Source: Kutzneria chonburiensis (GTDB taxonomy: Bacteria; Actinomycetota; Actinomycetes; Mycobacteriales; Pseudonocardiaceae). From it: a stretch of 64,000 nucleotides of DNA. The translations under genes were made by a program, and so were the position numbers. Position 1 is the stretch's first letter. Every line of letters begins with the position of its first letter. Below are positions 1 to 64,000 of the stretch, piece by piece. Under the pieces are notes generated by a model. The model saw only the letters and a program-made list of their open reading frames with translations, made no database searches and was not told the origin of the DNA. The stretch spans positions 3,720,001-3,784,000 of the forward strand of contig NZ_CP097263.1 in assembly GCF_028622115.1 (NCBI RefSeq), written 5' to 3'.

Positions 1-294
1 TGTCACCGCTGCCACATTTCCGCCGAGCTCGGCCAGCACGGCCGACACATCCTCTCCCACCGCCCCCAGCACGGCGATGGGCGCGCCAACCTCCACAGTG
101 GACCCGCCATCCACCAAATGCCGTAGCAGCACGGCGGACGTCTCCGCTTCAACCTCGACCGCCGCCTTGTCGGTCTCCAACACGGCGAGGGCGGCCCCGG
201 CCTCGAAGGGGCTGTTCTCGGACACGAGCCACTCGGTCAACACGGCCTCGGTGGAGCCGGTGGCGACCTCGGGCACCCGCAACAAGATGGCCAT
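1..294 (-). CDS. Lipoyl-domain E2 subunit of a 2-oxoacid dehydrogenase complex (N-terminal part)
   Basis: This is the first 98 codons of a dihydrolipoamide acyltransferase, cut by the window edge. The product begins MAILLRVPEVATGS and contains the lipoyl attachment motif ETDKAAVEVEAE, in which the Lys after Asp is lipoylated; the swinging arm carries the acyl group from E1. The ATG shares one base with the TGA of the E1 gene upstream (TGATG at 292-296), so the two are translationally coupled. This supports E1 and E2 acting in one complex. The acyltransferase core lies outside the window, so the substrate (pyruvate, branched-chain or other 2-oxoacid) cannot be settled. Confidence 0.88.
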   Translation of the reverse strand, partial: MAILLRVPEVATGSTEAVLTEWLVSENSPFEAGAALAVLETDKAAVEVEAETSAVLLRHLVDGGSTVEVGAPIAVLGAVGEDVSAVLAELGGNVAAVT

Positions 295-2443
295 CACAGG
301 CTCCTCAGGGCAGCGACGACCTCTTCGGTCCGCGCGATGGCGGCCCGTTCGAGCACCTTGCTGATGCTGGGCGACGCCTCGCCGCCGGTGACGCGGGCGA
401 CGGGGGCGTCGAGCCAGTCGAACAGCCGGTGCTGGATCTGGTCGGCCAGCCGACCGCCATAAGACGTGCCGACAGCGCCCTGTTCGACGATGAGCACCCG
501 GTTGGTCTTGCGCACGCTGCGCTCGATGGTGTCCCAGTCGAGGCTGGCCCAGTCCAACCACCGCAGGTCGATCAGGTCGGCGCTGACGCCGGTCTGGTCC
601 AGGGCCTCAAGACAGTGCCCGACCATGGACAGATAGCTGATCACCGTCACGTCGTCACCAGCGCGACGCAGTGCGGCCTTGCCGACCGGTAGCCGGTAGT
701 CGAAGTCCGATACGGGGGCGGTTCCCTTGGTGCCGTACAGGTCCACGTGTTCCAGCACGACCACCGGATCATCAAGGGCCACGGCGGTGTTGAGCAGCCC
801 GACGTAGTCGAAAGGATTGGACGGCGCGACGACCCGGAGCCCGGGGGCGGTGGTCAACACGCCGGCGGGATCCATGGAGTGCTGGGAGCCGTAGCCGGTG
901 CCGGCGGCGAGCTTGCTGCGCAGCACGAGCGGCACGCCGCCGTGCCCGCCGAACATGTGCCGCGCCTTGGCGACCTGGTTGAACAGCTGGTCGGCGGCGA
1001 CCCACATGAAGTCGGCGTACATGAACTCGACGACGGGACGGCGGCGGCCGTCGATGGCCATGCCGGCGGCCAGCCCGGTGAAGGCGTTCTCGCTGATCGG
1101 AGTGCCCAGCACCCGGTCGGGAGAGCGCTCTACGGAGGCCTTCGTGGCCCCGTTCGTGCCGCCCTTGAGCCGGTGCACGTCCTCGCCCAGCACCACCACC
1201 CGGGAATCGCTCTCCAACCGGCGGGCCAGCGTGTCGCTGACGACGTCGATGAACCGCCGCTCGGCCAGCTCACCCGAGAAGCCGTCCGCCTCCTCGTAGC
1301 GGCTACCGTCCAGTTCGGACAGATCGCCGCGGATCCCGACGTCGACGAAGGCCGGATCGGGCCAGGCCGACTCCAGAATCGCCCGCCGGTCCGGCGTCAG
1401 GAACGAACCGCCGATCTCGTGCAACACAGCGACGATCTCGTCCCGGAAGGCGTCGATGTCCGATGCGGAAGCCAAGCCACGGCGCTCGACGTGTCGACGC
1501 AGCAGGTCGATCGGATCGCGGTCGCGCCACGCCTGCTCCTCGGCCTTGGTCCGGTAGCCGAAGGCGCTGCCGGGATAAGGGCCGTTCTGGTGGAAGTACC
1601 GGTACAGGTCGGCCTCGATGATCGTCGGGCCGCCGCCGGTCCGCATGTGATCGAGCGCTTCGGTCATGGCCAGGTGCACGGCCAATGGATCCATGCCGTC
1701 GACCCGCCAGCTCGGGATGTTGAACCCGAGCCCGCGGGCGGACAGCCTGGGCTCGGCCGTGGACTCGTCGACGTTGGTCGACACCGCGTAGTGGTTGTTC
1801 TCGATGAAGAAGCACAGCGGTAAACGCCACGCAGCAGCCAGGTTGAACGTCTCCAGCACCGACCCGATGTTCACCGCCCCGTCCCCGAAATACGTAACGG
1901 TGACAGCGTTACTACCGGCGTGGAGCTGGTTCCAGGCAAACCCGGCGGCCTGCGGCACTCCCCGCCGACGATGGCGTTGGTGCCCATCGCCCCGGCCTCA
2001 CGCCACTGGAGGTGCATCGAGCCGCCGCGGCCGCTGCTGTAGCCCTCGGCCAGGCCGCAGATCTCGGCCAGCGTCCGCCGCAGCACGGTCCGTACATCGT
2101 CGTTCAACGCCGGCAGTTGACCTGGCTTAACGGTGCCGGCGTGCCCGAACGCCTTGGCCAGGAACTGGTGGTGGCCACGGTGCGAGCCGTTGACGAAGTC
2201 GTCGCTGCGCAGCGGCAGCACGGAACCGACCGCGCCGCCCTCCTGCCCGATGCTGGAGTGCGCGGGCCCGTGCACCAGACCTTGGCCGGCCAGCTCCAGC
2301 ACGTACTCCTCGAAGGACCGGATCCATTGCGCCTGCCCGACCAGCCGCAGCAGCACGTCCCCGTCGGCCTCGTCCCAATCCTGCTCGGTGGCCCGCAGCT
2401 CGACCCAGGGCGCACCGGCGGTCAGGTCCTCACGAACGGGCAT
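294..2443 (-). pseudogene. Fused E1 alpha/beta thiamine-diphosphate 2-oxoacid dehydrogenase, one-base frameshift
   Basis: E1 decarboxylates a 2-oxoacid and acylates the lipoyl arm of E2. Alpha and beta subunits are fused in one chain of about 716 codons. The first part (MPVREDLTAG to NAIVGG) and the second part (PQAAGFAWNQ to the end) are in different frames. Restoring one C in the cccc run at 1960-1963 (plus strand) joins them as NAIVGGGVPQAAG and makes the length an exact multiple of three. The ThDP motif YFGDGAVN and following ENNHYA are present. The beta half begins near ERRFIDVVSDTLARRL. The ATG at 2443 is chosen because GGAGG lies five bases upstream, next to an operator palindrome. Either a sequencing error or a recent mutation is possible. 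Confidence 0.85.
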
Positions 2444-2453
2444 GCTCGCCTCC

Positions 2454-2465
2454 ATTGGATCCAAT
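2454..2465. promoter_or_regulatory. ATTGGATCCAAT operator, left copy
   Basis: Perfect 12-bp palindrome ATTGGATCCAAT immediately upstream of the E1 ribosome binding site, giving ATTGGATCCAATGGAGG on the minus strand. The same 17 bases occur in mirror orientation at 2518-2534 before the VOC gene. From memory, ATTGGATCCAAT is also the operator used by the GntR-family vanillate repressor VanR. A GntR/FCD regulator is encoded at 3054, so it is the natural candidate to bind here. The binding assignment is inference. Confidence 0.8.
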
Positions 2466-2483
2466 TGGCCCGGCTTGCCGTAC

Positions 2484-2512
2484 ACTATGCGAGGTAGACC
2501 GCGAGAGTGCAA
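2484..2512 (-). promoter_or_regulatory. Candidate promoter for the E1-E2 operon
   Basis: On the minus strand, TTGCAC (2512-2507) and CATAGT (2489-2484) are separated by 17 bases and resemble sigma-70-type -35 and -10 boxes. They sit between the two ATTGGATCCAAT operators. The predicted start site near 2477 would place the left operator just downstream of it, a position suited to repression. Confidence 0.5.
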
Positions 2513-2517
2513 GCCCG

Positions 2518-2529
2518 ATTGGATCCAAT
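2518..2529. promoter_or_regulatory. ATTGGATCCAAT operator, right copy
   Basis: Second perfect copy of the palindrome, 64 bp centre to centre from the left copy (about six helical turns). It abuts GGAGG (2530-2534), the ribosome binding site of the VOC gene. The mirror arrangement means one regulator could control both divergent operons. Confidence 0.8.
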
Positions 2530-2539
2530 GGAGGTCGGA

Positions 2540-3040
2540 GTGCCCATCCCCGGACTGACCGGCGTCGACCACATCGGCATCACCGTGCCCGACCTCGAGC
2601 AGGCCCACGAGTTCTTCGTCGACGTGCTGGGCTGCGAGTACATGTACCGGCTCGGCCCCTACCGGCACGACGACAGCTGGATGAGCGAGCACCTCGGCGT
2701 CGACGACCGGGCCGTGATGCGCGAGCTGCGCTTCTACCGCCTCGGCGGCCGGGCGATCTTCGAGGTCTTCCGCTACGAGGCGACGGACCAGGCCACCCGC
2801 CCGCCCCGCAACTCCGACATCGGCGGCCACCACATCGCCCTGTACGTCGAGGACATCGACGCCGCCGTGGCCGACCTGCGCCGACGTGGGCTCACGGTGC
2901 TCGGCGAGCCGACCGCCAGCAAGGGGCCGAGCGAGGGCCAGCGCTGGGTGTACTTCCTCGCGCCCTGGGGCCTGCAGTGTGAGCTAGTGTCCTATCCCGA
3001 CGGAAAAGCCTTCGATCACCGCCCGGAGGCGTTCGACTAG
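2540..3040 (+). CDS. VOC (glyoxalase/bleomycin resistance) family protein
   Basis: A 166-residue vicinal-oxygen-chelate protein. It has the two half-sites typical of the fold: GVDHIGITVPDLEQA near the N-terminus, with the first metal His, and HHIALYVEDIDAAVADLRRRG in the second half. Longer starts exist at 2507 (GTG) and 2528 (ATG), but these lie inside the operator. GTG 2540 has GGAGG at a five-base spacing, exactly mirroring the E1 gene. It is followed after 13 bases by the GntR gene, so the two are probably cotranscribed. It may be an isomerase, epimerase or dioxygenase acting in the same catabolic route as the divergent dehydrogenase; the substrate is unknown. Confidence 0.85.
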   Translation: MPIPGLTGVDHIGITVPDLEQAHEFFVDVLGCEYMYRLGPYRHDDSWMSEHLGVDDRAVMRELRFYRLGGRAIFEVFRYEATDQATRPPRNSDIGGHHIALYVEDIDAAVADLRRRGLTVLGEPTASKGPSEGQRWVYFLAPWGLQCELVSYPDGKAFDHRPEAFD

Positions 3041-3053
3041 AAGGGATCCGAGC

Positions 3054-3707
3054 GTGGCCGTACCGGCCGAGGTGGCCAGCCAGCGCGTCGCCGACGAGCT
3101 GCGGGCGCGGATACTGGCCGGCCGGCTGGCCCCGGGCACCCGGATCATCCAGGACGAGCTGGCCGAGGAGCTCAACACCAGCCGGCTGCCGGTCCGCGAG
3201 GCGCTGCGCATCCTGGAGTCGCGCGGCCTCGTCACGCTGCGGGCCAACCAGGGCGCCTGGGTCACCTCGATGGACGTCCGCGAGTGCGAGCTCAGCTACA
3301 AGATCCGCGAGCGACTGGAACCGTTGCTGCTGGCCGAATCGGCGCCGCGACTGTCCGATGAGGACATCGACGCGATGGTCGCCGTGCAGGAGCGGATCGA
3401 GGCGACCGAGGACGTCGAGGAGTTCCTCGTCCTTGACCGACAACTGCACTGGGCGGTGTACCAGCATCACGACGCGGCCGACCTGGCGACGATCGTGAAC
3501 CGGCTGTGGGACACCACGCAGCACTACCGGAGAGCGTTTACCCGGCTGGCCGGCGAGCGCAGGCGGTGGATCATCAACGGCGAGCACCGGCTGCTCATCC
3601 AGGCCCTGCGGGACCGCGACCACACCTCGGCCGAGCGGATCCTCGGGCTGCACATCCGCCGCACCCGCGTGGAACTGGCCAAACATCCTGAATTGTTCAG
3701 CCACTGA
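3054..3707 (+). CDS. GntR family regulator, FadR/FCD type
   Basis: A 217-residue repressor-type protein. The winged helix occupies about residues 10-75 (ASQRVADELRARILAG, then NTSRLPVREALRILESRGLV) and an FCD ligand-binding domain follows to residue 212. The FCD metal ligands are suggested by D in FLVLDRQLHWAVYQ and the later His residues of GEHRLLIQAL and LGLHIRRTRVEL. The GTG start has AAGGGA upstream. It lies in the same operon as the VOC gene and next to the paired ATTGGATCCAAT operators, so autoregulation plus control of the divergent E1-E2 genes is the simplest reading. Confidence 0.92.
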   Translation: MAVPAEVASQRVADELRARILAGRLAPGTRIIQDELAEELNTSRLPVREALRILESRGLVTLRANQGAWVTSMDVRECELSYKIRERLEPLLLAESAPRLSDEDIDAMVAVQERIEATEDVEEFLVLDRQLHWAVYQHHDAADLATIVNRLWDTTQHYRRAFTRLAGERRRWIINGEHRLLIQALRDRDHTSAERILGLHIRRTRVELAKHPELFSH

Positions 3708-3773
3708 GGGCAATCGTTTGAACGGCCGCCGGCCCGGCAATACGCTGGATCGGAGCAGATCGATGGTAACGAG

Positions 3774-4673
3774 GTGCGATCGGTGCGGGAGCTCAGGCTG
3801 GGCACGGTCAGTCCGTCGGCGTTGCTCGAGGTCGCGGCCAGGACCGGCGCGTTCGACGCCGCCGGGCTGCGGATCGTCGAGGTGCCGGCCGGCTCGTCGC
3901 GCGAACAGTTCGCGGCGCTGCTCGACGGCGACCTCGACGCCATCGTGACGAATCCGGACAACGTGGTCGCCTATCGCTGCGTGCCCGACAATCCGCTGGG
4001 CCGACTGGGCGATGTGCGTATTCTGGCCGCCCTTGACCGCGGGCTCGGCCTGTCGCTGTGCGCCGCGCCCGGCGCCACCGAACTGGACGGCGCCATCCTC
4101 GGCGTCGACGTGCCCGGGTCGGGGTTGGCCTTTGTCGGCTACGAATTGTTGGAGCGCCTCGGCATTCGCTACGCCGTCACCGCACTCGGCTCCACGCCGC
4201 GCCGGGCAACCGCTCTCCTGACCGGCGGCTGCGCCATGACCGTGCTCAACGCCGGCAACGAGTTGCGGGCCGAACACCAGGGCGCACGCCGGATCGCGTC
4301 GGTGGCCGACATCGGGCCGTACATCGGCGCGGTGCTCGCCACGACCGGCGATACCCTGTACCGCAACGGTTTCGACCTGCGCAGCCTGGTCGGCGTGCTG
4401 CTGCGGACGGCCAGGGACATCGTCGCCGGCCGGCGGCCCGAACTGCTGCTCGCGGCCGTGCAGGACCGGCTGGCCTTCGACGAGTACCTGGCCCGGCGGC
4501 ACATCGCCGTGCTGCTCAGCCGCGGCCACGGCCTGACGCCGAACGGCCGGTTCCGCGACGCCGAGCTGAAAACCGTGCTGGCGTTGCGGAACAAGCACAC
4601 CAAGGCCGAGCTGGACGCACGCAGCGTGCTGCGGCACGGCTTGATCGACACCTCGCTGCTGCCGGGGCAGTAG
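3774..4673 (+). CDS. Substrate-binding-protein-like protein (NMT1/THI5 type) without signal peptide
   Basis: A protein of about 299 residues with the type-2 periplasmic binding fold: RELRLGTVSPSALLEVAARTGAFDAAGLRIVEVPAGSS, then GDLDAIVTNPDNVVAY and a domain-crossing GGCAMTVLNAGNE segment. Members of this family bind small ligands for ABC import. Here no signal peptide or lipobox is seen and no permease is adjacent, so it may act in the cytoplasm as a binding or catalytic protein. The start is GTG 3774 or GTG 3783; the latter has GAGG upstream. It follows the GntR gene by 66 bases in the same direction. The true role is unknown. Confidence 0.72.
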   Translation: MRSVRELRLGTVSPSALLEVAARTGAFDAAGLRIVEVPAGSSREQFAALLDGDLDAIVTNPDNVVAYRCVPDNPLGRLGDVRILAALDRGLGLSLCAAPGATELDGAILGVDVPGSGLAFVGYELLERLGIRYAVTALGSTPRRATALLTGGCAMTVLNAGNELRAEHQGARRIASVADIGPYIGAVLATTGDTLYRNGFDLRSLVGVLLRTARDIVAGRRPELLLAAVQDRLAFDEYLARRHIAVLLSRGHGLTPNGRFRDAELKTVLALRNKHTKAELDARSVLRHGLIDTSLLPGQ

Positions 4674-4695
4674 GGGCCCGGCCGCGCCGGGCCCC
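4673..4695. terminator. Bidirectional hairpin terminator
   Basis: A 9-bp perfect stem (GGGGCCCGG at 4673-4681 with CCGGGCCCC at 4687-4695) and a five-base loop lie between the convergent binding-protein-like gene and the GH3 gene. The T tract is short (TTACC), as is common in actinomycetes. Confidence 0.75.
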
Positions 4696-4703
4696 TTACC
4701 AGG

Positions 4704-6941
4704 TCAGGAAATGGTGAACTTGGCCGCCAGCAGGTCCCGCGACCGCGACGAGTGGCCGACCAGCAGCTCGAACTCGCCGGGCTCGACGATCCGGCGGCCG
4801 TCGGCGGTGACCAGCGTGCAGTCGGCCGCCGGCAGCTCGACCGACACCCGCACCGACTCCCCAGCCGGCACGTCAACCTGCTTGTACGCCTTGAGTTCCT
4901 GGTCGGCCCAGGTCACCGACGTGATCAGGTCCCGAAGGTAGACCTGCACGGTCTCGCGGGCCGGGCGGTCGCCGGTGTTGGACACCGTGACCTCGGCCCG
5001 GACCACGTCGGCCGGCCCGACCTCCGGCGTGGTCACGGCCAGGTCGGAGTACGACAGCGTGGTGTAGCTCAGGCCCTCGCCGAACGCGAACAGCGGGTCC
5101 TGGGTGAGGTCGGCGTAGCGGTGCCCGTGCTGGCCACGGATCTGGTTGTAGAACACGGGTTGCTGGCCGACGTGCCGCGGCACGGTGATCGGCAGGCGGC
5201 CGCTCGGCTCGATCAGACCCAGCAGCAGCTCGGCGATGGCCCGGCCGCCCTTCATACCCGGGTTGAACGCCTGCACGATGGCGGCGGCGTTCTCGGCCGA
5301 CGGCGGAAGCACCAGCGGCTTCGAGCTGATCACCACCACCACGAGCGGCTTTCCGGTCTGCGCCAAGGCATCCAGCAGCGCGATCTGCCCGCCGACGAGC
5401 TCCAGCGTTGCCGTGGAGCGGGCCTCGCCGACCAGGCCGATGGTGTCGCCGACGACCGCGACGACCACGTCGGACGCCTCGGCCGCGGCGACCGCGGCGG
5501 CGATCAGCGCCGGGTCGGCCGGTTCGGGGTGCACGACCTCGGGCGCGGGCTGACCGTCCGGCAGCACCGTGCCGTCCGGATCCGGGCCGAAGGAAGCGAT
5601 CCGCGCGCCGAGCGCGTACTCGACCGTCCACTCAGGAGGGACGACTGCCCGCAGACCGTCGACCACGGTCTCGGTGAGGTGCCGCGGGTGACCGTCGGGC
5701 AGCCAGTCGACCTGGCCGGACGCGCCGGCCCAGTCGCCGAGCTGGGCGTCGACGTCATCGGCGTTCGGGCCGACCACGGCGACACGAACCCCGTTGCCGC
5801 CCAAGGGAAGCGTGCCGTCGTTGGACAGCAGCACCAGGCTGCGGCGGGCCATCTCCAGGTTCACGGCGGTGTGTTCGGCGCTGCCCACGTGCAGCTGCTG
5901 CCGTTCCTGGTCGGGCACCCGCGGGTTCTCGAACAGGCCGAGCTCGAACTTCAGCGTGAGGATGCGGCGCACGGCGGCATCAATGTCCTCTTCGGACAGA
6001 ATGCCGCGGGCGACGGCGTCCTGCGCGCCCTGGAAGAACTCCGGCGTGGTCAGCACGAGGTCGTTGCCGGACCGCACCGCCAGCGCGGCCGCCTCGGCGT
6101 GGCCGGCCACGATGTGCTGCTCCCACACCATGCGGCCGACGTTGTCCCAGTCGGTGACCAGCGTGCCCGAGTACTTCCACTCGTCGCGCAGCACTTCCTT
6201 GAGCAGCCACTGGTTCGCGGTGATCGGCACGCCGTCGATGGACTGGTAGCCGATCATGAAGGTGCGGCAGCCCTCGCGGGCCACCCGCTCGAACGGCGGC
6301 AGGAACCAGGAGCGCAGCTTGCGCCGCGAGATGTCGGCCTCGGTGGCGTCGCGGCCGCCCTGCGTCTCCGAGTAGCCGGCGAAGTGCTTGGCGCAGGCCA
6401 GGATCGCCGTCGGGTCGGAAAGCCCGTCGCCCTGGTAGCCCTTGACCATGGCCGACGCGTACTCGCCGATCAGGAACGGGTCCTCGCCGAAGGTCTCGTC
6501 GACCCGGCCCCAGCGCAGGTCGCGGGCGATGCACAACACCGGCGAGAAGGTCCAGTGCACACCGGTGGTGGACACCTCGACCGCGGTCACCCGCGCCACC
6601 CGCTCGACCAGCCCGGGGTCCCAGGAGCAGGCCATGCCCAGCTGGGTCGGGAAGATGGTGGCGCCGGGCCAGAACGAGTGGCCGTGGATGCAGTCCTCGC
6701 CGGTCAGCAGCGGGATCCCCAGCCGGGTCCGGCCGGCCAGGTCCATCGCCAGCACCAGGTTCTCCGGCGAGGTGTGCAGGATGGCGCCGACATGGAAGTC
6801 GTCGATCAGCTCCCGGACGCCGCCGCGCGCGTCCAGGTGCAGCATCTGCCCGATCTTCTCCGGCAGCGTCATCCTGGCCAGCAGGTCGTCGATGCGCTCG
6901 GCGACGGGCAGGGCCGGATCACGGTAAGGCTGGTCGACCAC
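4704..6941 (-). CDS. Glycoside hydrolase family 3 beta-glucosidase
   Basis: A GH3 enzyme of about 745 residues releasing terminal beta-linked glucose or xylose. The N-terminal barrel carries LTGEDCIHGHS, the KHFAGYSETQGGRD block and the nucleophile segment LVTDWDN. The C-terminal sandwich runs from NDGTLPLGGNGVRVAVVGPNADD, and a FnIII-like domain ends the protein (EVTVSNTGDRPARETVQVYL). No signal peptide is seen, so it is probably cytoplasmic and acts on imported oligosaccharides. GTG 6941 is preferred over GTG 6962 because AGGAG lies eight bases upstream. It overlaps the MFS gene by 23 bases, indicating one operon. Confidence 0.93.
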   Translation of the reverse strand: MVDQPYRDPALPVAERIDDLLARMTLPEKIGQMLHLDARGGVRELIDDFHVGAILHTSPENLVLAMDLAGRTRLGIPLLTGEDCIHGHSFWPGATIFPTQLGMACSWDPGLVERVARVTAVEVSTTGVHWTFSPVLCIARDLRWGRVDETFGEDPFLIGEYASAMVKGYQGDGLSDPTAILACAKHFAGYSETQGGRDATEADISRRKLRSWFLPPFERVAREGCRTFMIGYQSIDGVPITANQWLLKEVLRDEWKYSGTLVTDWDNVGRMVWEQHIVAGHAEAAALAVRSGNDLVLTTPEFFQGAQDAVARGILSEEDIDAAVRRILTLKFELGLFENPRVPDQERQQLHVGSAEHTAVNLEMARRSLVLLSNDGTLPLGGNGVRVAVVGPNADDVDAQLGDWAGASGQVDWLPDGHPRHLTETVVDGLRAVVPPEWTVEYALGARIASFGPDPDGTVLPDGQPAPEVVHPEPADPALIAAAVAAAEASDVVVAVVGDTIGLVGEARSTATLELVGGQIALLDALAQTGKPLVVVVISSKPLVLPPSAENAAAIVQAFNPGMKGGRAIAELLLGLIEPSGRLPITVPRHVGQQPVFYNQIRGQHGHRYADLTQDPLFAFGEGLSYTTLSYSDLAVTTPEVGPADVVRAEVTVSNTGDRPARETVQVYLRDLITSVTWADQELKAYKQVDVPAGESVRVSVELPAADCTLVTADGRRIVEPGEFELLVGHSSRSRDLLAAKFTIS

Positions 6942-8190
6942 CTGCGTTGCTCCTGTCTTCACTGGTTGTCGATGCTCCGGTGGCGGACCGGGCGAGCGGG
7001 CGGGTGGCCTGGGCCAGGCACAGCGCGACCACCTGCAGGGCGGCCACCGCGAGCAGGGCCCGCAGGATCGTCACGTGATCACCGAGCAGGCCGAGCAGCG
7101 GGGGCCCGGCGAAGCTGGCGATCTTCGCGACGGAGGACGCCACGGTGACCCGGCCGGCGGCGTGCGCCGGGTCGTCCGCGGCCGCGCTCATGCCCACCGG
7201 ATAGCCGAAGGCCACGCCGACGCCCCACAGGGCGGCCCCGAGAAAGGCTAGCGGAACGACCGGCGCGAAGATGAACAGCAGCAGGCCGAGAACGGCCACC
7301 GCGCCCTGGATCCGCAGCACGGTCACGCGGCCGAAGGTGTCGAGCAGTCGTAGGCCGAACCAGCGGGTGGCGGTCATCGCGGCCAGGAAGGTCGCATAGG
7401 CGACGGTGCCCAGCGCGGGCGACGCGTGATAGCCGTCGATGAAGCTGACGCCGGTCCAGTCGTTGCCGGCGCCCTCGCTGAAGCCGGCGGCCAGCACGAA
7501 CACGCCGATCATCAGCGTGCGAGGCTCGCGCCAGTAGCGCAAGGTGCTGCGCGGCTTCGGATTGTCCTCAGTGGACGGACGTTCGTCGGGCAGGAAGGCC
7601 CGCACGGCAGCGGGCAGCACGGCAGCCACCGCGACGGCCACGATGATCAGGTGCAGCGGCACCGGCACGTTCAACTGGATCACCGCGGCGCCCAGCAGCG
7701 CGCCCAGGACGGTGCCGATGCTGTAGCCGGCGTGGAAACGAGGCATGATCGACCGGCCCAGCCGCCGCTCCACCACCGTGCCCTGGATGTTCATCGCGAC
7801 GTCCCAGGACGAGCTGAAGAAGCCGAACAGCAGCAGCCCGGTGACCAGGAACGGCACCCCGGCCACGTCGGACAGGCCGATCAGCACCAGGGCGACGCAG
7901 GAGGCGGCGGACATCCAGGCGACCGTGCGTCCCTGGCCCAGCCGCGTGACGACCCGTCCGGAGAACGGCCGCGAGACCAGTGCGCCGGCCGCGCCGGCCA
8001 GCAGGATCGCGCCGAGCTGGCCGGTGTCGAGGTGCAGGTCGTCCCGCAGTTGCGGAAGCCGGGACAGGCCGCTGGACAGCAGCACGCCGCAGCCGGCGAA
8101 AGCCAGATAGGTGGCCGTGGTGGCGGCACGCAGGTCTACCGGCCGCGGCGCGGTCGGTTCGGCATCGGTCATGGCGCGTCGCCCGGACAC
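6919..8190 (-). CDS. Major facilitator superfamily transporter
   Basis: About 423 residues with the hydrophobic pattern of a 12-helix MFS protein. Features include LLAGAAGALVSRPFSGRVVTRLGQGRTVAW (loop 2/3 motif region) and WDVAMNIQGTVVERRLGR. The coupling to a GH3 beta-glucosidase suggests a sugar or beta-glucoside substrate, but drug-type members of this fold look similar. GTG 8190 lies about seven bases after a TAGAAA -10-like box (8203-8198), so the message may be leaderless. The alternative ATG 8172 lacks a clear ribosome binding site. Confidence 0.88.
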   Translation of the reverse strand: MSGRRAMTDAEPTAPRPVDLRAATTATYLAFAGCGVLLSSGLSRLPQLRDDLHLDTGQLGAILLAGAAGALVSRPFSGRVVTRLGQGRTVAWMSAASCVALVLIGLSDVAGVPFLVTGLLLFGFFSSSWDVAMNIQGTVVERRLGRSIMPRFHAGYSIGTVLGALLGAAVIQLNVPVPLHLIIVAVAVAAVLPAAVRAFLPDERPSTEDNPKPRSTLRYWREPRTLMIGVFVLAAGFSEGAGNDWTGVSFIDGYHASPALGTVAYATFLAAMTATRWFGLRLLDTFGRVTVLRIQGAVAVLGLLLFIFAPVVPLAFLGAALWGVGVAFGYPVGMSAAADDPAHAAGRVTVASSVAKIASFAGPPLLGLLGDHVTILRALLAVAALQVVALCLAQATRPLARSATGASTTSEDRSNAGGRPALP

Positions 8191-8197
8191 GGACCAA

Positions 8198-8235
8198 TTT
8201 CTACCACATGGTCAAGATTCGTGGAAGCGCTCTCA
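8198..8235 (-). promoter_or_regulatory. LacI-type operator and promoter of the MFS-GH3 operon
   Basis: TGGAAGCGCTCTCA at 8222-8235 differs from the CebR box TGGGAGCGCTCCCA at two positions, and it carries the GCGCT-type core of LacI-family operators. It overlaps the expected -35 position of a TAGAAA -10-like box (8203-8198 on the minus strand). Repression by a LacI-family regulator encoded elsewhere, relieved by a beta-glucoside, fits the GH3 enzyme. The regulator is inferred. Confidence 0.6.
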
Positions 8236-8522
8236 AACGATGGTCGCGGCGGCCTGCACACAGTGTCCGACATGCGGGCGGGTTTCGTGGCGATCAGTGG
8301 CCGGAAGTCACACCTTCCGCCCAGTGATCCGGCCGGGACGGGAAGCTCCCCGCGCGGCCGACTGGGGTACCGGCCGCGAGAGGGAGCAGGTCTCGAGATC
8401 GCCGTGGCGACTACGCGTCCGACCGTAAGGTCGCTGGTCGGGCCGGACAACCGGGCCGGGTGAATCGGGCGGCGAGCCTGCCCGAACACGCGGAGAACTC
8501 CACGCCCCAAGGGGATTTCCGG
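8236..8522. other. Intergenic stretch without a recognisable gene
   Basis: This stretch lies between the MFS promoter and the end of the DinB-like gene. Open frames here look like out-of-frame translations of GC-rich DNA, with no family match I recognise and no ribosome binding site. I see no hairpin terminator or repeat of note. Confidence 0.5.
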
Positions 8523-9041
8523 TCAACTGGCCGATTCGCCGAGCTGGCCGCGGATGTCGTGCCGGTGATGCCGGGCCTCGTGCACGGTGTGCACGGCCAC
8601 CCAGCGCAGCGAGGCCCGGTGCGGCTCCGGCCAGGAGTACACCATCTCGTTGTCCCAGTCCTCGCCGAGCCGGTCGAGCACGTTGCCGAACAGCAGCGCG
8701 GCGTCGGTCAGCTGCCGGGCCACGTCGGCCGGATCCTGCTCGGCGTAGCCCTCGTGCTCGACCCGGATGTCGCGGCCCATGGTCACGCAGGTGAAACCGT
8801 TGTCCCGTCGGGCCTGCAACACCCGCTCGCGCTGCACCAGGAACACGTCCCGCAGGTGGCAGCCGTACTCCAGCGGCGACCACAGCTCTGGTGCGCGCCG
8901 CTCGGCCAGCCGGTGGCCCGGCGTCCTGAGCACGGTCGCGACTTCGCCGGCCAACCGCCGGATGTCCTCGGCAGCGGCCGGCGCATCGGTCAGGTCGTAG
9001 CGGAAGCCGCACTCGGCGCAGAGATCATCCACGCCGTGCAT
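8523..9041 (-). CDS. DinB family protein with N-terminal CxxC
   Basis: A 172-residue four-helix-bundle protein of the DinB/maleylpyruvate-isomerase-like superfamily, which commonly binds a metal through three His and acts in thiol-dependent chemistry (mycothiol in actinomycetes). Candidate ligands are the His in LEYGCHLRDVFL, then HTVHEARHHRHDI near the C-terminus. The N-terminus carries CAECGFRYDL, a CxxC pair that could bind zinc. It is seven bases from the SDR gene upstream in the same direction, so cotranscription is likely. Enzymatic substrate unknown. Confidence 0.8.
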   Translation of the reverse strand: MHGVDDLCAECGFRYDLTDAPAAAEDIRRLAGEVATVLRTPGHRLAERRAPELWSPLEYGCHLRDVFLVQRERVLQARRDNGFTCVTMGRDIRVEHEGYAEQDPADVARQLTDAALLFGNVLDRLGEDWDNEMVYSWPEPHRASLRWVAVHTVHEARHHRHDIRGQLGESAS

Positions 9042-9047
9042 GCTATT

Positions 9048-10007
9048 TCAGGCGAAGGCGTTGACCCCGGTCATTTCCGCGGACAGTGCCCACAGCCGCT
9101 CGGCCTGCACAGGGTCTGTTGCGTACGCCTTAACACCGCTCCACGTCGTCGCCGGGTCGGCGTCCTCGGCGATGGCCTCGGCCACGTCGCAGTCTTCGAG
9201 GTAGACGCCGCCGAGGCCGTCGAGCTGCGGCGAGGTCGCGGCGAACAGTGTGGTTGCGGCCCCCTGTTCAGGCGTCTTGAACTTGACCAGCTGGTTGCCG
9301 GCCTCGTCGATCCAGCCGCGCTCGATCTTCTCCTCGGTGGACAGGTGCCGCTGCAACGGCGTCCAGATGCCGCCCGGATGCACCGCGAAGACCTGGACGT
9401 CGGCGGCCAGCTTGTTCAGTTCGACTGCGAACAGGACATTTGCCGTCTTGGCCTGGCCGTAGGCCGCCCACTTCTCGTAGCCCTGGGTGAACTGGAGGTC
9501 GTCCCAGCGGACCGGCGAGAAGAAGTGACCGCGGGAGGACAGCACGACCACCCGCGCGCCGTCCGCGACCGCCGGCCAGATGCGGTTGACCAGGGCGTAG
9601 TGGCCGAGGTGGTTGGTGGCGAACTGGGCCTCCCAGCCGTTGGCGACCCGGGTCTCCGGGCAGGCCATGATGCCGGCGTTGGTGATCACCAGGTCGAGCC
9701 GGCGGCCGGTGGCCAGGAAGCGGTCGGCGAACGCCTGCACGCTGGCCAGGTCGCTCAGGTCGAGCTCGTCGATCTCCACGTTGTCGATGCCGGCCAGCGC
9801 CTCCTCGGCGGTGGCCCGGCGTCGAGCCGGCACGATCACCGTCGCACCGGCGTTGACCAGCGCTTTCGTCGTCTCGATGCCGATGCCGGAGTAGCCGCCG
9901 GTGACCAGGGCGAGCTTGCCGGACAGGTCGATGCCGGCCAGGACCTCGGCCGCCGTGCTGGTGGCGTCGAAGCCGGTGCCGATCTTGTGCTGAGCGGTCG
10001 TCGTCAT
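9048..10007 (-). CDS. Short-chain dehydrogenase/reductase (WWOX/retinol dehydrogenase-like)
   Basis: A 319-residue classical SDR. The cofactor motif TGGYSGIG follows an N-terminal extension, NAGI is present, and the catalytic Tyr/Lys are in YGQAKTANVLFA after VVLSSRGH. An N-terminal segment of about 28 residues before the Rossmann start and the long C-terminus (TWSGVKAYATDPVQAERLW) fit the subfamily annotated as oxidoreductases of unknown substrate. The ATG at 10007 is the natural start. It heads a two-gene minus-strand unit with the DinB gene. Confidence 0.9.
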   Translation of the reverse strand: MTTTAQHKIGTGFDATSTAAEVLAGIDLSGKLALVTGGYSGIGIETTKALVNAGATVIVPARRRATAEEALAGIDNVEIDELDLSDLASVQAFADRFLATGRRLDLVITNAGIMACPETRVANGWEAQFATNHLGHYALVNRIWPAVADGARVVVLSSRGHFFSPVRWDDLQFTQGYEKWAAYGQAKTANVLFAVELNKLAADVQVFAVHPGGIWTPLQRHLSTEEKIERGWIDEAGNQLVKFKTPEQGAATTLFAATSPQLDGLGGVYLEDCDVAEAIAEDADPATTWSGVKAYATDPVQAERLWALSAEMTGVNAFA

Positions 10008-10071
10008 GCCGAGAACGCTAGAAGCTGGAGTGCGCTCCAGCGCAAATCGCCGGCGTGGCTACAGTGGGTGC

Positions 10072-10592
10072 ATGCTGGCTGGTGATCTTGTCACCCTGCG
10101 GCCCATCGAGCCCGACGACCTGACCACGCTGGCCCGCTTCGCCAACGACGTGGAGGTCTCCCTCCTGGTCGGCGGGCAGGCTCCGGTGCCGCAGCCGGTC
10201 GCGTCCGTGACCGCGCTGTACGAACGCCGGCGCGAACCCCGACGAGATCAACTTCGCCATCACCGCCAATGACGCCGACGGCAGGCTCATCGGGCAGTGC
10301 GGGCTGTTCCGGCATGACGCGGTCAGTCGCACCGCCGAGCTCGGCATCGCCATCGGCCTGCGCGACTACTGGGGCCGCCGCTACGGGCGGGAGGCGGTGG
10401 GGCTGCTGGCCGACTACGCCTTCCGGATCCGCAACATCCGCAAGCTGTGTCTGACGGTCAGCGCCACCAACGCGCGAGCCATCCGCGCCTACACCGCCGC
10501 CGGCTTCGTCGAGGAAGGCCGGCGGTCCCCAACACGTGTGGAACAACGGCCAGTACATCGACATCGTCCTGATGGCCCGCTTCGCCGCCTAG
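10072..10592 (+). pseudogene. GNAT N-acetyltransferase with two frameshifts
   Basis: The N-terminal part MLAGDLVTLRPIEPDDLTTL, the central acetyl-CoA part (LIGQCGLFRHDA, GIAIGLRDYWGRRYGREA) and the C-terminal part (QHVWNNGQYIDIVLMARFAA) lie in three registers. Removing one base near 10222-10236 and one C from the cccc run at 10527-10530 restores a continuous 172-residue RimJ/RimL-like acetyltransferase ending at TAG 10590-10592. Its stop shares the CTAG palindrome with the stop of the convergent RidA-type gene. The gene is either broken or mis-sequenced. Confidence 0.8.
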
Positions 10593-11734
10593 TCGAGATC
10601 GCCCGAAACCACTGCGGTCGCGGCGATCTCGTGCAGGTAGCCCTCCATCCACAGCCCCGGCACGGCGACGGCGGTCCAGGCCGGCCGGTTGTCGCCGAGG
10701 TAGCCGCGCGCCACGTCGAGGACGCCGGGCAGCGAGCGGGGATCCTTGTGGAACGAGCTGATCTCCACGACGTCGGCCATGGTCGCGCCGACGCCGGCCA
10801 GCGCCTCCCGCATGCTCTCGAAGATGTACACGGCCTGACGGTCGGGATCGCCGGCGGCGTGGATGCTGGCATCGGGATTGCACGCGACCTGTCCAGCGAC
10901 AGTGACCAGTCGACCGCGACGCTTGCGGGCGGCGCCGGCGATGGGCAGCACGCCCTTCCACCAGATGCTGTCGGGCGTGCAGCCGACCCGGCCGCCGTCG
11001 GAGAGGTCGGCGAGGGCGTGGAACGAGCCGAGCACGCCGGCCCGGAACAGGCCGGTGGAGCCGAGATGGCTGGTGGTGGCCGACAACTCGGTGTCGATAC
11101 CGGCCATGATCTCCGGGATGTAGACCTCGTCCATGGTCGGCAGCGCGCCGCGGATGTCCTCGTGGAACGAGGTGAAGTCGAGGACGTCGGCGAAGTCCGC
11201 GCCGGCTTCCTTCAGGCAGTCGAGCATGCCGGCATAGCATTCACGGGACTGTGCGACGTGATTGAACGGCGGCTCGACCGTGCCGTCCGGCCCGGTGGCG
11301 ACCTGGCCGCTGACGAAGACCAGCGGACCCTTGATCACCGCGGCCGACATCGGGAACGAACGCCGCCACGCTTGCGCTTCTGTCGTCACACAGCGCTTCG
11401 GTTGCGGTCCGACGTGTGCAACCACACGAATCATCACCAGCGCGTCAGGCTCGACAGCACCGGTGACGCCGGCGAGGGTCCAGGCCGGCGGGTCGCTCGG
11501 GAGGAACGGCCGGGCGGCGTCGAGAACGTCCAGGCACCACCGCGGATCCTTGACGAAGGCGAACACGTCCACCACGTCCCGCAGGCTCGCGCCGACCGTG
11601 CCGAGCAGGTCGTCGATGCGACTGAACACCGCGGCCGTCTGCCCGGCGACGTCGCCACGGGCGGCGGTGTCGATCTGGCCGGCCACGTACACCAGGTCGC
11701 CGGCCCGGCGGACCTGGGCCATCTCGGTCAGCAT
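10589..11734 (-). CDS. Triple RidA/YjgF-domain protein
   Basis: A 381-residue protein made of three consecutive RidA-like units: residues about 1-115 (DLVYVAGQID), 116-255 (PLVFVSGQVATGPDG) and 256-381 (RLVTVAGQVACNPD). Each has the VxGQ strand and a DVVD/DVLD/DVVE helix-strand element. Single-domain Rid proteins form trimers, so this chain could fold as one pseudo-trimer. The Arg that is catalytic in RidA imine deaminases is not evident at the matching positions, so a Rid4-7-like role is more likely. ATG 11734 overlaps the SDR stop by seven bases, indicating translational coupling. Confidence 0.85.
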   Translation of the reverse strand: MLTEMAQVRRAGDLVYVAGQIDTAARGDVAGQTAAVFSRIDDLLGTVGASLRDVVDVFAFVKDPRWCLDVLDAARPFLPSDPPAWTLAGVTGAVEPDALVMIRVVAHVGPQPKRCVTTEAQAWRRSFPMSAAVIKGPLVFVSGQVATGPDGTVEPPFNHVAQSRECYAGMLDCLKEAGADFADVLDFTSFHEDIRGALPTMDEVYIPEIMAGIDTELSATTSHLGSTGLFRAGVLGSFHALADLSDGGRVGCTPDSIWWKGVLPIAGAARKRRGRLVTVAGQVACNPDASIHAAGDPDRQAVYIFESMREALAGVGATMADVVEISSFHKDPRSLPGVLDVARGYLGDNRPAWTAVAVPGLWMEGYLHEIAATAVVSGDLD

Positions 11735-12489
11735 GCGGCGAAGCCTCCGTCCACGACGAGGGAGGCGCCGAGCACGTAGCGGGACAGCTCGGTCGACATG
11801 AACACGACGGCGTTGGCGATGTCCTGCGGCTGACCGAGGGTGCCGGCCGGGGTGGCGTCCAGCGCCTCGCGTTCGAGCACGGGATCGTCCAGCCGCGCGG
11901 TCATCGCGGTGCGGGTCATGCCCGGGGACACGATGTTCACCCGGATCCGGCGCGGCGCGAGCTCGATGGCCAGCGACCGGGCCAGCGCCTCGATCCCGCC
12001 CTTGGTCGCCGAGTAGGCGGCCGTCTGCGGGAAGCCGACGGCCGTGACGTTCGAACCGACGAACACCACGGAGGAGCCGGGGGCCAGGTGGGGCAGCGCG
12101 GCCTGCATGAGCGCGAACGGCGCGCGGACGTTGCTGCGCCACTGGGCGTCCAGACTGTCCAGTGTGGTCTCTTCGAAGTTGTTGAACTCGAAGGTGCCGG
12201 CGTTGTGCACCAGGATGTCGATCTTCCCGAAGTGGTGCAGGGCGTGGTCGACCGCCCGCTGCGGGCCGTCCTCGGTGGTCAGGTCGACGGCCAGCGGCGC
12301 GGTGATGCCGCCGGCCGCCTCGATCCGGTCCGCGACGGCGCGCACCCGCTGCTCGTCCCGGCCGAGCGGCACCACCTCGGCCCCGCACGCGCCGAACGTC
12401 TCGGCGATGGCCACGCCGATGCCCGCGCTGGCGCCGGTCACGATCACCGAGCGGCCGTGCAGGTCGACGTGCAGACGTGGATCGGGCAT
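11728..12489 (-). CDS. SDR family oxidoreductase (3-oxoacyl reductase-like)
   Basis: A 253-residue classical SDR with TGASAGIG, HNAG, Ser in VFVGSNVTAVG, YSATK catalytic pair and the PGMTRTAM substrate loop. The ATG at 12489 has GGAG about six bases upstream; an in-frame ATG at 12519 would add ten residues without a ribosome binding site. It is translationally coupled to the triple-RidA gene and shares a divergent promoter with the Old Yellow Enzyme gene, which suggests one metabolic route, perhaps reduction or detoxification of an unsaturated or imino compound. Confidence 0.9.
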   Translation of the reverse strand: MPDPRLHVDLHGRSVIVTGASAGIGVAIAETFGACGAEVVPLGRDEQRVRAVADRIEAAGGITAPLAVDLTTEDGPQRAVDHALHHFGKIDILVHNAGTFEFNNFEETTLDSLDAQWRSNVRAPFALMQAALPHLAPGSSVVFVGSNVTAVGFPQTAAYSATKGGIEALARSLAIELAPRRIRVNIVSPGMTRTAMTARLDDPVLEREALDATPAGTLGQPQDIANAVVFMSTELSRYVLGASLVVDGGFAAC

Positions 12490-12524
12490 GAACACTCCAG
12501 CAGGTTGATGGTGCTGCACACCAC

Positions 12525-12638
12525 ATGTTCAGCTGACATGAACATAGCACCGGTTCTCGCGGTTGTGTAGCACCCCGACCGCTTCTGTTGCCGGTTAATG
12601 TTCGATAGTATTGAACACACGTTGTTCGTCATTGAACA
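12525..12638. promoter_or_regulatory. Three TGTTC/GAACA inverted repeats in a divergent promoter
   Basis: The region between the SDR-RidA operon and the OYE gene has three dyads: ATGTTCA-N7-TGAACAT (12525-12545), TGTTCGATAGTATTGAACA (12599-12617) and TGTTCGTCATTGAACA (12623-12638). They look like operators for one dimeric regulator (MarR, HxlR or TetR type). No regulator gene is adjacent. The last two lie just before the OYE ribosome binding site. Confidence 0.6.
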
Positions 12639-12655
12639 CAACCGAGGAGAAGCGC

Positions 12656-13720
12656 ATGCCCAGCCCCTTCGAGCCCGTCACCGTCGGCGGCCTCACCCTG
12701 CCGCACCGGATCGCGATGTCGCCGATGACCCGCAGCCGGGCCTACGGCCAGCTGCCCAGCGACCTGATGGCCGAGTACTACGCGCAGCGGGCCGGCGCCG
12801 CGATGATCATCACCGAGGGCACCCAGCCGTCCGCGGTCGGCCAGGGCTACCTGAACACGCCCGGGATTCACAGCGCCGAGCAGATCGCCGCTTGGCGCAA
12901 GGTCACCGACGCCGTGCACTCACGTGGCGGCCGGATCTTCCTCCAGCTCATGCACACCGGCCGGGTCGGTCATCCCAGCTTCCTGCCCGAGGGCCTCCAG
13001 CACGTCGGTCCGTCCGCCGTCGCCGCCGACTCCCAGGTCTTCACCGGCGACGGCATGCAGGCCATGTCCGACCCGGCCGAACTGTCCGATGAGGACATTG
13101 CTGCCACCGTCGAGGACTACGCCAAGGCCGCCGCCAATGCCGTCGAGGCCGGTTTCGACGGCGTCGAGCTGCATGGTGCCAACGGCTATCTCATCCACCA
13201 GTTCCTGTCTTCCAACGCCAACCGGCGCACCGACCGTTGGGGCGGCTCCCCCGAGAACCGCGTCCGCTTCGCCGTCGAGGTGGCCCGCGCCGTCGCCGAC
13301 CGCATCGGCCCCGACCGCGTCGGCCTCCGCGTCTCCCCTGGCGTCACCAACAACGACATCCGCGAGGACGATCCCCACGACACCTACGCCGCCCTCTCCG
13401 ACGGCATCCGCCCCCTCGGTCTCGCCTACCTGCACGTCTTCGAGGGGCCGCACCGGGACATCACTCTGCGGCTGCGCAAGGAGTTCGACGGCACCTTCAT
13501 CCTCAACCCCTTCACGCCGGGCTCCCACACCGGCCCCGCCGAACTCGCCCTGCTCGAGGACGGCACCGCCGACATCCTCACCTTCGGCGCCAACTACTTG
13601 GCGAACCCCGACCTCCCCGAGCGTCTGGCCAAGGGCCGGCCCCTCAACACCCCCGACCCCGCCACCTTCTACGGCGGCGACGAGAAGGGGTACACCGACT
13701 ACCCCCGCCACGCCGACTGA
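12656..13720 (+). CDS. NADH:flavin oxidoreductase, Old Yellow Enzyme family
   Basis: A 354-residue FMN-dependent ene-reductase of the OYE/NemA type, which reduces activated C=C bonds, quinones or nitro compounds. It shows the N-terminal barrel strand ltLPHRIAMSPMTRSRA, FLQLMHTGRVGHPS, the FMN/substrate segment GVELHGANGYLIHQFLSSNANRRTD with the RWGGSPENR signature, and a C-terminal YTDYPR. The ATG has GAGGAGA upstream. It is divergent from the SDR/triple-RidA operon and probably shares its regulator through the TGTTC dyads. Confidence 0.95.
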   Translation: MPSPFEPVTVGGLTLPHRIAMSPMTRSRAYGQLPSDLMAEYYAQRAGAAMIITEGTQPSAVGQGYLNTPGIHSAEQIAAWRKVTDAVHSRGGRIFLQLMHTGRVGHPSFLPEGLQHVGPSAVAADSQVFTGDGMQAMSDPAELSDEDIAATVEDYAKAAANAVEAGFDGVELHGANGYLIHQFLSSNANRRTDRWGGSPENRVRFAVEVARAVADRIGPDRVGLRVSPGVTNNDIREDDPHDTYAALSDGIRPLGLAYLHVFEGPHRDITLRLRKEFDGTFILNPFTPGSHTGPAELALLEDGTADILTFGANYLANPDLPERLAKGRPLNTPDPATFYGGDEKGYTDYPRHAD

Positions 13721-13735
13721 GCACCGCACCCGCCG

Positions 13736-13770
13736 CGAGGGGCGCCTCCCCACCGGGGAGGCGCCCCTCG
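13736..13770 (+). terminator. Strong hairpin terminator after the OYE gene
   Basis: A perfect 16-bp stem (13736-13751 with 13755-13770) and a three-base loop begin 15 bases after the OYE stop, followed by GGCTTTTCGG. This is one of the clearest intrinsic terminators in the window. Confidence 0.9.
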
Positions 13771-14191
13771 GGCTTTTCGGGATATCGCCGGGCCGCACCC
13801 GCGTCGCACTGCCCGGCCCTCGGTCGCCTTGCACCACAACCAAACCGACCACAGCGGTCAAGCAGATGCCGCCGGCAGTTGGCCCAGCCGACCATGTCCG
13901 AGCGATGGCCACACCATGCGGTCCAGCCGCAGGAGCGGCCAAGTAGGTATGGCCGAACCAGCGGTCGCCGACCAGCAGCAACACCCATCGGGCCAGCCGC
14001 AGCACCACCCTGCAAGCCAGCAACAGAAATGGCTGAACGGCCAACGGTAACACCGAGCCGGCTGTCGCCGAGCCGCGGCCATGCCCGGAGGGCCGATTAC
14101 AGCCGGGGGCGAATGGGCGCGGTATGCCGAGCCTGCTGTGGCCGAGCGGCAGCGCCGGGCGGCCGCCGGTGTGGCCGAGTGGCGGGAGGCG
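13771..14191. other. Intergenic stretch of GC-rich degenerate words
   Basis: No gene is supported here. The stretch repeats short words such as TGTGGCCGAGCGGC (about 14137-14150), GTGTGGCCGAGTGGC (about 14169-14183) and related GCCGACCA/GCCGAACCA forms. It may be decayed repeat DNA. The frames across it have no ribosome binding site or recognisable protein. Confidence 0.45.
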
Positions 14192-15523
14192 TCAGCTCGG
14201 CTCGCCGCGGCCGGCGGGGGTGTTCAAGTGGGACTGGGCCTCCCGCAACGAGTTCATCGGACCGTCCACTGTGTAGTAACGGCGGCCGCCGGCCACCATC
14301 AGGTTCTCGGCGGGGAACTTGGTGATCACCTCGCAGCCGTCGGCGGTGACGACGAGCTCCTCCTCGATCCGGGCGGCGCCGACGCCGTCGGCGGAGGGCC
14401 AATAGGTCTCCAGGGCGAAGACCATGCCCTCCTCCAAGGTCTCCGGGTGCTCGAGCGACACCAACCGGGAGAAGATGGGCTTCTCCCAGATGGACAGCCC
14501 GACCCCGTGTCCATATTGGAGCGCGAAGGCGGCCTCCTCGTCGGAGAAGCCGAACTCCTTGGCAGTGGGCCAAAGGCTCACGATGTCGGCGGTGGTCGCG
14601 CCGGGTTTCACGGCGGCGATGGCCAGGTCCATGTACTCGCGGGCCCGGGTGTAGGCGTCGCGCTGGGCCCGGCTGGCCGAACCGACGGCGAAGGTGCGGT
14701 AGTAACAGGTGCGATAACCGTTGTAGCTGTGCAAGATGTCGAAGAACGCCGGATCACCGGGGCGGATCAGGCGGTCGGAGTAGACGTGCGGGTGCGGGGA
14801 ACAACGCTCGCCGGAAATGGCGTTCACGCCCTCTACGTACTCGGAACCCAGGTCGTAGAGCTTCTTGGCGACGAGACCGACGGTCTCGTTCTCCCGAACC
14901 CCGGGCCGCAGGAACTCGTACAGGTCCTCGTACGCGGCGTCCACCATGGCAGCGGCCTGGGTCAGCAGACCGATCTCCTCGGACGTCTTGATCCGGCGCG
15001 CCTCGAGGAACACCTGCTGGCCGTCGACGACGCGGATTCCCGCCTCCTGCAAGGCGAACAGCACCGGCGGCTCCACGACGTCGATACCGAGCGGCTCGCC
15101 GGCCAGGCCGGCCGCGTCCAGCTCCTGCTTGATCTTGGCGGCGACCTCCTGCGCGATCCCGGCGTCCGGGTGGAACGCCCCACGCAGGGTCGAAATACCC
15201 GCCCTGGCCCGGGGTTCGCCGTCCATCAGCCATGGATTGTGCTGCTGGTGGTGCTTCGCGGCCGAGCCGAAGTCCCACGAGATCGGCTCGCCGGTGCGGG
15301 TGAGCAGGCTGAACCGGATCAGCTTGTCCACCGCCCAGGTGCCGATGTGAGTGGCCGTCATGTAGCGGATGTTGGCGAAGTCGAACGCCAGCACCGCGCC
15401 CAGCTCGGAGCGGTGGAGCTGGGCGCGGAGCCGGGCCAGCCGGTCGCGCCGCAGCCGGTCGAAGTCGATCCGCTGCTCCCAGTCCACGGCCATGGTGCCG
15501 GTCGTGCCGGTGATGCTGCTCAA
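14192..15523 (-). CDS. M24 family (creatinase/prolidase/DddP-like) protein with altered metal site
   Basis: A 443-residue pita-bread-fold protein. The N-terminal creatinase-like domain (LGAVLAFDFANIRYMTATH) precedes the catalytic domain. Candidate metal ligands are D262, H339 (QYGHGVGL), E372 (ALETYW) and E388 (RIEEELV). The second canonical Asp is not seen: the segment after D262 reads HSYNGYRTCYYRTF. Overall style recalls non-peptidase M24 members such as the DMSP lyase DddP or ectoine/creatine hydrolases as well as Xaa-Pro dipeptidases. TTG 15523 is chosen because AGAGG lies six bases upstream. It is the last gene of the permease-binding protein operon, so it probably acts on the imported compound. 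Confidence 0.82.
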   Translation of the reverse strand: MSSITGTTGTMAVDWEQRIDFDRLRRDRLARLRAQLHRSELGAVLAFDFANIRYMTATHIGTWAVDKLIRFSLLTRTGEPISWDFGSAAKHHQQHNPWLMDGEPRARAGISTLRGAFHPDAGIAQEVAAKIKQELDAAGLAGEPLGIDVVEPPVLFALQEAGIRVVDGQQVFLEARRIKTSEEIGLLTQAAAMVDAAYEDLYEFLRPGVRENETVGLVAKKLYDLGSEYVEGVNAISGERCSPHPHVYSDRLIRPGDPAFFDILHSYNGYRTCYYRTFAVGSASRAQRDAYTRAREYMDLAIAAVKPGATTADIVSLWPTAKEFGFSDEEAAFALQYGHGVGLSIWEKPIFSRLVSLEHPETLEEGMVFALETYWPSADGVGAARIEEELVVTADGCEVITKFPAENLMVAGGRRYYTVDGPMNSLREAQSHLNTPAGRGEPS

Positions 15524-15553
15524 AGTATGCCTCTTTCGTACGGGGAAAGACCC

Positions 15554-16603
15554 TCAGTGGCTTGCCGATACGGTGTATCCGTCGGGATACAGGTCCGCGT
15601 CGGCGGTCGGCGACCCGATGTCGCCCTTGCCGAGAGTGGGCGCGGGCAGGCAGGTGGTGGCCGGCGGCTTGTCGCCGTTGAGCACGCTGACCGCGCGGGC
15701 CACGGCCAGGTAGCCGATCTTCACGTTCTGCACGGACGCGGTGGCGGTCAGGCTGTTGTTCTGCAACGACTTGATCGCCGTCGGCTCGTACCCGGTGGTG
15801 ATGAACGGGATTCCCTTGAACTGCGCGGGAATCGACTCGGGCAGCAGCTGGTAGTAGTACACCGAGTACACCCACTTGATGCCCGGGTTGGCCTGCGCCG
15901 CGTTGGTGAAGTCCTTCAGCCCCTGGGCCGGGTCGACCGGCTGCGTCGGCGCGGCGACCACCTTCAGGTTGGGGTACTTGGCTTTCAACTCGTCCTGGAA
16001 GCCGGCGACGCGCTTGAGCGACCAGGTGGCGTTGCCCGGCCCGGCGATCAGGATGCCCGGCCCGCCCTGCGGCACCGCCTGCGCCAGCTGGTCCGCGCCG
16101 ATCTTGCCCAGCGTGTAGTCGTCCTGGATGACGGAGGCGGCCGTGTCCTTCGAGGCCAGCTGGGTGCCCAGCACCACCACGGGCACCTGGCGCGCCTTGG
16201 CCTTGTCCACGACCGGCACGGAACCGTTGATGTCACTGGGGAACAGCACGATGGCGTCGGGGTCACGAGCCAGCACACTGTCCACCTGGGACACCTGGAG
16301 GGCCGGGCTGGCGTAGCCCTGGCCGGCGGTGGTGGTCAGGGTGACGCCGGCATCCTTGGCCGCCTGCTCGGCCCCGTACACGTTGGCCTGGTAGTAGTAG
16401 CCGGCCAGGCTGACCTCCATCAGACTGATCTTGTACGGCTTCTTGGCCTTGGGCGCCTTGAACGCCAGCACTTCCTGCTGGCTCAGACTGGAATCGCAGG
16501 CCGCGGCCTGGCCGAGGGTCGTGGCCGTCTCGGCCTTGGGGGTGGCGGTGCAGGCGGTGGCCACGACGGCGGCCGCGCAGAGGGCGATCAGTGGTCTTCT
16601 CAT
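15554..16603 (-). CDS. Sugar-type ABC transporter substrate-binding lipoprotein
   Basis: A 349-residue periplasmic binding protein of the RbsB/type-1 family. The N-terminus MRRPLIALCAAAVVATACT is a lipoprotein signal peptide with Cys as the lipidation site. The mature part has the alternating domain pattern YKISLMEVSLAGYYYQANVYGAEQAAKDAG, DPDAIVLFPSDING and AGPGNATWSLKRVAGF. ATG 16603 has GGAG upstream and overlaps the permease stop by four bases (ATGA). With the permease and the ATPase at 18420 it forms a CUT2-type importer. The ligand is unknown; the adjacent M24 enzyme argues for something other than a plain sugar. Confidence 0.9.
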   Translation of the reverse strand: MRRPLIALCAAAVVATACTATPKAETATTLGQAAACDSSLSQQEVLAFKAPKAKKPYKISLMEVSLAGYYYQANVYGAEQAAKDAGVTLTTTAGQGYASPALQVSQVDSVLARDPDAIVLFPSDINGSVPVVDKAKARQVPVVVLGTQLASKDTAASVIQDDYTLGKIGADQLAQAVPQGGPGILIAGPGNATWSLKRVAGFQDELKAKYPNLKVVAAPTQPVDPAQGLKDFTNAAQANPGIKWVYSVYYYQLLPESIPAQFKGIPFITTGYEPTAIKSLQNNSLTATASVQNVKIGYLAVARAVSVLNGDKPPATTCLPAPTLGKGDIGSPTADADLYPDGYTVSASH

Positions 16604-17625
16604 GACTGTTCTCCGGGGACGGCACTGGACGTCCGGCCGAGCCGGACCCGACGGCGGGCCCGCGACTGGGCCAGCAGGACGGCCAACACCAGCACGCCGC
16701 CCGTGATCATCTGTTGGGTGAACTCGTCGACCGCCCCGATGTCGAGGCCGGTCGTGAGCACCGTGAACAGCGTTACCCCCAGCACCACGCCGAACAGCCG
16801 GCCGGTGCCGCCGCCGATGGCGACGCCGCCGATCACCGCCGCGGCGATGGACAACAGGTCGTAGTTGAGGCCGAGCGCGGCCTGCCCGATGCCGACGCGG
16901 GCCGACAGCAGCAGCCCGGCCAGCGCGGACAGCCCGCCGCACAGGCAGTACGCCGCCGCCTGCACGGCCGGGACGGGCACACCGGCCAGCTTGCTGGCCT
17001 CGGTGCTGCCGCCGACGGCGAACAGGTAGAGGCCGAAGCGGGTGCGCGCGGTGATCACCCAGGCCAGGGCGAGCACGATGATCGCCACGCCGAGGCCGGC
17101 CGGCAGGAATCCCCAGTCACCGCTGCCGAGATAGGTGGTGAACACCGGGTCGAGCCCGGACACCGACTGGCCGCCGGCCAGCAGGTTGGCGTAGCCGGTG
17201 AGGAAGGTCAGCATGCCGAGCGTGGCGACGAACGGGCTGATCCGGAAGTACGCGATCAGCACCCCGTTGACCGCGCCGATCAGCACACCGCAGCCGACGC
17301 CGGCCGCGATCGCCGGGCCCGGGGCGGCTCCGCCGTGCATCAGCAGCGCCGACACCGTGCTGGCGAAGCCCATGGTGGCCGCCACCGACAGGTCGAAACC
17401 ACCGACGACCAGCGCGAACATCTGGCCGACCGACACCACCAGCAGGATGCTGCCGACCCGGGCCATGCTGTCCAGGTTGGTCAGGTCGGCGAACATGGCG
17501 CCCTGGCCGACCGTGAACACGCCGGCCAGCACCACCAGCGCGACGAAAATCTGCACCTCGGCGCGGCCGGTCGTTAAAATACGTTGAACACTCCCCCAGG
17601 GTTTCGGAGTGCCACTGTCCATCAT
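16600..17625 (-). CDS. ABC transporter permease, RbsC/CUT2 family
   Basis: A 341-residue integral membrane protein with 8-10 hydrophobic helices and the family signatures VGGFDLSVAATMGFAST and GGVAIGGGTGRLFGVVLGV. It probably forms a homodimeric pore for the substrate delivered by the binding protein. No ribosome binding site precedes ATG 17625 or 17622. A minus-strand promoter (TTGACT 17662-17657, 17-base spacer, CATGGT 17639-17634) would start transcription within a few bases of the ATG, so the message may be leaderless. Confidence 0.92.
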   Translation of the reverse strand: MMDSGTPKPWGSVQRILTTGRAEVQIFVALVVLAGVFTVGQGAMFADLTNLDSMARVGSILLVVSVGQMFALVVGGFDLSVAATMGFASTVSALLMHGGAAPGPAIAAGVGCGVLIGAVNGVLIAYFRISPFVATLGMLTFLTGYANLLAGGQSVSGLDPVFTTYLGSGDWGFLPAGLGVAIIVLALAWVITARTRFGLYLFAVGGSTEASKLAGVPVPAVQAAAYCLCGGLSALAGLLLSARVGIGQAALGLNYDLLSIAAAVIGGVAIGGGTGRLFGVVLGVTLFTVLTTGLDIGAVDEFTQQMITGGVLVLAVLLAQSRARRRVRLGRTSSAVPGEQS

Positions 17626-17662
17626 GGTTGAACACCATGCAGCTGTGTACGATAAAAGTCAA
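17584..17662. promoter_or_regulatory. Overlapping divergent promoters with a CATGGT/ACCATG dyad
   Basis: For the permease (minus): TTGACT at 17662-17657 and CATGGT at 17639-17634, 17-base spacer. For the XRE gene (plus): TTGAAC 17628-17633 and GATAAA 17651-17656, 17-base spacer. The two promoters overlap, and CATGGT-N5-ACCATG (17623-17639) covers the permease -10 and start codon. TTGAACA occurs inside this dyad and again at 17584-17590. This is a likely operator for the XRE-cupin regulator; binding is inferred. Confidence 0.6.
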
Positions 17663-17725
17663 CGGTTCGGGCCGTCCCGGGTTCGGACCACACCGGCCGA
17701 CCGCGCGCGAGCAGGGGAGACGACT

Positions 17726-18415
17726 GTGCAACCGTCCCGAACAGTGGGTGAGCAGGCCGATCGCGGCAGCGCACTGGACGACATCGGGGTGCGGCTGCGC
17801 CGCGGCCGCACCGAAGTCGGCATCAGCGTGCGGGAACTGGCCCGCAAGGCCGGCGTGTCGGCCAGCCTGGTCAGCCAGATCGAGAACGGCAAGGCGCGGC
17901 CGTCGGTGGCCACCCTGTACGCCCTCGTTCAACACCTCAACCTGACCGTCGACGAGCTGTTCGAGGGCGACGGGCCGAAGCCCATCGTGGTGGCCGAGTC
18001 GATCAGCGGGCCGTTCGACGGCGTCGAGCCTTCCCCCGCTTCGGTCGCCGCCATCCAGAAGCTCATCGGCGCCCCCATGGTGCAGCCGGCCGAGTCGCGC
18101 GGCACGCTTCGGCTCGAGGGCGGCATCACCTGGGAGCGCCTCACCCCGTGCGACGTGCCCGGCGTCGACTTCCTCAAGATCACCTACGACGTCGGCGGCG
18201 CTTCCTGCGCCGACGGCCTCCGTCAGCAGCACCAGGGTCATGAGTTCGGCTACCTGCTCAGCGGCCGCCTCGGCGTCACCGTCGGCTTCGACACCACCGA
18301 GATCGGCCCCGGCGACTCGATCTACTTCGACTCCTCCACACCGCACCGCCTGTTCAACGCCGGTGAGGAGCCAGCCATCGGCATCTGGATGGTCCACGCC
18401 CCCTTCGAACCGTGA
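17726..18415 (+). CDS. XRE family regulator with C-terminal cupin domain
   Basis: A 229-residue regulator. The HTH spans about residues 20-75 (VRLRRGRTEVGISVRELARKAG, SASLVSQIENGKARPS), and a cupin sensor follows (HQGHEFGYLLSGRLGVTVGF, PGDSIYFDSSTPHRLFNAG). GTG 17726 follows AGGGGAGA at a good spacing. It sits inside the ABC transporter locus on the opposite strand, divergent from the permease and convergent with the ATPase gene (stops five bases apart). Ligand-controlled regulation of the transporter is the likely role. Confidence 0.92.
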   Translation: MQPSRTVGEQADRGSALDDIGVRLRRGRTEVGISVRELARKAGVSASLVSQIENGKARPSVATLYALVQHLNLTVDELFEGDGPKPIVVAESISGPFDGVEPSPASVAAIQKLIGAPMVQPAESRGTLRLEGGITWERLTPCDVPGVDFLKITYDVGGASCADGLRQQHQGHEFGYLLSGRLGVTVGFDTTEIGPGDSIYFDSSTPHRLFNAGEEPAIGIWMVHAPFEP

Positions 18416-18419
18416 CTCC

Positions 18420-19898
18420 TCACGGCAGGGCGTGGTGGAGGACCTCGCCGTAGTCGGTGCGGCGACCGTCCAAGCGGGCCACGACGCGGCCCGAGCGCAT
18501 CACCAGGATGTCGTCGGCCAAGCCGATGAGGTCCTCGAACTCCGACGCGGCGATCACCACGGCGCGGTCCGTCGCGGCGTGTCTCAGCAGCGCCCGGATC
18601 TCGGCCTTGGCCCCGACGTCGACGCCCTGCGTCGGCTCGTCGATCAGCAGCACCTTCGGGTCGGCGGCGAGCGCGCGGGCCAGCGAGACCTTCTGCTGGT
18701 TGCCGCCGCTGAGCGTGCCGGCGTGCTGGCCGACGTCGCTGCACCGCACGCGGAAATCCCGCACGTAGTCGCGAGCCAGCGCCGCTTCCCGGCGTAGGAG
18801 CCTCAGGCCCAGGCGTCGCGTGCCCGTCGACCTGGTCGGCAGGGCCAGGTTGCGCTGGATCGACATCCGGCCGACGATCCCGGCGCCGCGCCGGTCCGCC
18901 GGCACCAATGCCAGCCCGGCCCGGTAGGCCCGGACCACCGACCCCCGACTGATCGATTGCCCGCCGACCAGCACTTCTCCACTGTCGTAGCCGTCCTGGC
19001 CGGCGATGGCCGCCAGCAACTGCCCCTGCCCCGAACCCTGCACGCCGGCGATGCCGAGGATGCGGTGTCCAGCCACGGTGAACGACACGTCCTCGAACCG
19101 ACCGTCGGCGGCGAGCTGACGGACTTCCAGCACCACCGGCCCCGGCGGCGCGGATTCCGTTTGCGGCACCAAGGTTTCCTCGGACCGCTTGGTCATGACC
19201 TCCACGATCGTGGCCCGGTCCAGGTTGCCGCGGTCGAAGCGGCCGGCGACCTGGCCGTTGCGCAGCACTGTCACGACATCGGCGAGGCGGGTGACCTCGC
19301 TGAGGCGATGGGAGACGTAGACGATGGCCTTGCCGTCGTCGCGCAGTGCTTCGAGCCGGGCCAAGAGGTGATCAGCGTCGGCGGCGGAGAGCGCGGCGGT
19401 CGGTTCGTCCAGGACGACGATCTGGCCGGTGCCGATCAGTGCCCGGGCCAGCTGGGCCAGCCTGAGCTGCGGCACGCTCAGCGCGGCCGTGGGCACGGTG
19501 GCGTCGAAATCCGCTCCGACCTGGGCGAGCGCCCGCTCGACCACGTTCCGCTCCGCCGCCGACAACGTCGTCTTCCGGGCCAGTCGGTTTTCCAGGCCCA
19601 GCAGCACGTTCCGGCCGATCGGCAGCTGGGGCACGAGGACGACGTCCTGCGGCACCGCGGTGATGCCGACTTCCCGTGCCGCCCGCGGCGTGTGCAGCTT
19701 CAGTGAACGCCCGTCAACCACGATCTCGCCGGCGTCGGGCTGGACGACCCCGGTCAACACCTTGATCAGCGTCGACTTGCCGGCCCCGTTCTCGCCCAGC
19801 ACCGCGTGCACCTGACCCGGTTCGACGTGCAGCGACACGTCGTGCAGGGCTCGAACACCGCCGAAGCGCTTGCCGATGGCCCGTAGTTCGACGTCCAT
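18420..19898 (-). CDS. Sugar-type ABC transporter ATP-binding protein, RbsA/MglA family
   Basis: A 492-residue protein with two nucleotide-binding halves. Half 1 has Walker A GENGAGKST, a variant signature LSVPQLRLAQ and Walker B IVVLDEPTAAL. Half 2 has a degenerate P-loop (GVQGSGQGQ), canonical LSGGNQQK and LLIDEPTQGVDVGA; this asymmetry is normal for the family. ATG 19898 follows GGAGGAGG at a five-base spacing. It is transcribed from its own promoter, because the XRE gene separates it from the permease and binding-protein genes. Confidence 0.94.
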   Translation of the reverse strand: MDVELRAIGKRFGGVRALHDVSLHVEPGQVHAVLGENGAGKSTLIKVLTGVVQPDAGEIVVDGRSLKLHTPRAAREVGITAVPQDVVLVPQLPIGRNVLLGLENRLARKTTLSAAERNVVERALAQVGADFDATVPTAALSVPQLRLAQLARALIGTGQIVVLDEPTAALSAADADHLLARLEALRDDGKAIVYVSHRLSEVTRLADVVTVLRNGQVAGRFDRGNLDRATIVEVMTKRSEETLVPQTESAPPGPVVLEVRQLAADGRFEDVSFTVAGHRILGIAGVQGSGQGQLLAAIAGQDGYDSGEVLVGGQSISRGSVVRAYRAGLALVPADRRGAGIVGRMSIQRNLALPTRSTGTRRLGLRLLRREAALARDYVRDFRVRCSDVGQHAGTLSGGNQQKVSLARALAADPKVLLIDEPTQGVDVGAKAEIRALLRHAATDRAVVIAASEFEDLIGLADDILVMRSGRVVARLDGRRTDYGEVLHHALP

Positions 19899-19928
19899 GC
19901 CCGCCTCCTCCTGCAAATGTTCAGCGAG

Positions 19929-19957
19929 ACTGTACGTCTGTGTTTCAGCAGGGTCAA
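19929..19957 (-). promoter_or_regulatory. Promoter of the ABC ATPase gene
   Basis: TTGACC (19957-19952) and TACAGT (19934-19929) on the minus strand are separated by 17 bases, a good sigma-70-type match, about 30 bases before ATG 19898. TGTTCA at 19918-19923 recalls the TTGAACA half-sites in the permease/XRE promoter. Confidence 0.6.
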
Positions 19958-20010
19958 CGCTCGCCCGCACCGGGGCCGGAGTGTCAGAGGGCGCTGGCAT
20001 AGTCGCGGCC

Positions 20011-20922
20011 ATGACTTCCACCAGGCGCGACGGTGACACATGGGACCTGGCCTCCAGCGTCGGTTCCACCGCCACGATGGCCGCCGCCGCCCGAGCCATC
20101 GCGAGCCGTCAGGATCCGGCGCTGTTCAACGACTCGTTCGCCGAACAGCTCGTCCGTGCAGTGGGCGTGGACGCCATCACCCGGTTGGCCACCGGCGAGG
20201 TGCCGCCCGGCGACCTGGTCGAACAGGTGTGGATCGACGTGGCCAAGATCCGCGGCCGCTTCTACGACCAGTTCTTCCTCGACGTGGCCGCCGCCGGCGT
20301 CACCCAGGTCGTGATCCTGGCCTCGGGTCTGGATTCCCGTGCGTACCGACTGGCCTGGCCGGCCGGGACCATGGTCTACGAGGTCGATCAGCCGTCCGTC
20401 ATCGAGTTCAAGTCCCGTGCCCTGGCTGAACTCGACGCCTCCCCCACTGCCGACCGGCGCGTCGTCGCCGTCGACCTCCGCGAGGATTGGCCCGCCGCCC
20501 TGCGCGCGGCCGGGTTCGCCCCTGCCCTCCCCACCGCATGGAGCGCCGAAGGCCTGCTCGGCTACCTGCCGCCCGAGGCGCAGGACTCCTTGCTCGACAC
20601 CATCACCGCCCTGAGCGCGCCCGGCAGTCGCGTCGCCACCGAGAGCCGGCCCAATCCTCGTCCCGGCCAGGAGGAGCAGACGAGGGAACAGCTCGACCGC
20701 ATGTCGGCACGCTGGCGGGCGCGGAGTTACGACACCGACATGGCCAAGCTGCGCTACTTCGGCGAGCGCAACGAAGCCGAGCCGCACCTGGCCGGCCTCG
20801 GTTGGGCAATGACCGGTGACACCATCCGAGACCTGTTGGCCGCCAACGACCTTGCCTCCCTCGGTGCCGACGAGATGCGCATGGGTGACATGCGCTACGT
20901 CCGCGGCATCCTCACCAGGTAG
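20011..20922 (+). CDS. SAM-dependent methyltransferase, TIGR00027 / leucine carboxyl methyltransferase-like
   Basis: A 303-residue class I methyltransferase with the family hallmark VVILASGLDSRAYRLAWP (SAM site), YEVDQPSVIEFK, VAVDLREDWPAALRAAGF and AEGLLGYLP. This family is greatly expanded in mycobacteria and other actinomycetes; targets are mostly unknown, with some members acting on secondary metabolites. ATG 20011 fits the usual N-terminus (DTWDLASSVGSTATMAAAARA). Divergent from the ABC ATPase gene. Confidence 0.93.
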   Translation: MTSTRRDGDTWDLASSVGSTATMAAAARAIASRQDPALFNDSFAEQLVRAVGVDAITRLATGEVPPGDLVEQVWIDVAKIRGRFYDQFFLDVAAAGVTQVVILASGLDSRAYRLAWPAGTMVYEVDQPSVIEFKSRALAELDASPTADRRVVAVDLREDWPAALRAAGFAPALPTAWSAEGLLGYLPPEAQDSLLDTITALSAPGSRVATESRPNPRPGQEEQTREQLDRMSARWRARSYDTDMAKLRYFGERNEAEPHLAGLGWAMTGDTIRDLLAANDLASLGADEMRMGDMRYVRGILTR

Positions 20923-20926
20923 CCGA

Positions 20927-20984
20927 TTGAGCGTCCGCTCAAATTCCGCTAACCTCCCGTTTGAGCGATCGCTCAAACGGGAGG
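20927..20984. promoter_or_regulatory. Two TTGAGCG-NN-CGCTCAA operators, one inside a 32-bp perfect palindrome
   Basis: TTGAGCGTCCGCTCAA (20927-20942) and TTGAGCGATCGCTCAA (20961-20976) are 34 bp apart centre to centre. The second is the core of a perfect palindrome from 20953 to 20984. A promoter TTGAGC (20927-20932), 17-base spacer, TAACCT (20950-20955) lies so that the first operator covers the -35 box and the second covers the expected start site. This is the layout of tight repression by a TetR-type dimer. The right arm also runs into the GGAGGGGAGG ribosome binding site of the next gene. Confidence 0.78.
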
Positions 20985-20993
20985 GGAGGCCCG

Positions 20994-21677
20994 ATGACGC
21001 GGCGGCTGTACGTGGAGACGATGATCCGCACCAACCTCGACGAGGTGTGGCGGCGGACTCAGGATCCCGGGCTGCACCAGCGGTGGGACCTGCGCTTCAC
21101 GCGCATCGACTACCTGCCGAAGACCGGTCCTGAGCAGCATTTCCGATACACCGTGCGGGTTTTTCCCGGCCTGGTGGTCGGCGGCACCGGCGTCACCGTC
21201 GGCGAGCGCACCAGGCCCGACGGCTGTCGAACCTCGGCCCTGCGGTTCAGTTCGGCCCATCCGCTGTCCTTGATCCGCCGCGGGTCGGGCTACTGGCGGT
21301 ACGAGCCGATCAGCGCCGGCATCCGTTTCGCCACCGGGTATGACTACCAGCCAGGCTGGGGCCGACTTGGCCCGCTGGCCGATCTCCCTTTCCGTCGCCT
21401 GCTGGGTTGGGGCACCGCTTGGTCGTTCGACCGGCTTCGGCTGTGGCTCGAACGCGGCGTGCCCCCGGAGGCATCCCTGCGGTGGGCGTTGCTTGACGCC
21501 GCCTGGCGGGTCGCCCTCAGCACCTCCGCCTGGCTCACCGCGCCTGCGCTACTCGCCGCCGCCATCACGCTCGGCTGTCTACTGCTCCCGCCAGCACCTT
21601 CCACGCCCGCAGCCCGGCGATGCCGACGACGTCCTCCAGACCGCACGCCATCCAGCCACCCTGCTGAGCGCCACTAA
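20994..21677 (+). CDS. SRPBCC-like protein paired with DUF4166
   Basis: A 227-residue protein. The N-terminal part (YVETMIRTNLDEVWRRTQDPGLHQRWDLRFTRIDYLP) is the start of a helix-grip SRPBCC fold, with GSGYWRYEP and GYDYQPGWGR further in. A C-terminal hydrophobic helix (LTAPALLAAAITLGCLLL) precedes an Arg/Pro-rich tail. The fold binds hydrophobic ligands in a cavity. It is followed by a DUF4166 gene with which such proteins are commonly paired. Ribosome binding site GGAGGGGAGG. Expression is probably controlled by the large palindrome just upstream. Biochemical role unknown. Confidence 0.78.
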   Translation: MTRRLYVETMIRTNLDEVWRRTQDPGLHQRWDLRFTRIDYLPKTGPEQHFRYTVRVFPGLVVGGTGVTVGERTRPDGCRTSALRFSSAHPLSLIRRGSGYWRYEPISAGIRFATGYDYQPGWGRLGPLADLPFRRLLGWGTAWSFDRLRLWLERGVPPEASLRWALLDAAWRVALSTSAWLTAPALLAAAITLGCLLLPPAPSTPAARRCRRRPPDRTPSSHPAERH

Positions 21678-21852
21678 CGTGCAGACACCGGAGGGCACGT
21701 CAGCAGAAGGTGCTGGCGGCAGCCGCTGGGACCGCCGCTCGGCAACGGCGCAGGGACGGCGGCGACTGGATCGGGCCGGGGTGGCCATGGTTCACACAAT
21801 GCCGGCCTCGCAGGTCGGCGGGGTCGGAGAAACTCGAGACGTTGGAGCGGGT

Positions 21853-22524
21853 ATGACATCGATCTTTCAGCGGGCGCTGGGTAATGACTTCGGGCGGCTG
21901 CATCCGGAAATGCAGCGGCGGTTCGGGTTCGGGAGTGGGGATGGGGTCGCGTGCGTGGGCAAGGGAAGGATGGAGCGGGTGTGGCACGGGAACGGGTTTA
22001 CCCGGCCGTTTCTGTGGTTGGGGGCCAAGCGGAACATTCTGCTGCCGACCGGGGGCACGGACATCCCGTTCACCATTGAGAACTACGCCTACCGCGACAC
22101 GCGAGGGCGGGAGACGGTGACGTTCGTCCGCACGTTCGAGTTCGAGCGTCCGCGGAGGTGGGACGCGACGATGATCTACAGCGCGGAGCGGGGGTCCATT
22201 GTGGACTATCTGGGGACGCATCAGCACGTGTCGGTGGATCTGGGGATGGAGGTGGACGGGCGAGGTGGGCTGGTGATCAGGAGTGGGGAGCAGCGGTTTC
22301 ACCAAGGGGCGCTTCACGGTCGAGTGCCGGAGTGGGTGACGGGGAGGGCGGAGGTGCGGGAGAGCTACGACGACGAGCTGGGGCGGTTCCGGATCGACGT
22401 GAAGGTGGTCAACCGGAGGTTCGGCCCGTTGTTCGGGTATCACGGGACGTTCACGTGCACGTACCCGGAAGGAGGAGGGGTGCCGGCGGCGATCCGGCCG
22501 GTTCGGGAGCAGGCGAAGGTTTAG
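21853..22524 (+). CDS. DUF4166 domain protein
   Basis: A 223-residue protein of the DUF4166 family: IFQRALGNDFGRLHPEMQRRFGFGS at the start, MERVWHGNGFTRPFLWLG, PFTIENYAYRDTRGRETVTFVRTFEF, and IVDYLGTHQHVSVDL. The family has no settled function and is often encoded next to SRPBCC-like or saccharopine dehydrogenase-like genes. ATG 21853 follows GGAG. The 175-base gap after the SRPBCC gene holds no other gene; both genes run the same way and may share a transcript. Confidence 0.85.
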   Translation: MTSIFQRALGNDFGRLHPEMQRRFGFGSGDGVACVGKGRMERVWHGNGFTRPFLWLGAKRNILLPTGGTDIPFTIENYAYRDTRGRETVTFVRTFEFERPRRWDATMIYSAERGSIVDYLGTHQHVSVDLGMEVDGRGGLVIRSGEQRFHQGALHGRVPEWVTGRAEVRESYDDELGRFRIDVKVVNRRFGPLFGYHGTFTCTYPEGGGVPAAIRPVREQAKV

Positions 22525-22593
22525 CGTCGTCCTCGTAAGACGGGTCCAAGGTGGACGTTCACCGCGACTGAACAGCGGTGCAGGCTGGCAAGC

Positions 22594-23583
22594 ATGAAGA
22601 CGCACGAGGTGGGCAGCCAGGGCCTGACGACGTCGGTCGAAGGACTGGGCACCATGGGCATGACGGCGATGTACGGCACGCCGAACGACGTCGAGTCGAC
22701 GGACACGATTCGGCGGGCGATGGAGCTGGGCGTCACGTTGTACGACACAGCGGACATGTACGGCCCGTTCAGTGGGGAGGAACTGCTGGGCCGGGCGGTC
22801 AGGGGCGACCGGGACCGAGTGGTGCTCGCGACGAAGTTCGGCGGCGTGACACTGGACGAGGCGGGCCGGATCACCGGCGGCCCGAACGGGCGTCCGGACT
22901 ACGTGCGACACGCGGTGGAGGGTTCGCTGCGCCGGCTGGGCAGCGACCACATCGATCTGTACTACCAACACCGGGTCGACCCGAACGTGCCGGTGGCGGA
23001 GACCTTCGGCGCGCTGGCCGAGTTGGTGGCCGAGGGCAAGGTCCGCTACCTGGGCATCAGCGAGGCGTCGGCGGAGAGCATTCGAGCGGCCCACCGTGCG
23101 GCGCCGCTGTCGGCCGTGCAGACCGAGTACTCGCTGTTCACCCGCACTGTGGAGACCAACGGCGTGCTCGACACGGTTCGGGAGCTGGGCATCGGCTTCG
23201 TCGCCTACGCGCCGCTGGGGCGAGGTGTCCTCACCGGGCAGCTGCGCTCGCTGGACAGTCTGCCGGACAAGGACTGGCGGCGCACCGCTCCCCGTTTCGC
23301 GGGCGACAACCTGGCCCACAACCTCGTGCTGGCCGACCGGGTGCGGGCGATCGCCGACCGACACGGTGTCACGCCCGGACAGTTGGCGCTGGCCTGGGTA
23401 CTGGCCCAGGGTGCGACGGCGATTCCCGGCACCAAGCGACGGTCCTATCTGGAGGAGAACGTCGCCGCCGCGACAGTGGCACTGAACACCGACACGCTGG
23501 CCGAACTGGACGCGGCGATCCCGGCCGGCGAGGTGGCGGGCGAGCGCTACGTTCCGATGGCGATGCAGGCCATCCAGGAGTAG
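22594..23583 (+). CDS. Aldo/keto reductase
   Basis: A 329-residue NADPH-dependent AKR of the YghZ/voltage-channel beta-like group. Catalytic tetrad candidates are D51 and Y56 (YDTADMYGPF), K81 (LATKFGG) and the His of LYYQHRVDP. C-terminal cofactor segment AIPGTKRRSYLEENVAA is present. The ATG lies 69 bases after the DUF4166 stop. It precedes the MmyB-type regulator and an SDR in the same direction, so the three may belong to one redox-related unit. Confidence 0.94.
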   Translation: MKTHEVGSQGLTTSVEGLGTMGMTAMYGTPNDVESTDTIRRAMELGVTLYDTADMYGPFSGEELLGRAVRGDRDRVVLATKFGGVTLDEAGRITGGPNGRPDYVRHAVEGSLRRLGSDHIDLYYQHRVDPNVPVAETFGALAELVAEGKVRYLGISEASAESIRAAHRAAPLSAVQTEYSLFTRTVETNGVLDTVRELGIGFVAYAPLGRGVLTGQLRSLDSLPDKDWRRTAPRFAGDNLAHNLVLADRVRAIADRHGVTPGQLALAWVLAQGATAIPGTKRRSYLEENVAAATVALNTDTLAELDAAIPAGEVAGERYVPMAMQAIQE

Positions 23584-23610
23584 TCGTGAACCGCGTCAGG
23601 GGGCCGTGCG

Positions 23611-23830
23611 GCGGTGAACGGCCGGACTGCAGCTGCTGGAGGTGCGGGGCGGAGGAACGGGTGAAGCGCAACGACATGGGGAGCTTTCTCAGGGCACGGA
23701 GCAATGCGGGGCCGCCTGGTGGTGAACGGCGCGACTGCCGCAGGTGCAGGGCGCAAGCCGAACGGGGCAGGAGGAAACCGTGAAACACAACGACGTGGGG
23801 AGTTTTCTGCGGGCGAGGCGGGAGGCGCTG
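23611..23830 (+). repeat. Imperfect tandem duplication of the 5' end and leader of the MmyB-type gene
   Basis: Copy 1 (about 23611-23708) and copy 2 (about 23717-23830) align over the leader (GGTGAACGGC, GGAGGTGC/GCAGGTGC, GGAGGAA ribosome binding site) and the first dozen or so codons of the regulator (MKRNDMGSFLRAR against MKHNDVGSFLRAR). The two GTG starts are 119 bases apart. The copies are clearly diverged, so the duplication is not recent. Confidence 0.75.
23661..23783 (+). CDS. 40-codon ORF from a duplicated regulator start
   Basis: GTG 23661 has GGAGGAAC upstream and encodes MKRNDMGSFLRARSNAGPPG and about 20 more residues ending in AERGRRKP. Its first 13 residues copy the start of the following HTH gene. 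Its TGA overlaps the GTG of that gene (GTGA at 23780-23783), so translation of the short ORF could feed ribosomes to the regulator. It could be a leader peptide or simply a decayed duplicate. Confidence 0.5.
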   Translation: MKRNDMGSFLRARSNAGPPGGERRDCRRCRAQAERGRRKP

Positions 23831-24613
23831 AGGCCGGGGGATGTGGGGCTGCCGGCTGGGGGTCGGCGGAGGACGCCGGGGTTGCGTAGGGCGGAGGTGG
23901 CGATGCTGGCGAATGTGTCGGTGGACTATTACGAACGGCTGGAGCAGTCGCGTAATGCGCATCCGTCGCAAGCGATGCTGGCGGGGCTGGCCAGGGCGCT
24001 GAGGTTGTCGGTGGACGAACGCGACCATCTCTACCGGCTGGCGGGGTACGCCCCGCCGGTGTCGGGGGCGGCGGGTGAGTATGTGGATCCGGCGATGATG
24101 TTTCTGCTTGACGCGCTCACCACCGTGCCGGCGCACGTGATCGACGACCTGACGACGATGGTGGCGCAGAATCGGCTCAGCCAAGCGCTGTTCGGCTCCT
24201 GGCAGCTGGGGGACGACCTCGAGGGAAACGTGACGTGGCGCTGGTTCACGGACCCGGCGTCGCGGGCGCTGAACGTGGTCGAAGAGCACGAGGGGATCGG
24301 GCGGGCCTACGTGTCGGACCTGCGAGCAGGTACGGCGCGGCGGGGCGGGGACAACGCGGCTGAACGGCTGGTGGCAGACCTGCTGAACACGAGCCCGGAG
24401 TTCACGAAGCACTGGGACGACATGGCGGTGGAACCGCTGCGATCGGCCCGCAAGAAACTGCTGCATCCGCATGCCGGCCCGTTGGACGTGCAGTGCGACA
24501 TCGTGCTGAGCAGCGCCACCGGACATCGCCTGGTGATCTTCCGGCCGCAACCCGGCTCGACCACGGCCGCCGACTTCGCGTTCCTGGACGTGCTCGGTGA
24601 ACAGACCTTCTGA
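23780..24613 (+). CDS. XRE family regulator with MmyB-like ligand domain
   Basis: A 277-residue regulator. The HTH lies at about residues 5-85 (VGSFLRARREALRPGDVG, RRTPGLRRAEVAMLANVSVDYYERLEQSRN). A MmyB/PF17765-type domain that binds a fatty acid-like ligand follows (YAPPVSGAAGEYVDPAMMFLLDAL, VEEHEGIGRAYVSDLRAG, VQCDIVLSSATGHRLVIFRP). GTG 23780 follows GGAGGAAACC. In such pairs the regulator usually controls the adjacent oxidoreductase, here the downstream SDR or the upstream AKR. Confidence 0.92.
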   Translation: MKHNDVGSFLRARREALRPGDVGLPAGGRRRTPGLRRAEVAMLANVSVDYYERLEQSRNAHPSQAMLAGLARALRLSVDERDHLYRLAGYAPPVSGAAGEYVDPAMMFLLDALTTVPAHVIDDLTTMVAQNRLSQALFGSWQLGDDLEGNVTWRWFTDPASRALNVVEEHEGIGRAYVSDLRAGTARRGGDNAAERLVADLLNTSPEFTKHWDDMAVEPLRSARKKLLHPHAGPLDVQCDIVLSSATGHRLVIFRPQPGSTTAADFAFLDVLGEQTF

Positions 24614-24632
24614 CCCGGCTGGAGAAACGAAC

Positions 24633-25517
24633 GTGACCTCCGTAGTTCTGATCACCGGCGCGGCGACCGGGATCGGCAATCTGACTGCTCGGGCGCTCGC
24701 GGCGGCGGGGCACACCGTGTACGCCAGCATGCTGGATGTTGCGGGCCGCAGCAGGGAGCATGCCCGGGAGCTGGAAGACACCGCGAAGAGCGAAGGCTGG
24801 GATCTGCGCGTGGTGGAGCTTGACGTGCAGTCGCAGCGGTCGGCCGAAACGGCGGTGGCGACGGTGCTGGACGAACGAGGCCGGCTCGATACTGTCGTGC
24901 ACAACGCCGGCCATCTCTATATCGGCTACGTGGAGGCGTTCACTCCGGCTGACGTCCAGCGTCTGTTCGACATCAACACTGTCGGCATCCAACGGGTCAA
25001 CCGTGCAGTGCTGCCGCACATGAGGCATAACCATGGCGGCACACTGCTGTATGTCGGCAGCACGACCTCCGTGGTCCTGCCGCCGTTCCTCGGACCGTAC
25101 GTGGCGTCCAAGATCGCCGCGGACGCACTGGCCCAAGCCACCGCGTATGAGGTGGGCCAGTTCGGCATCGAGACCACGATCGTGATGCCGGGGCCGTTCA
25201 CGCAGGGTACGGACCACTTCCCCAATGCCAGTCGGGCCGGCGACGAACAGCGCAGTCACGCCTACGCCGCCCTGGACGACCTCGTCGCCAGCCTGGGCGG
25301 CGCCGTCGAGGCACTGTTCAGCACCGATGCACACCCACGTGCAGTGGCCGACGAGATCGTCAGGATCCTCGCGCTGCCGCCGGGCACGAGGCCCTTCCGC
25401 AGTGTCGTCGACTTCACCGATGCCGGGGTCGAACAGGTCAACGACGTGCTGTTCGAGGCCCAGCGGCGGTTCAACAACCGTCTCGGCTTCGGGGATTTGA
25501 TGCCGAATTGGGCGTAA
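24633..25517 (+). CDS. SDR family oxidoreductase
   Basis: A 294-residue SDR with TGAATGIG, HNAGHLYIGY and YVASK catalytic pair, plus a long C-terminal part (ALPPGTRPFRSVVDFTD) typical of the group annotated as SDR oxidoreductases next to MmyB-type regulators. GTG 24633 follows GGAGAAACGAAC. It begins 19 bases after the regulator stop, so the two are cotranscribed and the SDR is the likely regulatory target. Confidence 0.92.
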   Translation: MTSVVLITGAATGIGNLTARALAAAGHTVYASMLDVAGRSREHARELEDTAKSEGWDLRVVELDVQSQRSAETAVATVLDERGRLDTVVHNAGHLYIGYVEAFTPADVQRLFDINTVGIQRVNRAVLPHMRHNHGGTLLYVGSTTSVVLPPFLGPYVASKIAADALAQATAYEVGQFGIETTIVMPGPFTQGTDHFPNASRAGDEQRSHAYAALDDLVASLGGAVEALFSTDAHPRAVADEIVRILALPPGTRPFRSVVDFTDAGVEQVNDVLFEAQRRFNNRLGFGDLMPNWA

Positions 25518-25561
25518 CGTCCGGAAAGGGCGATCCAGCGGCCGAGTCCTCCCGAGGCTGA

Positions 25562-26446
25562 TCAGAACGCCAATGCGCGGTCGAGGGCGGCGTAGCCGGC
25601 CGGTTCCCAGGTGGGCTTGCCGCCGGGCCGGCCGAGGCGGCCGTTCTGGCCGATGCTGATGAGCACCAAGGACTTCAGCACGGCAAGGCCACGGGCACGG
25701 GTGATGGTGGCGTCGTCGGCGTGCTGGTAGGCGTCGAAGAAGGCAGGGGCGGCGCCGGCGGGGAGCAAGATCCACGCGGCGGCGAGGTCGGTGGCGGGGT
25801 CGCCGGTGCACAGCTCGCCGAAGTCGATCACGCCGGTGAGCTGGCCGGACCGGACGACGACGTTGGCGGGGTGGAGATCGGCGTGCAGCCAGAGCGGAGC
25901 GCCGGTCCACGGTGGGGCGGCGACGGCCTTTTCCCAGATCTCCAGGGCGTTGTCGACGCGAGGATAGTCAGCGATGTGCGAGAACCAGCTGGCAGCCCCC
26001 TCCGCGATAGCAGCCAACGGGACCCCGCGCACGGGATTGACCGGAGCATCGGGCGGGGACGGCAGGTGCAGCGCGCGAAGGAAATCGGCGAGCACCCCGG
26101 CGGCGTCGAGCCGGGTGATCGGCGCGTGATCGGCCGGCTCGCCCTCGATCCAGCGCATGATCGTCCAGGTGTGCGGGAACAGGCTCGACGGTTCACCGAC
26201 GCGAACCGGACGAGGGACGGGCAGGGGCAGCCGGTCGCACAACGCCGGCAACCATTTCTGCTCGATGCGCAGCTGCTCCGGAGCGCCTTCGGTGCGCGGC
26301 ATCCGGACGGCGAGGTCCTCCCCCAGCCGCCACAGCTGGTTGCCCCAACCGCCGTCGACGTCCCGCAGCTCGAGGTCGGCCAGGTCCGGATGCTGCTCGC
26401 GCAACAACGCCCGCACCAGGTCCGGCGAGAAACGGAAGTCGGCCAT
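25562..26446 (-). CDS. Aminoglycoside phosphotransferase family protein
   Basis: A 294-residue APH/CHK-type kinase-fold protein. The catalytic loop LWLHADLHPANVVV and metal site VIDFGELCTGDPATDLA are intact, and MRWIEGEPA marks the hinge. In soil actinomycetes such proteins phosphorylate antibiotics, sugars or metabolites such as homoserine or macrolides; the substrate cannot be told from sequence alone. ATG 26446 has AAAGGATC upstream. The gene is isolated, divergent from the GH2 gene. Confidence 0.9.
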   Translation of the reverse strand: MADFRFSPDLVRALLREQHPDLADLELRDVDGGWGNQLWRLGEDLAVRMPRTEGAPEQLRIEQKWLPALCDRLPLPVPRPVRVGEPSSLFPHTWTIMRWIEGEPADHAPITRLDAAGVLADFLRALHLPSPPDAPVNPVRGVPLAAIAEGAASWFSHIADYPRVDNALEIWEKAVAAPPWTGAPLWLHADLHPANVVVRSGQLTGVIDFGELCTGDPATDLAAAWILLPAGAAPAFFDAYQHADDATITRARGLAVLKSLVLISIGQNGRLGRPGGKPTWEPAGYAALDRALAF

Positions 26447-26584
26447 CGGCGATCCTTTGCTCGGGGACGCCGAAGAATAGTCGATCCGCCCGAACGGCCC
26501 TCGACAGTCCACTGTGGACACGGGCACAATCGGTCGAAGAAAAGCGTGGGAAAACGGGCAAAGTGCCCGAACACGGCCGGACTA

Positions 26585-26645
26585 TTGACAGCGATCGCCG
26601 GCAACCGCAAGGCTGTGCGGTTATTAGGAAGGAACCTTTCCTAAT
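26585..26645 (+). promoter_or_regulatory. Promoter and ATTAGGAA/TTCCTAAT operator of the GH2 gene
   Basis: A consensus TTGACA (-35) lies at 26585-26590 and AAGGCT (-10-like) at 26609-26614 with an 18-base spacer. Directly after the expected start is ATTAGGAA-N7-TTCCTAAT (26623-26645), 8-bp perfect arms. From memory this resembles ROK-family CsnR-type operators of actinomycete chitosanase genes, which fits a chitosan-degrading product. The match to CsnR should be treated as unverified. Confidence 0.65.
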
Positions 26646-26713
26646 ACTGGGCCAAGCAGCGGAATGCCGCCACCGCCGCTCGTTCGTGTCACGTCGTCCG
26701 CAAGGAGCTGACC

Positions 26714-29472
26714 ATGAAGCGAGTACTCGGCGCGACGCTCGTCGCCGCGCTCGCGCTGGCGGGAGCGTTACCCGCCTGCGCGGCCGTCTCCCCGCCCGGC
26801 CTGACCACCCTGGGCACCGCGGGCTGGACGGTGCTCAGCAGCGCGACCGCGACCCAGGGCGGCGCCAAGATCTCCACGCCCGGCTTCGACACCTCGAACT
26901 GGCTCAAGGTGCGGCCGGACGACGCGGGCGCGCCCGGCACCGAGATCACCGCACTGGTGCAGAACGACAAGTGCCCGGACGTGTTCGTCGCGGACAACAT
27001 GAAGAAGTGCTTCGGCACGCAGAAGAAGAACTCCGGCCCGGTGACCACGGCCCAGTTCGCCACCCCGTGGTGGTTCCGCACCGACTTCACCGCATCCCTC
27101 GGCTCCGGCCAGACGGCGTCGCTGGTGGTCAACGGCGTGGTCGGCAAGGCCGACGTCTGGGTCAACGGCACCGAGGTCGCCACCTCGGCCACCGTGACCG
27201 GCGCGTACACCAGGTTCAGCTTCGACGTCACCGGCACGCTGAAGTCGGGCAATAACTCGCTGGCCGTGGAGATGTACCCGAACGACCCGTCCAAGATGCT
27301 GACGCTGGACGACGTCGACTGGAACCAGCTGCCGCCGGACAACAACACCGGCATCCAGTTCCCGATCCAGCTGCTGGTGGCCAGCGGACTCAGCGTCGGC
27401 AACGCGCACGTGGTGCAGAGCAACGCCACCGACCTGAGCAGCTCCAAGCTGACCGTGAAGGCCGACGTCACCAACGCCAGCGGCAGCAGCCAGACCGGCA
27501 CCGCGACGGCGACGATCACTCCCCGTCCGGCGGCACGCCGATCACGGTGAGCCAGAACGTCACGGTGGCCGCGCATTCCAAGTCCACGGTCACGTTCCCG
27601 GTGCAGACGATCTCGCACCCGCAGGTCTGGTGGCCGTACCAGATGGGCGCGCAGCCCATGTACACATTGGACACCACGGTCAGCGGCGGCAACAGCACGC
27701 ACGAGCAGTTCGGCATCCGCACCATCACCACCGCGCTGGTCGGCAAGGCGCCGAGCGCGCCGGACGGCGTCCGCCAGTACTCGGTCAACGGCGTGCCGTT
27801 CGTGGTGCGCGGCGGCGGTTTCGCGCCGGACCTGTTCCTGCGCTACAGCTCGACCGACATCTCGCGGCAGGTCGCGCTGCTGAAGAACATGGGGCTCAAC
27901 GTGATCCGGCTGGAGGGGCACCTGCCGCCGGACGACTTCTTCCAGCAGATGGACAAGGCCGGCATGCTGATCGACTCCGGCCAGCAGTGCTGCGACTTCT
28001 GGGAGACGCCGGGCACGGCCACCGCCACCATGAACCTGCTCACGCTGTCGGCCCAGACCATCGGCGAGAACGAGCGCGACCACCCCAGCGTGTTCACCTA
28101 CAGCTGGAGCGACAACGAACCCAGCGCCGCGGTGGAGACGGCCGAGCTCAAGGGCTTCAAGGCGGCCGACTTCAGCCAGCCGATCATCTCCTCGGCCGAG
28201 TACAAGAGCAGCCCGCAGCTGGGCGCGTCGGGTGAGAAGGAGGGCCCGTACGACTACGTGCCGCCGAACTACTGGTACGACACCAGCCACTTCGACAGCG
28301 GCGACGACCGGACCAACGCCGGCGGCTCGTGGGGCTTCGACAGCGAGGAGAGCGCCGGCGACACGGTGCCGACGCTGGACTCGATCAACCGCTTCCTCAA
28401 CGCCTCCGACCAGGCCCACCTGTGGCAGAACCCGGACTTCAACCAGTACCACGCCAACTACGAGACCGGGCACGGCGGCTACAAGTTCGGCACGCTGTTC
28501 ACCTTCGACACCGCGCTGACCAACCGCTACGGCAAGTGGACCGACCTGGCCTCGTACGTGCAGGAGGCGCAGGTGCAGAACTACGAGAACACCCGCGCCC
28601 AGTTCGAGGCGTTCCTGGACCACTCGACCAACGCGGCGGCCCCGTCGACCGGCACGATCTACTGGCAGGCCAACAAGGGCTGGCCGACGCTGCTGTGGGA
28701 CCTCTACAACTACGACGGCGACCAGGCCGGCAGCTTCTTCGGCGCGAAGAAGGCCAACCAGCCGCTGCACGCGCTGTTCGCCATCGACAACAACACGGTG
28801 ACGCTGGACAACCTGTCCGGGACCACGCAGTCGAACGTGTCGGTGGAGGCGAAGGTCTACGACACCAACGGAAAGGTGCTCGACGACCAGGGTGTCAACG
28901 GTCTTTCCCTTGCGCCGCAGCAGGTGCGCAACGCGGTGGTCAAGCCCAAGGTGCCGACCAGCACCCCGGGCAACGTGTACTTCGTCGAGCTGCTGGTCAA
29001 GCAGGACAACGCGATCGTGGACCGCAACGTGTACTGGCAGCCGACCAGGCAGGACGCGGTGAACTGGTCGTCCACGCTGGGCAATCCGCAGGCCACGATG
29101 ACCACGTACGCCGACCTGACCGGCCTGCAGTCGCTGGCCGCGGCCAAGGTCTCGGCGACCGCCACGACGACCTCGGCGGCCGGGCCGGACGGCGCGGACC
29201 GGGTGACCAAGGTGACGGTCACCAACACCTCGACCACGCCGACGGTCGGCTTCTTCCTCCGGGCCGACGTGCGGCGCGGCACCGCGAGCGGCGGCGAGCA
29301 GGCCGGTGACAACCAGGTGACCTCGACCCTGTGGGACGACAACGACATCACGTTGTGGCCCGGCGAGTCGCAGACCCTGAGCGTCACCTGGAAGTCGGCC
29401 GACCTCAAGGGTGCGACGCCGGTGGTCAGCGTGAGCGGCTGGAACGTGGGCAGGTTCGACGTGAAGGCGTAG
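26714..29472 (+). pseudogene. csxA: Secreted exo-beta-D-glucosaminidase (GH2), one-base frameshift
   Basis: GH2 enzyme that removes glucosamine from the non-reducing end of chitosan. It has a signal peptide (MKRVLGATLVAALALAGALPACA), sugar-binding and sandwich domains, and a catalytic barrel with acid/base Glu in YSWSDNEPSA and nucleophile Glu in GGSWGFDSEESAGD. The frame breaks at about 27517-27521 (ACTCCCCGTCC); one extra C gives TATITPPSGGTPITVSQN and makes the total exactly 920 codons. At about 919 residues it is shorter than CsxA-type enzymes that carry a C-terminal CBM35. Regulated by the dyad at 26623. Confidence 0.88.
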
Positions 29473-29475
29473 TGC

Positions 29476-30318
29476 TCACTCGGCGGTGAGCAGGAAGGCC
29501 GGCGACGACCAGTAGTCGTGCAGTGTCACGACGGAAACACTGGCGTAGCCGGCCTTTTCCAGTTGTTCCCGCCAGGCGGTGGCCGGCTGCTCCCAGGTGA
29601 CCCGTGACGCGCGGGAGGCCAGTGCCCCAGGGGTCAGCTGGCCCACCAGCACCGGCATCAGGAATCCCTGCGCAACAAGGTCTCCTGTGTACTCGGACAG
29701 GCCGCGTTCGTACGTCTCGGCCAGGAAGCGCAGGTGTTCCGGTCCCCCGTGCTCGACCGCCGGCACGTCGAAGTCGACGATCACCAGCCGCTCGGTGCGA
29801 TGCCGCAGCGTGGCAAGGACCTGCGTGCGTTCGACGTGCGGGATGGTGTGCATGGCGAAGGTCGACTCGACCAGATCGAACTCGGCGTCCACTTCGGACA
29901 GAAAAGCCTGCACGGTGCCGGCGTAGGCCCGCGAAGGGGTCAGCGCCCGCACGGCCTGGGCCAGCAGCGCGGCCGACGGCTCGACCAAAGTCAGCGAGTC
30001 CGGCAGATGTCCACCAAGTGCCAGGGCATTGCCGATCACCCGACCGTCACCGCAGCCGATGTCGGCCAGCCGCAACGGTGCCAGCTCACGGTACTGGTCG
30101 GCCAGCGCGGCCTCGACCGCCGCGTACAGGCCGACATTCCCACCACCGCTGATGAAAGCCTCGAACGCGGCCGGCTGGTCGTACACCGAACCGGTGTCCT
30201 CGGTGTCCAGATAGGTCGCCAAGGCTTGGGCCAGCAGGGATGTGCCGCGCAAGGCCAGCTCCCGCGCCTGCCGGCGGTCGCCCCGCGTGAGTGCCGTCAA
30301 CGCGTCGACATCAGTCAT
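29476..30318 (-). CDS. Class I SAM-dependent methyltransferase
   Basis: A 280-residue methyltransferase. SAM motif I is LADIGCGDGRVIGNAL, followed by SLTLVEPSAALLAQAV and FDLVESTFAMHTIPH. The N-terminal helix region (GSVYDQPAAFEAFISGGGNVGLYAAVE) precedes the core, as in many natural-product methyltransferases. The gene ends four bases from the convergent GH2 stop. It is 13 bases downstream of the HAD gene, so both may share a transcript. Substrate unknown. Confidence 0.86.
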   Translation of the reverse strand: MTDVDALTALTRGDRRQARELALRGTSLLAQALATYLDTEDTGSVYDQPAAFEAFISGGGNVGLYAAVEAALADQYRELAPLRLADIGCGDGRVIGNALALGGHLPDSLTLVEPSAALLAQAVRALTPSRAYAGTVQAFLSEVDAEFDLVESTFAMHTIPHVERTQVLATLRHRTERLVIVDFDVPAVEHGGPEHLRFLAETYERGLSEYTGDLVAQGFLMPVLVGQLTPGALASRASRVTWEQPATAWREQLEKAGYASVSVVTLHDYWSSPAFLLTAE

Positions 30319-30331
30319 GCCGGCGATGATG

Positions 30332-30985
30332 TCAGACGAGCTCCAGCACGTCCCGGAGCGCGGCCCGCAGCGCCGAAGGGTCCTCGTACACCCGCACCGC
30401 GCCGGCCTCCCGCAGCTCGGCCTCGCCGAAGCCGCCGGTACGCAGGCCGACGGTGGGAATGCCCAGCTTGCCGGCGGCCTCGCAGTCCCAGACCGAATCG
30501 CCGATCGCGAGGGCCCGCTCGGCCGGCACCTTGTGCAGCGCCACGCCCAACAGGTCCGGCGCCGGCTTGGTCTTGTCCACGTCCTCCGACGTCGTCCAGC
30601 CGTCGACCAGATTGCGGGCGCCGAGCAGATCCAGGTAGTGGTCGACGTGCTCCGGCTGGCCGGAACTGGCCAGCACCAGACCGCAGCCCAGCCGCTTCAC
30701 CTCGAGCAGCAGGTCCCGCGCGCCGCTCAGCGGGGCGATCTCCGGCAGCAGGGGCTTGACCTGCTCGGCCCACGCCGCTCGCACGTCGTCACCGTGCAGC
30801 AATTCCACGCGGTCGCCGGCGACGGCCTCCACGAGCTGGTCGCCACCCATGCCGATGGCCCGGTGGATCCGCCAGATCGGGACTGTGACGCCACAATCGC
30901 GGAACGCACGGGACCAGGCCAGGGCATGGTGGTAGTTGCTGTCGACGAGCGTGCCGTCGACGTCGGCAAGCACAACGGTGTCCAC
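30332..30985 (-). CDS. HAD family hydrolase (phosphatase)
   Basis: A 217-residue haloacid dehalogenase-fold phosphatase. Motif I LADVDGTLVD supplies the nucleophile D8 and acid D10, motif II is VLASSG, motif III K is in DKTKPAPDLL and motif IV is AIGDSVWDCEAA. The cap is of the helical C1 type, as in phosphoglycolate phosphatases and beta-phosphoglucomutases. GTG 30985 is used, but its ribosome binding site is weak and GTG 30970-30973 is an alternative. Likely cotranscribed with the methyltransferase. Confidence 0.9.
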   Translation of the reverse strand: MDTVVLADVDGTLVDSNYHHALAWSRAFRDCGVTVPIWRIHRAIGMGGDQLVEAVAGDRVELLHGDDVRAAWAEQVKPLLPEIAPLSGARDLLLEVKRLGCGLVLASSGQPEHVDHYLDLLGARNLVDGWTTSEDVDKTKPAPDLLGVALHKVPAERALAIGDSVWDCEAAGKLGIPTVGLRTGGFGEAELREAGAVRVYEDPSALRAALRDVLELV

Positions 30986-31104
30986 CTCAAGGGATTACCG
31001 CGGGTGACGACCGTTGAAACTCCTGATATTGGTCCGAATGGCCGGTTTCACGACCCGATCGGGCGGTCATCCGGTTGTCGACAACGAATGAAGGAGGTCG
31101 AGCC

Positions 31105-31260
31105 GTGATCACCCTTGGCGTCATCCTGTTGATCGTCGGCTTCATTTTCGGCATACCGACGCTGTGGACCATCGGCATCATTCTGGCCGTGATCGGCGCG
31201 ATCCTGGCCATCGTCGGCGGCACCGGCCGTCGTATCGGCGGCCGCGCGCACTGGTACTGA
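31105..31260 (+). CDS. DUF6131 small membrane protein
   Basis: A 51-residue protein, almost all hydrophobic: two helices (ITLGVILLIVGFIFGI and WTIGIILAVIGAILAIVG) followed by GTGRRIGGRAHWY. This is the pattern of the DUF6131 family found across actinomycetes, of unknown function, often near stress genes. GTG 31105 is preceded by AAGGAGG at a seven-base spacing. It is 37 bases upstream of another small membrane protein gene. Confidence 0.82.
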   Translation: MITLGVILLIVGFIFGIPTLWTIGIILAVIGAILAIVGGTGRRIGGRAHWY

Positions 31261-31297
31261 CGGTTTCGAATGACACCCAGGGTGGCATCCGGCCGCC

Positions 31298-31558
31298 ATG
31301 GGCAAACTCGGGTACAGGGCAATCGGAATGCTGTTGAGTGTGCTCGCCGGGGCCGCCGCCGGAGCCGTGTCGAAACGGCTCTGGCGGGTGGCCACCGGCG
31401 AGCACGACGCTCCGACGGCGACGGATCGTGAGCAGGGCTGGGGCCGCGTGCTCGTGGCCGCGGCCATCCAGGGCGCGGTGTTCGGGCTGGTCAAAGCGGC
31501 CACCGACCGCGCGGGCGCGAAAGCGTACGAGCGGGTCACCGGTGAGTGGCCCGACTAG
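31298..31558 (+). CDS. DUF4235 domain membrane protein
   Basis: An 86-residue protein with MGKLGYRAIGMLLSVLAGAAAGAVSKRLWRVATG and a second hydrophobic helix VLVAAAIQGAVFGLVKAATDRAGAKAYERVTG, matching DUF4235. Such proteins are common in actinomycetes near envelope or stress genes. Same direction as the DUF6131 gene. Convergent with the lipase-like gene three bases away. Confidence 0.85.
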   Translation: MGKLGYRAIGMLLSVLAGAAAGAVSKRLWRVATGEHDAPTATDREQGWGRVLVAAAIQGAVFGLVKAATDRAGAKAYERVTGEWPD

Positions 31559-31561
31559 CCG

Positions 31562-32617
31562 TCAGATGCCCAACGTGGAGTCGAGCCAGGCGCGGGTCGC
31601 GTCCCGGTACAAGCCGGCATTGCGGTGCAGCGCAAGGGAATGGCCCGCGTTGGGCAGCACGTACACCGACAACTTCGCGGCGGCCGAGTAGAACGGGGCC
31701 TCCTGCGCGCGCAACGACGCCGACGAGGAGCAGTCCCGCAAAGCCAGCAGGCCGCAGAACAACACGTCATCGGAGCCTACGGCCTGCAACACCGGCACGT
31801 TGATGCCCAGCGTGACCGGCACGACGATGCCGAACACGGCCACGGTTCCCATACCTGGCACGGAAACCTGGTCCTTGGTCGCCTCATCGGCGGCGATCAC
31901 CGCCGGGTCGGCGTCGGCCGAGTTGTAGAACAACGGGCCGCGGGCACCGGGCTTGGTGGTGAAGTACAGCGGGTCGCCGGCGTTCTTCACCGACGACAGG
32001 AAAGCCGGCACCAGACCGAGCGCCGCGCCCAAGCCCAATGCCGGGATGGACGGGATGTGCGTGACACCGGTCAGGATCACGCCGTCGACATCCTTGTACG
32101 TCGAGGCTTCCGAGGCGACGATGCCGGAACCGACGGAGTGCCCGACGATCACCACCTTGCCGAACGGGATACCGCCGACCGCGCCGCCGCGCAGCTGCCC
32201 GATGACCTCGTGCAGCGCCTCGGCCTCGGCCCACACCGTCAACGGCAGGCTCAGCGGATGGCTGCTCTGCCCGGCCCCGAGCACGTCGACCGCGAACGTG
32301 GCGTAGCCGTGCTTGGCCATATCCCGTTGGTACGAATACTGATCCGGCTGATACGGCAGATCCCAGTACGCGCTGTTGTACGTGCCGCCGTGCACCAGCA
32401 GCTGCACCGCCGAAGGCGCGGCCCCATCCGGCAGGCACAACTGCCCGTGAATCGTCGCCGGCGAAGAGAACAGCGGCAGCACGTCCGGCGAGCGCACCGG
32501 GAGATCGGCCGGCGAGCAGTTGGCGGCCGACGCGACGGCGGCCGGCGGCGCGACCGCCCCGCTCAACCCGGCGACACAGGCAAGCACCAGCACGGCAAGC
32601 TTGCGCACAAGCTTCAC
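31562..32617 (-). CDS. Secreted alpha/beta hydrolase
   Basis: A 351-residue secreted hydrolase. Signal peptide MKLVRKLAVLVLACVAGLSGAVA is followed by an oxyanion strand (QLLVHGGTYNSAYWDLPY), nucleophile elbow VIVGHSVGSG and C-terminal acid and His (VGSDD..., PNAGHSLALHR). Cys pairs around NCSPADLP/QLCLPDG and FCGLLALRDCSS may form disulphides. Esterase or lipase activity is likely. It lies nine bases downstream of the P450 gene and may be cotranscribed with it. Confidence 0.88.
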   Translation of the reverse strand: MKLVRKLAVLVLACVAGLSGAVAPPAAVASAANCSPADLPVRSPDVLPLFSSPATIHGQLCLPDGAAPSAVQLLVHGGTYNSAYWDLPYQPDQYSYQRDMAKHGYATFAVDVLGAGQSSHPLSLPLTVWAEAEALHEVIGQLRGGAVGGIPFGKVVIVGHSVGSGIVASEASTYKDVDGVILTGVTHIPSIPALGLGAALGLVPAFLSSVKNAGDPLYFTTKPGARGPLFYNSADADPAVIAADEATKDQVSVPGMGTVAVFGIVVPVTLGINVPVLQAVGSDDVLFCGLLALRDCSSSASLRAQEAPFYSAAAKLSVYVLPNAGHSLALHRNAGLYRDATRAWLDSTLGI

Positions 32618-32626
32618 GACATCTCC

Positions 32627-33991
32627 TCAGTGGCGTGGCAGAACTGTCATCGGCAGCCGGTTGGGCTGCATGGTGGCGGCCAGTCGCGGCTTCACCGTCG
32701 TGCCGGGCACCGGCACGAGCCGCCAGCGGGCGGCGATGGTGGCCGCGACGACCGCGATCTCGGTCTGGGCGAGCAGGTGTCCCGGGCACAGCCGGGCCCC
32801 CGCGCCGAACGGGATGAACGCGCCGCGTGGCAGCTTCTCGGCCCGTTCCGGCAGCCAGCGGTCGGGGTCGAACCGGTCGGGATCGGGGAACCAGCGCGGA
32901 TCCCGGTGCAGCGTGTGCTGGCTGACCGCGACCTCGGTGCCGGCCGGGATGCGGACCCCGCCGAGCGTGGTGTCGGCCCGGGCCCGGCGCATGAGGATCA
33001 GCGGCGGGTTGCGGCGCAGGATCTCGTTGACAATCCGCTGTGTGTACTCGAGTCGGGGCAGGTCGGCCATGGTCGGCGGCCGCCCGGCCAGCACCCTGTC
33101 GAGCTCGCTGTGGAACCGGTGCTCGATGTCCGGCTGCTGGGCGATCTCGTGGAAGAACCAGGCCAGTGCCACGGACGTGGTCTCCGCGCCGGTGGTGAGG
33201 ATGGTGACGACCTCGTCGTGCACCTGCTCGTCGGTCATGCCCTCGCCGGTGTCCTCGTCACGGGCCAGGAGCAGCATGGACACCAGGTCGCCGTGATCGG
33301 TCCCGGCCGCCCGCGCGGCCAGCACGGCCCGCGGGATGACGTCACGCAGCCGGGCCGCCGCGGCGTCGAACCTGCGGTTGCCGGGGATCGGCAGGCGTTC
33401 CACGAACCGCGGCGAAAACGCCCGTACCAGCACGTTGTCCAGCAGATCGGGCACGCTGCGCTGGATCTCGTCGAGCACGTCCTGGCCGAGCTCGGTGGCG
33501 AACAGGGTGCGGCCGGCGATGCTCATGACCAGGTTCTGCATGTGCTCGTCGACCGCGACGACCTGGCCGGCCCGCCAGTCGGTGATCGACTCCTGGGCCA
33601 AACGGGTCATGGTGGTCTCGGCGTAGCTCGCGATGCGCGTGCGGTGGAAGGCCGGTAACACCAGGCGGCGCTGGCGTTTGTTGAAGTCCCCGTTGGAGGT
33701 GGCCAGGCCGTTGCCGAACAGCGGGCGCATCTTGTCGAAGACGATGCCCTTGTCGTAGTTGTCGGCGTCGGCGGCCAGCAGCCGCATGGCCAGCTCCGGG
33801 CCGGTCACCATGTACACCGGCAGCGGCCCGAGATAGATCTTGACGACCTCGCCGTAGGCCGGCAGCGTCGACAGGAACCGCAACGGTCGTCGCAGCATGG
33901 CGGCGGTATGGCCGATCACGGGACGCCGCCCGGGCACGACCGGCGCGTCTTCCGTCACGTTCTGGTTGGCGGACAACCCTTCCCACCCCAC
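32627..33991 (-). CDS. Cytochrome P450
   Basis: A P450 of about 454 residues. The heme loop FGAGARLCPGH places the thiolate at C402, the I-helix reads TTGAETTSVALAW and the ExxR is in VNEILRRNPP. The chain starts PVVPGRRPVIGHTAAMLRRP, and its overall length resembles pentalenene-oxygenase-like (CYP183) and CYP4/102-type bacterial P450s rather than the shorter CYP105 group. GTG 33991 has no clear ribosome binding site, and GTG 33958 (VTEDAPVVPG) is an alternative. No ferredoxin is nearby, so redox partners are encoded elsewhere. Confidence 0.93.
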   Translation of the reverse strand: MGWEGLSANQNVTEDAPVVPGRRPVIGHTAAMLRRPLRFLSTLPAYGEVVKIYLGPLPVYMVTGPELAMRLLAADADNYDKGIVFDKMRPLFGNGLATSNGDFNKRQRRLVLPAFHRTRIASYAETTMTRLAQESITDWRAGQVVAVDEHMQNLVMSIAGRTLFATELGQDVLDEIQRSVPDLLDNVLVRAFSPRFVERLPIPGNRRFDAAAARLRDVIPRAVLAARAAGTDHGDLVSMLLLARDEDTGEGMTDEQVHDEVVTILTTGAETTSVALAWFFHEIAQQPDIEHRFHSELDRVLAGRPPTMADLPRLEYTQRIVNEILRRNPPLILMRRARADTTLGGVRIPAGTEVAVSQHTLHRDPRWFPDPDRFDPDRWLPERAEKLPRGAFIPFGAGARLCPGHLLAQTEIAVVAATIAARWRLVPVPGTTVKPRLAATMQPNRLPMTVLPRH

Positions 33992-34137
33992 GATCGGTTC
34001 GCGGCCGGTTCACGATAGGGGTGTAGCACCGCTACGGCGAGTGGCCGCGCCCAGGACCACCCGATCGGGTTGCGGTAGCCCTGGCCGGGGCCGCCGTCTA
34101 CGCTCGATCCTTCGGGCCGTGGACGGTGAGGTGGGGC

Positions 34138-34953
34138 ATGAACGGTGACCTGAGCTGGGTGCCGCCGGAGGTCGACCCGACCATCCCCCATCCGGCCCGG
34201 GTCTACGACTACTGGCTCGGCGGGGCGTCCAACTTCGCTGCCGACCGCGAGCTGGCCGAGAAGATCAACAAGATGATGCCCGGTGTCCCCCAGGCGGCCC
34301 GGTTCAACCGGGCCTTCCTGCGCCGGGCCGCCATCTTCATGGTCCGGTCGGGCGTGCGGCAGTTCCTCGACGTCGGCTCCGGCCTGCCGACCTCGGGCAA
34401 TCTGCACGAGATCGTGCAGCAGCAGGACCCGTCCTGCCGGGTGGTGTACGTCGACCGCGACCCGATCGCCGTGGCGCACAGCGAACTGCTGCTCCGGGGC
34501 AACGACAACGCCGCCGTGGTGCACGCCGACGCCCGCGACCACGCGAACATCCTGGGGTCGGACGAAGTCAAGCGGCTGCTGGACTTCTCCCAGCCCGTCG
34601 GCCTGTTCATGTTGCTGCTGCTGCACTTCATGCCGGACGAGTGGGACCCCGCCGGGGTGGTCGCCGGCTACCGCGACGCGATCCCGTCCGGCAGCTACTT
34701 CGCCGCCTCGCACGTGGCCGCCGACGGCGACGTGCGCAACCTCGGCGACGCCGTCAAGGTGTACGACCAGAACACCCACAACCAGCCCTTCCCGCGCACC
34801 CACGCCGAGGTGCTGCGGTTCTTCGACGGGTTCGACCTGGTCGAACCCGGTGTCGTCGGCTGTCCGATGTGGCGGCCGGACGGCATGGGCGGCATCTCCG
34901 ACGACCCGGGCATCAACTCCCTTCCCTACGCCGGGGTGGCCATCAAGCCTTAG
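34138..34953 (+). CDS. SAM-dependent methyltransferase, PF04672 (DUF574) family
   Basis: A 271-residue protein of the actinomycete-specific PF04672 family: PPEVDPTIPHPARVYDYWLGGASNFAADRE at the start, SAM site FLDVGSGLPTSGNLHE, VVYVDRDPIAVAHS and the partner strand HADARDHANIL. Streptomycetes and relatives encode dozens of these; few have known targets. ATG 34138 follows GAGGTGGGGC. Its stop codon overlaps the stop of the convergent NlpC/P60 gene. Confidence 0.92.
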   Translation: MNGDLSWVPPEVDPTIPHPARVYDYWLGGASNFAADRELAEKINKMMPGVPQAARFNRAFLRRAAIFMVRSGVRQFLDVGSGLPTSGNLHEIVQQQDPSCRVVYVDRDPIAVAHSELLLRGNDNAAVVHADARDHANILGSDEVKRLLDFSQPVGLFMLLLLHFMPDEWDPAGVVAGYRDAIPSGSYFAASHVAADGDVRNLGDAVKVYDQNTHNQPFPRTHAEVLRFFDGFDLVEPGVVGCPMWRPDGMGGISDDPGINSLPYAGVAIKP

Positions 34954-35864
34954 AGGCGACGGATTCCCCACAACCCGGCCGCGTACGGGCCGTCGTCGTC
35001 CAGCACGCTTCGCCCGCTGGAGTCGCCGAAACTGGGGCCGTTGGGCGTGCCGCGCGAGGCGATGAAACGCTGCTGGCCGGCGTCGTCGACCCCGAGGTAG
35101 ATGCCGACGTGGTCGACGGTTCCCTTGTTGCCGTCGGTGCTGAACAGCAGCAGATCCCCGGGCTGGGCCAGATAACGGGTCTGGGGCTGGCCGACGGCGT
35201 TGTCGGCGATGGCCGCGCCGAGCGGGGCCTTCGGCATCTCCGGCGGGGTGCGCGGCAAGCCGTTGTCACCGATCGGGTAGCCCATCCGGTAGCCGTAGAC
35301 CAGCCGGACGAAGCCGGCCGAGTCGACGTCGCCGAAGCGATCCTTCCTCGGTTTCACGCCACGGTTGGAGATGCCGAGGAAGTCGTTGTAGTCGGCGGCA
35401 TCGGCGTAGTGCGCGGAAGCGACGTACTGCGTTGCCACGGCAAGGATATCGGGACTGCGGTCGCCCAGCGCCTGCTCCAGCCACGGCCGGAACCAGGATT
35501 CCTTCTCGGCGCCGGATTTCCACGCCTGCGGGGCCAGGCGAACCCAGTTCGACGTGGTGACCAGGGCGCTGGTCCGCTGCGGATCGGCGAAGGTCCTGCT
35601 CGGTCCACTGAGGACCGTCGTTCGTGCGCCGTCGGTGAACATGGCCACCAGCCGGGCATGTTCGTCGAGCACGGCGGTCCGCGCTGGCCCGTCAAGGCGT
35701 ACGAAGCTGTAGTTGGTGCTGGATTGACGGGCCTGCGCGATGGCGACGACCGCCCCGTTGTCCCGGGCCCTCGTCGGCACGTCCTCGGCCTGGGCCAGAT
35801 GCACGACCGCGGCGCCGGAGGTGACCAGCGTCGTCAGCAACACTGCTGCACGGATGTGTTTCAC
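34950..35864 (-). CDS. Secreted NlpC/P60-like protein with Ser replacing the catalytic Cys
   Basis: A 304-residue exported protein. The signal peptide is MKHIRAAVLLTTLVTSGAAVVHLAQA. The C-terminal C40 fold is clear: DYNDFLGISNRGVKPRKDRFGDVDSAGFVRLVYGYRMG, QPGDLLLFS and TVDHVGIYLG. Canonical enzymes have Asp-Cys-Ser-Gly; here D181 is followed by S182 and A183, so the catalytic Cys is missing, while H252 remains. It is the last gene of the capB-capC operon (11 bases after capC), so it may bind or slowly cleave gamma-glutamyl linkages, or act as a non-catalytic wall or polymer-binding factor. Confidence 0.85.
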   Translation of the reverse strand: MKHIRAAVLLTTLVTSGAAVVHLAQAEDVPTRARDNGAVVAIAQARQSSTNYSFVRLDGPARTAVLDEHARLVAMFTDGARTTVLSGPSRTFADPQRTSALVTTSNWVRLAPQAWKSGAEKESWFRPWLEQALGDRSPDILAVATQYVASAHYADAADYNDFLGISNRGVKPRKDRFGDVDSAGFVRLVYGYRMGYPIGDNGLPRTPPEMPKAPLGAAIADNAVGQPQTRYLAQPGDLLLFSTDGNKGTVDHVGIYLGVDDAGQQRFIASRGTPNGPSFGDSSGRSVLDDDGPYAAGLWGIRRL

Positions 35865-35874
35865 GGCAAGGCTC

Positions 35875-36357
35875 CTACGAGGTCGGGATCAGACCGACCA
35901 GCACACCGCTGGCCAGCACTCCGTACGAGGCGAGGGCGACGGACCCGGTGGCCAGCACGGTCACCGCGGGCGGCTGGCGAACCAGTTGGTAGGCAATGAG
36001 TCCCGGCACCACGAAGCCCAGCGTCTCGTGCACGTACAGCAGCGGATAATGGTCCTGTATCAGCACGAACACTGTTGTCTGCAAGAGAACCCCGAGTAGC
36101 ACGACCGCGGCGAACTGCCGTTTGCCGTACAGGATCACGATTTTGCTCAGGCCGACGGTGGCCAGATACGTCAGCGCCGTGGTGAGCACCACGAGTGCGG
36201 CCCGACGGTAGTCCTCGACCAGGGTCAGGGCCAGCCAGCCCGGGGTGATCATGCCGCCCGGCGACAGGTTCGTGGTCAGGTAGCACAGCAGGGAGAACAA
36301 CAACCCGATGGCCAACCCCAGGGTGGCCACCTCCGGCGACAGCTCCTGGCTGATCAT
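35875..36357 (-). CDS. capC: Poly-gamma-glutamate synthase membrane subunit CapC/PgsC
   Basis: A 160-residue integral membrane protein: LGLAIGLLFSLLCYLTTNLSPGGMITPGWLAL, then YRRAALVVLTTALTYLATVGLSKIVILYGKRQFAAVVLLGVLL and further helices. This matches PgsC/CapC (usually about 150 residues), which with CapB forms the membrane gamma-polyglutamate synthase. The ATG overlaps the capB stop by four bases (ATGA), the usual capB-capC arrangement. Confidence 0.9.
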   Translation of the reverse strand: MISQELSPEVATLGLAIGLLFSLLCYLTTNLSPGGMITPGWLALTLVEDYRRAALVVLTTALTYLATVGLSKIVILYGKRQFAAVVLLGVLLQTTVFVLIQDHYPLLYVHETLGFVVPGLIAYQLVRQPPAVTVLATGSVALASYGVLASGVLVGLIPTS

Positions 36358-37529
36358 AGCCGCTCCAGTGTTTCCAGTTGGGCGAGCAGCACTTCGCCCT
36401 GGCCGTGGATGTTGCCGATGGCCGCGAGCGAGGCCTGACCGTCGATGCCGGCGACGAGCGCGTCCAACAGCTCGGGCGCGCTGCGCCGGCCGCCGAGATC
36501 GACCACCCGCGGCCGCCACGAGGACGGGATGGCGGTCAGCGCGCTGCGGGTCGGCTCCCCGATCAGCAGCACGCGATCCGGTTGCAGCCGCGGGATCAAA
36601 GCGCCCATCTGCCCGTTGCGCTCGATCCGGTCCGGCCGGCAGTTGATCACGATGTGCAGCGGCCGGCCGATCGCGCCGTGGTCGAGCAGGTGCTCGATGT
36701 TCATCACGGTCGACTCGGGATCGTTGGCCGCGAACACGTTCGCGAAGTGCAGCCGCTTGCCGCCGGCGGCGTAGCGGTCCACCCGCAGCACGCCGGGATC
36801 GGGCGGCGCGGCCCACATGCCCTCCATCGCGGCGGCGCGGTCGATGTCCAGCAGCTCGGCCACTTTCAGCGCGATGGCCACGTTCTCCTTGAACGTGATC
36901 CAGTCGAACGCCGCCAGCTCCTGGTCGGTCACGTCCTCGGGATCGACGGCGATCAGCCGGCAGTTCCGCTTGTCCGCCTCTTCCTGGAGGATGGGTAAAC
37001 GCTCGCGTTCAGCCGTGACACACACGCCGCCGACCGGCATCGACCGACACAGCGACCGGGCCACGTCGTCCAGCGTCGGCCCCATCTCGGCCAGGTGGTC
37101 CTCGCGCACGTTGCACAGCACGCCGATGTCCGAGCGGATCAGCTTGGTCTGGTTGATTTCCTGCAACGGCGGCGCGACGGCCATGCACTCCATCACCAGC
37201 ACGTCCGGGTCGTAGCCGGCGGCCCGCCGCACGATGGCGATCTGCTCGACCACGTTGGCAATGTTGAACTTCCGGTGCACCGGCTCCTCTCGGGCGTCGG
37301 GATGGATGAAACGCGCGGCGGTGCCGGTGGTTTTGGCGACCGTCACCAGACCACCGCCCCGAAGCGCACCGGCGCACAGCCGGGTGATCGACGACTTGCC
37401 GCGGATCCCGTTGACCAGCACGCGATGCGTGATGCGGGCCAGGTTCTTGTCGTGCCGGCGCTGTTCGACGATGCCGCATACCAGCAGCGCCAGGCAGGAC
37501 AGCGCGAAAACCGTGTAGAGGAAACGCAT
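36354..37529 (-). CDS. capB: Poly-gamma-glutamate synthase CapB/PgsB (Mur-ligase family)
   Basis: A 391-residue ATP-dependent amide ligase that extends a gamma-linked glutamate chain. The N-terminal membrane anchor is MRFLYTVFALSCLALLVCGI, the ATP-binding motif is VNGIRGKSSITRL, and VAKTTGTAARFI, VMECMAVAPPLQE and CNVREDHLAEMG are diagnostic of PgsB. ATG 37529 is eight bases from the stop of the sensor-like gene upstream. The operon has no capA/pgsA (export phosphoesterase-like) and no capE among its genes in this window. Confidence 0.93.
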   Translation of the reverse strand: MRFLYTVFALSCLALLVCGIVEQRRHDKNLARITHRVLVNGIRGKSSITRLCAGALRGGGLVTVAKTTGTAARFIHPDAREEPVHRKFNIANVVEQIAIVRRAAGYDPDVLVMECMAVAPPLQEINQTKLIRSDIGVLCNVREDHLAEMGPTLDDVARSLCRSMPVGGVCVTAERERLPILQEEADKRNCRLIAVDPEDVTDQELAAFDWITFKENVAIALKVAELLDIDRAAAMEGMWAAPPDPGVLRVDRYAAGGKRLHFANVFAANDPESTVMNIEHLLDHGAIGRPLHIVINCRPDRIERNGQMGALIPRLQPDRVLLIGEPTRSALTAIPSSWRPRVVDLGGRRSAPELLDALVAGIDGQASLAAIGNIHGQGEVLLAQLETLERL

Positions 37530-37537
37530 CCGTGCTC

Positions 37538-39595
37538 CTAGACCAGCTGGGGAACCGGGGCGGCGGCAGGGGTCCGCTGTCTGCGCGCGTCGTCGAGGCA
37601 CTGGCTCAGCGTGCCGATCTCGTTGAGCCGCTCCGGATAGATCACGGTCTTCAGATCCCCTTGCTCCATCAGGTTCGCAGCGGCGGCGAGACGGCGCAGC
37701 GGCCGTACGAAGCACAGGTGGTACCAGCCGAGCAGCAGCAGCCCGGCCGCACCGGCGGCCAGCGCGGCGAACAGGGCGTAGCGGCGAACCAGGTTGTCCG
37801 GCAAGGGAAGCGTGGTCAGCGGCTGCTGGAGCACGACCGTCCAGCGCAGCGGATCGGTGCTGGGCGAACCCGTCACGGTGGCGGCCGCGACGACGTACCA
37901 CTGGCCGTCGACCTGATCCGTGCCCGGCCGGCCGACACCGCCCAACGCGTCTGTTACACTTTGTTTCAGGGCCTGATCGGTCAGGGGATCAAAGGCCCGG
38001 TAGCCGTCGGCCGAGGCCAAGGTGCGCAGTCCGGAGTCGACGAGTTTGCCGTTTCCCGCGCTGCGCCGCAGGATCGAGGACAGCTTGGTCACGTCGAGCT
38101 CGCCGATCAGCACGTGCGTGCGGTCGGGCAGCGGCGTGCTGGCGTAGAGCACGGGGATGCGGCCGGCCGTGTTCTGTTGGTGCAGACCGGATCCGGTCGG
38201 TGGTCGCTCCACTGTGCGCAGTGGAGCGCGGCCGGCGTCGACCTGGACGGAGCCGTCCGCGTCGGTGACGTAGACGCTGCGGTAGCGCTTGTTCTGCGCG
38301 ATCAGGTTGGCCAGCGCCGGTTTCAGCGAGTTGACGTCGCCGGTGGCCCGGGTGGCGAAAGTCCGAAGATCACTCAGGCTGGCCGACAGCTGATCCCGCA
38401 GCGCCCCGGCGGTCACCTCGGCCAGGCCGCGCTCGCCCTGCACGACCAGGTCCGGCACGGTCGGCACGGTCTCGCCGGCGACCACGCCGACCACGGCCGA
38501 ACAGAGCAGGAGCGGCGCCACCGCCAGCAGGACGAACCGGCGCGCGGAAATCCGGCCACGCATGACCGGAAGGATCTCGTCGCGCAGCGCCGCCGACACC
38601 ACGGCGGCCTCGAAAAGCCGGTACCGGCGGCGACGGTGGCCGCCCAGCGCCTCGGCCCGCAGCCGCCGCAACGGCACCACGAAGCCGAATCCCAGCAGCA
38701 TCAGGCTGAGCAGCACCGCGGCCGCCAGCACCGCCGTCACCCAGGCGGTTTCCACCGGTGTCTGCACGTCCGCCTGTGCCGGCGCGGAGCCGACGAGGAC
38801 CAGGTTGAGACCGAGTGGCCGTGCCGGTTCACCCGTCTGAATCGGGGCGTAGACGGCAATCGGCGTCGTCCGCGAGCCATTGACCACCGGCCCCTTGCCG
38901 GCGTCGCCGACCATGCTGCCGACCGTCGTCGAGCGCCCGCTGGCCGTGGTCACGAGCTGCTGGTAGCCGGGATCGAACCGGCCGCGGGACTTGACCACCT
39001 GGCCGTCGGGCGTGGTCAGCAGCAGGGCCTCGGCCGGGTCCCCCAACAGCGTGTGGGCCGGGATCTTCAGGCCGGTGGTGACCAGGACCAGCCAGTTGGT
39101 CCCGGTCAGCGGGGCCGCGGTGAGCACCACCGTGCCGCCGGCCTGGTCGCGCACCAGCGTGACGGTGATCCGGTCGATGTCCTTGTTCGGCAACGACTCC
39201 ACCGGCACCGGTGCGCCGGTGCCGGCCAGCAGGGTGCCGGTGCCGCGCTGGACGAGGGCCAGGCCGAGGGCTTGCGGGGTGCCCCGGGTGATCGCGGCCA
39301 GCGTGCCGGCCGGCGACGGGTCCGGGTGCACGGTGTACAGGGCGCCGGCCGTGCTCAGGTCGCCGGCCACGTCGCTTATCGAATCGGCGGTGGCTCTGGC
39401 CAGGTCGTTCACGAGCAGTTCTTGTGATTGGGCCACGGCCGTCGGGCCGCCGCCGCCGCTGGCCGCGGCCGGCAACTGGATCACGCACCAGGCCACCAGC
39501 AGGACCAATGCCGCGCCGACAACTGCGAGCGGGGCTCGCAGTCCGCCCGGAAATCCACTCTCCACCGGCTCTGGGCCGGCCGAATTCGCCACCAC
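37538..39595 (-). CDS. Duplicated TM-extracellular-TM protein with C-terminal HAMP, no output domain
   Basis: A 685-residue membrane protein that heads the capBC operon. It looks like two copies of a sensor module: TM about 21-40, extracellular about 43-283, TM 284-307, a short cytoplasmic HAMP-like piece (VVPLRRLRAEALGG); then TM 352-373, extracellular 376-604 of Cache type (RYRSVYVTDADGSVQVDAG, WTVVLQQPL), TM 605-627 and a HAMP at 628-675 (FVRPLRRLAAAANLMEQGDL, LNEIGTLSQCLDDARRQ). No kinase, cyclase or chemotaxis domain follows. It may stand in for CapA or tune CapBC activity. GTG 39595 follows GGAG. Confidence 0.75.
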   Translation of the reverse strand: MVANSAGPEPVESGFPGGLRAPLAVVGAALVLLVAWCVIQLPAAASGGGGPTAVAQSQELLVNDLARATADSISDVAGDLSTAGALYTVHPDPSPAGTLAAITRGTPQALGLALVQRGTGTLLAGTGAPVPVESLPNKDIDRITVTLVRDQAGGTVVLTAAPLTGTNWLVLVTTGLKIPAHTLLGDPAEALLLTTPDGQVVKSRGRFDPGYQQLVTTASGRSTTVGSMVGDAGKGPVVNGSRTTPIAVYAPIQTGEPARPLGLNLVLVGSAPAQADVQTPVETAWVTAVLAAAVLLSLMLLGFGFVVPLRRLRAEALGGHRRRRYRLFEAAVVSAALRDEILPVMRGRISARRFVLLAVAPLLLCSAVVGVVAGETVPTVPDLVVQGERGLAEVTAGALRDQLSASLSDLRTFATRATGDVNSLKPALANLIAQNKRYRSVYVTDADGSVQVDAGRAPLRTVERPPTGSGLHQQNTAGRIPVLYASTPLPDRTHVLIGELDVTKLSSILRRSAGNGKLVDSGLRTLASADGYRAFDPLTDQALKQSVTDALGGVGRPGTDQVDGQWYVVAAATVTGSPSTDPLRWTVVLQQPLTTLPLPDNLVRRYALFAALAAGAAGLLLLGWYHLCFVRPLRRLAAAANLMEQGDLKTVIYPERLNEIGTLSQCLDDARRQRTPAAAPVPQLV

Positions 39596-39782
39596 GCGCG
39601 CGCTCCATGTTCAGGGTCCACAGAGGACGGTCAAACGCGGCGGCGGAGGTGCTGCGTTCCACTCGTACTGTCTACTTCATTGCCTATTAGAGTATGATCG
39701 GAGTCACAAGGCAAGCACTATTCGCAACGACACAACCGCGAGCGCCACCGCCAGGCAGCCCGAAACCCTCGGAGAATTCTTC

Positions 39783-40676
39783 TTGTCTGCACGGAATTGG
39801 CTGGTCACAGCGTTCGGGCTGGTCTGCGTCGCGGTGCTGGCGGTGATCAACATCCCGGACCGGATCCCCAAGGTCGACCTGGTCGAGCGAGCCTCACAGT
39901 TCGCCGCGGCCCTGCAATCGGACGCGCCGTACCGGCCACCTACGGTCCGTGAGGGAGAAACGGCCCTGTCTGGCCTGATTCCCCTGCTCACGGGCGGAAA
40001 GGACACTCAGAGTGAGCTGAAAACGCTTACTCCATTGGGTTTCACGCTGACCTCGGGCATCGATTCCACGAGCGGCCGTCGGTTCACCATGGCGGCGACC
40101 CAACCCGGCGACGAACAGGGGTGGGGCCTGTTCATCGGCGACTACGGTGCGCGAACGCGCCAGGTCATCGAGGTGCCGCACCCGAATTTCGATCTCAACA
40201 CGGAAATACTCGGCGTCCAGTTGTACCGGGCGCTGCCCGGATCCGCGGTGCTCATCGCCGGGGCCCACCGGCGGGCGGCCAACGGCACCGCCGATGTCGC
40301 GCACAACGCGAACAGCCTGTTCAACCTGGTGGCCACCGAGCTGGCCCGCAAGGGCCTGCCCCAGGTCCAGCTGCACGGCTTCGAGGACAGCAGCCTGCCC
40401 GGCACCGACGTGGTCGTGTCCGGCGGCTCCACCCCGCACACGCGTCTGCACGAGCAGATGGCCGACCACGTGGAGGCCGGCGGCATGGCGGTCTGCCGGG
40501 CCTGGCAGCAGAGCTGCGGCAACCTGGAGGGCACCACCAACGTGCAGGGACAGGCCGCCGACTCGATGGGCACGGTGTTCGCGCACATCGAGTCGGACGG
40601 CTCCGTCCGGATGGACCCTCAGCGGCGCGACCGTCTGGTGGCCGCGCTGGCCGCCGCGATCACTGCTGGCCCATAG
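39783..40676 (+). CDS. Membrane-anchored metal-hydrolase-like protein divergent from the capBC operon
   Basis: A 297-residue protein with an N-terminal anchor (NWLVTAFGLVCVAVLAVINIP). The middle carries VIEVPHPNFDLNTEILGVQLYRA with H133 and E141 as candidate metal ligands, LIAGAHRRAANG, DVAHNANSLFNLVATELA and QLHGFE with H198, then a late FAHIE. This His/Glu spacing recalls zinc amidohydrolases or carboxypeptidases, including polyglutamate hydrolase-like folds, but I do not recognise the family. TTG 39783 follows GGAG. Divergence from the capBC operon suggests cell-surface processing of its polymer. Confidence 0.6.
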   Translation: MSARNWLVTAFGLVCVAVLAVINIPDRIPKVDLVERASQFAAALQSDAPYRPPTVREGETALSGLIPLLTGGKDTQSELKTLTPLGFTLTSGIDSTSGRRFTMAATQPGDEQGWGLFIGDYGARTRQVIEVPHPNFDLNTEILGVQLYRALPGSAVLIAGAHRRAANGTADVAHNANSLFNLVATELARKGLPQVQLHGFEDSSLPGTDVVVSGGSTPHTRLHEQMADHVEAGGMAVCRAWQQSCGNLEGTTNVQGQAADSMGTVFAHIESDGSVRMDPQRRDRLVAALAAAITAGP

Positions 40677-41844
40677 CGTCGACCACCTTGGTGGTCAGGG
40701 AGGTGCTGCTCAGCTGCGTGCCGGCCTTGATGCCGTGCCAGTCGGCGGTCAGCACCACGCGCGAGCCCAGGTACTGGCCGGTGGTGGTGTCGATGATCAG
40801 CTCCTCCAGCTGGGAGTCGTGCACCAGACCGAACGCCTGCCCGTGCCGGCCGTCCAGGTCGACGTCCTGGCCGACGACCTTGAGGTCGGGCAGGTAGGCC
40901 AGCGCCTGGAAGACCGCCTTGCGCAGGTCGGTCGGGATCAGGCCGGTGTCCAGCCCGAACTGGATCCGGCGCAGCAGCTCGATGCCTTCGTCGCCCGCGG
41001 CCTCGGCCCGCAGCTTCGTGTACAGCTGCTTCGGGTCGCGGGGCAGCGCCGCCAGGTAGGCCGGGGTGGGGTCCTCGAAGTTCGCCGCCTCCTTGTCACC
41101 GAAGAACGCTCCGTCACGGGCCTTCCAGTCGCCGAGCACCATCGGGTCCGGGATGGTCGTCGACAGGTCGGCGGCCGAGCCCTTCAGGAACGTCTTGCGG
41201 CCCGAGCTGGTCCGCCGGTGCTCCCAGGTCTGGGCCTGGTCGGCCGGCACCCAGGTCTCGTAGACCTCGTCCTGGAGGTAGAGGTACTTGACGTCGTCGC
41301 CGGGCCCGTTGCCGGAACCGCCGGAGATCGCGCGGTTGCGCACGTACAGGAACTGGCCCGGCTGGAGCACCACGTCCCCGGTCTTGCTGGCCGCCTGGCT
41401 CAGCGCCTCCGCCGCCACCGCGCTGCCGATCCTCGGCTCGGGTCCGTCGCCATGAGGCACGACCGAGGGGCCGACCAGGGCGACCACCATCACGCCGACC
41501 ACCACTGCGGCCGCCACCAGCCACGCCACGTGCCCGCGCCGACGGCGCTGGAGCGGCACCACAGCGGCTGGGGCAGCCCCGGGCGCGGCCGCAGCTGCCG
41601 GCACGACCGGGGCACCCGCCACCGGCACGGCTGCCGGAGTTTCCGGCACTGCCGGAGTGCTCTCCGCGACTACCGGAGCGCTCTCCGCCTGCACGGGAGC
41701 CGTCTCCGGGGCGCGGCCCATCCGGGCCAGCAGCTTGGCCCGGCCGGCCGTGAAGGCCTCGTCGGACATCTCGGGCAGTTCCGACACCGCCCGCTTGACC
41801 ACACCGTCCTCGGCCGGCCGCAGTCCGTCACGCATCGTCCTCAC
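40660..41844 (-). CDS. CU044_5270 family membrane protein (ECF sigma partner)
   Basis: A 394-residue protein of the family annotated CU044_5270. An N-terminal cytoplasmic part (PEMSDEAFTAGRAKLLARMG) is followed by an Ala/Pro/Val-rich linker, one TM helix at about residues 108-128 (AWLVAAAVVVGVMVVALVG) and an extracellular domain (GQFLYVRNRAISGG, YETWVPADQAQTWEHRRTSSG, GLVHDSQLEELIIDTTTGQYLGS). It overlaps the sigma gene by 17 bases and probably acts as its anti-sigma or signal-sensing partner. Confidence 0.85.
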   Translation of the reverse strand: MRTMRDGLRPAEDGVVKRAVSELPEMSDEAFTAGRAKLLARMGRAPETAPVQAESAPVVAESTPAVPETPAAVPVAGAPVVPAAAAAPGAAPAAVVPLQRRRRGHVAWLVAAAVVVGVMVVALVGPSVVPHGDGPEPRIGSAVAAEALSQAASKTGDVVLQPGQFLYVRNRAISGGSGNGPGDDVKYLYLQDEVYETWVPADQAQTWEHRRTSSGRKTFLKGSAADLSTTIPDPMVLGDWKARDGAFFGDKEAANFEDPTPAYLAALPRDPKQLYTKLRAEAAGDEGIELLRRIQFGLDTGLIPTDLRKAVFQALAYLPDLKVVGQDVDLDGRHGQAFGLVHDSQLEELIIDTTTGQYLGSRVVLTADWHGIKAGTQLSSTSLTTKVVDAMGQQ

Positions 41845-42364
41845 CCTCCTGTCCGTTGATCCGCGCGCGCAGTTTGCCCCTGGCCCGGAACAGCCGGGTC
41901 CGGACGGTGGCCACCGGGGTGTCCGTCACCTCGGCCACCTCGGCCGGCGACAGGTCGGCCCAGGCCACCAGCAGCAGCACGTCCCGCTCCTCGGGCCGCA
42001 GCCCGGCCAGCGTGTCGGCCAGGTCGCCGACCAGGCTCTCGGCGTCGATGACCGCGGCCGTGCGGTCGTCGAGCCGGTCGGCCACGACCCGGCGGCCGTG
42101 GTCGCGGGCCAGCGCCCGCAGCCGGCGGCCCTCGGACCGCACGTGCTGGCGCAGCATGTTCGTGGCGATGCCGTACAGCCAGGCCCGCAGGCTGGCCCGG
42201 CTCGGGTCGAAGTCGGCCCGCCGCTCCCAGACCACGAGGAACGCCTCCGACACGAGGTCGTCGGCGACCTGCGGATCCACCCTCATGGCCAGGTACCGGT
42301 GCAGCGTCCGGGCATGGTTGTCGTACAGCTCGACCAGCTCGTCGGCGTCGCGCAGCCCCGTCAC
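41828..42364 (-). CDS. ECF-type RNA polymerase sigma factor
   Basis: A 178-residue sigma-70 family protein. Region 2 reads LVELYDNHARTLHRYLAMRVDPQVADDLVSEAFLVVWERR, and region 4 reads LRPEERDVLLLVAWADLSPAEVAEVTDTPVATVRTRLFRARGKLR. GTG 42364 is chosen because GGGAGGG lies six bases upstream; upstream codons lack family similarity. It is coupled to the CU044_5270 gene, the standard layout for this ECF group in actinomycetes. Confidence 0.93.
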   Translation of the reverse strand: MTGLRDADELVELYDNHARTLHRYLAMRVDPQVADDLVSEAFLVVWERRADFDPSRASLRAWLYGIATNMLRQHVRSEGRRLRALARDHGRRVVADRLDDRTAAVIDAESLVGDLADTLAGLRPEERDVLLLVAWADLSPAEVAEVTDTPVATVRTRLFRARGKLRARINGQEGEDDA

Positions 42365-42458
42365 CTCCGGCCCTCCCGTTCGCGCCAGCGGCGCCGTCTC
42401 ACTGCTCACCGAACATATTGGCCGGTGGCCGTCCGCGCGTTCCCGTACCGTCGGACGG

Positions 42459-42950
42459 GTGACGACTTGGCAGGAGTTCTCCGAGGTCGCGCCGAAGATC
42501 GCCGCGATCTTCCACCGGCGGCACACCGCCACCGGCAACCTGTGCTTCCTGGCCACGCTGCGTTCCGACGGCGCACCGCGGATCAGCCCGATGGAACCCC
42601 GCATCTTCGAGGGACAGCTGTGGCTCGGGGGCATGCCCGGCACCACCAAGTTCCTGGACCTGGCCCGGGATCCCCGGTTCTGCCTGCACACAGCCACAGT
42701 GGACACCGACGTGTCCGACGGGGACGCCAAGCTGTGGGGCACCGTGTACGACGTGCAGGACCTCGACCTGCACGCCCGCTATGCCGAGAACCTGTTCCAG
42801 GAAACCGGCTTCGACCTGCGCGGGCAGCGGTTCAGCCCGTTCTACGCGGCCGACCTCACCAGCGCCTCGGCGGTCGAGGTCGGCGGCGGGCACATGGACG
42901 TGACGATCTGGCGGCCGGGTGAGCCCGAGCGGGTCGTCCGCAAGCACTGA
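42459..42950 (+). CDS. Pyridoxamine 5'-phosphate oxidase family protein
   Basis: A 163-residue split-barrel flavin-type protein: FSEVAPKIAAIFHRRHTATGNLCFLATLRSDGAPRISPM, then GGMPGTTKFLDLARDPRFCLHTATVDT and DAKLWGTVYDV. These proteins bind FMN, F420 or heme and reduce or oxidise small molecules. GTG 42459 is preferred. It is divergent from the ECF gene with about 95 bases between, which must hold both promoters. Confidence 0.88.
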   Translation: MTTWQEFSEVAPKIAAIFHRRHTATGNLCFLATLRSDGAPRISPMEPRIFEGQLWLGGMPGTTKFLDLARDPRFCLHTATVDTDVSDGDAKLWGTVYDVQDLDLHARYAENLFQETGFDLRGQRFSPFYAADLTSASAVEVGGGHMDVTIWRPGEPERVVRKH

Positions 42951-42965
42951 CGGCTCCTGACGGCA

Positions 42966-43020
42966 TGCAGGGAAGGACGCCTTCACTGCATCCAGTGCAG
43001 TGAAGGCGTCCTTCCCTGCA
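42966..43020. repeat. 25-bp inverted repeat with a GAAGGACGCCTTC-type core
   Basis: Perfect 25-bp arms (42966-42990 and 42996-43020) around a five-base spacer between convergent PPOX and GNAT genes. The arm contains GGAAGGACGCCTTCACTG. Similar GAAGG/CCTTC intergenic palindromes are, from memory, scattered in Pseudonocardiaceae genomes. It can serve as a bidirectional terminator, and its length also fits a small non-autonomous repeat. Confidence 0.8.
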
Positions 43021-43021
43021 C

Positions 43022-43465
43022 TCAGAGCGTCAGCTTGAAGCCGAGGTGGCTGGCGGTGAAGCCGAGCTGCTCGTAGAACCGGTGGGCGTCGGTCCTGGTC
43101 GTGTCGGTGGTGAGCTGCACGAGAATGCAGCCCCGCTCGCGGGCCTGGTCGACCGCCCACGTGATCAGCTGCGAGCCGAGCCCGGTGCCGCGCTCGGTGG
43201 ACCGCACCCGCACGCCCTCGATCTGGGCCCGCGTGCCGCCCTTGCGGGACAGACCGGGCATGTACGTCAGCTGCATCGTGCCGACCACCTCGCCGTCCCG
43301 GTCAGCCACCGCGAGGAACTGGTTCGGGTCGGCGTCGATGTCCTGGAACGCTTTCCGGTACGGCGTCAGGTCGTCCGGCGATTCCCTGGTCGCGCCGAGT
43401 GCGTCGTCGGCCAGCATGGCGACGATCGCCGGCACGTCTTCCTCGGTCGCCCGCCTGATCCTCAC
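43022..43465 (-). CDS. GNAT family N-acetyltransferase
   Basis: A 147-residue acetyltransferase: VRIRRATEEDVPAIVAMLADD, VVGTMQLTYMPGLSRKGG, the acetyl-CoA loop VRSTERGTGLGSQLITWAVDQA and the closing HRFYEQLGFTASHLGFKLTL. It is intact, unlike the GNAT gene at 10 kb. The GTG start overlaps the SARP stop by four bases, so it is translated with that regulator, an unusual coupling for a metabolic enzyme. Confidence 0.9.
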   Translation of the reverse strand: MRIRRATEEDVPAIVAMLADDALGATRESPDDLTPYRKAFQDIDADPNQFLAVADRDGEVVGTMQLTYMPGLSRKGGTRAQIEGVRVRSTERGTGLGSQLITWAVDQARERGCILVQLTTDTTRTDAHRFYEQLGFTASHLGFKLTL

Positions 43466-46194
43466 GGCGTCAAGGCTAGCCGCACCCTGGTCGCGTCGGC
43501 GTCGCGCCCCTGCGCCCGGTAGAGGTCCAGCGCCTCCGCCCACGCCGCCCTGGCCTGGGCGGACTCGCCCAGCGCGGTGTAGGCGTGGCCGAGGCGGTCG
43601 AGGGTGTCGGCGACCTGGTAGGTGTGACCGAGCTTGCGGCGGATCTCCAGCGCTTCCCGGTAGTGGTCGACAGCTTTCCCGTGCTGGTCGCTGTGATCGG
43701 CGATATAACCCAGACTGTCCAAAGTAGCCGCTTCGCCGAGGTCGTTGTGGTGCTTGCGGAACAGCTCCAGCGCGGCTTCGCAGTGCTCGCGGGCGCTGTC
43801 GTACTCGCCGACCTGGGCCGCGCACCAGCCGACCGCGTTGAGCGCCATGGCCTCCCGGCCGGGATTGGCCATTTCCCGATACACGGCAAGGGATTCCTGC
43901 GCACGGGCCAGGGCTTCACGGTGCTGGCCGAGCGCCGCGTGGCCGGACGTGAGCGAGCTGAGCGTGACCGCCTCCTGATGGCGATCTCCGTTGCGGCGGG
44001 CCAGGTCCAGGGCCACGTCCAGGTGCTCGATGGCTTCGTCCGCGCGGCGCAGGCGAATCAGGGCGTTGCCGAGGTTGCGGCGGGCCACGACCGTCGCATT
44101 GGGATCGTCGAGGTGCTCGGTGGCGGCCAACGCGATCTGCCAGATCGACCTCGTGTCCTCCATGTGGGCCTGAAGGTACTGGTACGTCGACAAAGCGCCG
44201 GCCAGCTGCCACGCCGTCCGGTACCAGCCGCGGGCGAACGCCTCCTGCTGGGCGGCCAGCAGGCACGGGTCCTCGGCGTCGAACCAGGCCATGGTCGCCC
44301 GGTCGCCGTCCAGCGACAGCGGCTGCGCGCCCGGCGCGGGGTCGTCGTGCTCGATCGGTGTGGCGTGCGGGTCGAGCACGTCGTGGCCGCTGATCGCGGT
44401 GTGCAGGTAGAAATCGATCACCCGGCGCAGCGCCTGCGGATCGGCCTCGACGTGCTCACGGGCGTACTGGCGGACCAGGTCGTGCATGCGATACCGGCCG
44501 GCGGTATCCCGCTCCACCAAGGAAAGCTGCTCCAGGGAGTGCAGGATGGCGCTGGTCTCGCCGCTGGGCAGCCCGGCGAGGGCGGTCGCGGCGGCATGGC
44601 TGATGTCAGGGCCGGGGGCGATGCCGAGCAGCCCGAACAGCGTGCGCTCGGCCGGCGCGAGCGCCCGCAGCGACCACGACAGCACCGCCGGCAGGCTGGT
44701 CGACGGGTCCTCGTCGTCCAGCGCGGAGATGCCGGACCGCAGGTCACCGGCCAGCTCCTTGAGCGACACGTCCGGATCGGTGTGGGCGCGGCCGGCGACG
44801 ATGCCCAGGGCCAGCGGGAAACCGCCGCAGCAGGCCAGCAGCTCGGCCACGGCGTCCGGCTCGGCCTGGATGCGTTCCTCGCCGAGCCAGCTGATCAGCA
44901 GCCGGCGGGCCTCGTCCTCGGTCAGCACGCCCAGCCGCAGGTGGCCAGCGCCGTAGCGGGTGACCAGGCGGGTCAGCTGCCGGCGGCTCGTGATGACGAC
45001 GACGCTGGTCGCGGTGCCCGGCAGCAGCGGAACGACCTGGTCCGGATCGGCGGCGTTGTCCAGCACGATCAGCAGCCGCTTGGCCGCGATGGTGCTGCGG
45101 AACAGCGCCGACTGCGCGGCCAGGTCGGCCGGGATCTTGCCCGGCTCGACGCCGAGCGCACCGAGGAAGCCGCGCAGCGCGACCGTCGGCGGCACCGGCT
45201 CGGCCGTCGGCGAGAAGCCCTGGAGGTCGACGAAAAGCTGGCCGTCGGGGAATTCTGCGACGTGCCGGTGGGCCCATTCCAGGGCCAGCCAGGTCTTGCC
45301 GATGCCGCCGGCGCCGGCGATGGCCGAGACGACCATGGTGCCGGTCGTGGCGGTCATGCGGTCCAGCTCGGGGCTGCGACCGGTGAACCACACCGGGGCG
45401 GCCGGCAGCTGCCGGGGCACCAGCGTCGAGCCGGGCGAGTCCAGCTCCGGGTCAGCGGTGAGAATGCGTTGGTGCAGACCCCTCAGCGCCGGTCCGGGGT
45501 CGGTACCGAGGCGATCGGCCAGCTGTTCGCGGAGTCTGTGGTAGCGCTGCAACGCCTCCGCCGGACGGCCGGCGCGATAGAGGGCCAGCAGCAGTTGGGC
45601 GACGACCCGTTCGTCCAGCGGATCGTCGTCGGCCAGGGTGGCGAGTTCGTCGAGAACGTCGGTGTGACGGCCGGCGTTCAGCGCGGCGTCGATGCGATCC
45701 AGCTGCACGGCCCGTCGCTCGGCGTTGAGCGCTGTCCGCATGCCGGTTAACCACTCGCTGTCAGTGCCGGTGAACGCCTCGCCGCGCCAGAGGCTGAGGG
45801 CCTCGTCGAACAGCGCGAGGGCGTTCAACGTGGCTGCACGGGCCTGTGCAGCCAGACGGCGAAAGCGGTGCAGGTCGATGGTGTTCTCGTCGACCGTGAG
45901 CACGTATCCGGCCGGGCGCTTGACGATCGCGACGTCGTCGGGCAGCAGGCCGCGTAGCCGGGACAGGTAGCCGTAGAGCGCGTCACGGCCGCGCTGCGGC
46001 TGCTGCTCACCCCAGACCCGGTCCAGCAGCTGATCGGCCGGCACCGGCTGATTGGCTGCTAGCAGTAACACCGCGAGCACGCTACGTTGTCTGGCGTGGC
46101 CGAGGTCGAGCGACGTGCCGCCGCTGACCGCCTCGACCGCGCCGAGCACCCGGAACTCCACGTGCACCCAACTATCAGAGGTGGGGCCGGGCAT
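43462..46194 (-). CDS. AfsR/SARP family regulator with NB-ARC and TPR domains
   Basis: A regulator of up to 910 residues. It starts with an OmpR-type DNA-binding domain (FRVLGAVEAVSGGTSLDLGHARQRSVLAVLLL) and a BTAD domain to about residue 250 (LHRFRRLAAQARAA, ALYRAGRPAEALQRYHRLR). The NB-ARC ATPase has P-loop AIAGAGGIGKTW and VLDNAADPDQV. C-terminal TPR repeats run from about 690 to 900. Start uncertain: ATG 46194, GTG 46167 or GTG 46161 (VEFRVLG). Such regulators activate secondary-metabolite genes, often in response to phosphorylation or ATP binding. Its target is not evident here. Confidence 0.92.
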   Translation of the reverse strand: MPGPTSDSWVHVEFRVLGAVEAVSGGTSLDLGHARQRSVLAVLLLAANQPVPADQLLDRVWGEQQPQRGRDALYGYLSRLRGLLPDDVAIVKRPAGYVLTVDENTIDLHRFRRLAAQARAATLNALALFDEALSLWRGEAFTGTDSEWLTGMRTALNAERRAVQLDRIDAALNAGRHTDVLDELATLADDDPLDERVVAQLLLALYRAGRPAEALQRYHRLREQLADRLGTDPGPALRGLHQRILTADPELDSPGSTLVPRQLPAAPVWFTGRSPELDRMTATTGTMVVSAIAGAGGIGKTWLALEWAHRHVAEFPDGQLFVDLQGFSPTAEPVPPTVALRGFLGALGVEPGKIPADLAAQSALFRSTIAAKRLLIVLDNAADPDQVVPLLPGTATSVVVITSRRQLTRLVTRYGAGHLRLGVLTEDEARRLLISWLGEERIQAEPDAVAELLACCGGFPLALGIVAGRAHTDPDVSLKELAGDLRSGISALDDEDPSTSLPAVLSWSLRALAPAERTLFGLLGIAPGPDISHAAATALAGLPSGETSAILHSLEQLSLVERDTAGRYRMHDLVRQYAREHVEADPQALRRVIDFYLHTAISGHDVLDPHATPIEHDDPAPGAQPLSLDGDRATMAWFDAEDPCLLAAQQEAFARGWYRTAWQLAGALSTYQYLQAHMEDTRSIWQIALAATEHLDDPNATVVARRNLGNALIRLRRADEAIEHLDVALDLARRNGDRHQEAVTLSSLTSGHAALGQHREALARAQESLAVYREMANPGREAMALNAVGWCAAQVGEYDSAREHCEAALELFRKHHNDLGEAATLDSLGYIADHSDQHGKAVDHYREALEIRRKLGHTYQVADTLDRLGHAYTALGESAQARAAWAEALDLYRAQGRDADATRVRLALTP

Positions 46195-46320
46195 TCAAGG
46201 TTTGCCGAAGGTCGGTGTGGCACGGTGGCCTCGGTGCCGTTCCCGGGCTCCTCGGGGGAGGTGGCTCCCGGGAGCGGCACCCGCGAGAATCCCGCTCATC
46301 CCGGCCGTTACCGTGAGCGG

Positions 46321-46908
46321 ATGCCCAACGAGGACACCGCGCCCATTCCCGCCCAGACCACCGCGGCGCGGCCCGGCACCCGTGCCGTCGCGTTCCTGGC
46401 CGCCGCCGGTGTGCTGTTGATCGTCAGCACCTTCACCAACCTGATCACGCTGCCGTCCAGCACCGGCGAGTCGCTGGCCGCGATCAACGGCTGGGGCCTC
46501 GATCTGGGCCTCGGGCACACCATCCAGCAGTACATCGGCGTGGTCGCCCTGATCGCCGGCGCCGCGCTCATCCTCATCGCCGCCGCCTCGCTGCGGCCCG
46601 GGTTCGGCTGGACCCGCAACGCCTCGCTGGTCGCCGGCGGTCTCGGCGTCGGCGCCGGGCTCTTCCTGGCCGCCGCCGGCTACAGCACCGGCACCTTCCT
46701 GGCCGAGATCGCCGGTGTGTCCGGGCAGGACGTGGCCCCGCTGATCGGTCCCGGCATCTGGCTGGCCCTGCTCGGCTCCGCCTGCGCCCTGGTCGCCATC
46801 TCCTCCCCCACCCGCGTCGACACCGTGGCGGCTCCGGTCGTGGCTTCGGAAGACGAGCCCGTCGTGTACCGCGTGGACGAGGAGTCGGAGGAGGAAGAAA
46901 CCCGCTGA
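46321..46908 (+). CDS. Four-helix membrane protein of unknown function
   Basis: A 195-residue protein with an Ala/Thr/Pro-rich cytoplasmic start and four hydrophobic helices (AVAFLAAAGVLLIVSTFTNLI, QYIGVVALIAGAALILIAAA, ASLVAGGLGVGAGLFLAAAG, WLALLGSACALVAI), ending in an acidic tail (DEESEEEETR). I do not recognise a family. It stands alone, divergent from the SARP gene by about 126 bases, and is followed by a hairpin terminator. Confidence 0.75.
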   Translation: MPNEDTAPIPAQTTAARPGTRAVAFLAAAGVLLIVSTFTNLITLPSSTGESLAAINGWGLDLGLGHTIQQYIGVVALIAGAALILIAAASLRPGFGWTRNASLVAGGLGVGAGLFLAAAGYSTGTFLAEIAGVSGQDVAPLIGPGIWLALLGSACALVAISSPTRVDTVAAPVVASEDEPVVYRVDEESEEEETR

Positions 46909-46912
46909 GTGT

Positions 46913-46940
46913 CTCGTCGGCCGCGGGTGCGGCCGACGAG
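46913..46940 (+). terminator. Hairpin terminator after the four-helix membrane protein gene
   Basis: A 12-bp perfect stem (CTCGTCGGCCGC at 46913-46924 with GCGGCCGACGAG at 46929-46940) and GGGT loop begin five bases after the stop codon, followed by TTCTTCGG. Confidence 0.8.
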
Positions 46941-47249
46941 TTCTTCGGCACCCGTCCGCGCGCCGCCGGCCCATGGGTCGGCCCGGTGCACGCGGTGTCG
47001 GCACTGCCCAACTGGACTGCCCGGTTCACGCCGCGTCCGGCCACCGAAGTGACGGTCGGCCGGAAGTCGCGCTGTGCCGGGGTTTCCGCGCGCTTGCGCA
47101 CGCTGTCGCCACGGCGGCCAACCGGTCACGGAAATGATCACCGTGGCCGCCGCCGGCACCAGGCAGAACCAGCCATCACCACCCTCCCGTGCGGCCGTCG
47201 CTCGCCCATCGGCCTGCTTGTCATTTTCTTGCACTGTCTCGTCTGACTC
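46941..47249. other. Intergenic stretch without a supported gene
   Basis: Between the terminator and the GH87 promoter I see no coding sequence with a family match or ribosome binding site, no RNA gene and no repeat. Confidence 0.5.
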
Positions 47250-47278
47250 TTGCGGCCATGTGTCGGGATTCGTATAGT
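47250..47278 (+). promoter_or_regulatory. Promoter of the GH87 gene
   Basis: TTGCGG (47250-47255) and TATAGT (47273-47278) are separated by exactly 17 bases, a good housekeeping-type match, about 50 bases before ATG 47332. AGCAG-type ribosome binding sequence follows. Confidence 0.6.
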
Positions 47279-47331
47279 CCGCTGCACGTGGTCTCGCACC
47301 CTGCCTCGCGGGACCAGGAAGCGAGCAGTCG

Positions 47332-49530
47332 ATGAAGCCTGCCAACCCTGTCTTTGGCATGCCCGTATTGCTGGCCGCGACGCTGATCGCCTCGGGCGCG
47401 GCCCTGCTGACCGGGGCCGCGCCGGCCGCCGCGGCCACCTGTCCGACAACCGCGTCCGGCGGCGCGTCCGTGCCGTTCCGCACGGTGGAGGCCGAGTGCT
47501 CGGCCACCAACGGCGCCGCCGTCGGGCCCGACTACACCCAGGCCAGCCTGGCCTCCGAGGCGTCCGGCCGGCAGGCCGTGCGCATCGGGCAGGGCCAGTA
47601 CGTCGAGTTCACGCTGCCGGCGGCGGCCAACTCGATCAACGTCCACTACAGCCTGCCCGACGGCAGCGCCGGCCGGCTCTCCGTGTACGTCAACGGAACC
47701 AAGCTGTCCAGCGGGCTTTCCGTCACCTCCCGGTACATGTACATCGACACCGGCTGGATCCCGGGCGCGAAGAACCACCACTTCTTCGACGACTCCCGGC
47801 TGCTGCTCGGTCAGAACCTCAACGCCGGGGCCAAGGTCCGGGTACAGGCCGACGGCGGCGACGTCAGCCAGGCCACCATCGACCTGGCCGACTTCGAGCA
47901 GGTCGGCGGCGCGGCGACGGCGCCGTCCGGGTCGCTGTCGGTGACCGACTACGGGGCAACGGCCAACGACTCGTCCGACGACTCGCAGGCGTTCCGCAAC
48001 GCCGTCGCGGCGGCGAAGTCGCAGGGCAAGACCGTGTGGATCCCGTCCGGCCGGTTCGAGATCTCCTCGGCGCTGTCGGTCGACCAGGTGACCATCCGCG
48101 GCGCCGGCCCGTGGTACACCACGTTGCACGGCAACAACATCTTCAACAACGGCGGCGCGTCCGGCAACATCAAGCTCTACGACTTCGCCATCTTCGGCGA
48201 CGTCACCGAACGCAACGACGGCAGCCCGGACAACGGCTTCCACGGCGTACTGGGCAACGGATCCGTGGTGCAGAACCTGTGGATCCAGGACACCAAATGC
48301 GGCCTGTGGCTGATGAACGGGGCGTCGAGCAACCTGACCATCAGCAACAACCGGATCATCGACACGATGGCCGACGGCATCAACTTCGACGGTGCGGTGA
48401 CGAATTCGACGCTGAGCAACAACTACCTGCGCAACAACGGCGACGACGGCCTGGCGCTGTGGTCCAACGGGCAGGCCGACTCCGGCAACTCGCTGACCAA
48501 CAACACCGTGGTGCAGCCGAATCTGGCCAACGGCATCGCGCTGTACGGCGGCTCGAACAACACGGTCAGCGGCAACCTGGTGCAGGACACCAACGCCCTC
48601 GGCGGCGGCATCCTGGTGGCCAACCGGTTCAGCAGCGTGCCGCTCGGCGGCACGATCACCGTGTCCGACAACACCACGCTGCGGGCCGGGGCGCTGGATC
48701 CCAACTGGCAGTTCGGGGTCGGCGCGCTGTGGTTCGACGCCCGGGACCAGGCGATCACCGGGGTGACGATCAACGTCACCGGCTTCAAGGCGATCGACAG
48801 CCCGTACGAGGCGATCCAGTTCATCGACGGCAACGGCGCCGGCAAGACGATCCAGGGCATCACCGTGAACGGCGCGACCGTGCAGGGCGTCGGCACTTTC
48901 GTGGTGCAGTCCCAGACCCAGGGCACGGTGTCGATCAGCAACGTCACCGCCAGCGGGGTCGGCGTCGTCGGCACGTACAACTGCCCGTACCCGACGTCCA
49001 TCCCGAAGATGACCTTCAACGGCTCCGGCAACAGCGGCTACAGCGGCACCTGGAGCAACTGCTCGACGTGGCCGCCGCCCAACTCCGGTCCGCCAGCGCC
49101 GCCGACGTCCGGTACGAACCTGGCGCTGGGCAAGGGAATCTCGGCCAGCGGGTCGCAGGGCGGCTTCCCGCCGGGCAACGCCAACGACGGCAACGCCAGC
49201 AGCTACTGGGAGAGCACCAACAACGCCTTCCCGCAGTCGCTGACCGTCGACCTCGGCCAGGCGTACTCGATCAACAAGGTCGTGCTGAAGCTGCCGCCGT
49301 CCACGGCGTGGGGCACCCGCACGCAGACGATCACCTTGCAGGGCAGCAATGACGGCAACTCGTGGTCGACGCTCGTCGCCTCACGCGGTTACGTGTTCGA
49401 TCCGGCGTCCGGCAACACCGCCACGGCGTCGTTCGGCACCACATCGCAGCGGTACGTGCGGCTGACCATCACCGGCAACACCGGCTGGCCGGCAGGGCAG
49501 GTGTCCGAGTTCGAGGTGGACATGGCGTGA
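47332..49530 (+). CDS. Secreted GH87-type alpha-1,3-glucanase/mycodextranase with F5/8 C domain
   Basis: A 732-residue exported enzyme. A signal peptide (to about residue 36, AAPAAAA) is followed by a CBM35-like sandwich (about 45-192, RTVEAECSATNG), a right-handed beta-helix (about 200-580) with many NN-ladder turns, a Pro/Ser linker and a discoidin-type domain (about 595-732, GTNLALGKGISASGSQGG to EFEVDMA). D348 (MADGINFD) and D371-D372 (NGDDGLAL) are 23 and 24 residues apart, the same spacing as the three catalytic Asp known for GH87 alpha-1,3-glucanase. Probable target is fungal-wall or dental-type alpha-1,3-glucan. Confidence 0.88.
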   Translation: MKPANPVFGMPVLLAATLIASGAALLTGAAPAAAATCPTTASGGASVPFRTVEAECSATNGAAVGPDYTQASLASEASGRQAVRIGQGQYVEFTLPAAANSINVHYSLPDGSAGRLSVYVNGTKLSSGLSVTSRYMYIDTGWIPGAKNHHFFDDSRLLLGQNLNAGAKVRVQADGGDVSQATIDLADFEQVGGAATAPSGSLSVTDYGATANDSSDDSQAFRNAVAAAKSQGKTVWIPSGRFEISSALSVDQVTIRGAGPWYTTLHGNNIFNNGGASGNIKLYDFAIFGDVTERNDGSPDNGFHGVLGNGSVVQNLWIQDTKCGLWLMNGASSNLTISNNRIIDTMADGINFDGAVTNSTLSNNYLRNNGDDGLALWSNGQADSGNSLTNNTVVQPNLANGIALYGGSNNTVSGNLVQDTNALGGGILVANRFSSVPLGGTITVSDNTTLRAGALDPNWQFGVGALWFDARDQAITGVTINVTGFKAIDSPYEAIQFIDGNGAGKTIQGITVNGATVQGVGTFVVQSQTQGTVSISNVTASGVGVVGTYNCPYPTSIPKMTFNGSGNSGYSGTWSNCSTWPPPNSGPPAPPTSGTNLALGKGISASGSQGGFPPGNANDGNASSYWESTNNAFPQSLTVDLGQAYSINKVVLKLPPSTAWGTRTQTITLQGSNDGNSWSTLVASRGYVFDPASGNTATASFGTTSQRYVRLTITGNTGWPAGQVSEFEVDMA

Positions 49531-49533
49531 TCT

Positions 49534-49570
49534 CGTCGGGGCCGCACGGTGTTCCTGTGCGGCCCCGACG
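49534..49570. terminator. Hairpin terminator between GH87 and VOC genes
   Basis: A 14-bp perfect stem (49534-49547 with 49557-49570), nine-base loop, followed by GTTTTCAGTTTTC on the plus strand. It terminates GH87 and could also slow transcription from the convergent VOC operon. Confidence 0.85.
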
Positions 49571-49574
49571 GTTT

Positions 49575-49952
49575 TCAGTTTTCTTCGGTGGGCGGCAGGA
49601 AACCGTGGCCGGACAGGTCGAACCAGTTGCCCTCCGGGTCGATCGCCCGGTACTCGGCGAACGGCCGGGTGGTGTGCCGGGCCGCGGGCTTGGGCAGGCC
49701 GGCGTCGACCAGGCCGGTCATCGCGCCTTCCACGTCGTCGACGTGGAAACCGAAGTGGTTGAAGCCCGTCGGCACGTCGCCGTCGAGGGCCTGCTGGATG
49801 ATCGCCAGGTTGATGTAGCCGTCGGTGAGGAACTGGCTGCCGTCGGGGTCGGTGTGGAAGATCCGCATACCGAACTGGTCCCGGTAGAAGTGCGCGAGCT
49901 TGACCGCGTCGCGGGCGGTGAAGGCCAGATGGCGCAGCTTGGCGGTGGGCAT
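49575..49952 (-). CDS. VOC family protein
   Basis: A 125-residue glyoxalase-fold protein: KLRHLAFTARDAVKLAHFYRDQFGMRIFH, GFNHFGFHVDDVEGAMTGL and the closing RAIDPEGNWFDLSGHGF. Candidate metal ligands are the first His, the second-half His and late Glu/Asp. ATG 49952 has AGGAG eight bases upstream. It is the last gene of a three-gene operon with a SnoaL-like and a JAB-like protein. Confidence 0.88.
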   Translation of the reverse strand: MPTAKLRHLAFTARDAVKLAHFYRDQFGMRIFHTDPDGSQFLTDGYINLAIIQQALDGDVPTGFNHFGFHVDDVEGAMTGLVDAGLPKPAARHTTRPFAEYRAIDPEGNWFDLSGHGFLPPTEEN

Positions 49953-49963
49953 GGGGTTTGCTC

Positions 49964-50332
49964 CTACGTTGCCGGGATCATGTTGTGGAAAGCCGTGATC
50001 AGCCACTCGCCGTCGCGGCGCCGCACCACCGCCTGGGCGTGCGTGCCGGTGCTGTTTTCTCCACTGTGGACAGTGGACGCCACGTGCACCACCGCCGCGT
50101 CGTCGCCGATGAACCGGATCGTGTGCACCTCGGCTGTCAGCTTCGTGTCGCGGTAACGGGTCCGGAACAGGGCACCATGGTTGGCCGCCACCGTCTCCCG
50201 GCCGTGCTGCTCCTCGCCGCGGACGTTCACGAAGTCGACGTCCTCGGCGAAGACACTGGCGAACCGTTCGCCGTCCGCGTTGGCCCAGCCTTCGGCCATC
50301 CGCTGCCACAGCGCCTTGATCTCGTCGCTCAC
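49964..50332 (-). CDS. SnoaL-like/SgcJ-type NTF2-fold protein
   Basis: A 122-residue protein: DEIKALWQRMAEGWANADGERFASVFAEDVDFVNVRG, GRETVAANHGALF and QAVVRRRDGEWLITAFHNM. This is the SgcJ/EcaC (DUF4440) group of the NTF2-like fold, annotated as oxidoreductase or cyclase-like and frequent near natural-product genes. The GTG start overlaps the JAB gene stop (GTGA). Role unknown. Confidence 0.88.
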   Translation of the reverse strand: MSDEIKALWQRMAEGWANADGERFASVFAEDVDFVNVRGEEQHGRETVAANHGALFRTRYRDTKLTAEVHTIRFIGDDAAVVHVASTVHSGENSTGTHAQAVVRRRDGEWLITAFHNMIPAT

Positions 50333-50913
50333 GCGGCCACCATCCTCACAGTCGTGCGCAGCGGCAACAGGTTGCCGCTCGGGTCCCAGGCCTCGACGTT
50401 GTAGCTGGTCAGGCCGTTGACCTGCTCCAGGTAGCAGATGATGTTGACCGGCCAGCCGGCGGCGGCGAACACGTGCTCGTCCATCGGCGTCGGCCGGGAC
50501 GACAGCGGGCAGGCCTTTTCCGCTTCCTTGTTGGTGATGCGGTGCCAGTCCGGGTGCATGTGGATCGAGCCGAGGATGTCCATTCCCGTCCGGTCCGCCT
50601 CCTTGCCGATGCGCAGCAGGTCGGCCGGATCCAGCCAGTAGCCGCGGTCGGTGTTCTCGTAGGCGCTGCCGAACCTCGGCACGATCGTCGTCTCGAACTC
50701 CTCGATCGCCGCGCGGTCCGTGGTTCTGGCGTTGGCCCCCACCTCCAGTTCGCGCACGTGGATCGCCGTCGTCGTGTAGTCCCCCAGCAGCACCGCGAAG
50801 CAGGGCAGGGGGTGGTCGGGCGTGAGCGTCTCGTACACCGGCAGGGCGATGTCGAGGAAGCGCTCCACGACCCGCGGGCAGACCACCACGGCAGGGGTGT
50901 GATGACTGGGCAT
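50329..50913 (-). CDS. JAB/MPN-domain-like protein
   Basis: A 194-residue protein. It has AVLLGDYTTTAIHVRELEVGAN (strand with a possible activating Glu), PADLLRIGKEADRTGMDILGSIHMHPDWH with an H118-x-H120-Pro core, and a later Asp (D145, PTPMDEHVF). This resembles the JAMM metalloprotease site, although the gap between the second His and the Asp is longer than usual. JAB proteins act as deubiquitinase-like or thiocarboxylate-releasing enzymes. ATG 50913 follows GGAGAG. It heads the SnoaL-VOC operon; the combination is not one I recognise. Confidence 0.65.
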   Translation of the reverse strand: MPSHHTPAVVVCPRVVERFLDIALPVYETLTPDHPLPCFAVLLGDYTTTAIHVRELEVGANARTTDRAAIEEFETTIVPRFGSAYENTDRGYWLDPADLLRIGKEADRTGMDILGSIHMHPDWHRITNKEAEKACPLSSRPTPMDEHVFAAAGWPVNIICYLEQVNGLTSYNVEAWDPSGNLLPLRTTVRMVAA

Positions 50914-51066
50914 GCGGATGTTCTCTCCTACGGACTTCCTCGGGTTGCTCCGAGGATGCCCCATGTTCCGCCGGCGGTACTTCAAAGTTCGGTCAGAAAT
51001 GTTCGCAGCCAAACGACCGGGACCAAACGATTGACCGTTGACGGCCCGCTTGATCACGCGTTCGGA

Positions 51067-52247
51067 CTAACCGATGCCGTCGTTCGGGACCGTACGAACG
51101 TCGCCGGCCATCCGCCGCACCGCCACCGCCGCGCGCAGCATCGGCAGATCCGCCGGCCTCGTCGGGTCGAGCCCCGTCAGCCGGCCGATCCGGCGGAGCC
51201 GGTTGTCCACGGTGTTCGGGTGCACGCCCAGCACCTTCGCCGTCGCGTTGCGGCGCAGTCCTTCGTCCAGGTACACGTCCAGCGTGCGACGGAGGTCTTC
51301 GTCCACCGGCTCGAGGAGCTCCGCCAGCCGGTGCGTTGCCGCACTGCGGCGGGTCAGCTGGTACTCCAGCAGCACGTCCGCCAGCCGGTAGGCGCCTGGC
51401 TCGCGGCGGGTTTTCGTCGCCACCTCAAGCACTTCGCGGGCCAGGCGGACGGCTGTGGGCACGTCGGCGGGTGCCGCCTCCTCCAGGGCCAGCGTGACCT
51501 TCGCACCGGCGGCCCTGGTCAGGCGGTCGTGCAGCGGAAAGTCGGCCGGCGTTGGCAGCAGGGCGATTCCGCCGGTGGGCGAGAGGGCGGTCAGTACGTC
51601 GTGGCCGGTTCGCGCAAGCTCGGCACGGACGCGGCGCACCTTCCGCCGGCCCGCCATGACGTGATCCACGCCGTCATGGAGCTCGTCCTCGTGCGGCCCC
51701 AGATCCAGCGCCACCACCACGTACCGCTCCGGCAGCCGGATTCCAGCTCTCAGCGCCGCATCCGTCGCATCGCCGCCTTCCGTGAGCGCCGCCAGCAGCG
51801 CTCCCCTCGCCGCTTGCGTCTCCCCCACCGTGCTCTCCCGGTGTTCCAGGAAGCCTTTCGCGATCGCTTGGTGCACCACGTGTTGGAACGTCACCAGCGC
51901 CCCGAAGAAGTCGATCAGCTCCCCCTGCGACGCCCGGTCGAGCTCCGGCCGCAGCTGCCGCACGCATTCCTGCAACCCCAGCAGGTAGGCGTCCAGGATC
52001 GCCTCCATCGGGATCCCTTCCTCGCCGCGCGCGATCGCCGACTCCCTCGCCTGCGCCACCAGCTCCCCCGCCGGCACTCCTCCTCCGGCAGCGCCGCCAG
52101 GAATCCCTTGAGCACCCGCTCCGTCATCGGCCGCACGTCGCCGGCCAGCGCCTCCACCGGCATCGACCCGTAGCTCGGCAGCCGCTCCACCAGCCGTTCC
52201 AGCACCCGATCCACCAGCGCCGGCACCTGTGCGTCGTCCAGCATCAT
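51067..52247 (-). pseudogene. PucR/CdaR-type regulator with one-base frameshift
   Basis: The N-terminal part MMLDDAQVPALVDRVLERLV to FLAALPEE and the remaining part (VPAGELVAQARESAIARG onward) are in different frames. One missing base in the GGAGGAGTG run at about 52078-52083 explains this and gives a 393-residue protein. It has an RsbT-type N-terminal domain, a GGDEF-like CdaR middle and the C-terminal PucR HTH (YLDEGLRRNATAKVLGVHPNTVDNRLRRI). It is divergent from the lactate monooxygenase-like gene and is the likely regulator of that gene. Confidence 0.82.
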
Positions 52248-52260
52248 CGAGGCCCCATCC

Positions 52261-52274
52261 TGTGACTTGTCACA
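52261..52274. promoter_or_regulatory. TGTGAC-TT-GTCACA palindrome
   Basis: A perfect 6-bp dyad (TGTGACTTGTCACA) lies in the 120-bp gap between the PucR gene and the divergent lactate monooxygenase-like gene. Another half-site, TTGTGAC, occurs near 52336-52342. It is a plausible operator for the PucR protein; binding is inferred. Confidence 0.5.
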
Positions 52275-52367
52275 AGCATCATGCCGGTCGGCTGGGTGGA
52301 TTCGCAGTACGCTGCTGCTCTCAGCTGGTGGAGGATTGTGACAGCCACCAACCGGGAGGAGCGTTCG

Positions 52368-53528
52368 ATGGCCTTCGGCGACTACCAGTACGAGATCTAC
52401 TTCGGCGGCCTTCAGGGTGTGCAGCCGGCGCTGCCGATGGTGTTCGCGGAGCTGGAGGAACGGGCGGCCAAGGCGCTGTCGCCGTCGCTGCTGTCGTATG
52501 TGGCGGGCGGGGCCGGCGACGAGCACACGCAGCGCGCGAACGTGTCGGCGTTCCAGAAGTGGGGACTGATGCCCCGGATGTTCGTCGGGGGCAAGGACCG
52601 CGACCTGTCGGTGTCGATGTTCGGGCTGACGCTGCCGTCGCCGCTGTTCATGGCCCCGGTCGGCGTGCTCGGCCTGTGTGCCCAGGACGGCCATGGCGAC
52701 CTCGCGGCGGCGGACGCGGCGGCGCACACGGGGGTGCCGCTGGTGCTGTCGACGCTCACCGAAGATCCGCTGGAAGACATCGCGCCCCGCTTCGGCGACA
52801 CCCCGGGCTTCTTCCAGCTCTACACGCCCAACGACCGCGAGCTGGCCGAGAGCCTGGTGCGCCGGGCCGAGGCCGCGGGATTCAAGGCAATCATCGTCAC
52901 CCTCGACACATGGCTGCCGGGCTGGCGTCCGAGGGACCTCGCCACCGGCAACTTCCCCCAGCTGCGGGGCCGGTGCCTGGCCAACTACACCTCCGACCCG
53001 GTGTTCCGGGCCCGTCTCGGCAAGGATCCGGCGGAGGACCCGCAGGCCACCGTCGGGCTGTGGGCCCAGCTCTTCGGCAACCCGCTGACCTGGGACGACC
53101 TGCCCTGGCTGCGGTCGATCACCTCGCTGCCGCTGATCGTCAAAGGCATCCAGCACCCCGACGACGCCCGCCGGGCCCGCGACGGCGGCGTCGACGGCAT
53201 CTACTGCTCCAACCACGGCGGCCGGCAGGCCAACGGTGGCATTCCCGCCCTCGACTGCCTTCCCGCGGTCGTCGCTGCCGCCGACGGTCTGCCGGTGCTG
53301 TTCGACTCCGGCGTCCGCTCCGGCACCGACGTCGTCAAGGCCCTCGCCCTCGGCGCCACGGCCGTCGGCGTCGGCCGGCCGTACGTGTACGGCATGGCCC
53401 TGGGCGGCGCCAACGGCGTGGTGCACGTGCTGCGGTCAATGCTGGCCGAGGCCGACCTGCTCATGGCCGTCGACGGCTACCCGACGCTCGCCGACCTCAC
53501 CTCGGACTCGCTCCGCCGCACGGACTGA
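52368..53528 (+). CDS. FMN-dependent alpha-hydroxy acid oxidase, lactate 2-monooxygenase type
   Basis: A 386-residue TIM-barrel flavoprotein, close to the length of mycobacterial lactate 2-monooxygenase. It shows [72 protein letters not shown] and the active-site SNHGGRQ with catalytic His and Arg, followed by [19 protein letters not shown]. The typical product is acetate plus CO2 from L-lactate, but other 2-hydroxy acids are possible. ATG 52368 follows GGGAGGAG. A start at 52281 is less likely because it would cover the promoter. Confidence 0.92.
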
Positions 53529-53553
53529 AGTCCGGCCTGGCTACTGCCGGAGG

Positions 53554-54744
53554 TCAGCCCTTGTCGGCGCCGTTGGCCGGCGGCTCGTCGGACGTTCCGG
53601 TGTCGCCGTTCGACTTGCTCGACCCGTTCTCGCGCGACTCGTCGGCGGACGATGCAGTGGCCGGGCCGTCGCCCGGCGGCTCGTCGGACGGCGGGGCGTC
53701 CTCGGCCGGCGGCGTGGGGCGGGTGAACCTGGACCACACCTTGCCGGCGGCGTCGGAGATCACGCCGCCGACGTCGTTGAGCACCTTGGCCAGCGGATCG
53801 GTGCTCTCCACGAACGCGTCGCGGTACGACTTGGCCGCCGACTTCACGTCGTCGGTCCACTGGTTGTGCGGCTCGTCGCCGCGGTCGGGGTAGGTGCCGC
53901 CGAGGATGTCGCGGTACCCCTCGGTCGCGGCCCACTTCTGCAACTCGGCCGCCCGCACCACGGACAGCGGGTGGGTCTCGTTGATCACGTTCATCAGCTT
54001 GAGCACGCTGTCCCGGACGTCGCCGCCGGCTTCGTACTCGGCAGCCTGGGCCAGGAACGCCTCGGTGTCCACTTCGGACGGATCGACGGCGCCGGCCATC
54101 ATGATCTGTGTCCGCAGCGCGGCCTGCGGGTTCTGCACGCACAGCAACCCGGCCCGGTCGGCCGACAGCTCGGCCTTGCGGTACCACTCCCGCAGCGCCG
54201 CGACGACCGCCCTCAGCCCCCAGTAGCCGATCGGCATCCACGACACGCTGAGCAGCATCTGCGTCAGGCGCAGCATCATGGTCCGGTACAGCGCGTGACC
54301 GGACAGCACGTGCCCGACCTCGTGCCCGATGACGAACCGCAGCCCCTCGGTGTCCAGCGCCTCGACCAGGCCCGTGGTCACGACGATGAACGGCTCGTCG
54401 AGGCCGATCGCCATGGCGTTCTGCCGGGGGTTGCGGGTGATGTAGAGCTCCGGCACCGGGTTGACGTCGAGGATCTCGGCGCACTCGTTGCGGATCGCGT
54501 CCAGCTTCGGGTACTGCTTCGGTCCGACGCGGATCGACGAGGACAGGAACAGCAGTCGATCGGCCCGCTCGCCGAACGCGCCGTTGACGGCCCGTAGCAC
54601 CTGGGCAAAGCCCGGCACGGAACGCAGCGTGGTCAGCGCGCCGCGGTCCGCCGGGTGTTCGTACGCCCGCGGGCTGATGCCCGGGAACCGCACCCGGCCC
54701 TCGCTGAGGGCTACACCACCGGTGGAATCGTCCGCAGAAGTCAC
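53554..54744 (-). CDS. M48 family metallopeptidase
   Basis: A 396-residue zinc protease of the M48/HtpX-like group. The zinc site HEVGHVLSGH gives H141, E142 and H145, and the third ligand is the Glu in RKAELSADRAG. QNAMAIGLDEPFIVVTTGL precedes it. A hydrophobic stretch (MLLSVSWMPIGYWGLRAVVAAL) may contact the membrane. The last 60 residues are a low-complexity Ser/Pro/Asp-rich tail. GTG 54744. Divergent from the LOG gene. Possible role in membrane protein turnover. Confidence 0.9.
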   Translation of the reverse strand: MTSADDSTGGVALSEGRVRFPGISPRAYEHPADRGALTTLRSVPGFAQVLRAVNGAFGERADRLLFLSSSIRVGPKQYPKLDAIRNECAEILDVNPVPELYITRNPRQNAMAIGLDEPFIVVTTGLVEALDTEGLRFVIGHEVGHVLSGHALYRTMMLRLTQMLLSVSWMPIGYWGLRAVVAALREWYRKAELSADRAGLLCVQNPQAALRTQIMMAGAVDPSEVDTEAFLAQAAEYEAGGDVRDSVLKLMNVINETHPLSVVRAAELQKWAATEGYRDILGGTYPDRGDEPHNQWTDDVKSAAKSYRDAFVESTDPLAKVLNDVGGVISDAAGKVWSRFTRPTPPAEDAPPSDEPPGDGPATASSADESRENGSSKSNGDTGTSDEPPANGADKG

Positions 54745-54808
54745 TTCTCCACAGTAACCACGCCCGCCAGCCGCCGTGGCCGAATCCGGTGATAGTTAGG
54801 ATCGGCCC

Positions 54809-55375
54809 ATGCGGATTTGCGTCTTCTGCGGTTCCTCCAACGGCGGCGAGGTCTACCTGGAGGCGGCCAGGACCGCCGGCCGAACCCTGGCCGAGCGGGG
54901 CATCGGCATCGTGTACGGCGGGGCCAAGGCCGGCACCATGGGCGCGGTGGCCGACGCCGCGCTGGCCGCGGGCGGCGAGGTCATCGGGGTCATCCCGGAG
55001 AGCCTGGTCAAGTGGGAGGTCGCCCACGAAGGCCTGACCGAGCAGCACATCGTCGACGGCCTGCACGCCCGCAAGGCGCTCATGGCCGAGCTCTCGGACG
55101 CCTTCATCACCCTGCCCGGCGGCGTCGGCACCATGGAGGAGCTGTTCGAGGTGTGGACCTGGGCCCAGCTCGGCCTGCACGACAAGCCGGTCGGCCTGCT
55201 CGACGTGAACGGCTTCTACGACCACCTGCTGCGCTTCACCGACACCATGGTCGAGCAGGGTTTCCTGCGCAAGCCGTACCGGGACGTGCTGCTGGTGGAC
55301 ACCGACCTGTCGGCGCTGCTGGACAAGTTCGCCCACCACCAGCCGCTGACCTTCCGCTGGTCCAAGGAAAGCTGA
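54809..55375 (+). CDS. LOG family protein (TIGR00730)
   Basis: A 188-residue protein of the LOG/lysine decarboxylase-like group: [36 protein letters not shown] and the hallmark [21 protein letters not shown]. These enzymes hydrolyse nucleoside monophosphates (cytokinin riboside 5'-monophosphates and AMP) to free base and ribose phosphate. ATG 54809 is the natural start. Followed after 68 bases by the unusual 560-residue gene in the same direction. Confidence 0.93.
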
Positions 55376-55443
55376 GCAACCGGGTGACATGAGGTAATCC
55401 GGCGGCCGGCGGCTGCGACACTGGTGACGGGAGGTGCGTCACC

Positions 55444-57126
55444 ATGAACACCCCTGAGTCGAACAACACCGGGTCGCTGCCGTTGGCCGCCGTCCGTCCC
55501 TATTTCTCCGTCGTGGTCCTCGAGGGCGAGGACTTCGCCGCCCTCACCGATTTCCTGCTCACCTCCGGTCGTGGCGAGATCGTGGCCCGGCACGACGGGC
55601 CGGACCTGCTGGCGTTCGTGCGCCGTCGCGAGGATCCGCCGACCTGGGCCGGCCCCGCCGCGGGGTTCGTCGACATCACCCATCAGCTCACGATTGTGTT
55701 GCGGCGTGGCGGTTTTCTCGTCGTCTGCACGGACCGGCCGACCCAGGAGCGGCTGCAGACCTGGCTGGACCGCCAGCGTTCACTGCGGCGCTACCCGTCC
55801 GAGGTGCTGGAGAGCGCGCTCATCCAAGGCGAGGTGAAGAACCTGTGGTTACGCGGGATTCACCGGCGCAGCAGCGTGAAGGCCGACGGCAAGGTCCTCA
55901 GCGGCACCAGCGTCGAGCAGACGCTGAGCCCGCACGAGGACGGCTCCTACGTGGCCGGCTCGGCCCGCGCCGCGTTACCGCTGCGGCCGGATCTGCTGCT
56001 GCTCAAGGGAAACGCCGGGACAACACCGCGTAACGCCCTGGTGTGGCTGAGCACCCGCGCCGATGTCGAGACCTTCACCGCGATGGCCGCCGAGCTGCTC
56101 GACCTGCTGGAGGACGCGCGCGCCCAGGGCGCCGAACGGCCCGACTTCCTCACCATGCTGGCCAGTCCGGCCGACCTCGCCGAGGTTCGCGACGCCTTCG
56201 AGGTCATCGTCGAGGACCCCGACACGCTGCCGGCGGGCGCGCTCAGCGACGAGCTGCGCGACCTGGCACTGTCCGCACGGGACACTCCTCCTTCCGTCAC
56301 GGGTTTCCCCGACTCGGCCTCGTTCGTGCTCGACGGCACGGTCGAGGTCACCCCGGAGCTCGTCGGCGACAAGGTCCGCCTCGACGGCGACTCCCCCATC
56401 CTCGACACCGATCTGCTCACCGTGTACTACCAGTCGGGGCACTCCTACAGCCGCGGCCGGTTCTGGCAGGCCCGTGCCCCCGAATACCCCTTTCGCAACT
56501 GGCGGTTCGAGGACTTCCGCGGCTGGGACATCCGCCGCGAGAAGCCCCGCGCCGACTCGCCGCAGCAGATCCACGACAACATCGGGGCCGACAACTCACT
56601 GTTCGACTGGGTGGTGCGGCACTACGGGCACGGCTGGCTGATCTGTGACGACGGTCCCGGCGAGGTCGCCGACTTCCTGCACATCGACACCGCCCGCACG
56701 CTCAGCCTGATCCACGTGAAGTCGGCCAAGAGCCATTCCCGCGACCGCGACGTCTCCGCCGCCGCGTACGAGGTGGTGGTCAGCCAGGCCGTCAAGAACC
56801 TCATCTACGTCAGTCGTGGGCACCTCCGTCCCCAACTCTCCCGGCCGCCGGTGCGGCGGCCCGCGTCCTGGATCGACGGCCGGCGCGTCCGCGGCCGTCG
56901 CGACTTCCTGCGCCAGCTCGATGCCCGGGTGGCCACCGACGACATGCGGGTGGTCATCCTGCAACCGCACGTCAGCAAGCGCACCTACGATCTGCTGCGC
57001 GGCCCGGGCGGTCGCGGCTCGCCCGAGCTCATGCGCCTGTATCTGCTGGAGTCCATGCTCAACTCGGCCCGCCAGTCGGCCACCGGGCTCAACGCCGACC
57101 TCGAGGTCATCGCCAGCACGGAATGA
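55444..57126 (+). CDS. Large protein of unknown family with a PD-(D/E)XK-like C-terminal motif
   Basis: A 560-residue soluble protein with no N-terminal domain I recognise. In the C-terminal third, WLICDDGPGEVADFLHID is followed by LSLIHVKSAKSH, giving E407, D410 and H424-x-K426, and then SAAAYEVVVSQAVKNL (Q448, K451). This D...(E/H)xK...QxxK order matches restriction-type nuclease cores seen in stand-alone defence-like proteins. The catalytic second acid would be His, a known variation in some groups. ATG follows GGGAGGTG. No partner gene or mobile element flanks it. Defence or DNA-repair role is inference only. Confidence 0.6.
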   Translation: MNTPESNNTGSLPLAAVRPYFSVVVLEGEDFAALTDFLLTSGRGEIVARHDGPDLLAFVRRREDPPTWAGPAAGFVDITHQLTIVLRRGGFLVVCTDRPTQERLQTWLDRQRSLRRYPSEVLESALIQGEVKNLWLRGIHRRSSVKADGKVLSGTSVEQTLSPHEDGSYVAGSARAALPLRPDLLLLKGNAGTTPRNALVWLSTRADVETFTAMAAELLDLLEDARAQGAERPDFLTMLASPADLAEVRDAFEVIVEDPDTLPAGALSDELRDLALSARDTPPSVTGFPDSASFVLDGTVEVTPELVGDKVRLDGDSPILDTDLLTVYYQSGHSYSRGRFWQARAPEYPFRNWRFEDFRGWDIRREKPRADSPQQIHDNIGADNSLFDWVVRHYGHGWLICDDGPGEVADFLHIDTARTLSLIHVKSAKSHSRDRDVSAAAYEVVVSQAVKNLIYVSRGHLRPQLSRPPVRRPASWIDGRRVRGRRDFLRQLDARVATDDMRVVILQPHVSKRTYDLLRGPGGRGSPELMRLYLLESMLNSARQSATGLNADLEVIASTE

Positions 57127-57132
57127 GCCGGG

Positions 57133-57333
57133 TCAGGCCGAGGCCCGGCGCACGGCCTTGGAGCGCCGGCCGAACAGGAACCAGGCCAGCGCCCCGACGA
57201 CCGGCAGGCACAGGTCGGCGATCACCCAGCCGATCTTGGTGCCGCTGTCGACGTCACGCCGGAGCACGTCCACGATCGCGGCCACCTCCAGCACCAGCAT
57301 GGGTAGCACGATCAGGAGATGAGTCAGGGTCAT
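57133..57333 (-). CDS. PLDc_N-type small membrane protein
   Basis: A 66-residue protein with two hydrophobic helices: THLLIVLPMLVLEVAAIVDVLRRDVDSGTKIGWVIADLCLPVVGALAWFLFGRR-type layout, the pattern of the phospholipase D-nuclease N-terminal (PLDc_N) family of small membrane proteins. ATG 57333 follows AGGAG at eight bases. Its stop is seven bases from the convergent stop of the nuclease-like gene. Confidence 0.82.
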   Translation of the reverse strand: MTLTHLLIVLPMLVLEVAAIVDVLRRDVDSGTKIGWVIADLCLPVVGALAWFLFGRRSKAVRRASA

Positions 57334-57495
57334 GTCGGTCGCTCCTTCGTCTGGAATGGACGGTGCAAGCATCGCGCGGCGGGCGTGGCCGGCGCAGTAG
57401 TGCAGATGTCCGTCTTTGGGGTGGTGCTAGGTACAGGTCCAAGGCGGGCACTGGTGCCATGGCCGGCCCCGCCCGCCGTCGTTACGGTGAGCCGC

Positions 57496-58791
57496 ATGCA
57501 GCAACTAGCCCGCCGCATCCTGCGCGCACCGTGGTCGCCGCAGCCGTGGCGCGCGACCGCGCTGATCGCGCTGGGCTGGCCGATCGGGCTGGTCGGCACC
57601 GTCGGCGTGCTCGGGCTGACCACCCTCACCATCGCCTGTGCGACGCTGCTGGGCCCGGCCGTGATGGGCTGGCTGATACCCCCGCTGCAACCCTTCGCGA
57701 CCTGGCGGCCGTGGACCTTCGTCCTGGTGATCCCGCTGTTCACGGCGCTGCTGCTGTGGTCAGTGCCGTGCACGGTCGTGCAGCGCTGGCGGTTCGCCGC
57801 GGTACTGGGCATCGAGCTGCCGGCGCCGCCCACGCGGCGACGCCTGCTCGGGCTCGCGGCCCAGTCGGCCACCTGGTGTCAGCTCGCCTATCACCTGCTC
57901 GCCGGCGTGTTGAGCACTGTCTCACTGGCGATCACGGCGGCGTTGTGGCTGCTCGGGCCGCCGCTGGCGCTGCAACTGCTCTACCTGTGGTGGCTGCCCG
58001 ACCATGGCTCGACGGCCACGGTGCTGTTGACCAGCGCGCTCGGTGTGGTGGCGTTCCACCTGGCGCCGTGGGTGGCGGAATGGATCGCCCGGCTGGAGGT
58101 CGGCATGGCCCGTGATCTGCTTGGTCCGAGCCGGCGGCAACAGCTGGCCGAGCTGTCCGAACGGGTGCGCGTCGTCGTGGACAGCCGCCTGGACGTGATC
58201 GCCTCGGCCGACGCCGAGCGTCGGCGCATCGAGCGCGACCTGCACGACGGGGCCCAGCAGCGGCTGGTCTCGCTGGCCATGAACCTCGGCATCGCCCGGC
58301 TCGACCTCGACGCGGTGCCCGAGGCGACCCGCAAGGCGATCGAGAACGCGCACGAGGAGGCCAAGCTGGCGCTGACCGAGCTGCGCGATCTCGTACGCGG
58401 GCTGCACCCGGCCGTGCTCGACGAGCGCGGCCTCGACGCCGCGCTGTCCGGCATCTCGGCCCGTTCGCCGGTGCCCGTCACCCTGCACGTCGACCTGCCC
58501 CACCGTCCGTCGCGGACCACGGAAGCCGTCGCCTACTTCGTCGTCTCGGAGGCACTCGCCAATGTCGCCAAACACGCCCGCGCGTCCCGAGTGGACATTC
58601 GGGTGAGCCATCGGGAGCACACCATCGCCGTTGTCGTCACCGATGACGGACGCGGCGGCGCCCGGCTCGACGACAGCAGCGGCCTGCGTGGGCTGATGCA
58701 CCGCGTCGGCTCCATCGACGGGTCGTTCCGGGTCGACAGTCCGATCGGCGGTCCCACCATCCTCACCGCGGAGCTGCCATGCGAGTCGTGA
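57496..58791 (+). CDS. Membrane sensor histidine kinase (NarX/LiaS-like)
   Basis: A 431-residue two-component kinase. The N-terminal half has about five to six hydrophobic helices (TALIALGWPIGLVGTVGVLGL, PWTFVLVIPLFTALLLW and more). The HisKA_3 phosphoacceptor is H250 in RIERDLHDGAQQRL, and the ATPase has VSEALANVAKHA, DDGRGG and GLRGLMHRV. ATG 57496. It overlaps the response regulator gene by 13 bases. Likely senses an envelope signal. Confidence 0.93.
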   Translation: MQQLARRILRAPWSPQPWRATALIALGWPIGLVGTVGVLGLTTLTIACATLLGPAVMGWLIPPLQPFATWRPWTFVLVIPLFTALLLWSVPCTVVQRWRFAAVLGIELPAPPTRRRLLGLAAQSATWCQLAYHLLAGVLSTVSLAITAALWLLGPPLALQLLYLWWLPDHGSTATVLLTSALGVVAFHLAPWVAEWIARLEVGMARDLLGPSRRQQLAELSERVRVVVDSRLDVIASADAERRRIERDLHDGAQQRLVSLAMNLGIARLDLDAVPEATRKAIENAHEEAKLALTELRDLVRGLHPAVLDERGLDAALSGISARSPVPVTLHVDLPHRPSRTTEAVAYFVVSEALANVAKHARASRVDIRVSHREHTIAVVVTDDGRGGARLDDSSGLRGLMHRVGSIDGSFRVDSPIGGPTILTAELPCES

Positions 58792-59420
58792 TCGCCGAGG
58801 ACTCCGTGCTGCTGCGGGAGGGCCTGGTCCGGCTGCTCGACGGCGCCGGCATCGAGGTCGTCGAAGCCGTCGGGGACGCCGACGAGCTGCTCCGCGCCGC
58901 CGCCGACCACGAGCCCGACCTCGTCCTGCTCGACGTCCGGATGCCGCCCACCCACACCGACGAGGGACTCCGTGCCGCACTGGTCATCCGCCGCCAGTGG
59001 CCCGCCATGGCGGTGCTCGTCCTCTCCCAGTACGTGGAGGAGCGTTATGCCAGTGAACTGCTCGCCACCGAGACCTCCGGCGTCGGCTACCTGCTCAAGG
59101 ACCGCATCGCCGACGTCGGCGAGTTCCTCACCGCGCTGCGCCGCGTCGCCGACGGCGGCACCGCGCTGGACCCGGAGGCCGTCGCCCAGCTCCTGCTGCG
59201 CACGCGCAGCGCGCCGCTGGCCCGGCTCAGCCCCCGGGAGACCGAGGTCCTGCGGTACATGGCCGAGGGCCGGTCGAACGCGGGCGTCGCCGACCTGCTG
59301 ATGGTCAGCGAGAGCGCGGTGGCCAAGCACGTGAACAGCATCTTCACCAAGCTCGACCTGCCGATGGCCGACAGCGACCACCGCCGAGTGCTGGCCGTGC
59401 TGACGTTTCTGAAGGGGTGA
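58779..59420 (+). CDS. NarL/LuxR-type response regulator
   Basis: A 213-residue regulator. The receiver domain starts MRVVIAEDSVLLREGLVRLL with the phosphoacceptor D52 in LVLLDVRMPP and K in YLLKDRIADV. The LuxR HTH occupies about residues 150-205 (LSPRETEVLRYMAEGRSNAGVAD, SESAVAKHVNSIFTKLDL). It is translationally coupled to the kinase gene. No obvious target gene is adjacent. Confidence 0.95.
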   Translation: MRVVIAEDSVLLREGLVRLLDGAGIEVVEAVGDADELLRAAADHEPDLVLLDVRMPPTHTDEGLRAALVIRRQWPAMAVLVLSQYVEERYASELLATETSGVGYLLKDRIADVGEFLTALRRVADGGTALDPEAVAQLLLRTRSAPLARLSPRETEVLRYMAEGRSNAGVADLLMVSESAVAKHVNSIFTKLDLPMADSDHRRVLAVLTFLKG

Positions 59421-59424
59421 TGGC

Positions 59425-60330
59425 TCAGAGCGAGCCGGCTAGCTGCCAGGTACGGAGGCGGTCGGCGGTCGAGCGCATGCCGGACTGGATGAGCACGACA
59501 TCGGTGGCGCCGGCGTCGAAGTAGCGCCGGATGCCGGCCGCCACGTCGGTCTCGGAGCCGATGAGAGCGAGGTCGGCCGGGTGGTCGACGCCTTCGGCGT
59601 CGAGGATCCGGCGGTAGGAAGGGATGTCGCCGTAGTAGCCGAGGGTGGTGGCGGCGACGGCACGGACGGCGTCGACGTCGCTGGTGACCACGGCTGGCAC
59701 GGCGGCGACGATGCGTGGTTCGAAGGAGCCGGCGAACGCCGGCACGATGTGGCGTTCGATCGCCCGAGGCCCAGCCAGGAAGGGGATGGTGCCGTCGGCG
59801 AACTCGGCGGTGGCCCGCAGGGTCTGCGGGGCCATGGCCGCGACCAGCAGTTGCACGCCGTCGCCGCCGGCCACGGCGGTGGGTAGCGGCGGCCGGGCCC
59901 GGACGGCCGAGCCGGCGAACGAGACCTGCTCGCCGTCGAGGGCCTGGTTGAGGACCTCGAGCGACTCCCGCAGCAGCCGGATGGGCGGCGGATAGTCGAG
60001 CCCGTAGGCGGGTTCGAGCAGGCCCCGCACTCCGAGGCCGACGCCGAGGGTGAAGCGGCCGTCGGTGGCGGCCTGCGCGGTCTGGGCCAGCGAGGCAATG
60101 ACGAGGGGGTGACGGGAGTAGAGCGGCACGACGGCGGTGCCGACCTCGATGCCGGGCACCTCCCGTCCGGCCAAAGCGGCCAGGCTGATCGCGTCGTGGT
60201 CGAACAGCTGGGTGAACCACACCGACGACAGCCCGGCGGTCGCGGCCTCCCGGGTCTGGGCGATCAGCTCGTCGACGATGTTCTTGGCGTGCGCGGCGTC
60301 TCCGGCCGGCAGCACGGCTCCGATGGTCAT
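59425..60330 (-). CDS. LLM class F420/flavin-dependent oxidoreductase
   Basis: A 301-residue luciferase-like TIM-barrel protein: LSSVWFTQLFDHDAISLAALAGREVPGIEVGTAVVPLYSRHPLVIAS, the GRFTLGVGLG segment, and TIPFLAGPRAIERHIVP. This matches the TIGR03564 group of probable F420-dependent enzymes. It is convergent with the response regulator and lies 14 bases downstream of the SARP gene, so it may be cotranscribed with the SARP and the PLP decarboxylase. Confidence 0.92.
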   Translation of the reverse strand: MTIGAVLPAGDAAHAKNIVDELIAQTREAATAGLSSVWFTQLFDHDAISLAALAGREVPGIEVGTAVVPLYSRHPLVIASLAQTAQAATDGRFTLGVGLGVRGLLEPAYGLDYPPPIRLLRESLEVLNQALDGEQVSFAGSAVRARPPLPTAVAGGDGVQLLVAAMAPQTLRATAEFADGTIPFLAGPRAIERHIVPAFAGSFEPRIVAAVPAVVTSDVDAVRAVAATTLGYYGDIPSYRRILDAEGVDHPADLALIGSETDVAAGIRRYFDAGATDVVLIQSGMRSTADRLRTWQLAGSL

Positions 60331-60344
60331 GGTGTCCTCCCGGA

Positions 60345-62582
60345 TCAGCCGGCGAGCTCGGCGTGGCGCAGGTGCGGGGTGGTGGCCCAGTCGACGACGG
60401 CCAGGGACCGCTCGGCCAGCTCCTGCCAGCCGATCTCACCGAGCCGGTCGAACATGCCGAGCGCGAGCGAGATCCGGGCCGACGCCTCGGCGTAGCGGTG
60501 CTCGCGCAGGTCGAGTTCGCCGAGCAGGTACTGCATCGCGGCCTCACCGAGCCGGTCGCCGGTGCGGAGCGCGGCGCGCAGGGCGCAGTCGTTGCTGTCC
60601 CGCCAGTCGCCGAACATCCGTTGCGCGCCAGCAAGATCGGCGATGGCGGCGGCGAGGTTCCAGCAGTGCTCGACGGCGTCCGTGGACGCGGCGTGCTGCA
60701 CGGTCGCGAGCAGGGCGGCGCGTTCGCGGGCGTACCAGCCGAGCGGGTCGGCCAGCACGGCGTTGACCACGGACGACGGCAGCATCCAGCGGCTCGCCTC
60801 GCCGCGGGCGCCGAAGCCCAGCCGCAGCCGCGCCTCGTCGGCCAGACCGAGCCAGGCACCGAGCAGCCGCGTCTGGTAGCCGTCGTTTTCCTGCCCGGCC
60901 AGGAGTTCACGGGCGTGGATCCGCGCGAGCGGGTGCAGCCGGTAGCGAGCGGTCGCGCCCGCACCGGTCACGTCGACCAGCCGCGCATCGACGAGGCCCT
61001 CCAACGCATCGGCCGCGGCCACGGCGTCCAGGTCGAGCAGCGGTGCCGCCACCCAGGAGGCGAAGCAGGTCGTCGGCAGGGATCCCAGCCGCGCGAACAA
61101 GGTGCGCGATGCCGGCGGCAGCGCGGCGAAGCCGCGCTGGAGGCTGTCCCGCACCTGCGGGTCCAGGCGGTCGACCCGCATCCGCGCGACCAGGTCCGCG
61201 AACGTCCAATGTGGACGTGCGGCCAACATCGCCGCAGCCCGGGTGACGGCCAGTTGCAGGCCGCCGCACAGCTCGACCAGCTCACCGGCCTCGGCGAACT
61301 CGGCCCACACCCGGTCCCGCCCGACCATGGCCGACAGCAGCTCGATGCCGTCACGGCGGCTGAGCACGTCCAGCTCGAACACGGTCGAACCGGGCAGGGC
61401 GCCGGTCCGGGTCCGGGTGGTCATGATCAGCCGACTGGCGGCGGTACTCGGGAGCAGGCAACGGATCTGGGCGATGTCGGCCGCGTCCTCCACGACCGTC
61501 AGCACCCGCCGGTCGGCGATCGCACTGCGGTACAGGGCCGCGCGCCCCTCGACGTCGGCCGGGATCGCGGTGAAGCCCAGCGCCTGGAGGAACCGTTCGA
61601 GCACGTCGGCGACATCCGAGGTCATCCGGGCGTAGAGCTGGCCGTCGGGGAAATCGGCGGTGAGCCGGTGCGCCGCCTCGATCGCCACCGCGGACTTGCC
61701 AACGCCGGCCCGACCGGTGATCACCGTGACCGGCAACGCATCGGCCACCCCGTCGAGCAGATCCTCGGCCCCGGTGAAGTACGGCAGCCGGGCCGGCAGC
61801 ATGCGCGGCACGGAAACGCTTGCGGTGGGTGGAGTGGACGCGGCGTGGCCGTTGAGGATGTCCTGGTGCAGCCGGCGCAGCTCCTCGCCCGGCTCGAGCC
61901 CGAGTTCGTCCACAAAGGTCTGTCGCACGGTCCGGTACGCCGCCAGCGCCTCGACCCGCCGTCCGCAGCGGTGCAGCGCGGTCATCAGCTGGCCGACAAA
62001 GCGTTCCCGCAGCGGGAACTCCTCGACCATGGTGGAGATCTCGCCGACGATCTCGTGGTGCCGGCCCAGTTGCAGTTCGGCGTCGAAGCAGTCCTCGAAC
62101 GCCTCGACCCGCCGCTCCGCGATGCGCACCTGGTTGGCCCGCACCACGGCGCTGTCGACGCCGGTCAACGGCTCCCCGCGCCACAGCGCCAGCGCACCAC
62201 GGAAAGCCTCCCGCGCGGCGTCGGACCTGGACGCCGCCAACTCGGCGCGGCCCCGGCTGACCAGGTCCTCGAACACGTGCAGATCAAGCTCGGCCGGGGC
62301 CAGCTCGATGGTGTAGCCCAGGCCCCGCACCCGAATCCGGTCGCCGAGACCGGCGGTCACGGTCAGCCGGCGCAGCGCGGAGATGCTGGTCTGGATCTGC
62401 GCCCGGGCGGTGGCCGGCGGCATGCTGCCCCACAGCGCGTCGAGCAGGCTCTCCAATGGCACCACTCGGTTGGCGTTGAGCAGCAGCATGGCCAGCACCA
62501 CCTGCTGGCGGCGGGCGGTCACGCGGGCGGCGTTCACCTGGAGCAGCCCCAGTAGCCGGAAACTTGGTGTCACTGTCTCCAC
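60345..62582 (-). CDS. AfsR/SARP family regulator with NB-ARC domain
   Basis: A 745-residue regulator. N-terminal HTH (FRLLGLLQVNAARVTARRQQVVLAMLLLNANRVV), BTAD (LHVFEDLVSRGRAELAASRSDAAREAF, LHRCGRRVEALAAYRTVR), NB-ARC with P-loop VITGRAGVGKSAVA, winged part and a helical C-terminus without long TPR arrays. GTG 62582 follows GGGGGAG at a five-base spacing and overlaps the decarboxylase gene by 13 bases. The coupling suggests it controls a pathway that includes that decarboxylase. Confidence 0.92.
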   Translation of the reverse strand: METVTPSFRLLGLLQVNAARVTARRQQVVLAMLLLNANRVVPLESLLDALWGSMPPATARAQIQTSISALRRLTVTAGLGDRIRVRGLGYTIELAPAELDLHVFEDLVSRGRAELAASRSDAAREAFRGALALWRGEPLTGVDSAVVRANQVRIAERRVEAFEDCFDAELQLGRHHEIVGEISTMVEEFPLRERFVGQLMTALHRCGRRVEALAAYRTVRQTFVDELGLEPGEELRRLHQDILNGHAASTPPTASVSVPRMLPARLPYFTGAEDLLDGVADALPVTVITGRAGVGKSAVAIEAAHRLTADFPDGQLYARMTSDVADVLERFLQALGFTAIPADVEGRAALYRSAIADRRVLTVVEDAADIAQIRCLLPSTAASRLIMTTRTRTGALPGSTVFELDVLSRRDGIELLSAMVGRDRVWAEFAEAGELVELCGGLQLAVTRAAAMLAARPHWTFADLVARMRVDRLDPQVRDSLQRGFAALPPASRTLFARLGSLPTTCFASWVAAPLLDLDAVAAADALEGLVDARLVDVTGAGATARYRLHPLARIHARELLAGQENDGYQTRLLGAWLGLADEARLRLGFGARGEASRWMLPSSVVNAVLADPLGWYARERAALLATVQHAASTDAVEHCWNLAAAIADLAGAQRMFGDWRDSNDCALRAALRTGDRLGEAAMQYLLGELDLREHRYAEASARISLALGMFDRLGEIGWQELAERSLAVVDWATTPHLRHAELAG

Positions 62583-63805
62583 TTGAACTCCCCCAGAGAG
62601 TGTGCCGTGGCGCCGACGAGGAGCTCGCGCGGCGGCGGGTGGCCGAGGAACGCGGTCGGGCTGGCGGTCAGCCCGTACGCCCCGGCCTGGAAGATCGCGA
62701 TCAGGTCGCCGACCTCGGCCCGCGCCAGCTCGACCTTGTCCCCCAACAGGTCCAGCGGCGTGCACAGGCAGCCGACGACGGTGACGGTCTCGGTGGCGGC
62801 GGCCGAGGTGGCCACCGTGAGCGGGTAGTTGCGGCGGATCTTCTGCCCGAAGTTGCCGGACGCGGCGAGCTGGTGGTGCAGACCACCGTCCACGACCAGG
62901 AACGTCGTGCCCCGCGAATGCTTGCGGTCGACCACCCGGGTCACGTAGACGCCGGCTTCGCCGACGAGGTAGCGGCCGAGCTCGATCACCACGCGGGCGT
63001 CCAACTGGCGCAGCGAGGTGTCGACGAGCTTGGCCAGGTTCTCGCCGATCGGCGCGAGGTCGAGGGCGGTGTCCCGGGCCGAGTACGGAATGCCGAAGCC
63101 GCCGCCGAGGTTGACGTAGCGCACCGGTGTCGGCGCCATTGCGGCCAACCGCAGCACCAGCTCGACGGTCGCCCGCTGAGCCTCACAAATACTGTCGGCG
63201 CGCAGGTTCTGCGAGCCGGCGAACACGTGGAAGCCGTAGAAGTCCAGGTCACCGAGCTCCGCCAGCACGGACGGCACCTGCTCGGCGTCGATGCCGAACT
63301 GCTGCGCCCCGCCGCCCAACGTCATGCCGGCGCCGCGCACCGCGAAGTCCGGATTGACGCGCAGCGCCACCCGGGCCTGGATGCCGAGGTCCGAGCTGAC
63401 GTCCTGGACGCGGCGCAGCTCGGTGATCGACTCCAGCTCCACGGTCACGCCCGCGGCAACGGCCTGGACCAGCTCGGCCGTGGTCTTGCCCGGGCCGGCG
63501 AAGCTGATCCGGTCGGCCGGCATCGTGGTGTCCATGGCCAGCTGGAGCTCGCCCGCCGAGGCGACGTCGAACCCGTCCACCAGGCCGCTCATATGGTGCA
63601 GCACGGCCGGCATCGGGTTGGCCTTGACCGCGTAGCTCAGTGAGATCTCCGCCGGCAGCGCCGCGCGCAGCTCGGTGACGCGGGCGGTGAGCCGGTCGCG
63701 GTCGTACGCGAAGAACGGCGTGCCGCCGACGCGCGCCGCGAGCCGGTCCACCGGCACGCCGCCGACGGCCAGCACCCCGTCCACCCGGGGGAACGTGTTC
63801 GACAT
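62570..63805 (-). CDS. Fold-III PLP-dependent decarboxylase (LysA/ornithine decarboxylase-like)
   Basis: A 411-residue alanine racemase-fold decarboxylase. PLP lysine K61 is in SYAVKANPMP, the phosphate loop is VNLGGGFGIPY, and the dimer-active-site Cys is in GCLCTPLDLLG with Tyr in FQAGAYG. It belongs to the group of PLP decarboxylases found in biosynthetic gene clusters and exosortase-associated loci rather than housekeeping lysA, since the diaminopimelate-specific pattern is not obvious. ATG 63805 follows GAGGGG. It is coupled to a SARP regulator, so a cluster may continue beyond the window edge. Confidence 0.88.
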   Translation of the reverse strand: MSNTFPRVDGVLAVGGVPVDRLAARVGGTPFFAYDRDRLTARVTELRAALPAEISLSYAVKANPMPAVLHHMSGLVDGFDVASAGELQLAMDTTMPADRISFAGPGKTTAELVQAVAAGVTVELESITELRRVQDVSSDLGIQARVALRVNPDFAVRGAGMTLGGGAQQFGIDAEQVPSVLAELGDLDFYGFHVFAGSQNLRADSICEAQRATVELVLRLAAMAPTPVRYVNLGGGFGIPYSARDTALDLAPIGENLAKLVDTSLRQLDARVVIELGRYLVGEAGVYVTRVVDRKHSRGTTFLVVDGGLHHQLAASGNFGQKIRRNYPLTVATSAAATETVTVVGCLCTPLDLLGDKVELARAEVGDLIAIFQAGAYGLTASPTAFLGHPPPRELLVGATAHSLGEFKWRQ

Positions 63806-63848
63806 GGCACCCCTCGATCACTTGCCGACTCAACTTCCGCCGAAACTC

Positions 63849-63907
63849 TGTCAAGTGCGGCCCACTACCCACATGGGTACGCCCTACCCATATTCGCCGG
63901 GCGGGTA
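63849..63907 (-). promoter_or_regulatory. TTGACA box and TACCCA/TGGGTA repeats upstream of the decarboxylase
   Basis: A consensus TTGACA (63854-63849, minus strand) precedes ATG 63805. Upstream are TACCCACATGGGTA (63866-63879), a further TACCCA (63885-63890) and GGGTA (63903-63907). Direct TGGGTAG words recur 19 bases apart on the minus strand. They may be regulator sites, possibly for the SARP; the -10 box is unclear. Confidence 0.45.
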
Positions 63908-64000
63908 GGGGCACGCCCGTGTCCACCGCCGCTGTCCACTAGTTGCCGGCCTTTTCCGGCCGCCGCCCGCGCCTTGCCCGCCGCATTCCGCAGACCGCAC
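63908..64000. other. Window-edge sequence without a supported gene
   Basis: The last 93 bases are GC-rich and hold no coding sequence I can support. Confidence 0.4.

Follow-up and report, generated by a model that had tools for sequence, protein, structure and literature searches.

In the literature searched, poly-γ-glutamate (PGA) synthesis has been studied almost exclusively in Bacillus, whose system comprises PgsB-PgsC-PgsA-PgsE (CapBCAE) and PgdS, encoded by a gene adjoining the pgs operon. PgdS of B. subtilis is an NlpC/P60 PGA hydrolase combining one active domain with two in which Pro or Thr replaces the Cys, according to PMC5880399. Epimerisation of L-Glu during chain growth is attributed to CapA/PgsA (PMC7168211, citing Ogasawara et al.); in B. 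subtilis, pgsBC lacking pgsA gave PGA with a D/L ratio of 5/95 (PMC6029982), and an earlier study cited there found no PGA without pgsA. PghP-like hydrolase genes are described as linked to phages in PMC4497714, in which both pgsB and pghP were surveyed, and PGA genes are said to be common in Streptomyces (PMC6506827).

Here, we describe a locus of Kutzneria chonburiensis that shares with the Bacillus system CapB, CapC, a CapA encoded in the genome and an NlpC/P60 protein near the synthase, but adds a dCache-HAMP sensor-like protein and an anchored protein of predicted PghP fold, has its capA unlinked and no capE in the locus, and has lost the NlpC/P60 Cys. The classical actinobacterial loci (L203 to L213 and L215 of our survey) have CapB, CapC and CapA in common with this sensor-containing module, but they lack the sensor, follow the order capB-capC-capA and obtain a far lower CapB score. 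No description of a sensor-capBC module was found in the open-access literature, searched by title and abstract start; the capBC genes of PMC12008989 were set aside as pilus genes rather than a PGA module.

Layout of the locus

The window is the whole stretch of 64,000 nucleotides that was analysed, from a host genome of 10.4 Mb. Its positions 34950-40676 hold a tight minus-strand operon, sensor-capB-capC-NlpC/P60, and a divergent gene for an anchored protein, with exact gene coordinates as follows.

39595-37538, minus strand: sensor-like protein, 685 aa, two TM-dCache-TM(-HAMP) units without output domain
37529-36354, minus strand: capB/pgsB, PGA synthase subunit of the Mur-ligase type, 391 aa (TIGR04012, PF08245)
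36357-35875, minus strand: capC/pgsC, membrane subunit, 160 aa (PF14102)
35864-34950, minus strand: NlpC/P60-fold protein, 304 aa, catalytic Cys replaced by Ser, His kept (PF00877, alignment)
39783-40676, plus strand: membrane-anchored protein with predicted PghP fold, probable zinc hydrolase, 297 aa, TTG start
39596-39782, no strand: divergent intergenic region, 187 bp, presumed from the layout to hold the promoters of the operon and the hydrolase gene
35880-37430, no strand: capB-capC gene-conversion tract, ends approximate (identity steps against the second locus, L084, at 4.10 Mb, and conflicting trees)

The sensor stop codon and the capB start are separated by 8 nt, capB and capC overlap in ATGA, and capC is followed by the NlpC/P60 gene after 10 nt. 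Gaps of 8 and 10 nt cannot accommodate a gene of capA or capE size, and neither gene lies inside 34950-40676, in agreement with the preliminary description made from the DNA letters of the window. The same description called capB and capC unmistakable, and family models bear this out: CapB scores 374.9 bits against TIGR04012, the PgsB equivalog (cut-off 222.7), and CapC 113.6 bits against the wider family PF14102 (cut-off 27), although CapC stays below the cut-off of the PgsC equivalog TIGR04011 (75.7 versus 96.45 bits). A sequence search of the PDB with CapB gave no match at E 0.01. The three nearest CapB relatives are from Kutzneria (89-92%), and the entire module, capC included, is present a second time at 4.10 Mb of the host genome.

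The 3' end of the NlpC/P60 gene overlaps by 4 nt a convergent gene for a Methyltransf_19 SAM-dependent methyltransferase (34126-34953, plus strand), and a similar-looking gene, judged by eye, occurs at L085:2501-3376, a few kb from the unlinked capA. On the other side, the locus is adjoined by a CU044_5270 family protein gene (40660-42742, minus strand) located behind an ECF sigma factor gene. A sigma-70 consensus scan of the locus gave no match, the promoter being placed by layout; a terminator scan of the locus stayed at chance level, and an Rfam search at the gathering threshold returned no matches. Against same-genus copies, the five locus genes have dN/dS values of 0.02-0.55, consistent with purifying selection.

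Conservation of the module

From the 355 relatives found in a CapB scan, the best 80, a choice biased to near kin, were kept with the two own copies to give 82 loci. A sensor-family ORF lies upstream of capB and adjoins it in every one of these 82 loci, a few such ORFs being cut by contig ends or broken (e.g. L022 and L061). A relative of the NlpC/P60 protein occurs in 80 of the 82 (L071 stops at a contig end; none was found in L076), and the divergent hydrolase family in 62 of the 75 evaluable loci. A common full order is divergent hydrolase, capA, sensor, capB, capC, NlpC/P60. In a codon-filtered clustering of ORFs, clusters outside the module reached at most 10 loci, besides two antisense shadow clusters (13 and 17 loci). 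The neighbourhood survey proposed in the preliminary description thus found the partner genes conserved, and the possibility that they are not was rejected on these counts and on the following co-occurrence.

Among 200 genomes of the taxonomic family, 34 contain CapC above cut-off. The sensor is within 8 kb of 44 of their 47 CapC matches and the hydrolase within 8 kb of 40; conversely, 48 of the 50 sensor matches above 100 bits are near CapC. The hydrolase family is present in all 34 CapC-positive genomes versus 15 of the 166 others; in G398, G530 and G594, its only copy is away from CapC. Seven unlinked copies from other genomes or contigs had no capB, capC or sensor nearby within 14-15 kb of context. 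Class-wide, the hydrolase family was detected in six of 246 genomes, five of which are the CapC-positive genomes of the class in the phylum scan; the sixth, G851, encodes capC, capB and a single-unit sensor beside the hydrolase gene.

Phylum-wide, CapC was found at E 0.001 in 24 of 396 genomes (21 above cut-off). The 20 regions read, from 19 genomes after leaving out the own genome and weak or partial matches, comprise 12 classical capB-capC-capA loci without sensor, five sensor modules and three of other or cut-off types. L217 and L247 are minimal modules: next to capB, capC and hydrolase gene(s), they have a sensor of one unit, about 400 aa long, and NlpC/P60 and capA were not found in the stretch read. 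Because both carry a single-unit sensor and a hydrolase gene occupies the usual NlpC/P60 position in L217, the comparison points to a module core of sensor, CapB, CapC and hydrolase. L221 (G139) and G572:C30 represent another capBC type, in which capC genes stand in tandem close to a gene of the hydrolase family and no sensor was found. G557 has five CapC matches in one genome, distributed over several locus types.

CapA is encoded elsewhere in the genome

The only PF09587 (CapA) protein of the genome, of 767 aa, is encoded at 7.1 Mb, so that the CapA expected inside a PgsBCA locus is missing here, and the idea of an organism without CapA was rejected. Judged by genome counts, CapA presence anywhere discriminates little: PF09587 is found in 48 of 50 genomes, selected among the about 77 that carry the loci, and in 140 of the 200 genomes of the taxonomic family, namely 32 of 34 with CapC versus 108 of 166 others (Fisher 4e-4). 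More specifically, members of the subfamily of the 767-aa protein, taken at E up to 1e-20, were found in 10 of these 200 genomes, all CapC-positive (Fisher 5.8e-9, kinship ignored). Outside Kutzneria its five copies all lie within 8 kb of capC, while the five copies in the same genus are all unlinked, each behind a glutamate decarboxylase gene. In the host this arrangement is at L085:5411-9166, the CapA gene following the glutamate decarboxylase gene (TIGR01788) after about 50 bp, and the pair is kept in 5/5 same-genus genomes having the 767-aa CapA. A quick CapB tree places the window and its kin of the same type with the three loci carrying the large CapA (SH-aLRT 90), at a point where long branches meet. 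Because the large CapA is confined to CapC-positive genomes in the sample, is linked to capC outside Kutzneria and accompanies the loci that the window joins in the tree, we read the absence of capA from the window locus as a relocation and not as a CapA-free design. For both the large CapA and the CapAs of the loci, the epimerase model MslH gave weak matches, well under its cut-off.

In the sample of the best 80 of 355 CapB relatives plus the two own loci, capA adjoins the sensor on the same strand at 33 of 76 evaluable loci, and in L080 it is on the strand opposite the sensor. The claim that the locus is defined by the absence of capA therefore falls. The preliminary description had also stated that a capA elsewhere pairing with capBC would speak against it, and this is nearly what is seen, since all sample genomes with the subfamily of the own capA also bear capC (10/10). 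The reported epimerase role of CapA and the L-rich PGA made by pgsBC imply that loss of capA should alter chirality and not abolish synthesis.

A CapA-independent synthase, as first proposed, would make an all-L polymer, with the sensor and the NlpC/P60 protein taking over the role of CapA. Such a design would suit the 43 of 76 evaluable loci without same-strand capA beside the sensor, the L-rich PGA obtained from pgsBC without pgsA in B. subtilis, and the capC genomes in which no PF09587 match was found, i.e., the same-genus G414 and G452 in the family sample of 200 and the genomes carrying L070 and L007, the latter genome being possibly identical to G452. However, 32 loci have the sensor and the NlpC/P60 protein together with an adjacent capA, so that these two are not replacements for it, and the restriction of the large CapA to capC-bearing genomes within the sample, its capC linkage outside Kutzneria and the CapB tree also argue against this design, which we consider unlikely compared with relocation.

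Gene conversion between the two loci

Between the window locus and L084, identity is 86-100% per 60-nt step over capB-capC versus 54-83% in the neighbouring sensor and NlpC/P60 steps, and 46-78% per 300-nt step in the hydrolase, sensor and NlpC/P60 genes and the flanks; the homogenised tract covers 35880-37430 of the window and about 5940-7490 of L084. Agreement at fourfold sites is 88% for capB and 81% for capC, against 54-62% for the other three genes. Cross-species orthologues from hydrolase to NlpC/P60 show 74-88% identity per 300-nt step, with one intergenic step at 66%, and Kutzneria sp. CA-103260 (L005, L006) displays the same homogenised capB-capC pattern. The capBC tree pairs the two loci of each genome (100/100), whereas the sensor and NlpC/P60 trees group them by locus type (100/100). 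By these comparisons, the capB-capC core is homogenised by gene conversion and the sensor, hydrolase and NlpC/P60 genes have diverged, which the preliminary description had not anticipated; the synthase core thus stays uniform while inputs and processing enzymes diverge. When seven genomes with two or three loci were compared, leaving out rows with <50 comparable sites, conversion was clear in both Kutzneria genomes with two loci (2/2). In the locus pairs from other genera there was one possible case, limited to capB, in G422, and the remaining four genomes showed none, so that conversion is not a general feature of the module.

The sensor-like protein

The proposed architecture of two TM-extracellular-TM units, a terminal HAMP and no output domain was confirmed. 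The protein contains a dCache domain (residues 391-588, dCache_1 at 37.5 bits, below the cut-off of 45) and a HAMP match of 25.7 bits (cut-off 25), and it stops 20 residues past that match, with no kinase or signalling domain after the HAMP. The two halves of the family alignment match each other by hhalign at 99.6% (E 2.9e-24, 324 columns), and the protein is, on this alignment, a true internal duplication. By eye, unit 1 of the relatives also ends in a HAMP, the first HAMP of the window protein being shortened. The TM-dCache-TM-HAMP unit is shared with dCache chemoreceptors and histidine kinases (sensor domains of PctA, DctB and KinD), but here it is doubled in one chain and lacks a signalling output domain.

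A function other than sensing would be that of a structural co-subunit or export scaffold of CapBC, whose Cache domains hold the chain. The constant adjacency of its gene to capB, the lack of an output domain and the existence of single-unit versions (L217, L247) would all be expected of such a part, but the classical capB-capC-capA loci of other classes do without it (12 of the 20 phylum regions read). Moreover, its two copies in the genome have diverged despite the homogenised synthase core, which would be expected of an input particular to each locus and not of a fixed interface. We thus regard the scaffold as doubtful and favor a sensor.

The anchored hydrolase-like protein

The divergent gene product, previously described as a membrane-anchored hydrolase-like protein, is predicted to adopt the fold of the PGA hydrolase PghP, which the earlier description had not foreseen. 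Like PghP/PghL (PF05908, MEROPS M86), it shows a set order of two His, an acidic residue and a presumed catalytic Glu: H133, D137, H198 and E270 follow one another in the order of the PghP zinc ligands H40/E45/H103 and catalytic E165 and are invariant in 73/73 members. The protein is a probable zinc hydrolase. It differs from PghP/PghL in having Asp for the zinc-ligand Glu, in its membrane or lipid anchor and in the lack of a PF05908 match. Indeed, PF05908 was absent among the Pfam matches of 23 family members (E up to 10), six other Pfam families matching one member each (best E 0.039), and a PF05908 search of the own genome gave no match; against PDB sequences, a complex I subunit gave the family its only matches, all weak (best E 0.041). 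By eye, the members carry an N-terminal anchor or lipobox, which would place the family outside the cell. Its members are mostly tied to synthase loci, in contrast to the PghP-like genes, described as phage-linked in PMC4497714.

The protein could instead be an amidohydrolase acting on small γ-glutamyl or N-acyl-glutamate compounds and not on a polymer. This seems improbable: the PghP score is equal or higher, the anchor or lipobox suggests an extracellular placement, and a family member is present in every CapC-positive genome of both samples. A polymer hydrolase is thus the reading we retain.

The NlpC/P60 protein

The NlpC/P60 protein matches PF00877 at 27.8 bits (cut-off 23) and reads DSAG where DCSG is expected, with Ser at the Cys position and the His kept, and hence lacks the signature of an active Cys peptidase. 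The preliminary description was right to call it Cys-less in the window, but this is not a trait of the module: over 80 loci, the column holds Cys in 62, Ser in 15, Pro in 2 and Ala in 1, and the His column His in 76. The dN/dS of the window gene is 0.21-0.25 against L005 and L004, so the Cys-less protein appears to be maintained. The Cys is likewise missing from PgdS domains 1 and 3 (PMC5880399), giving a precedent for a non-catalytic NlpC/P60 domain in PGA handling.

Where both states are known, Cys occurs in 29 loci with and 28 without capA, Ser in 0 and 14, and Pro or Ala in 3 and 0; the Cys state changes at two places on the tree, leaving two independent pairs, and no association between Cys loss and capA absence is claimed. 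Such a link might be imagined if a cutter that depends on D-Glu were of no use on an all-L polymer. One Streptomyces clade (L009, L018, L020, L021, L023, L024, L026, L027, L028, L044) changed Cys to Ser on its own branch, and its loci have no capA (9/9 evaluable) and no hydrolase gene (7/7 evaluable). Three classical capB-capC-capA loci of other classes (L208, L212, L215) are accompanied by a divergent NlpC/P60 gene that belongs to the same subfamily.

Discussion

From these comparisons, the locus belongs to a genuine form of the PGA locus that is conserved in actinomycetes and whose product is probably a surface polymer built from linked glutamates. Within this form, the window locus seems derived, its capA lying elsewhere and its NlpC/P60 protein lacking the Cys. 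The initial proposal, an undescribed actinobacterial way of making an amide-linked polymer that has sensing and processing parts of its own, stands as regards the conserved partners, not as regards the absence of capA as a hallmark.

We estimate at about 60% the probability of the whole explanation, a sensor-linked PGA module of actinomycetes with hydrolases, which would work as follows. CapB, an ATP-dependent ligase, and CapC, the membrane subunit, would polymerise and export PGA. The double dCache-HAMP protein would read an extracellular ligand (an amino acid, a PGA fragment or an ion) and, because it lacks an output domain, most likely act directly on the adjacent CapB-CapC. The anchored hydrolase would trim or release the polymer; the NlpC/P60 protein is probably a PgdS-like cutter in most relatives and, in the window, perhaps a polymer- or wall-binding module. 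The epimerase CapA, encoded at 7.1 Mb, would add D-Glu and may serve both capBC loci, and gene conversion would maintain the similarity of the two synthase cores, with a separate sensor and hydrolase retained at each locus. A more specific version is tentative, and we lean against it: phosphorelay-free, hard-wired gating of CapB-CapC, two diverged sensor-hydrolase sets answering two cues, and an undescribed family of anchored γ-PGA zinc hydrolases.

That the product is another γ-amide or Glu-derived polymer is quite improbable since, although CapC is under the PgsC equivalog cut-off and CapB is far from classical actinobacterial CapB (628-790 versus 252-319 bits with the window-family HMM), CapB is well above the PgsB equivalog cut-off and a protein of predicted PGA-hydrolase fold is encoded beside the synthase.

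The module suggests a single unit for sensing, synthesis and trimming, in an actinomycete lineage that couples the synthase to a sensor-like protein with no known output and to an unrecognised hydrolase-like family. If this is true, it would offer a genetic handle on the tuning of polymer output outside Bacilli and a source of new γ-PGA hydrolases, and the same core combined with different sensors would constitute a natural experiment on the role of the sensor.
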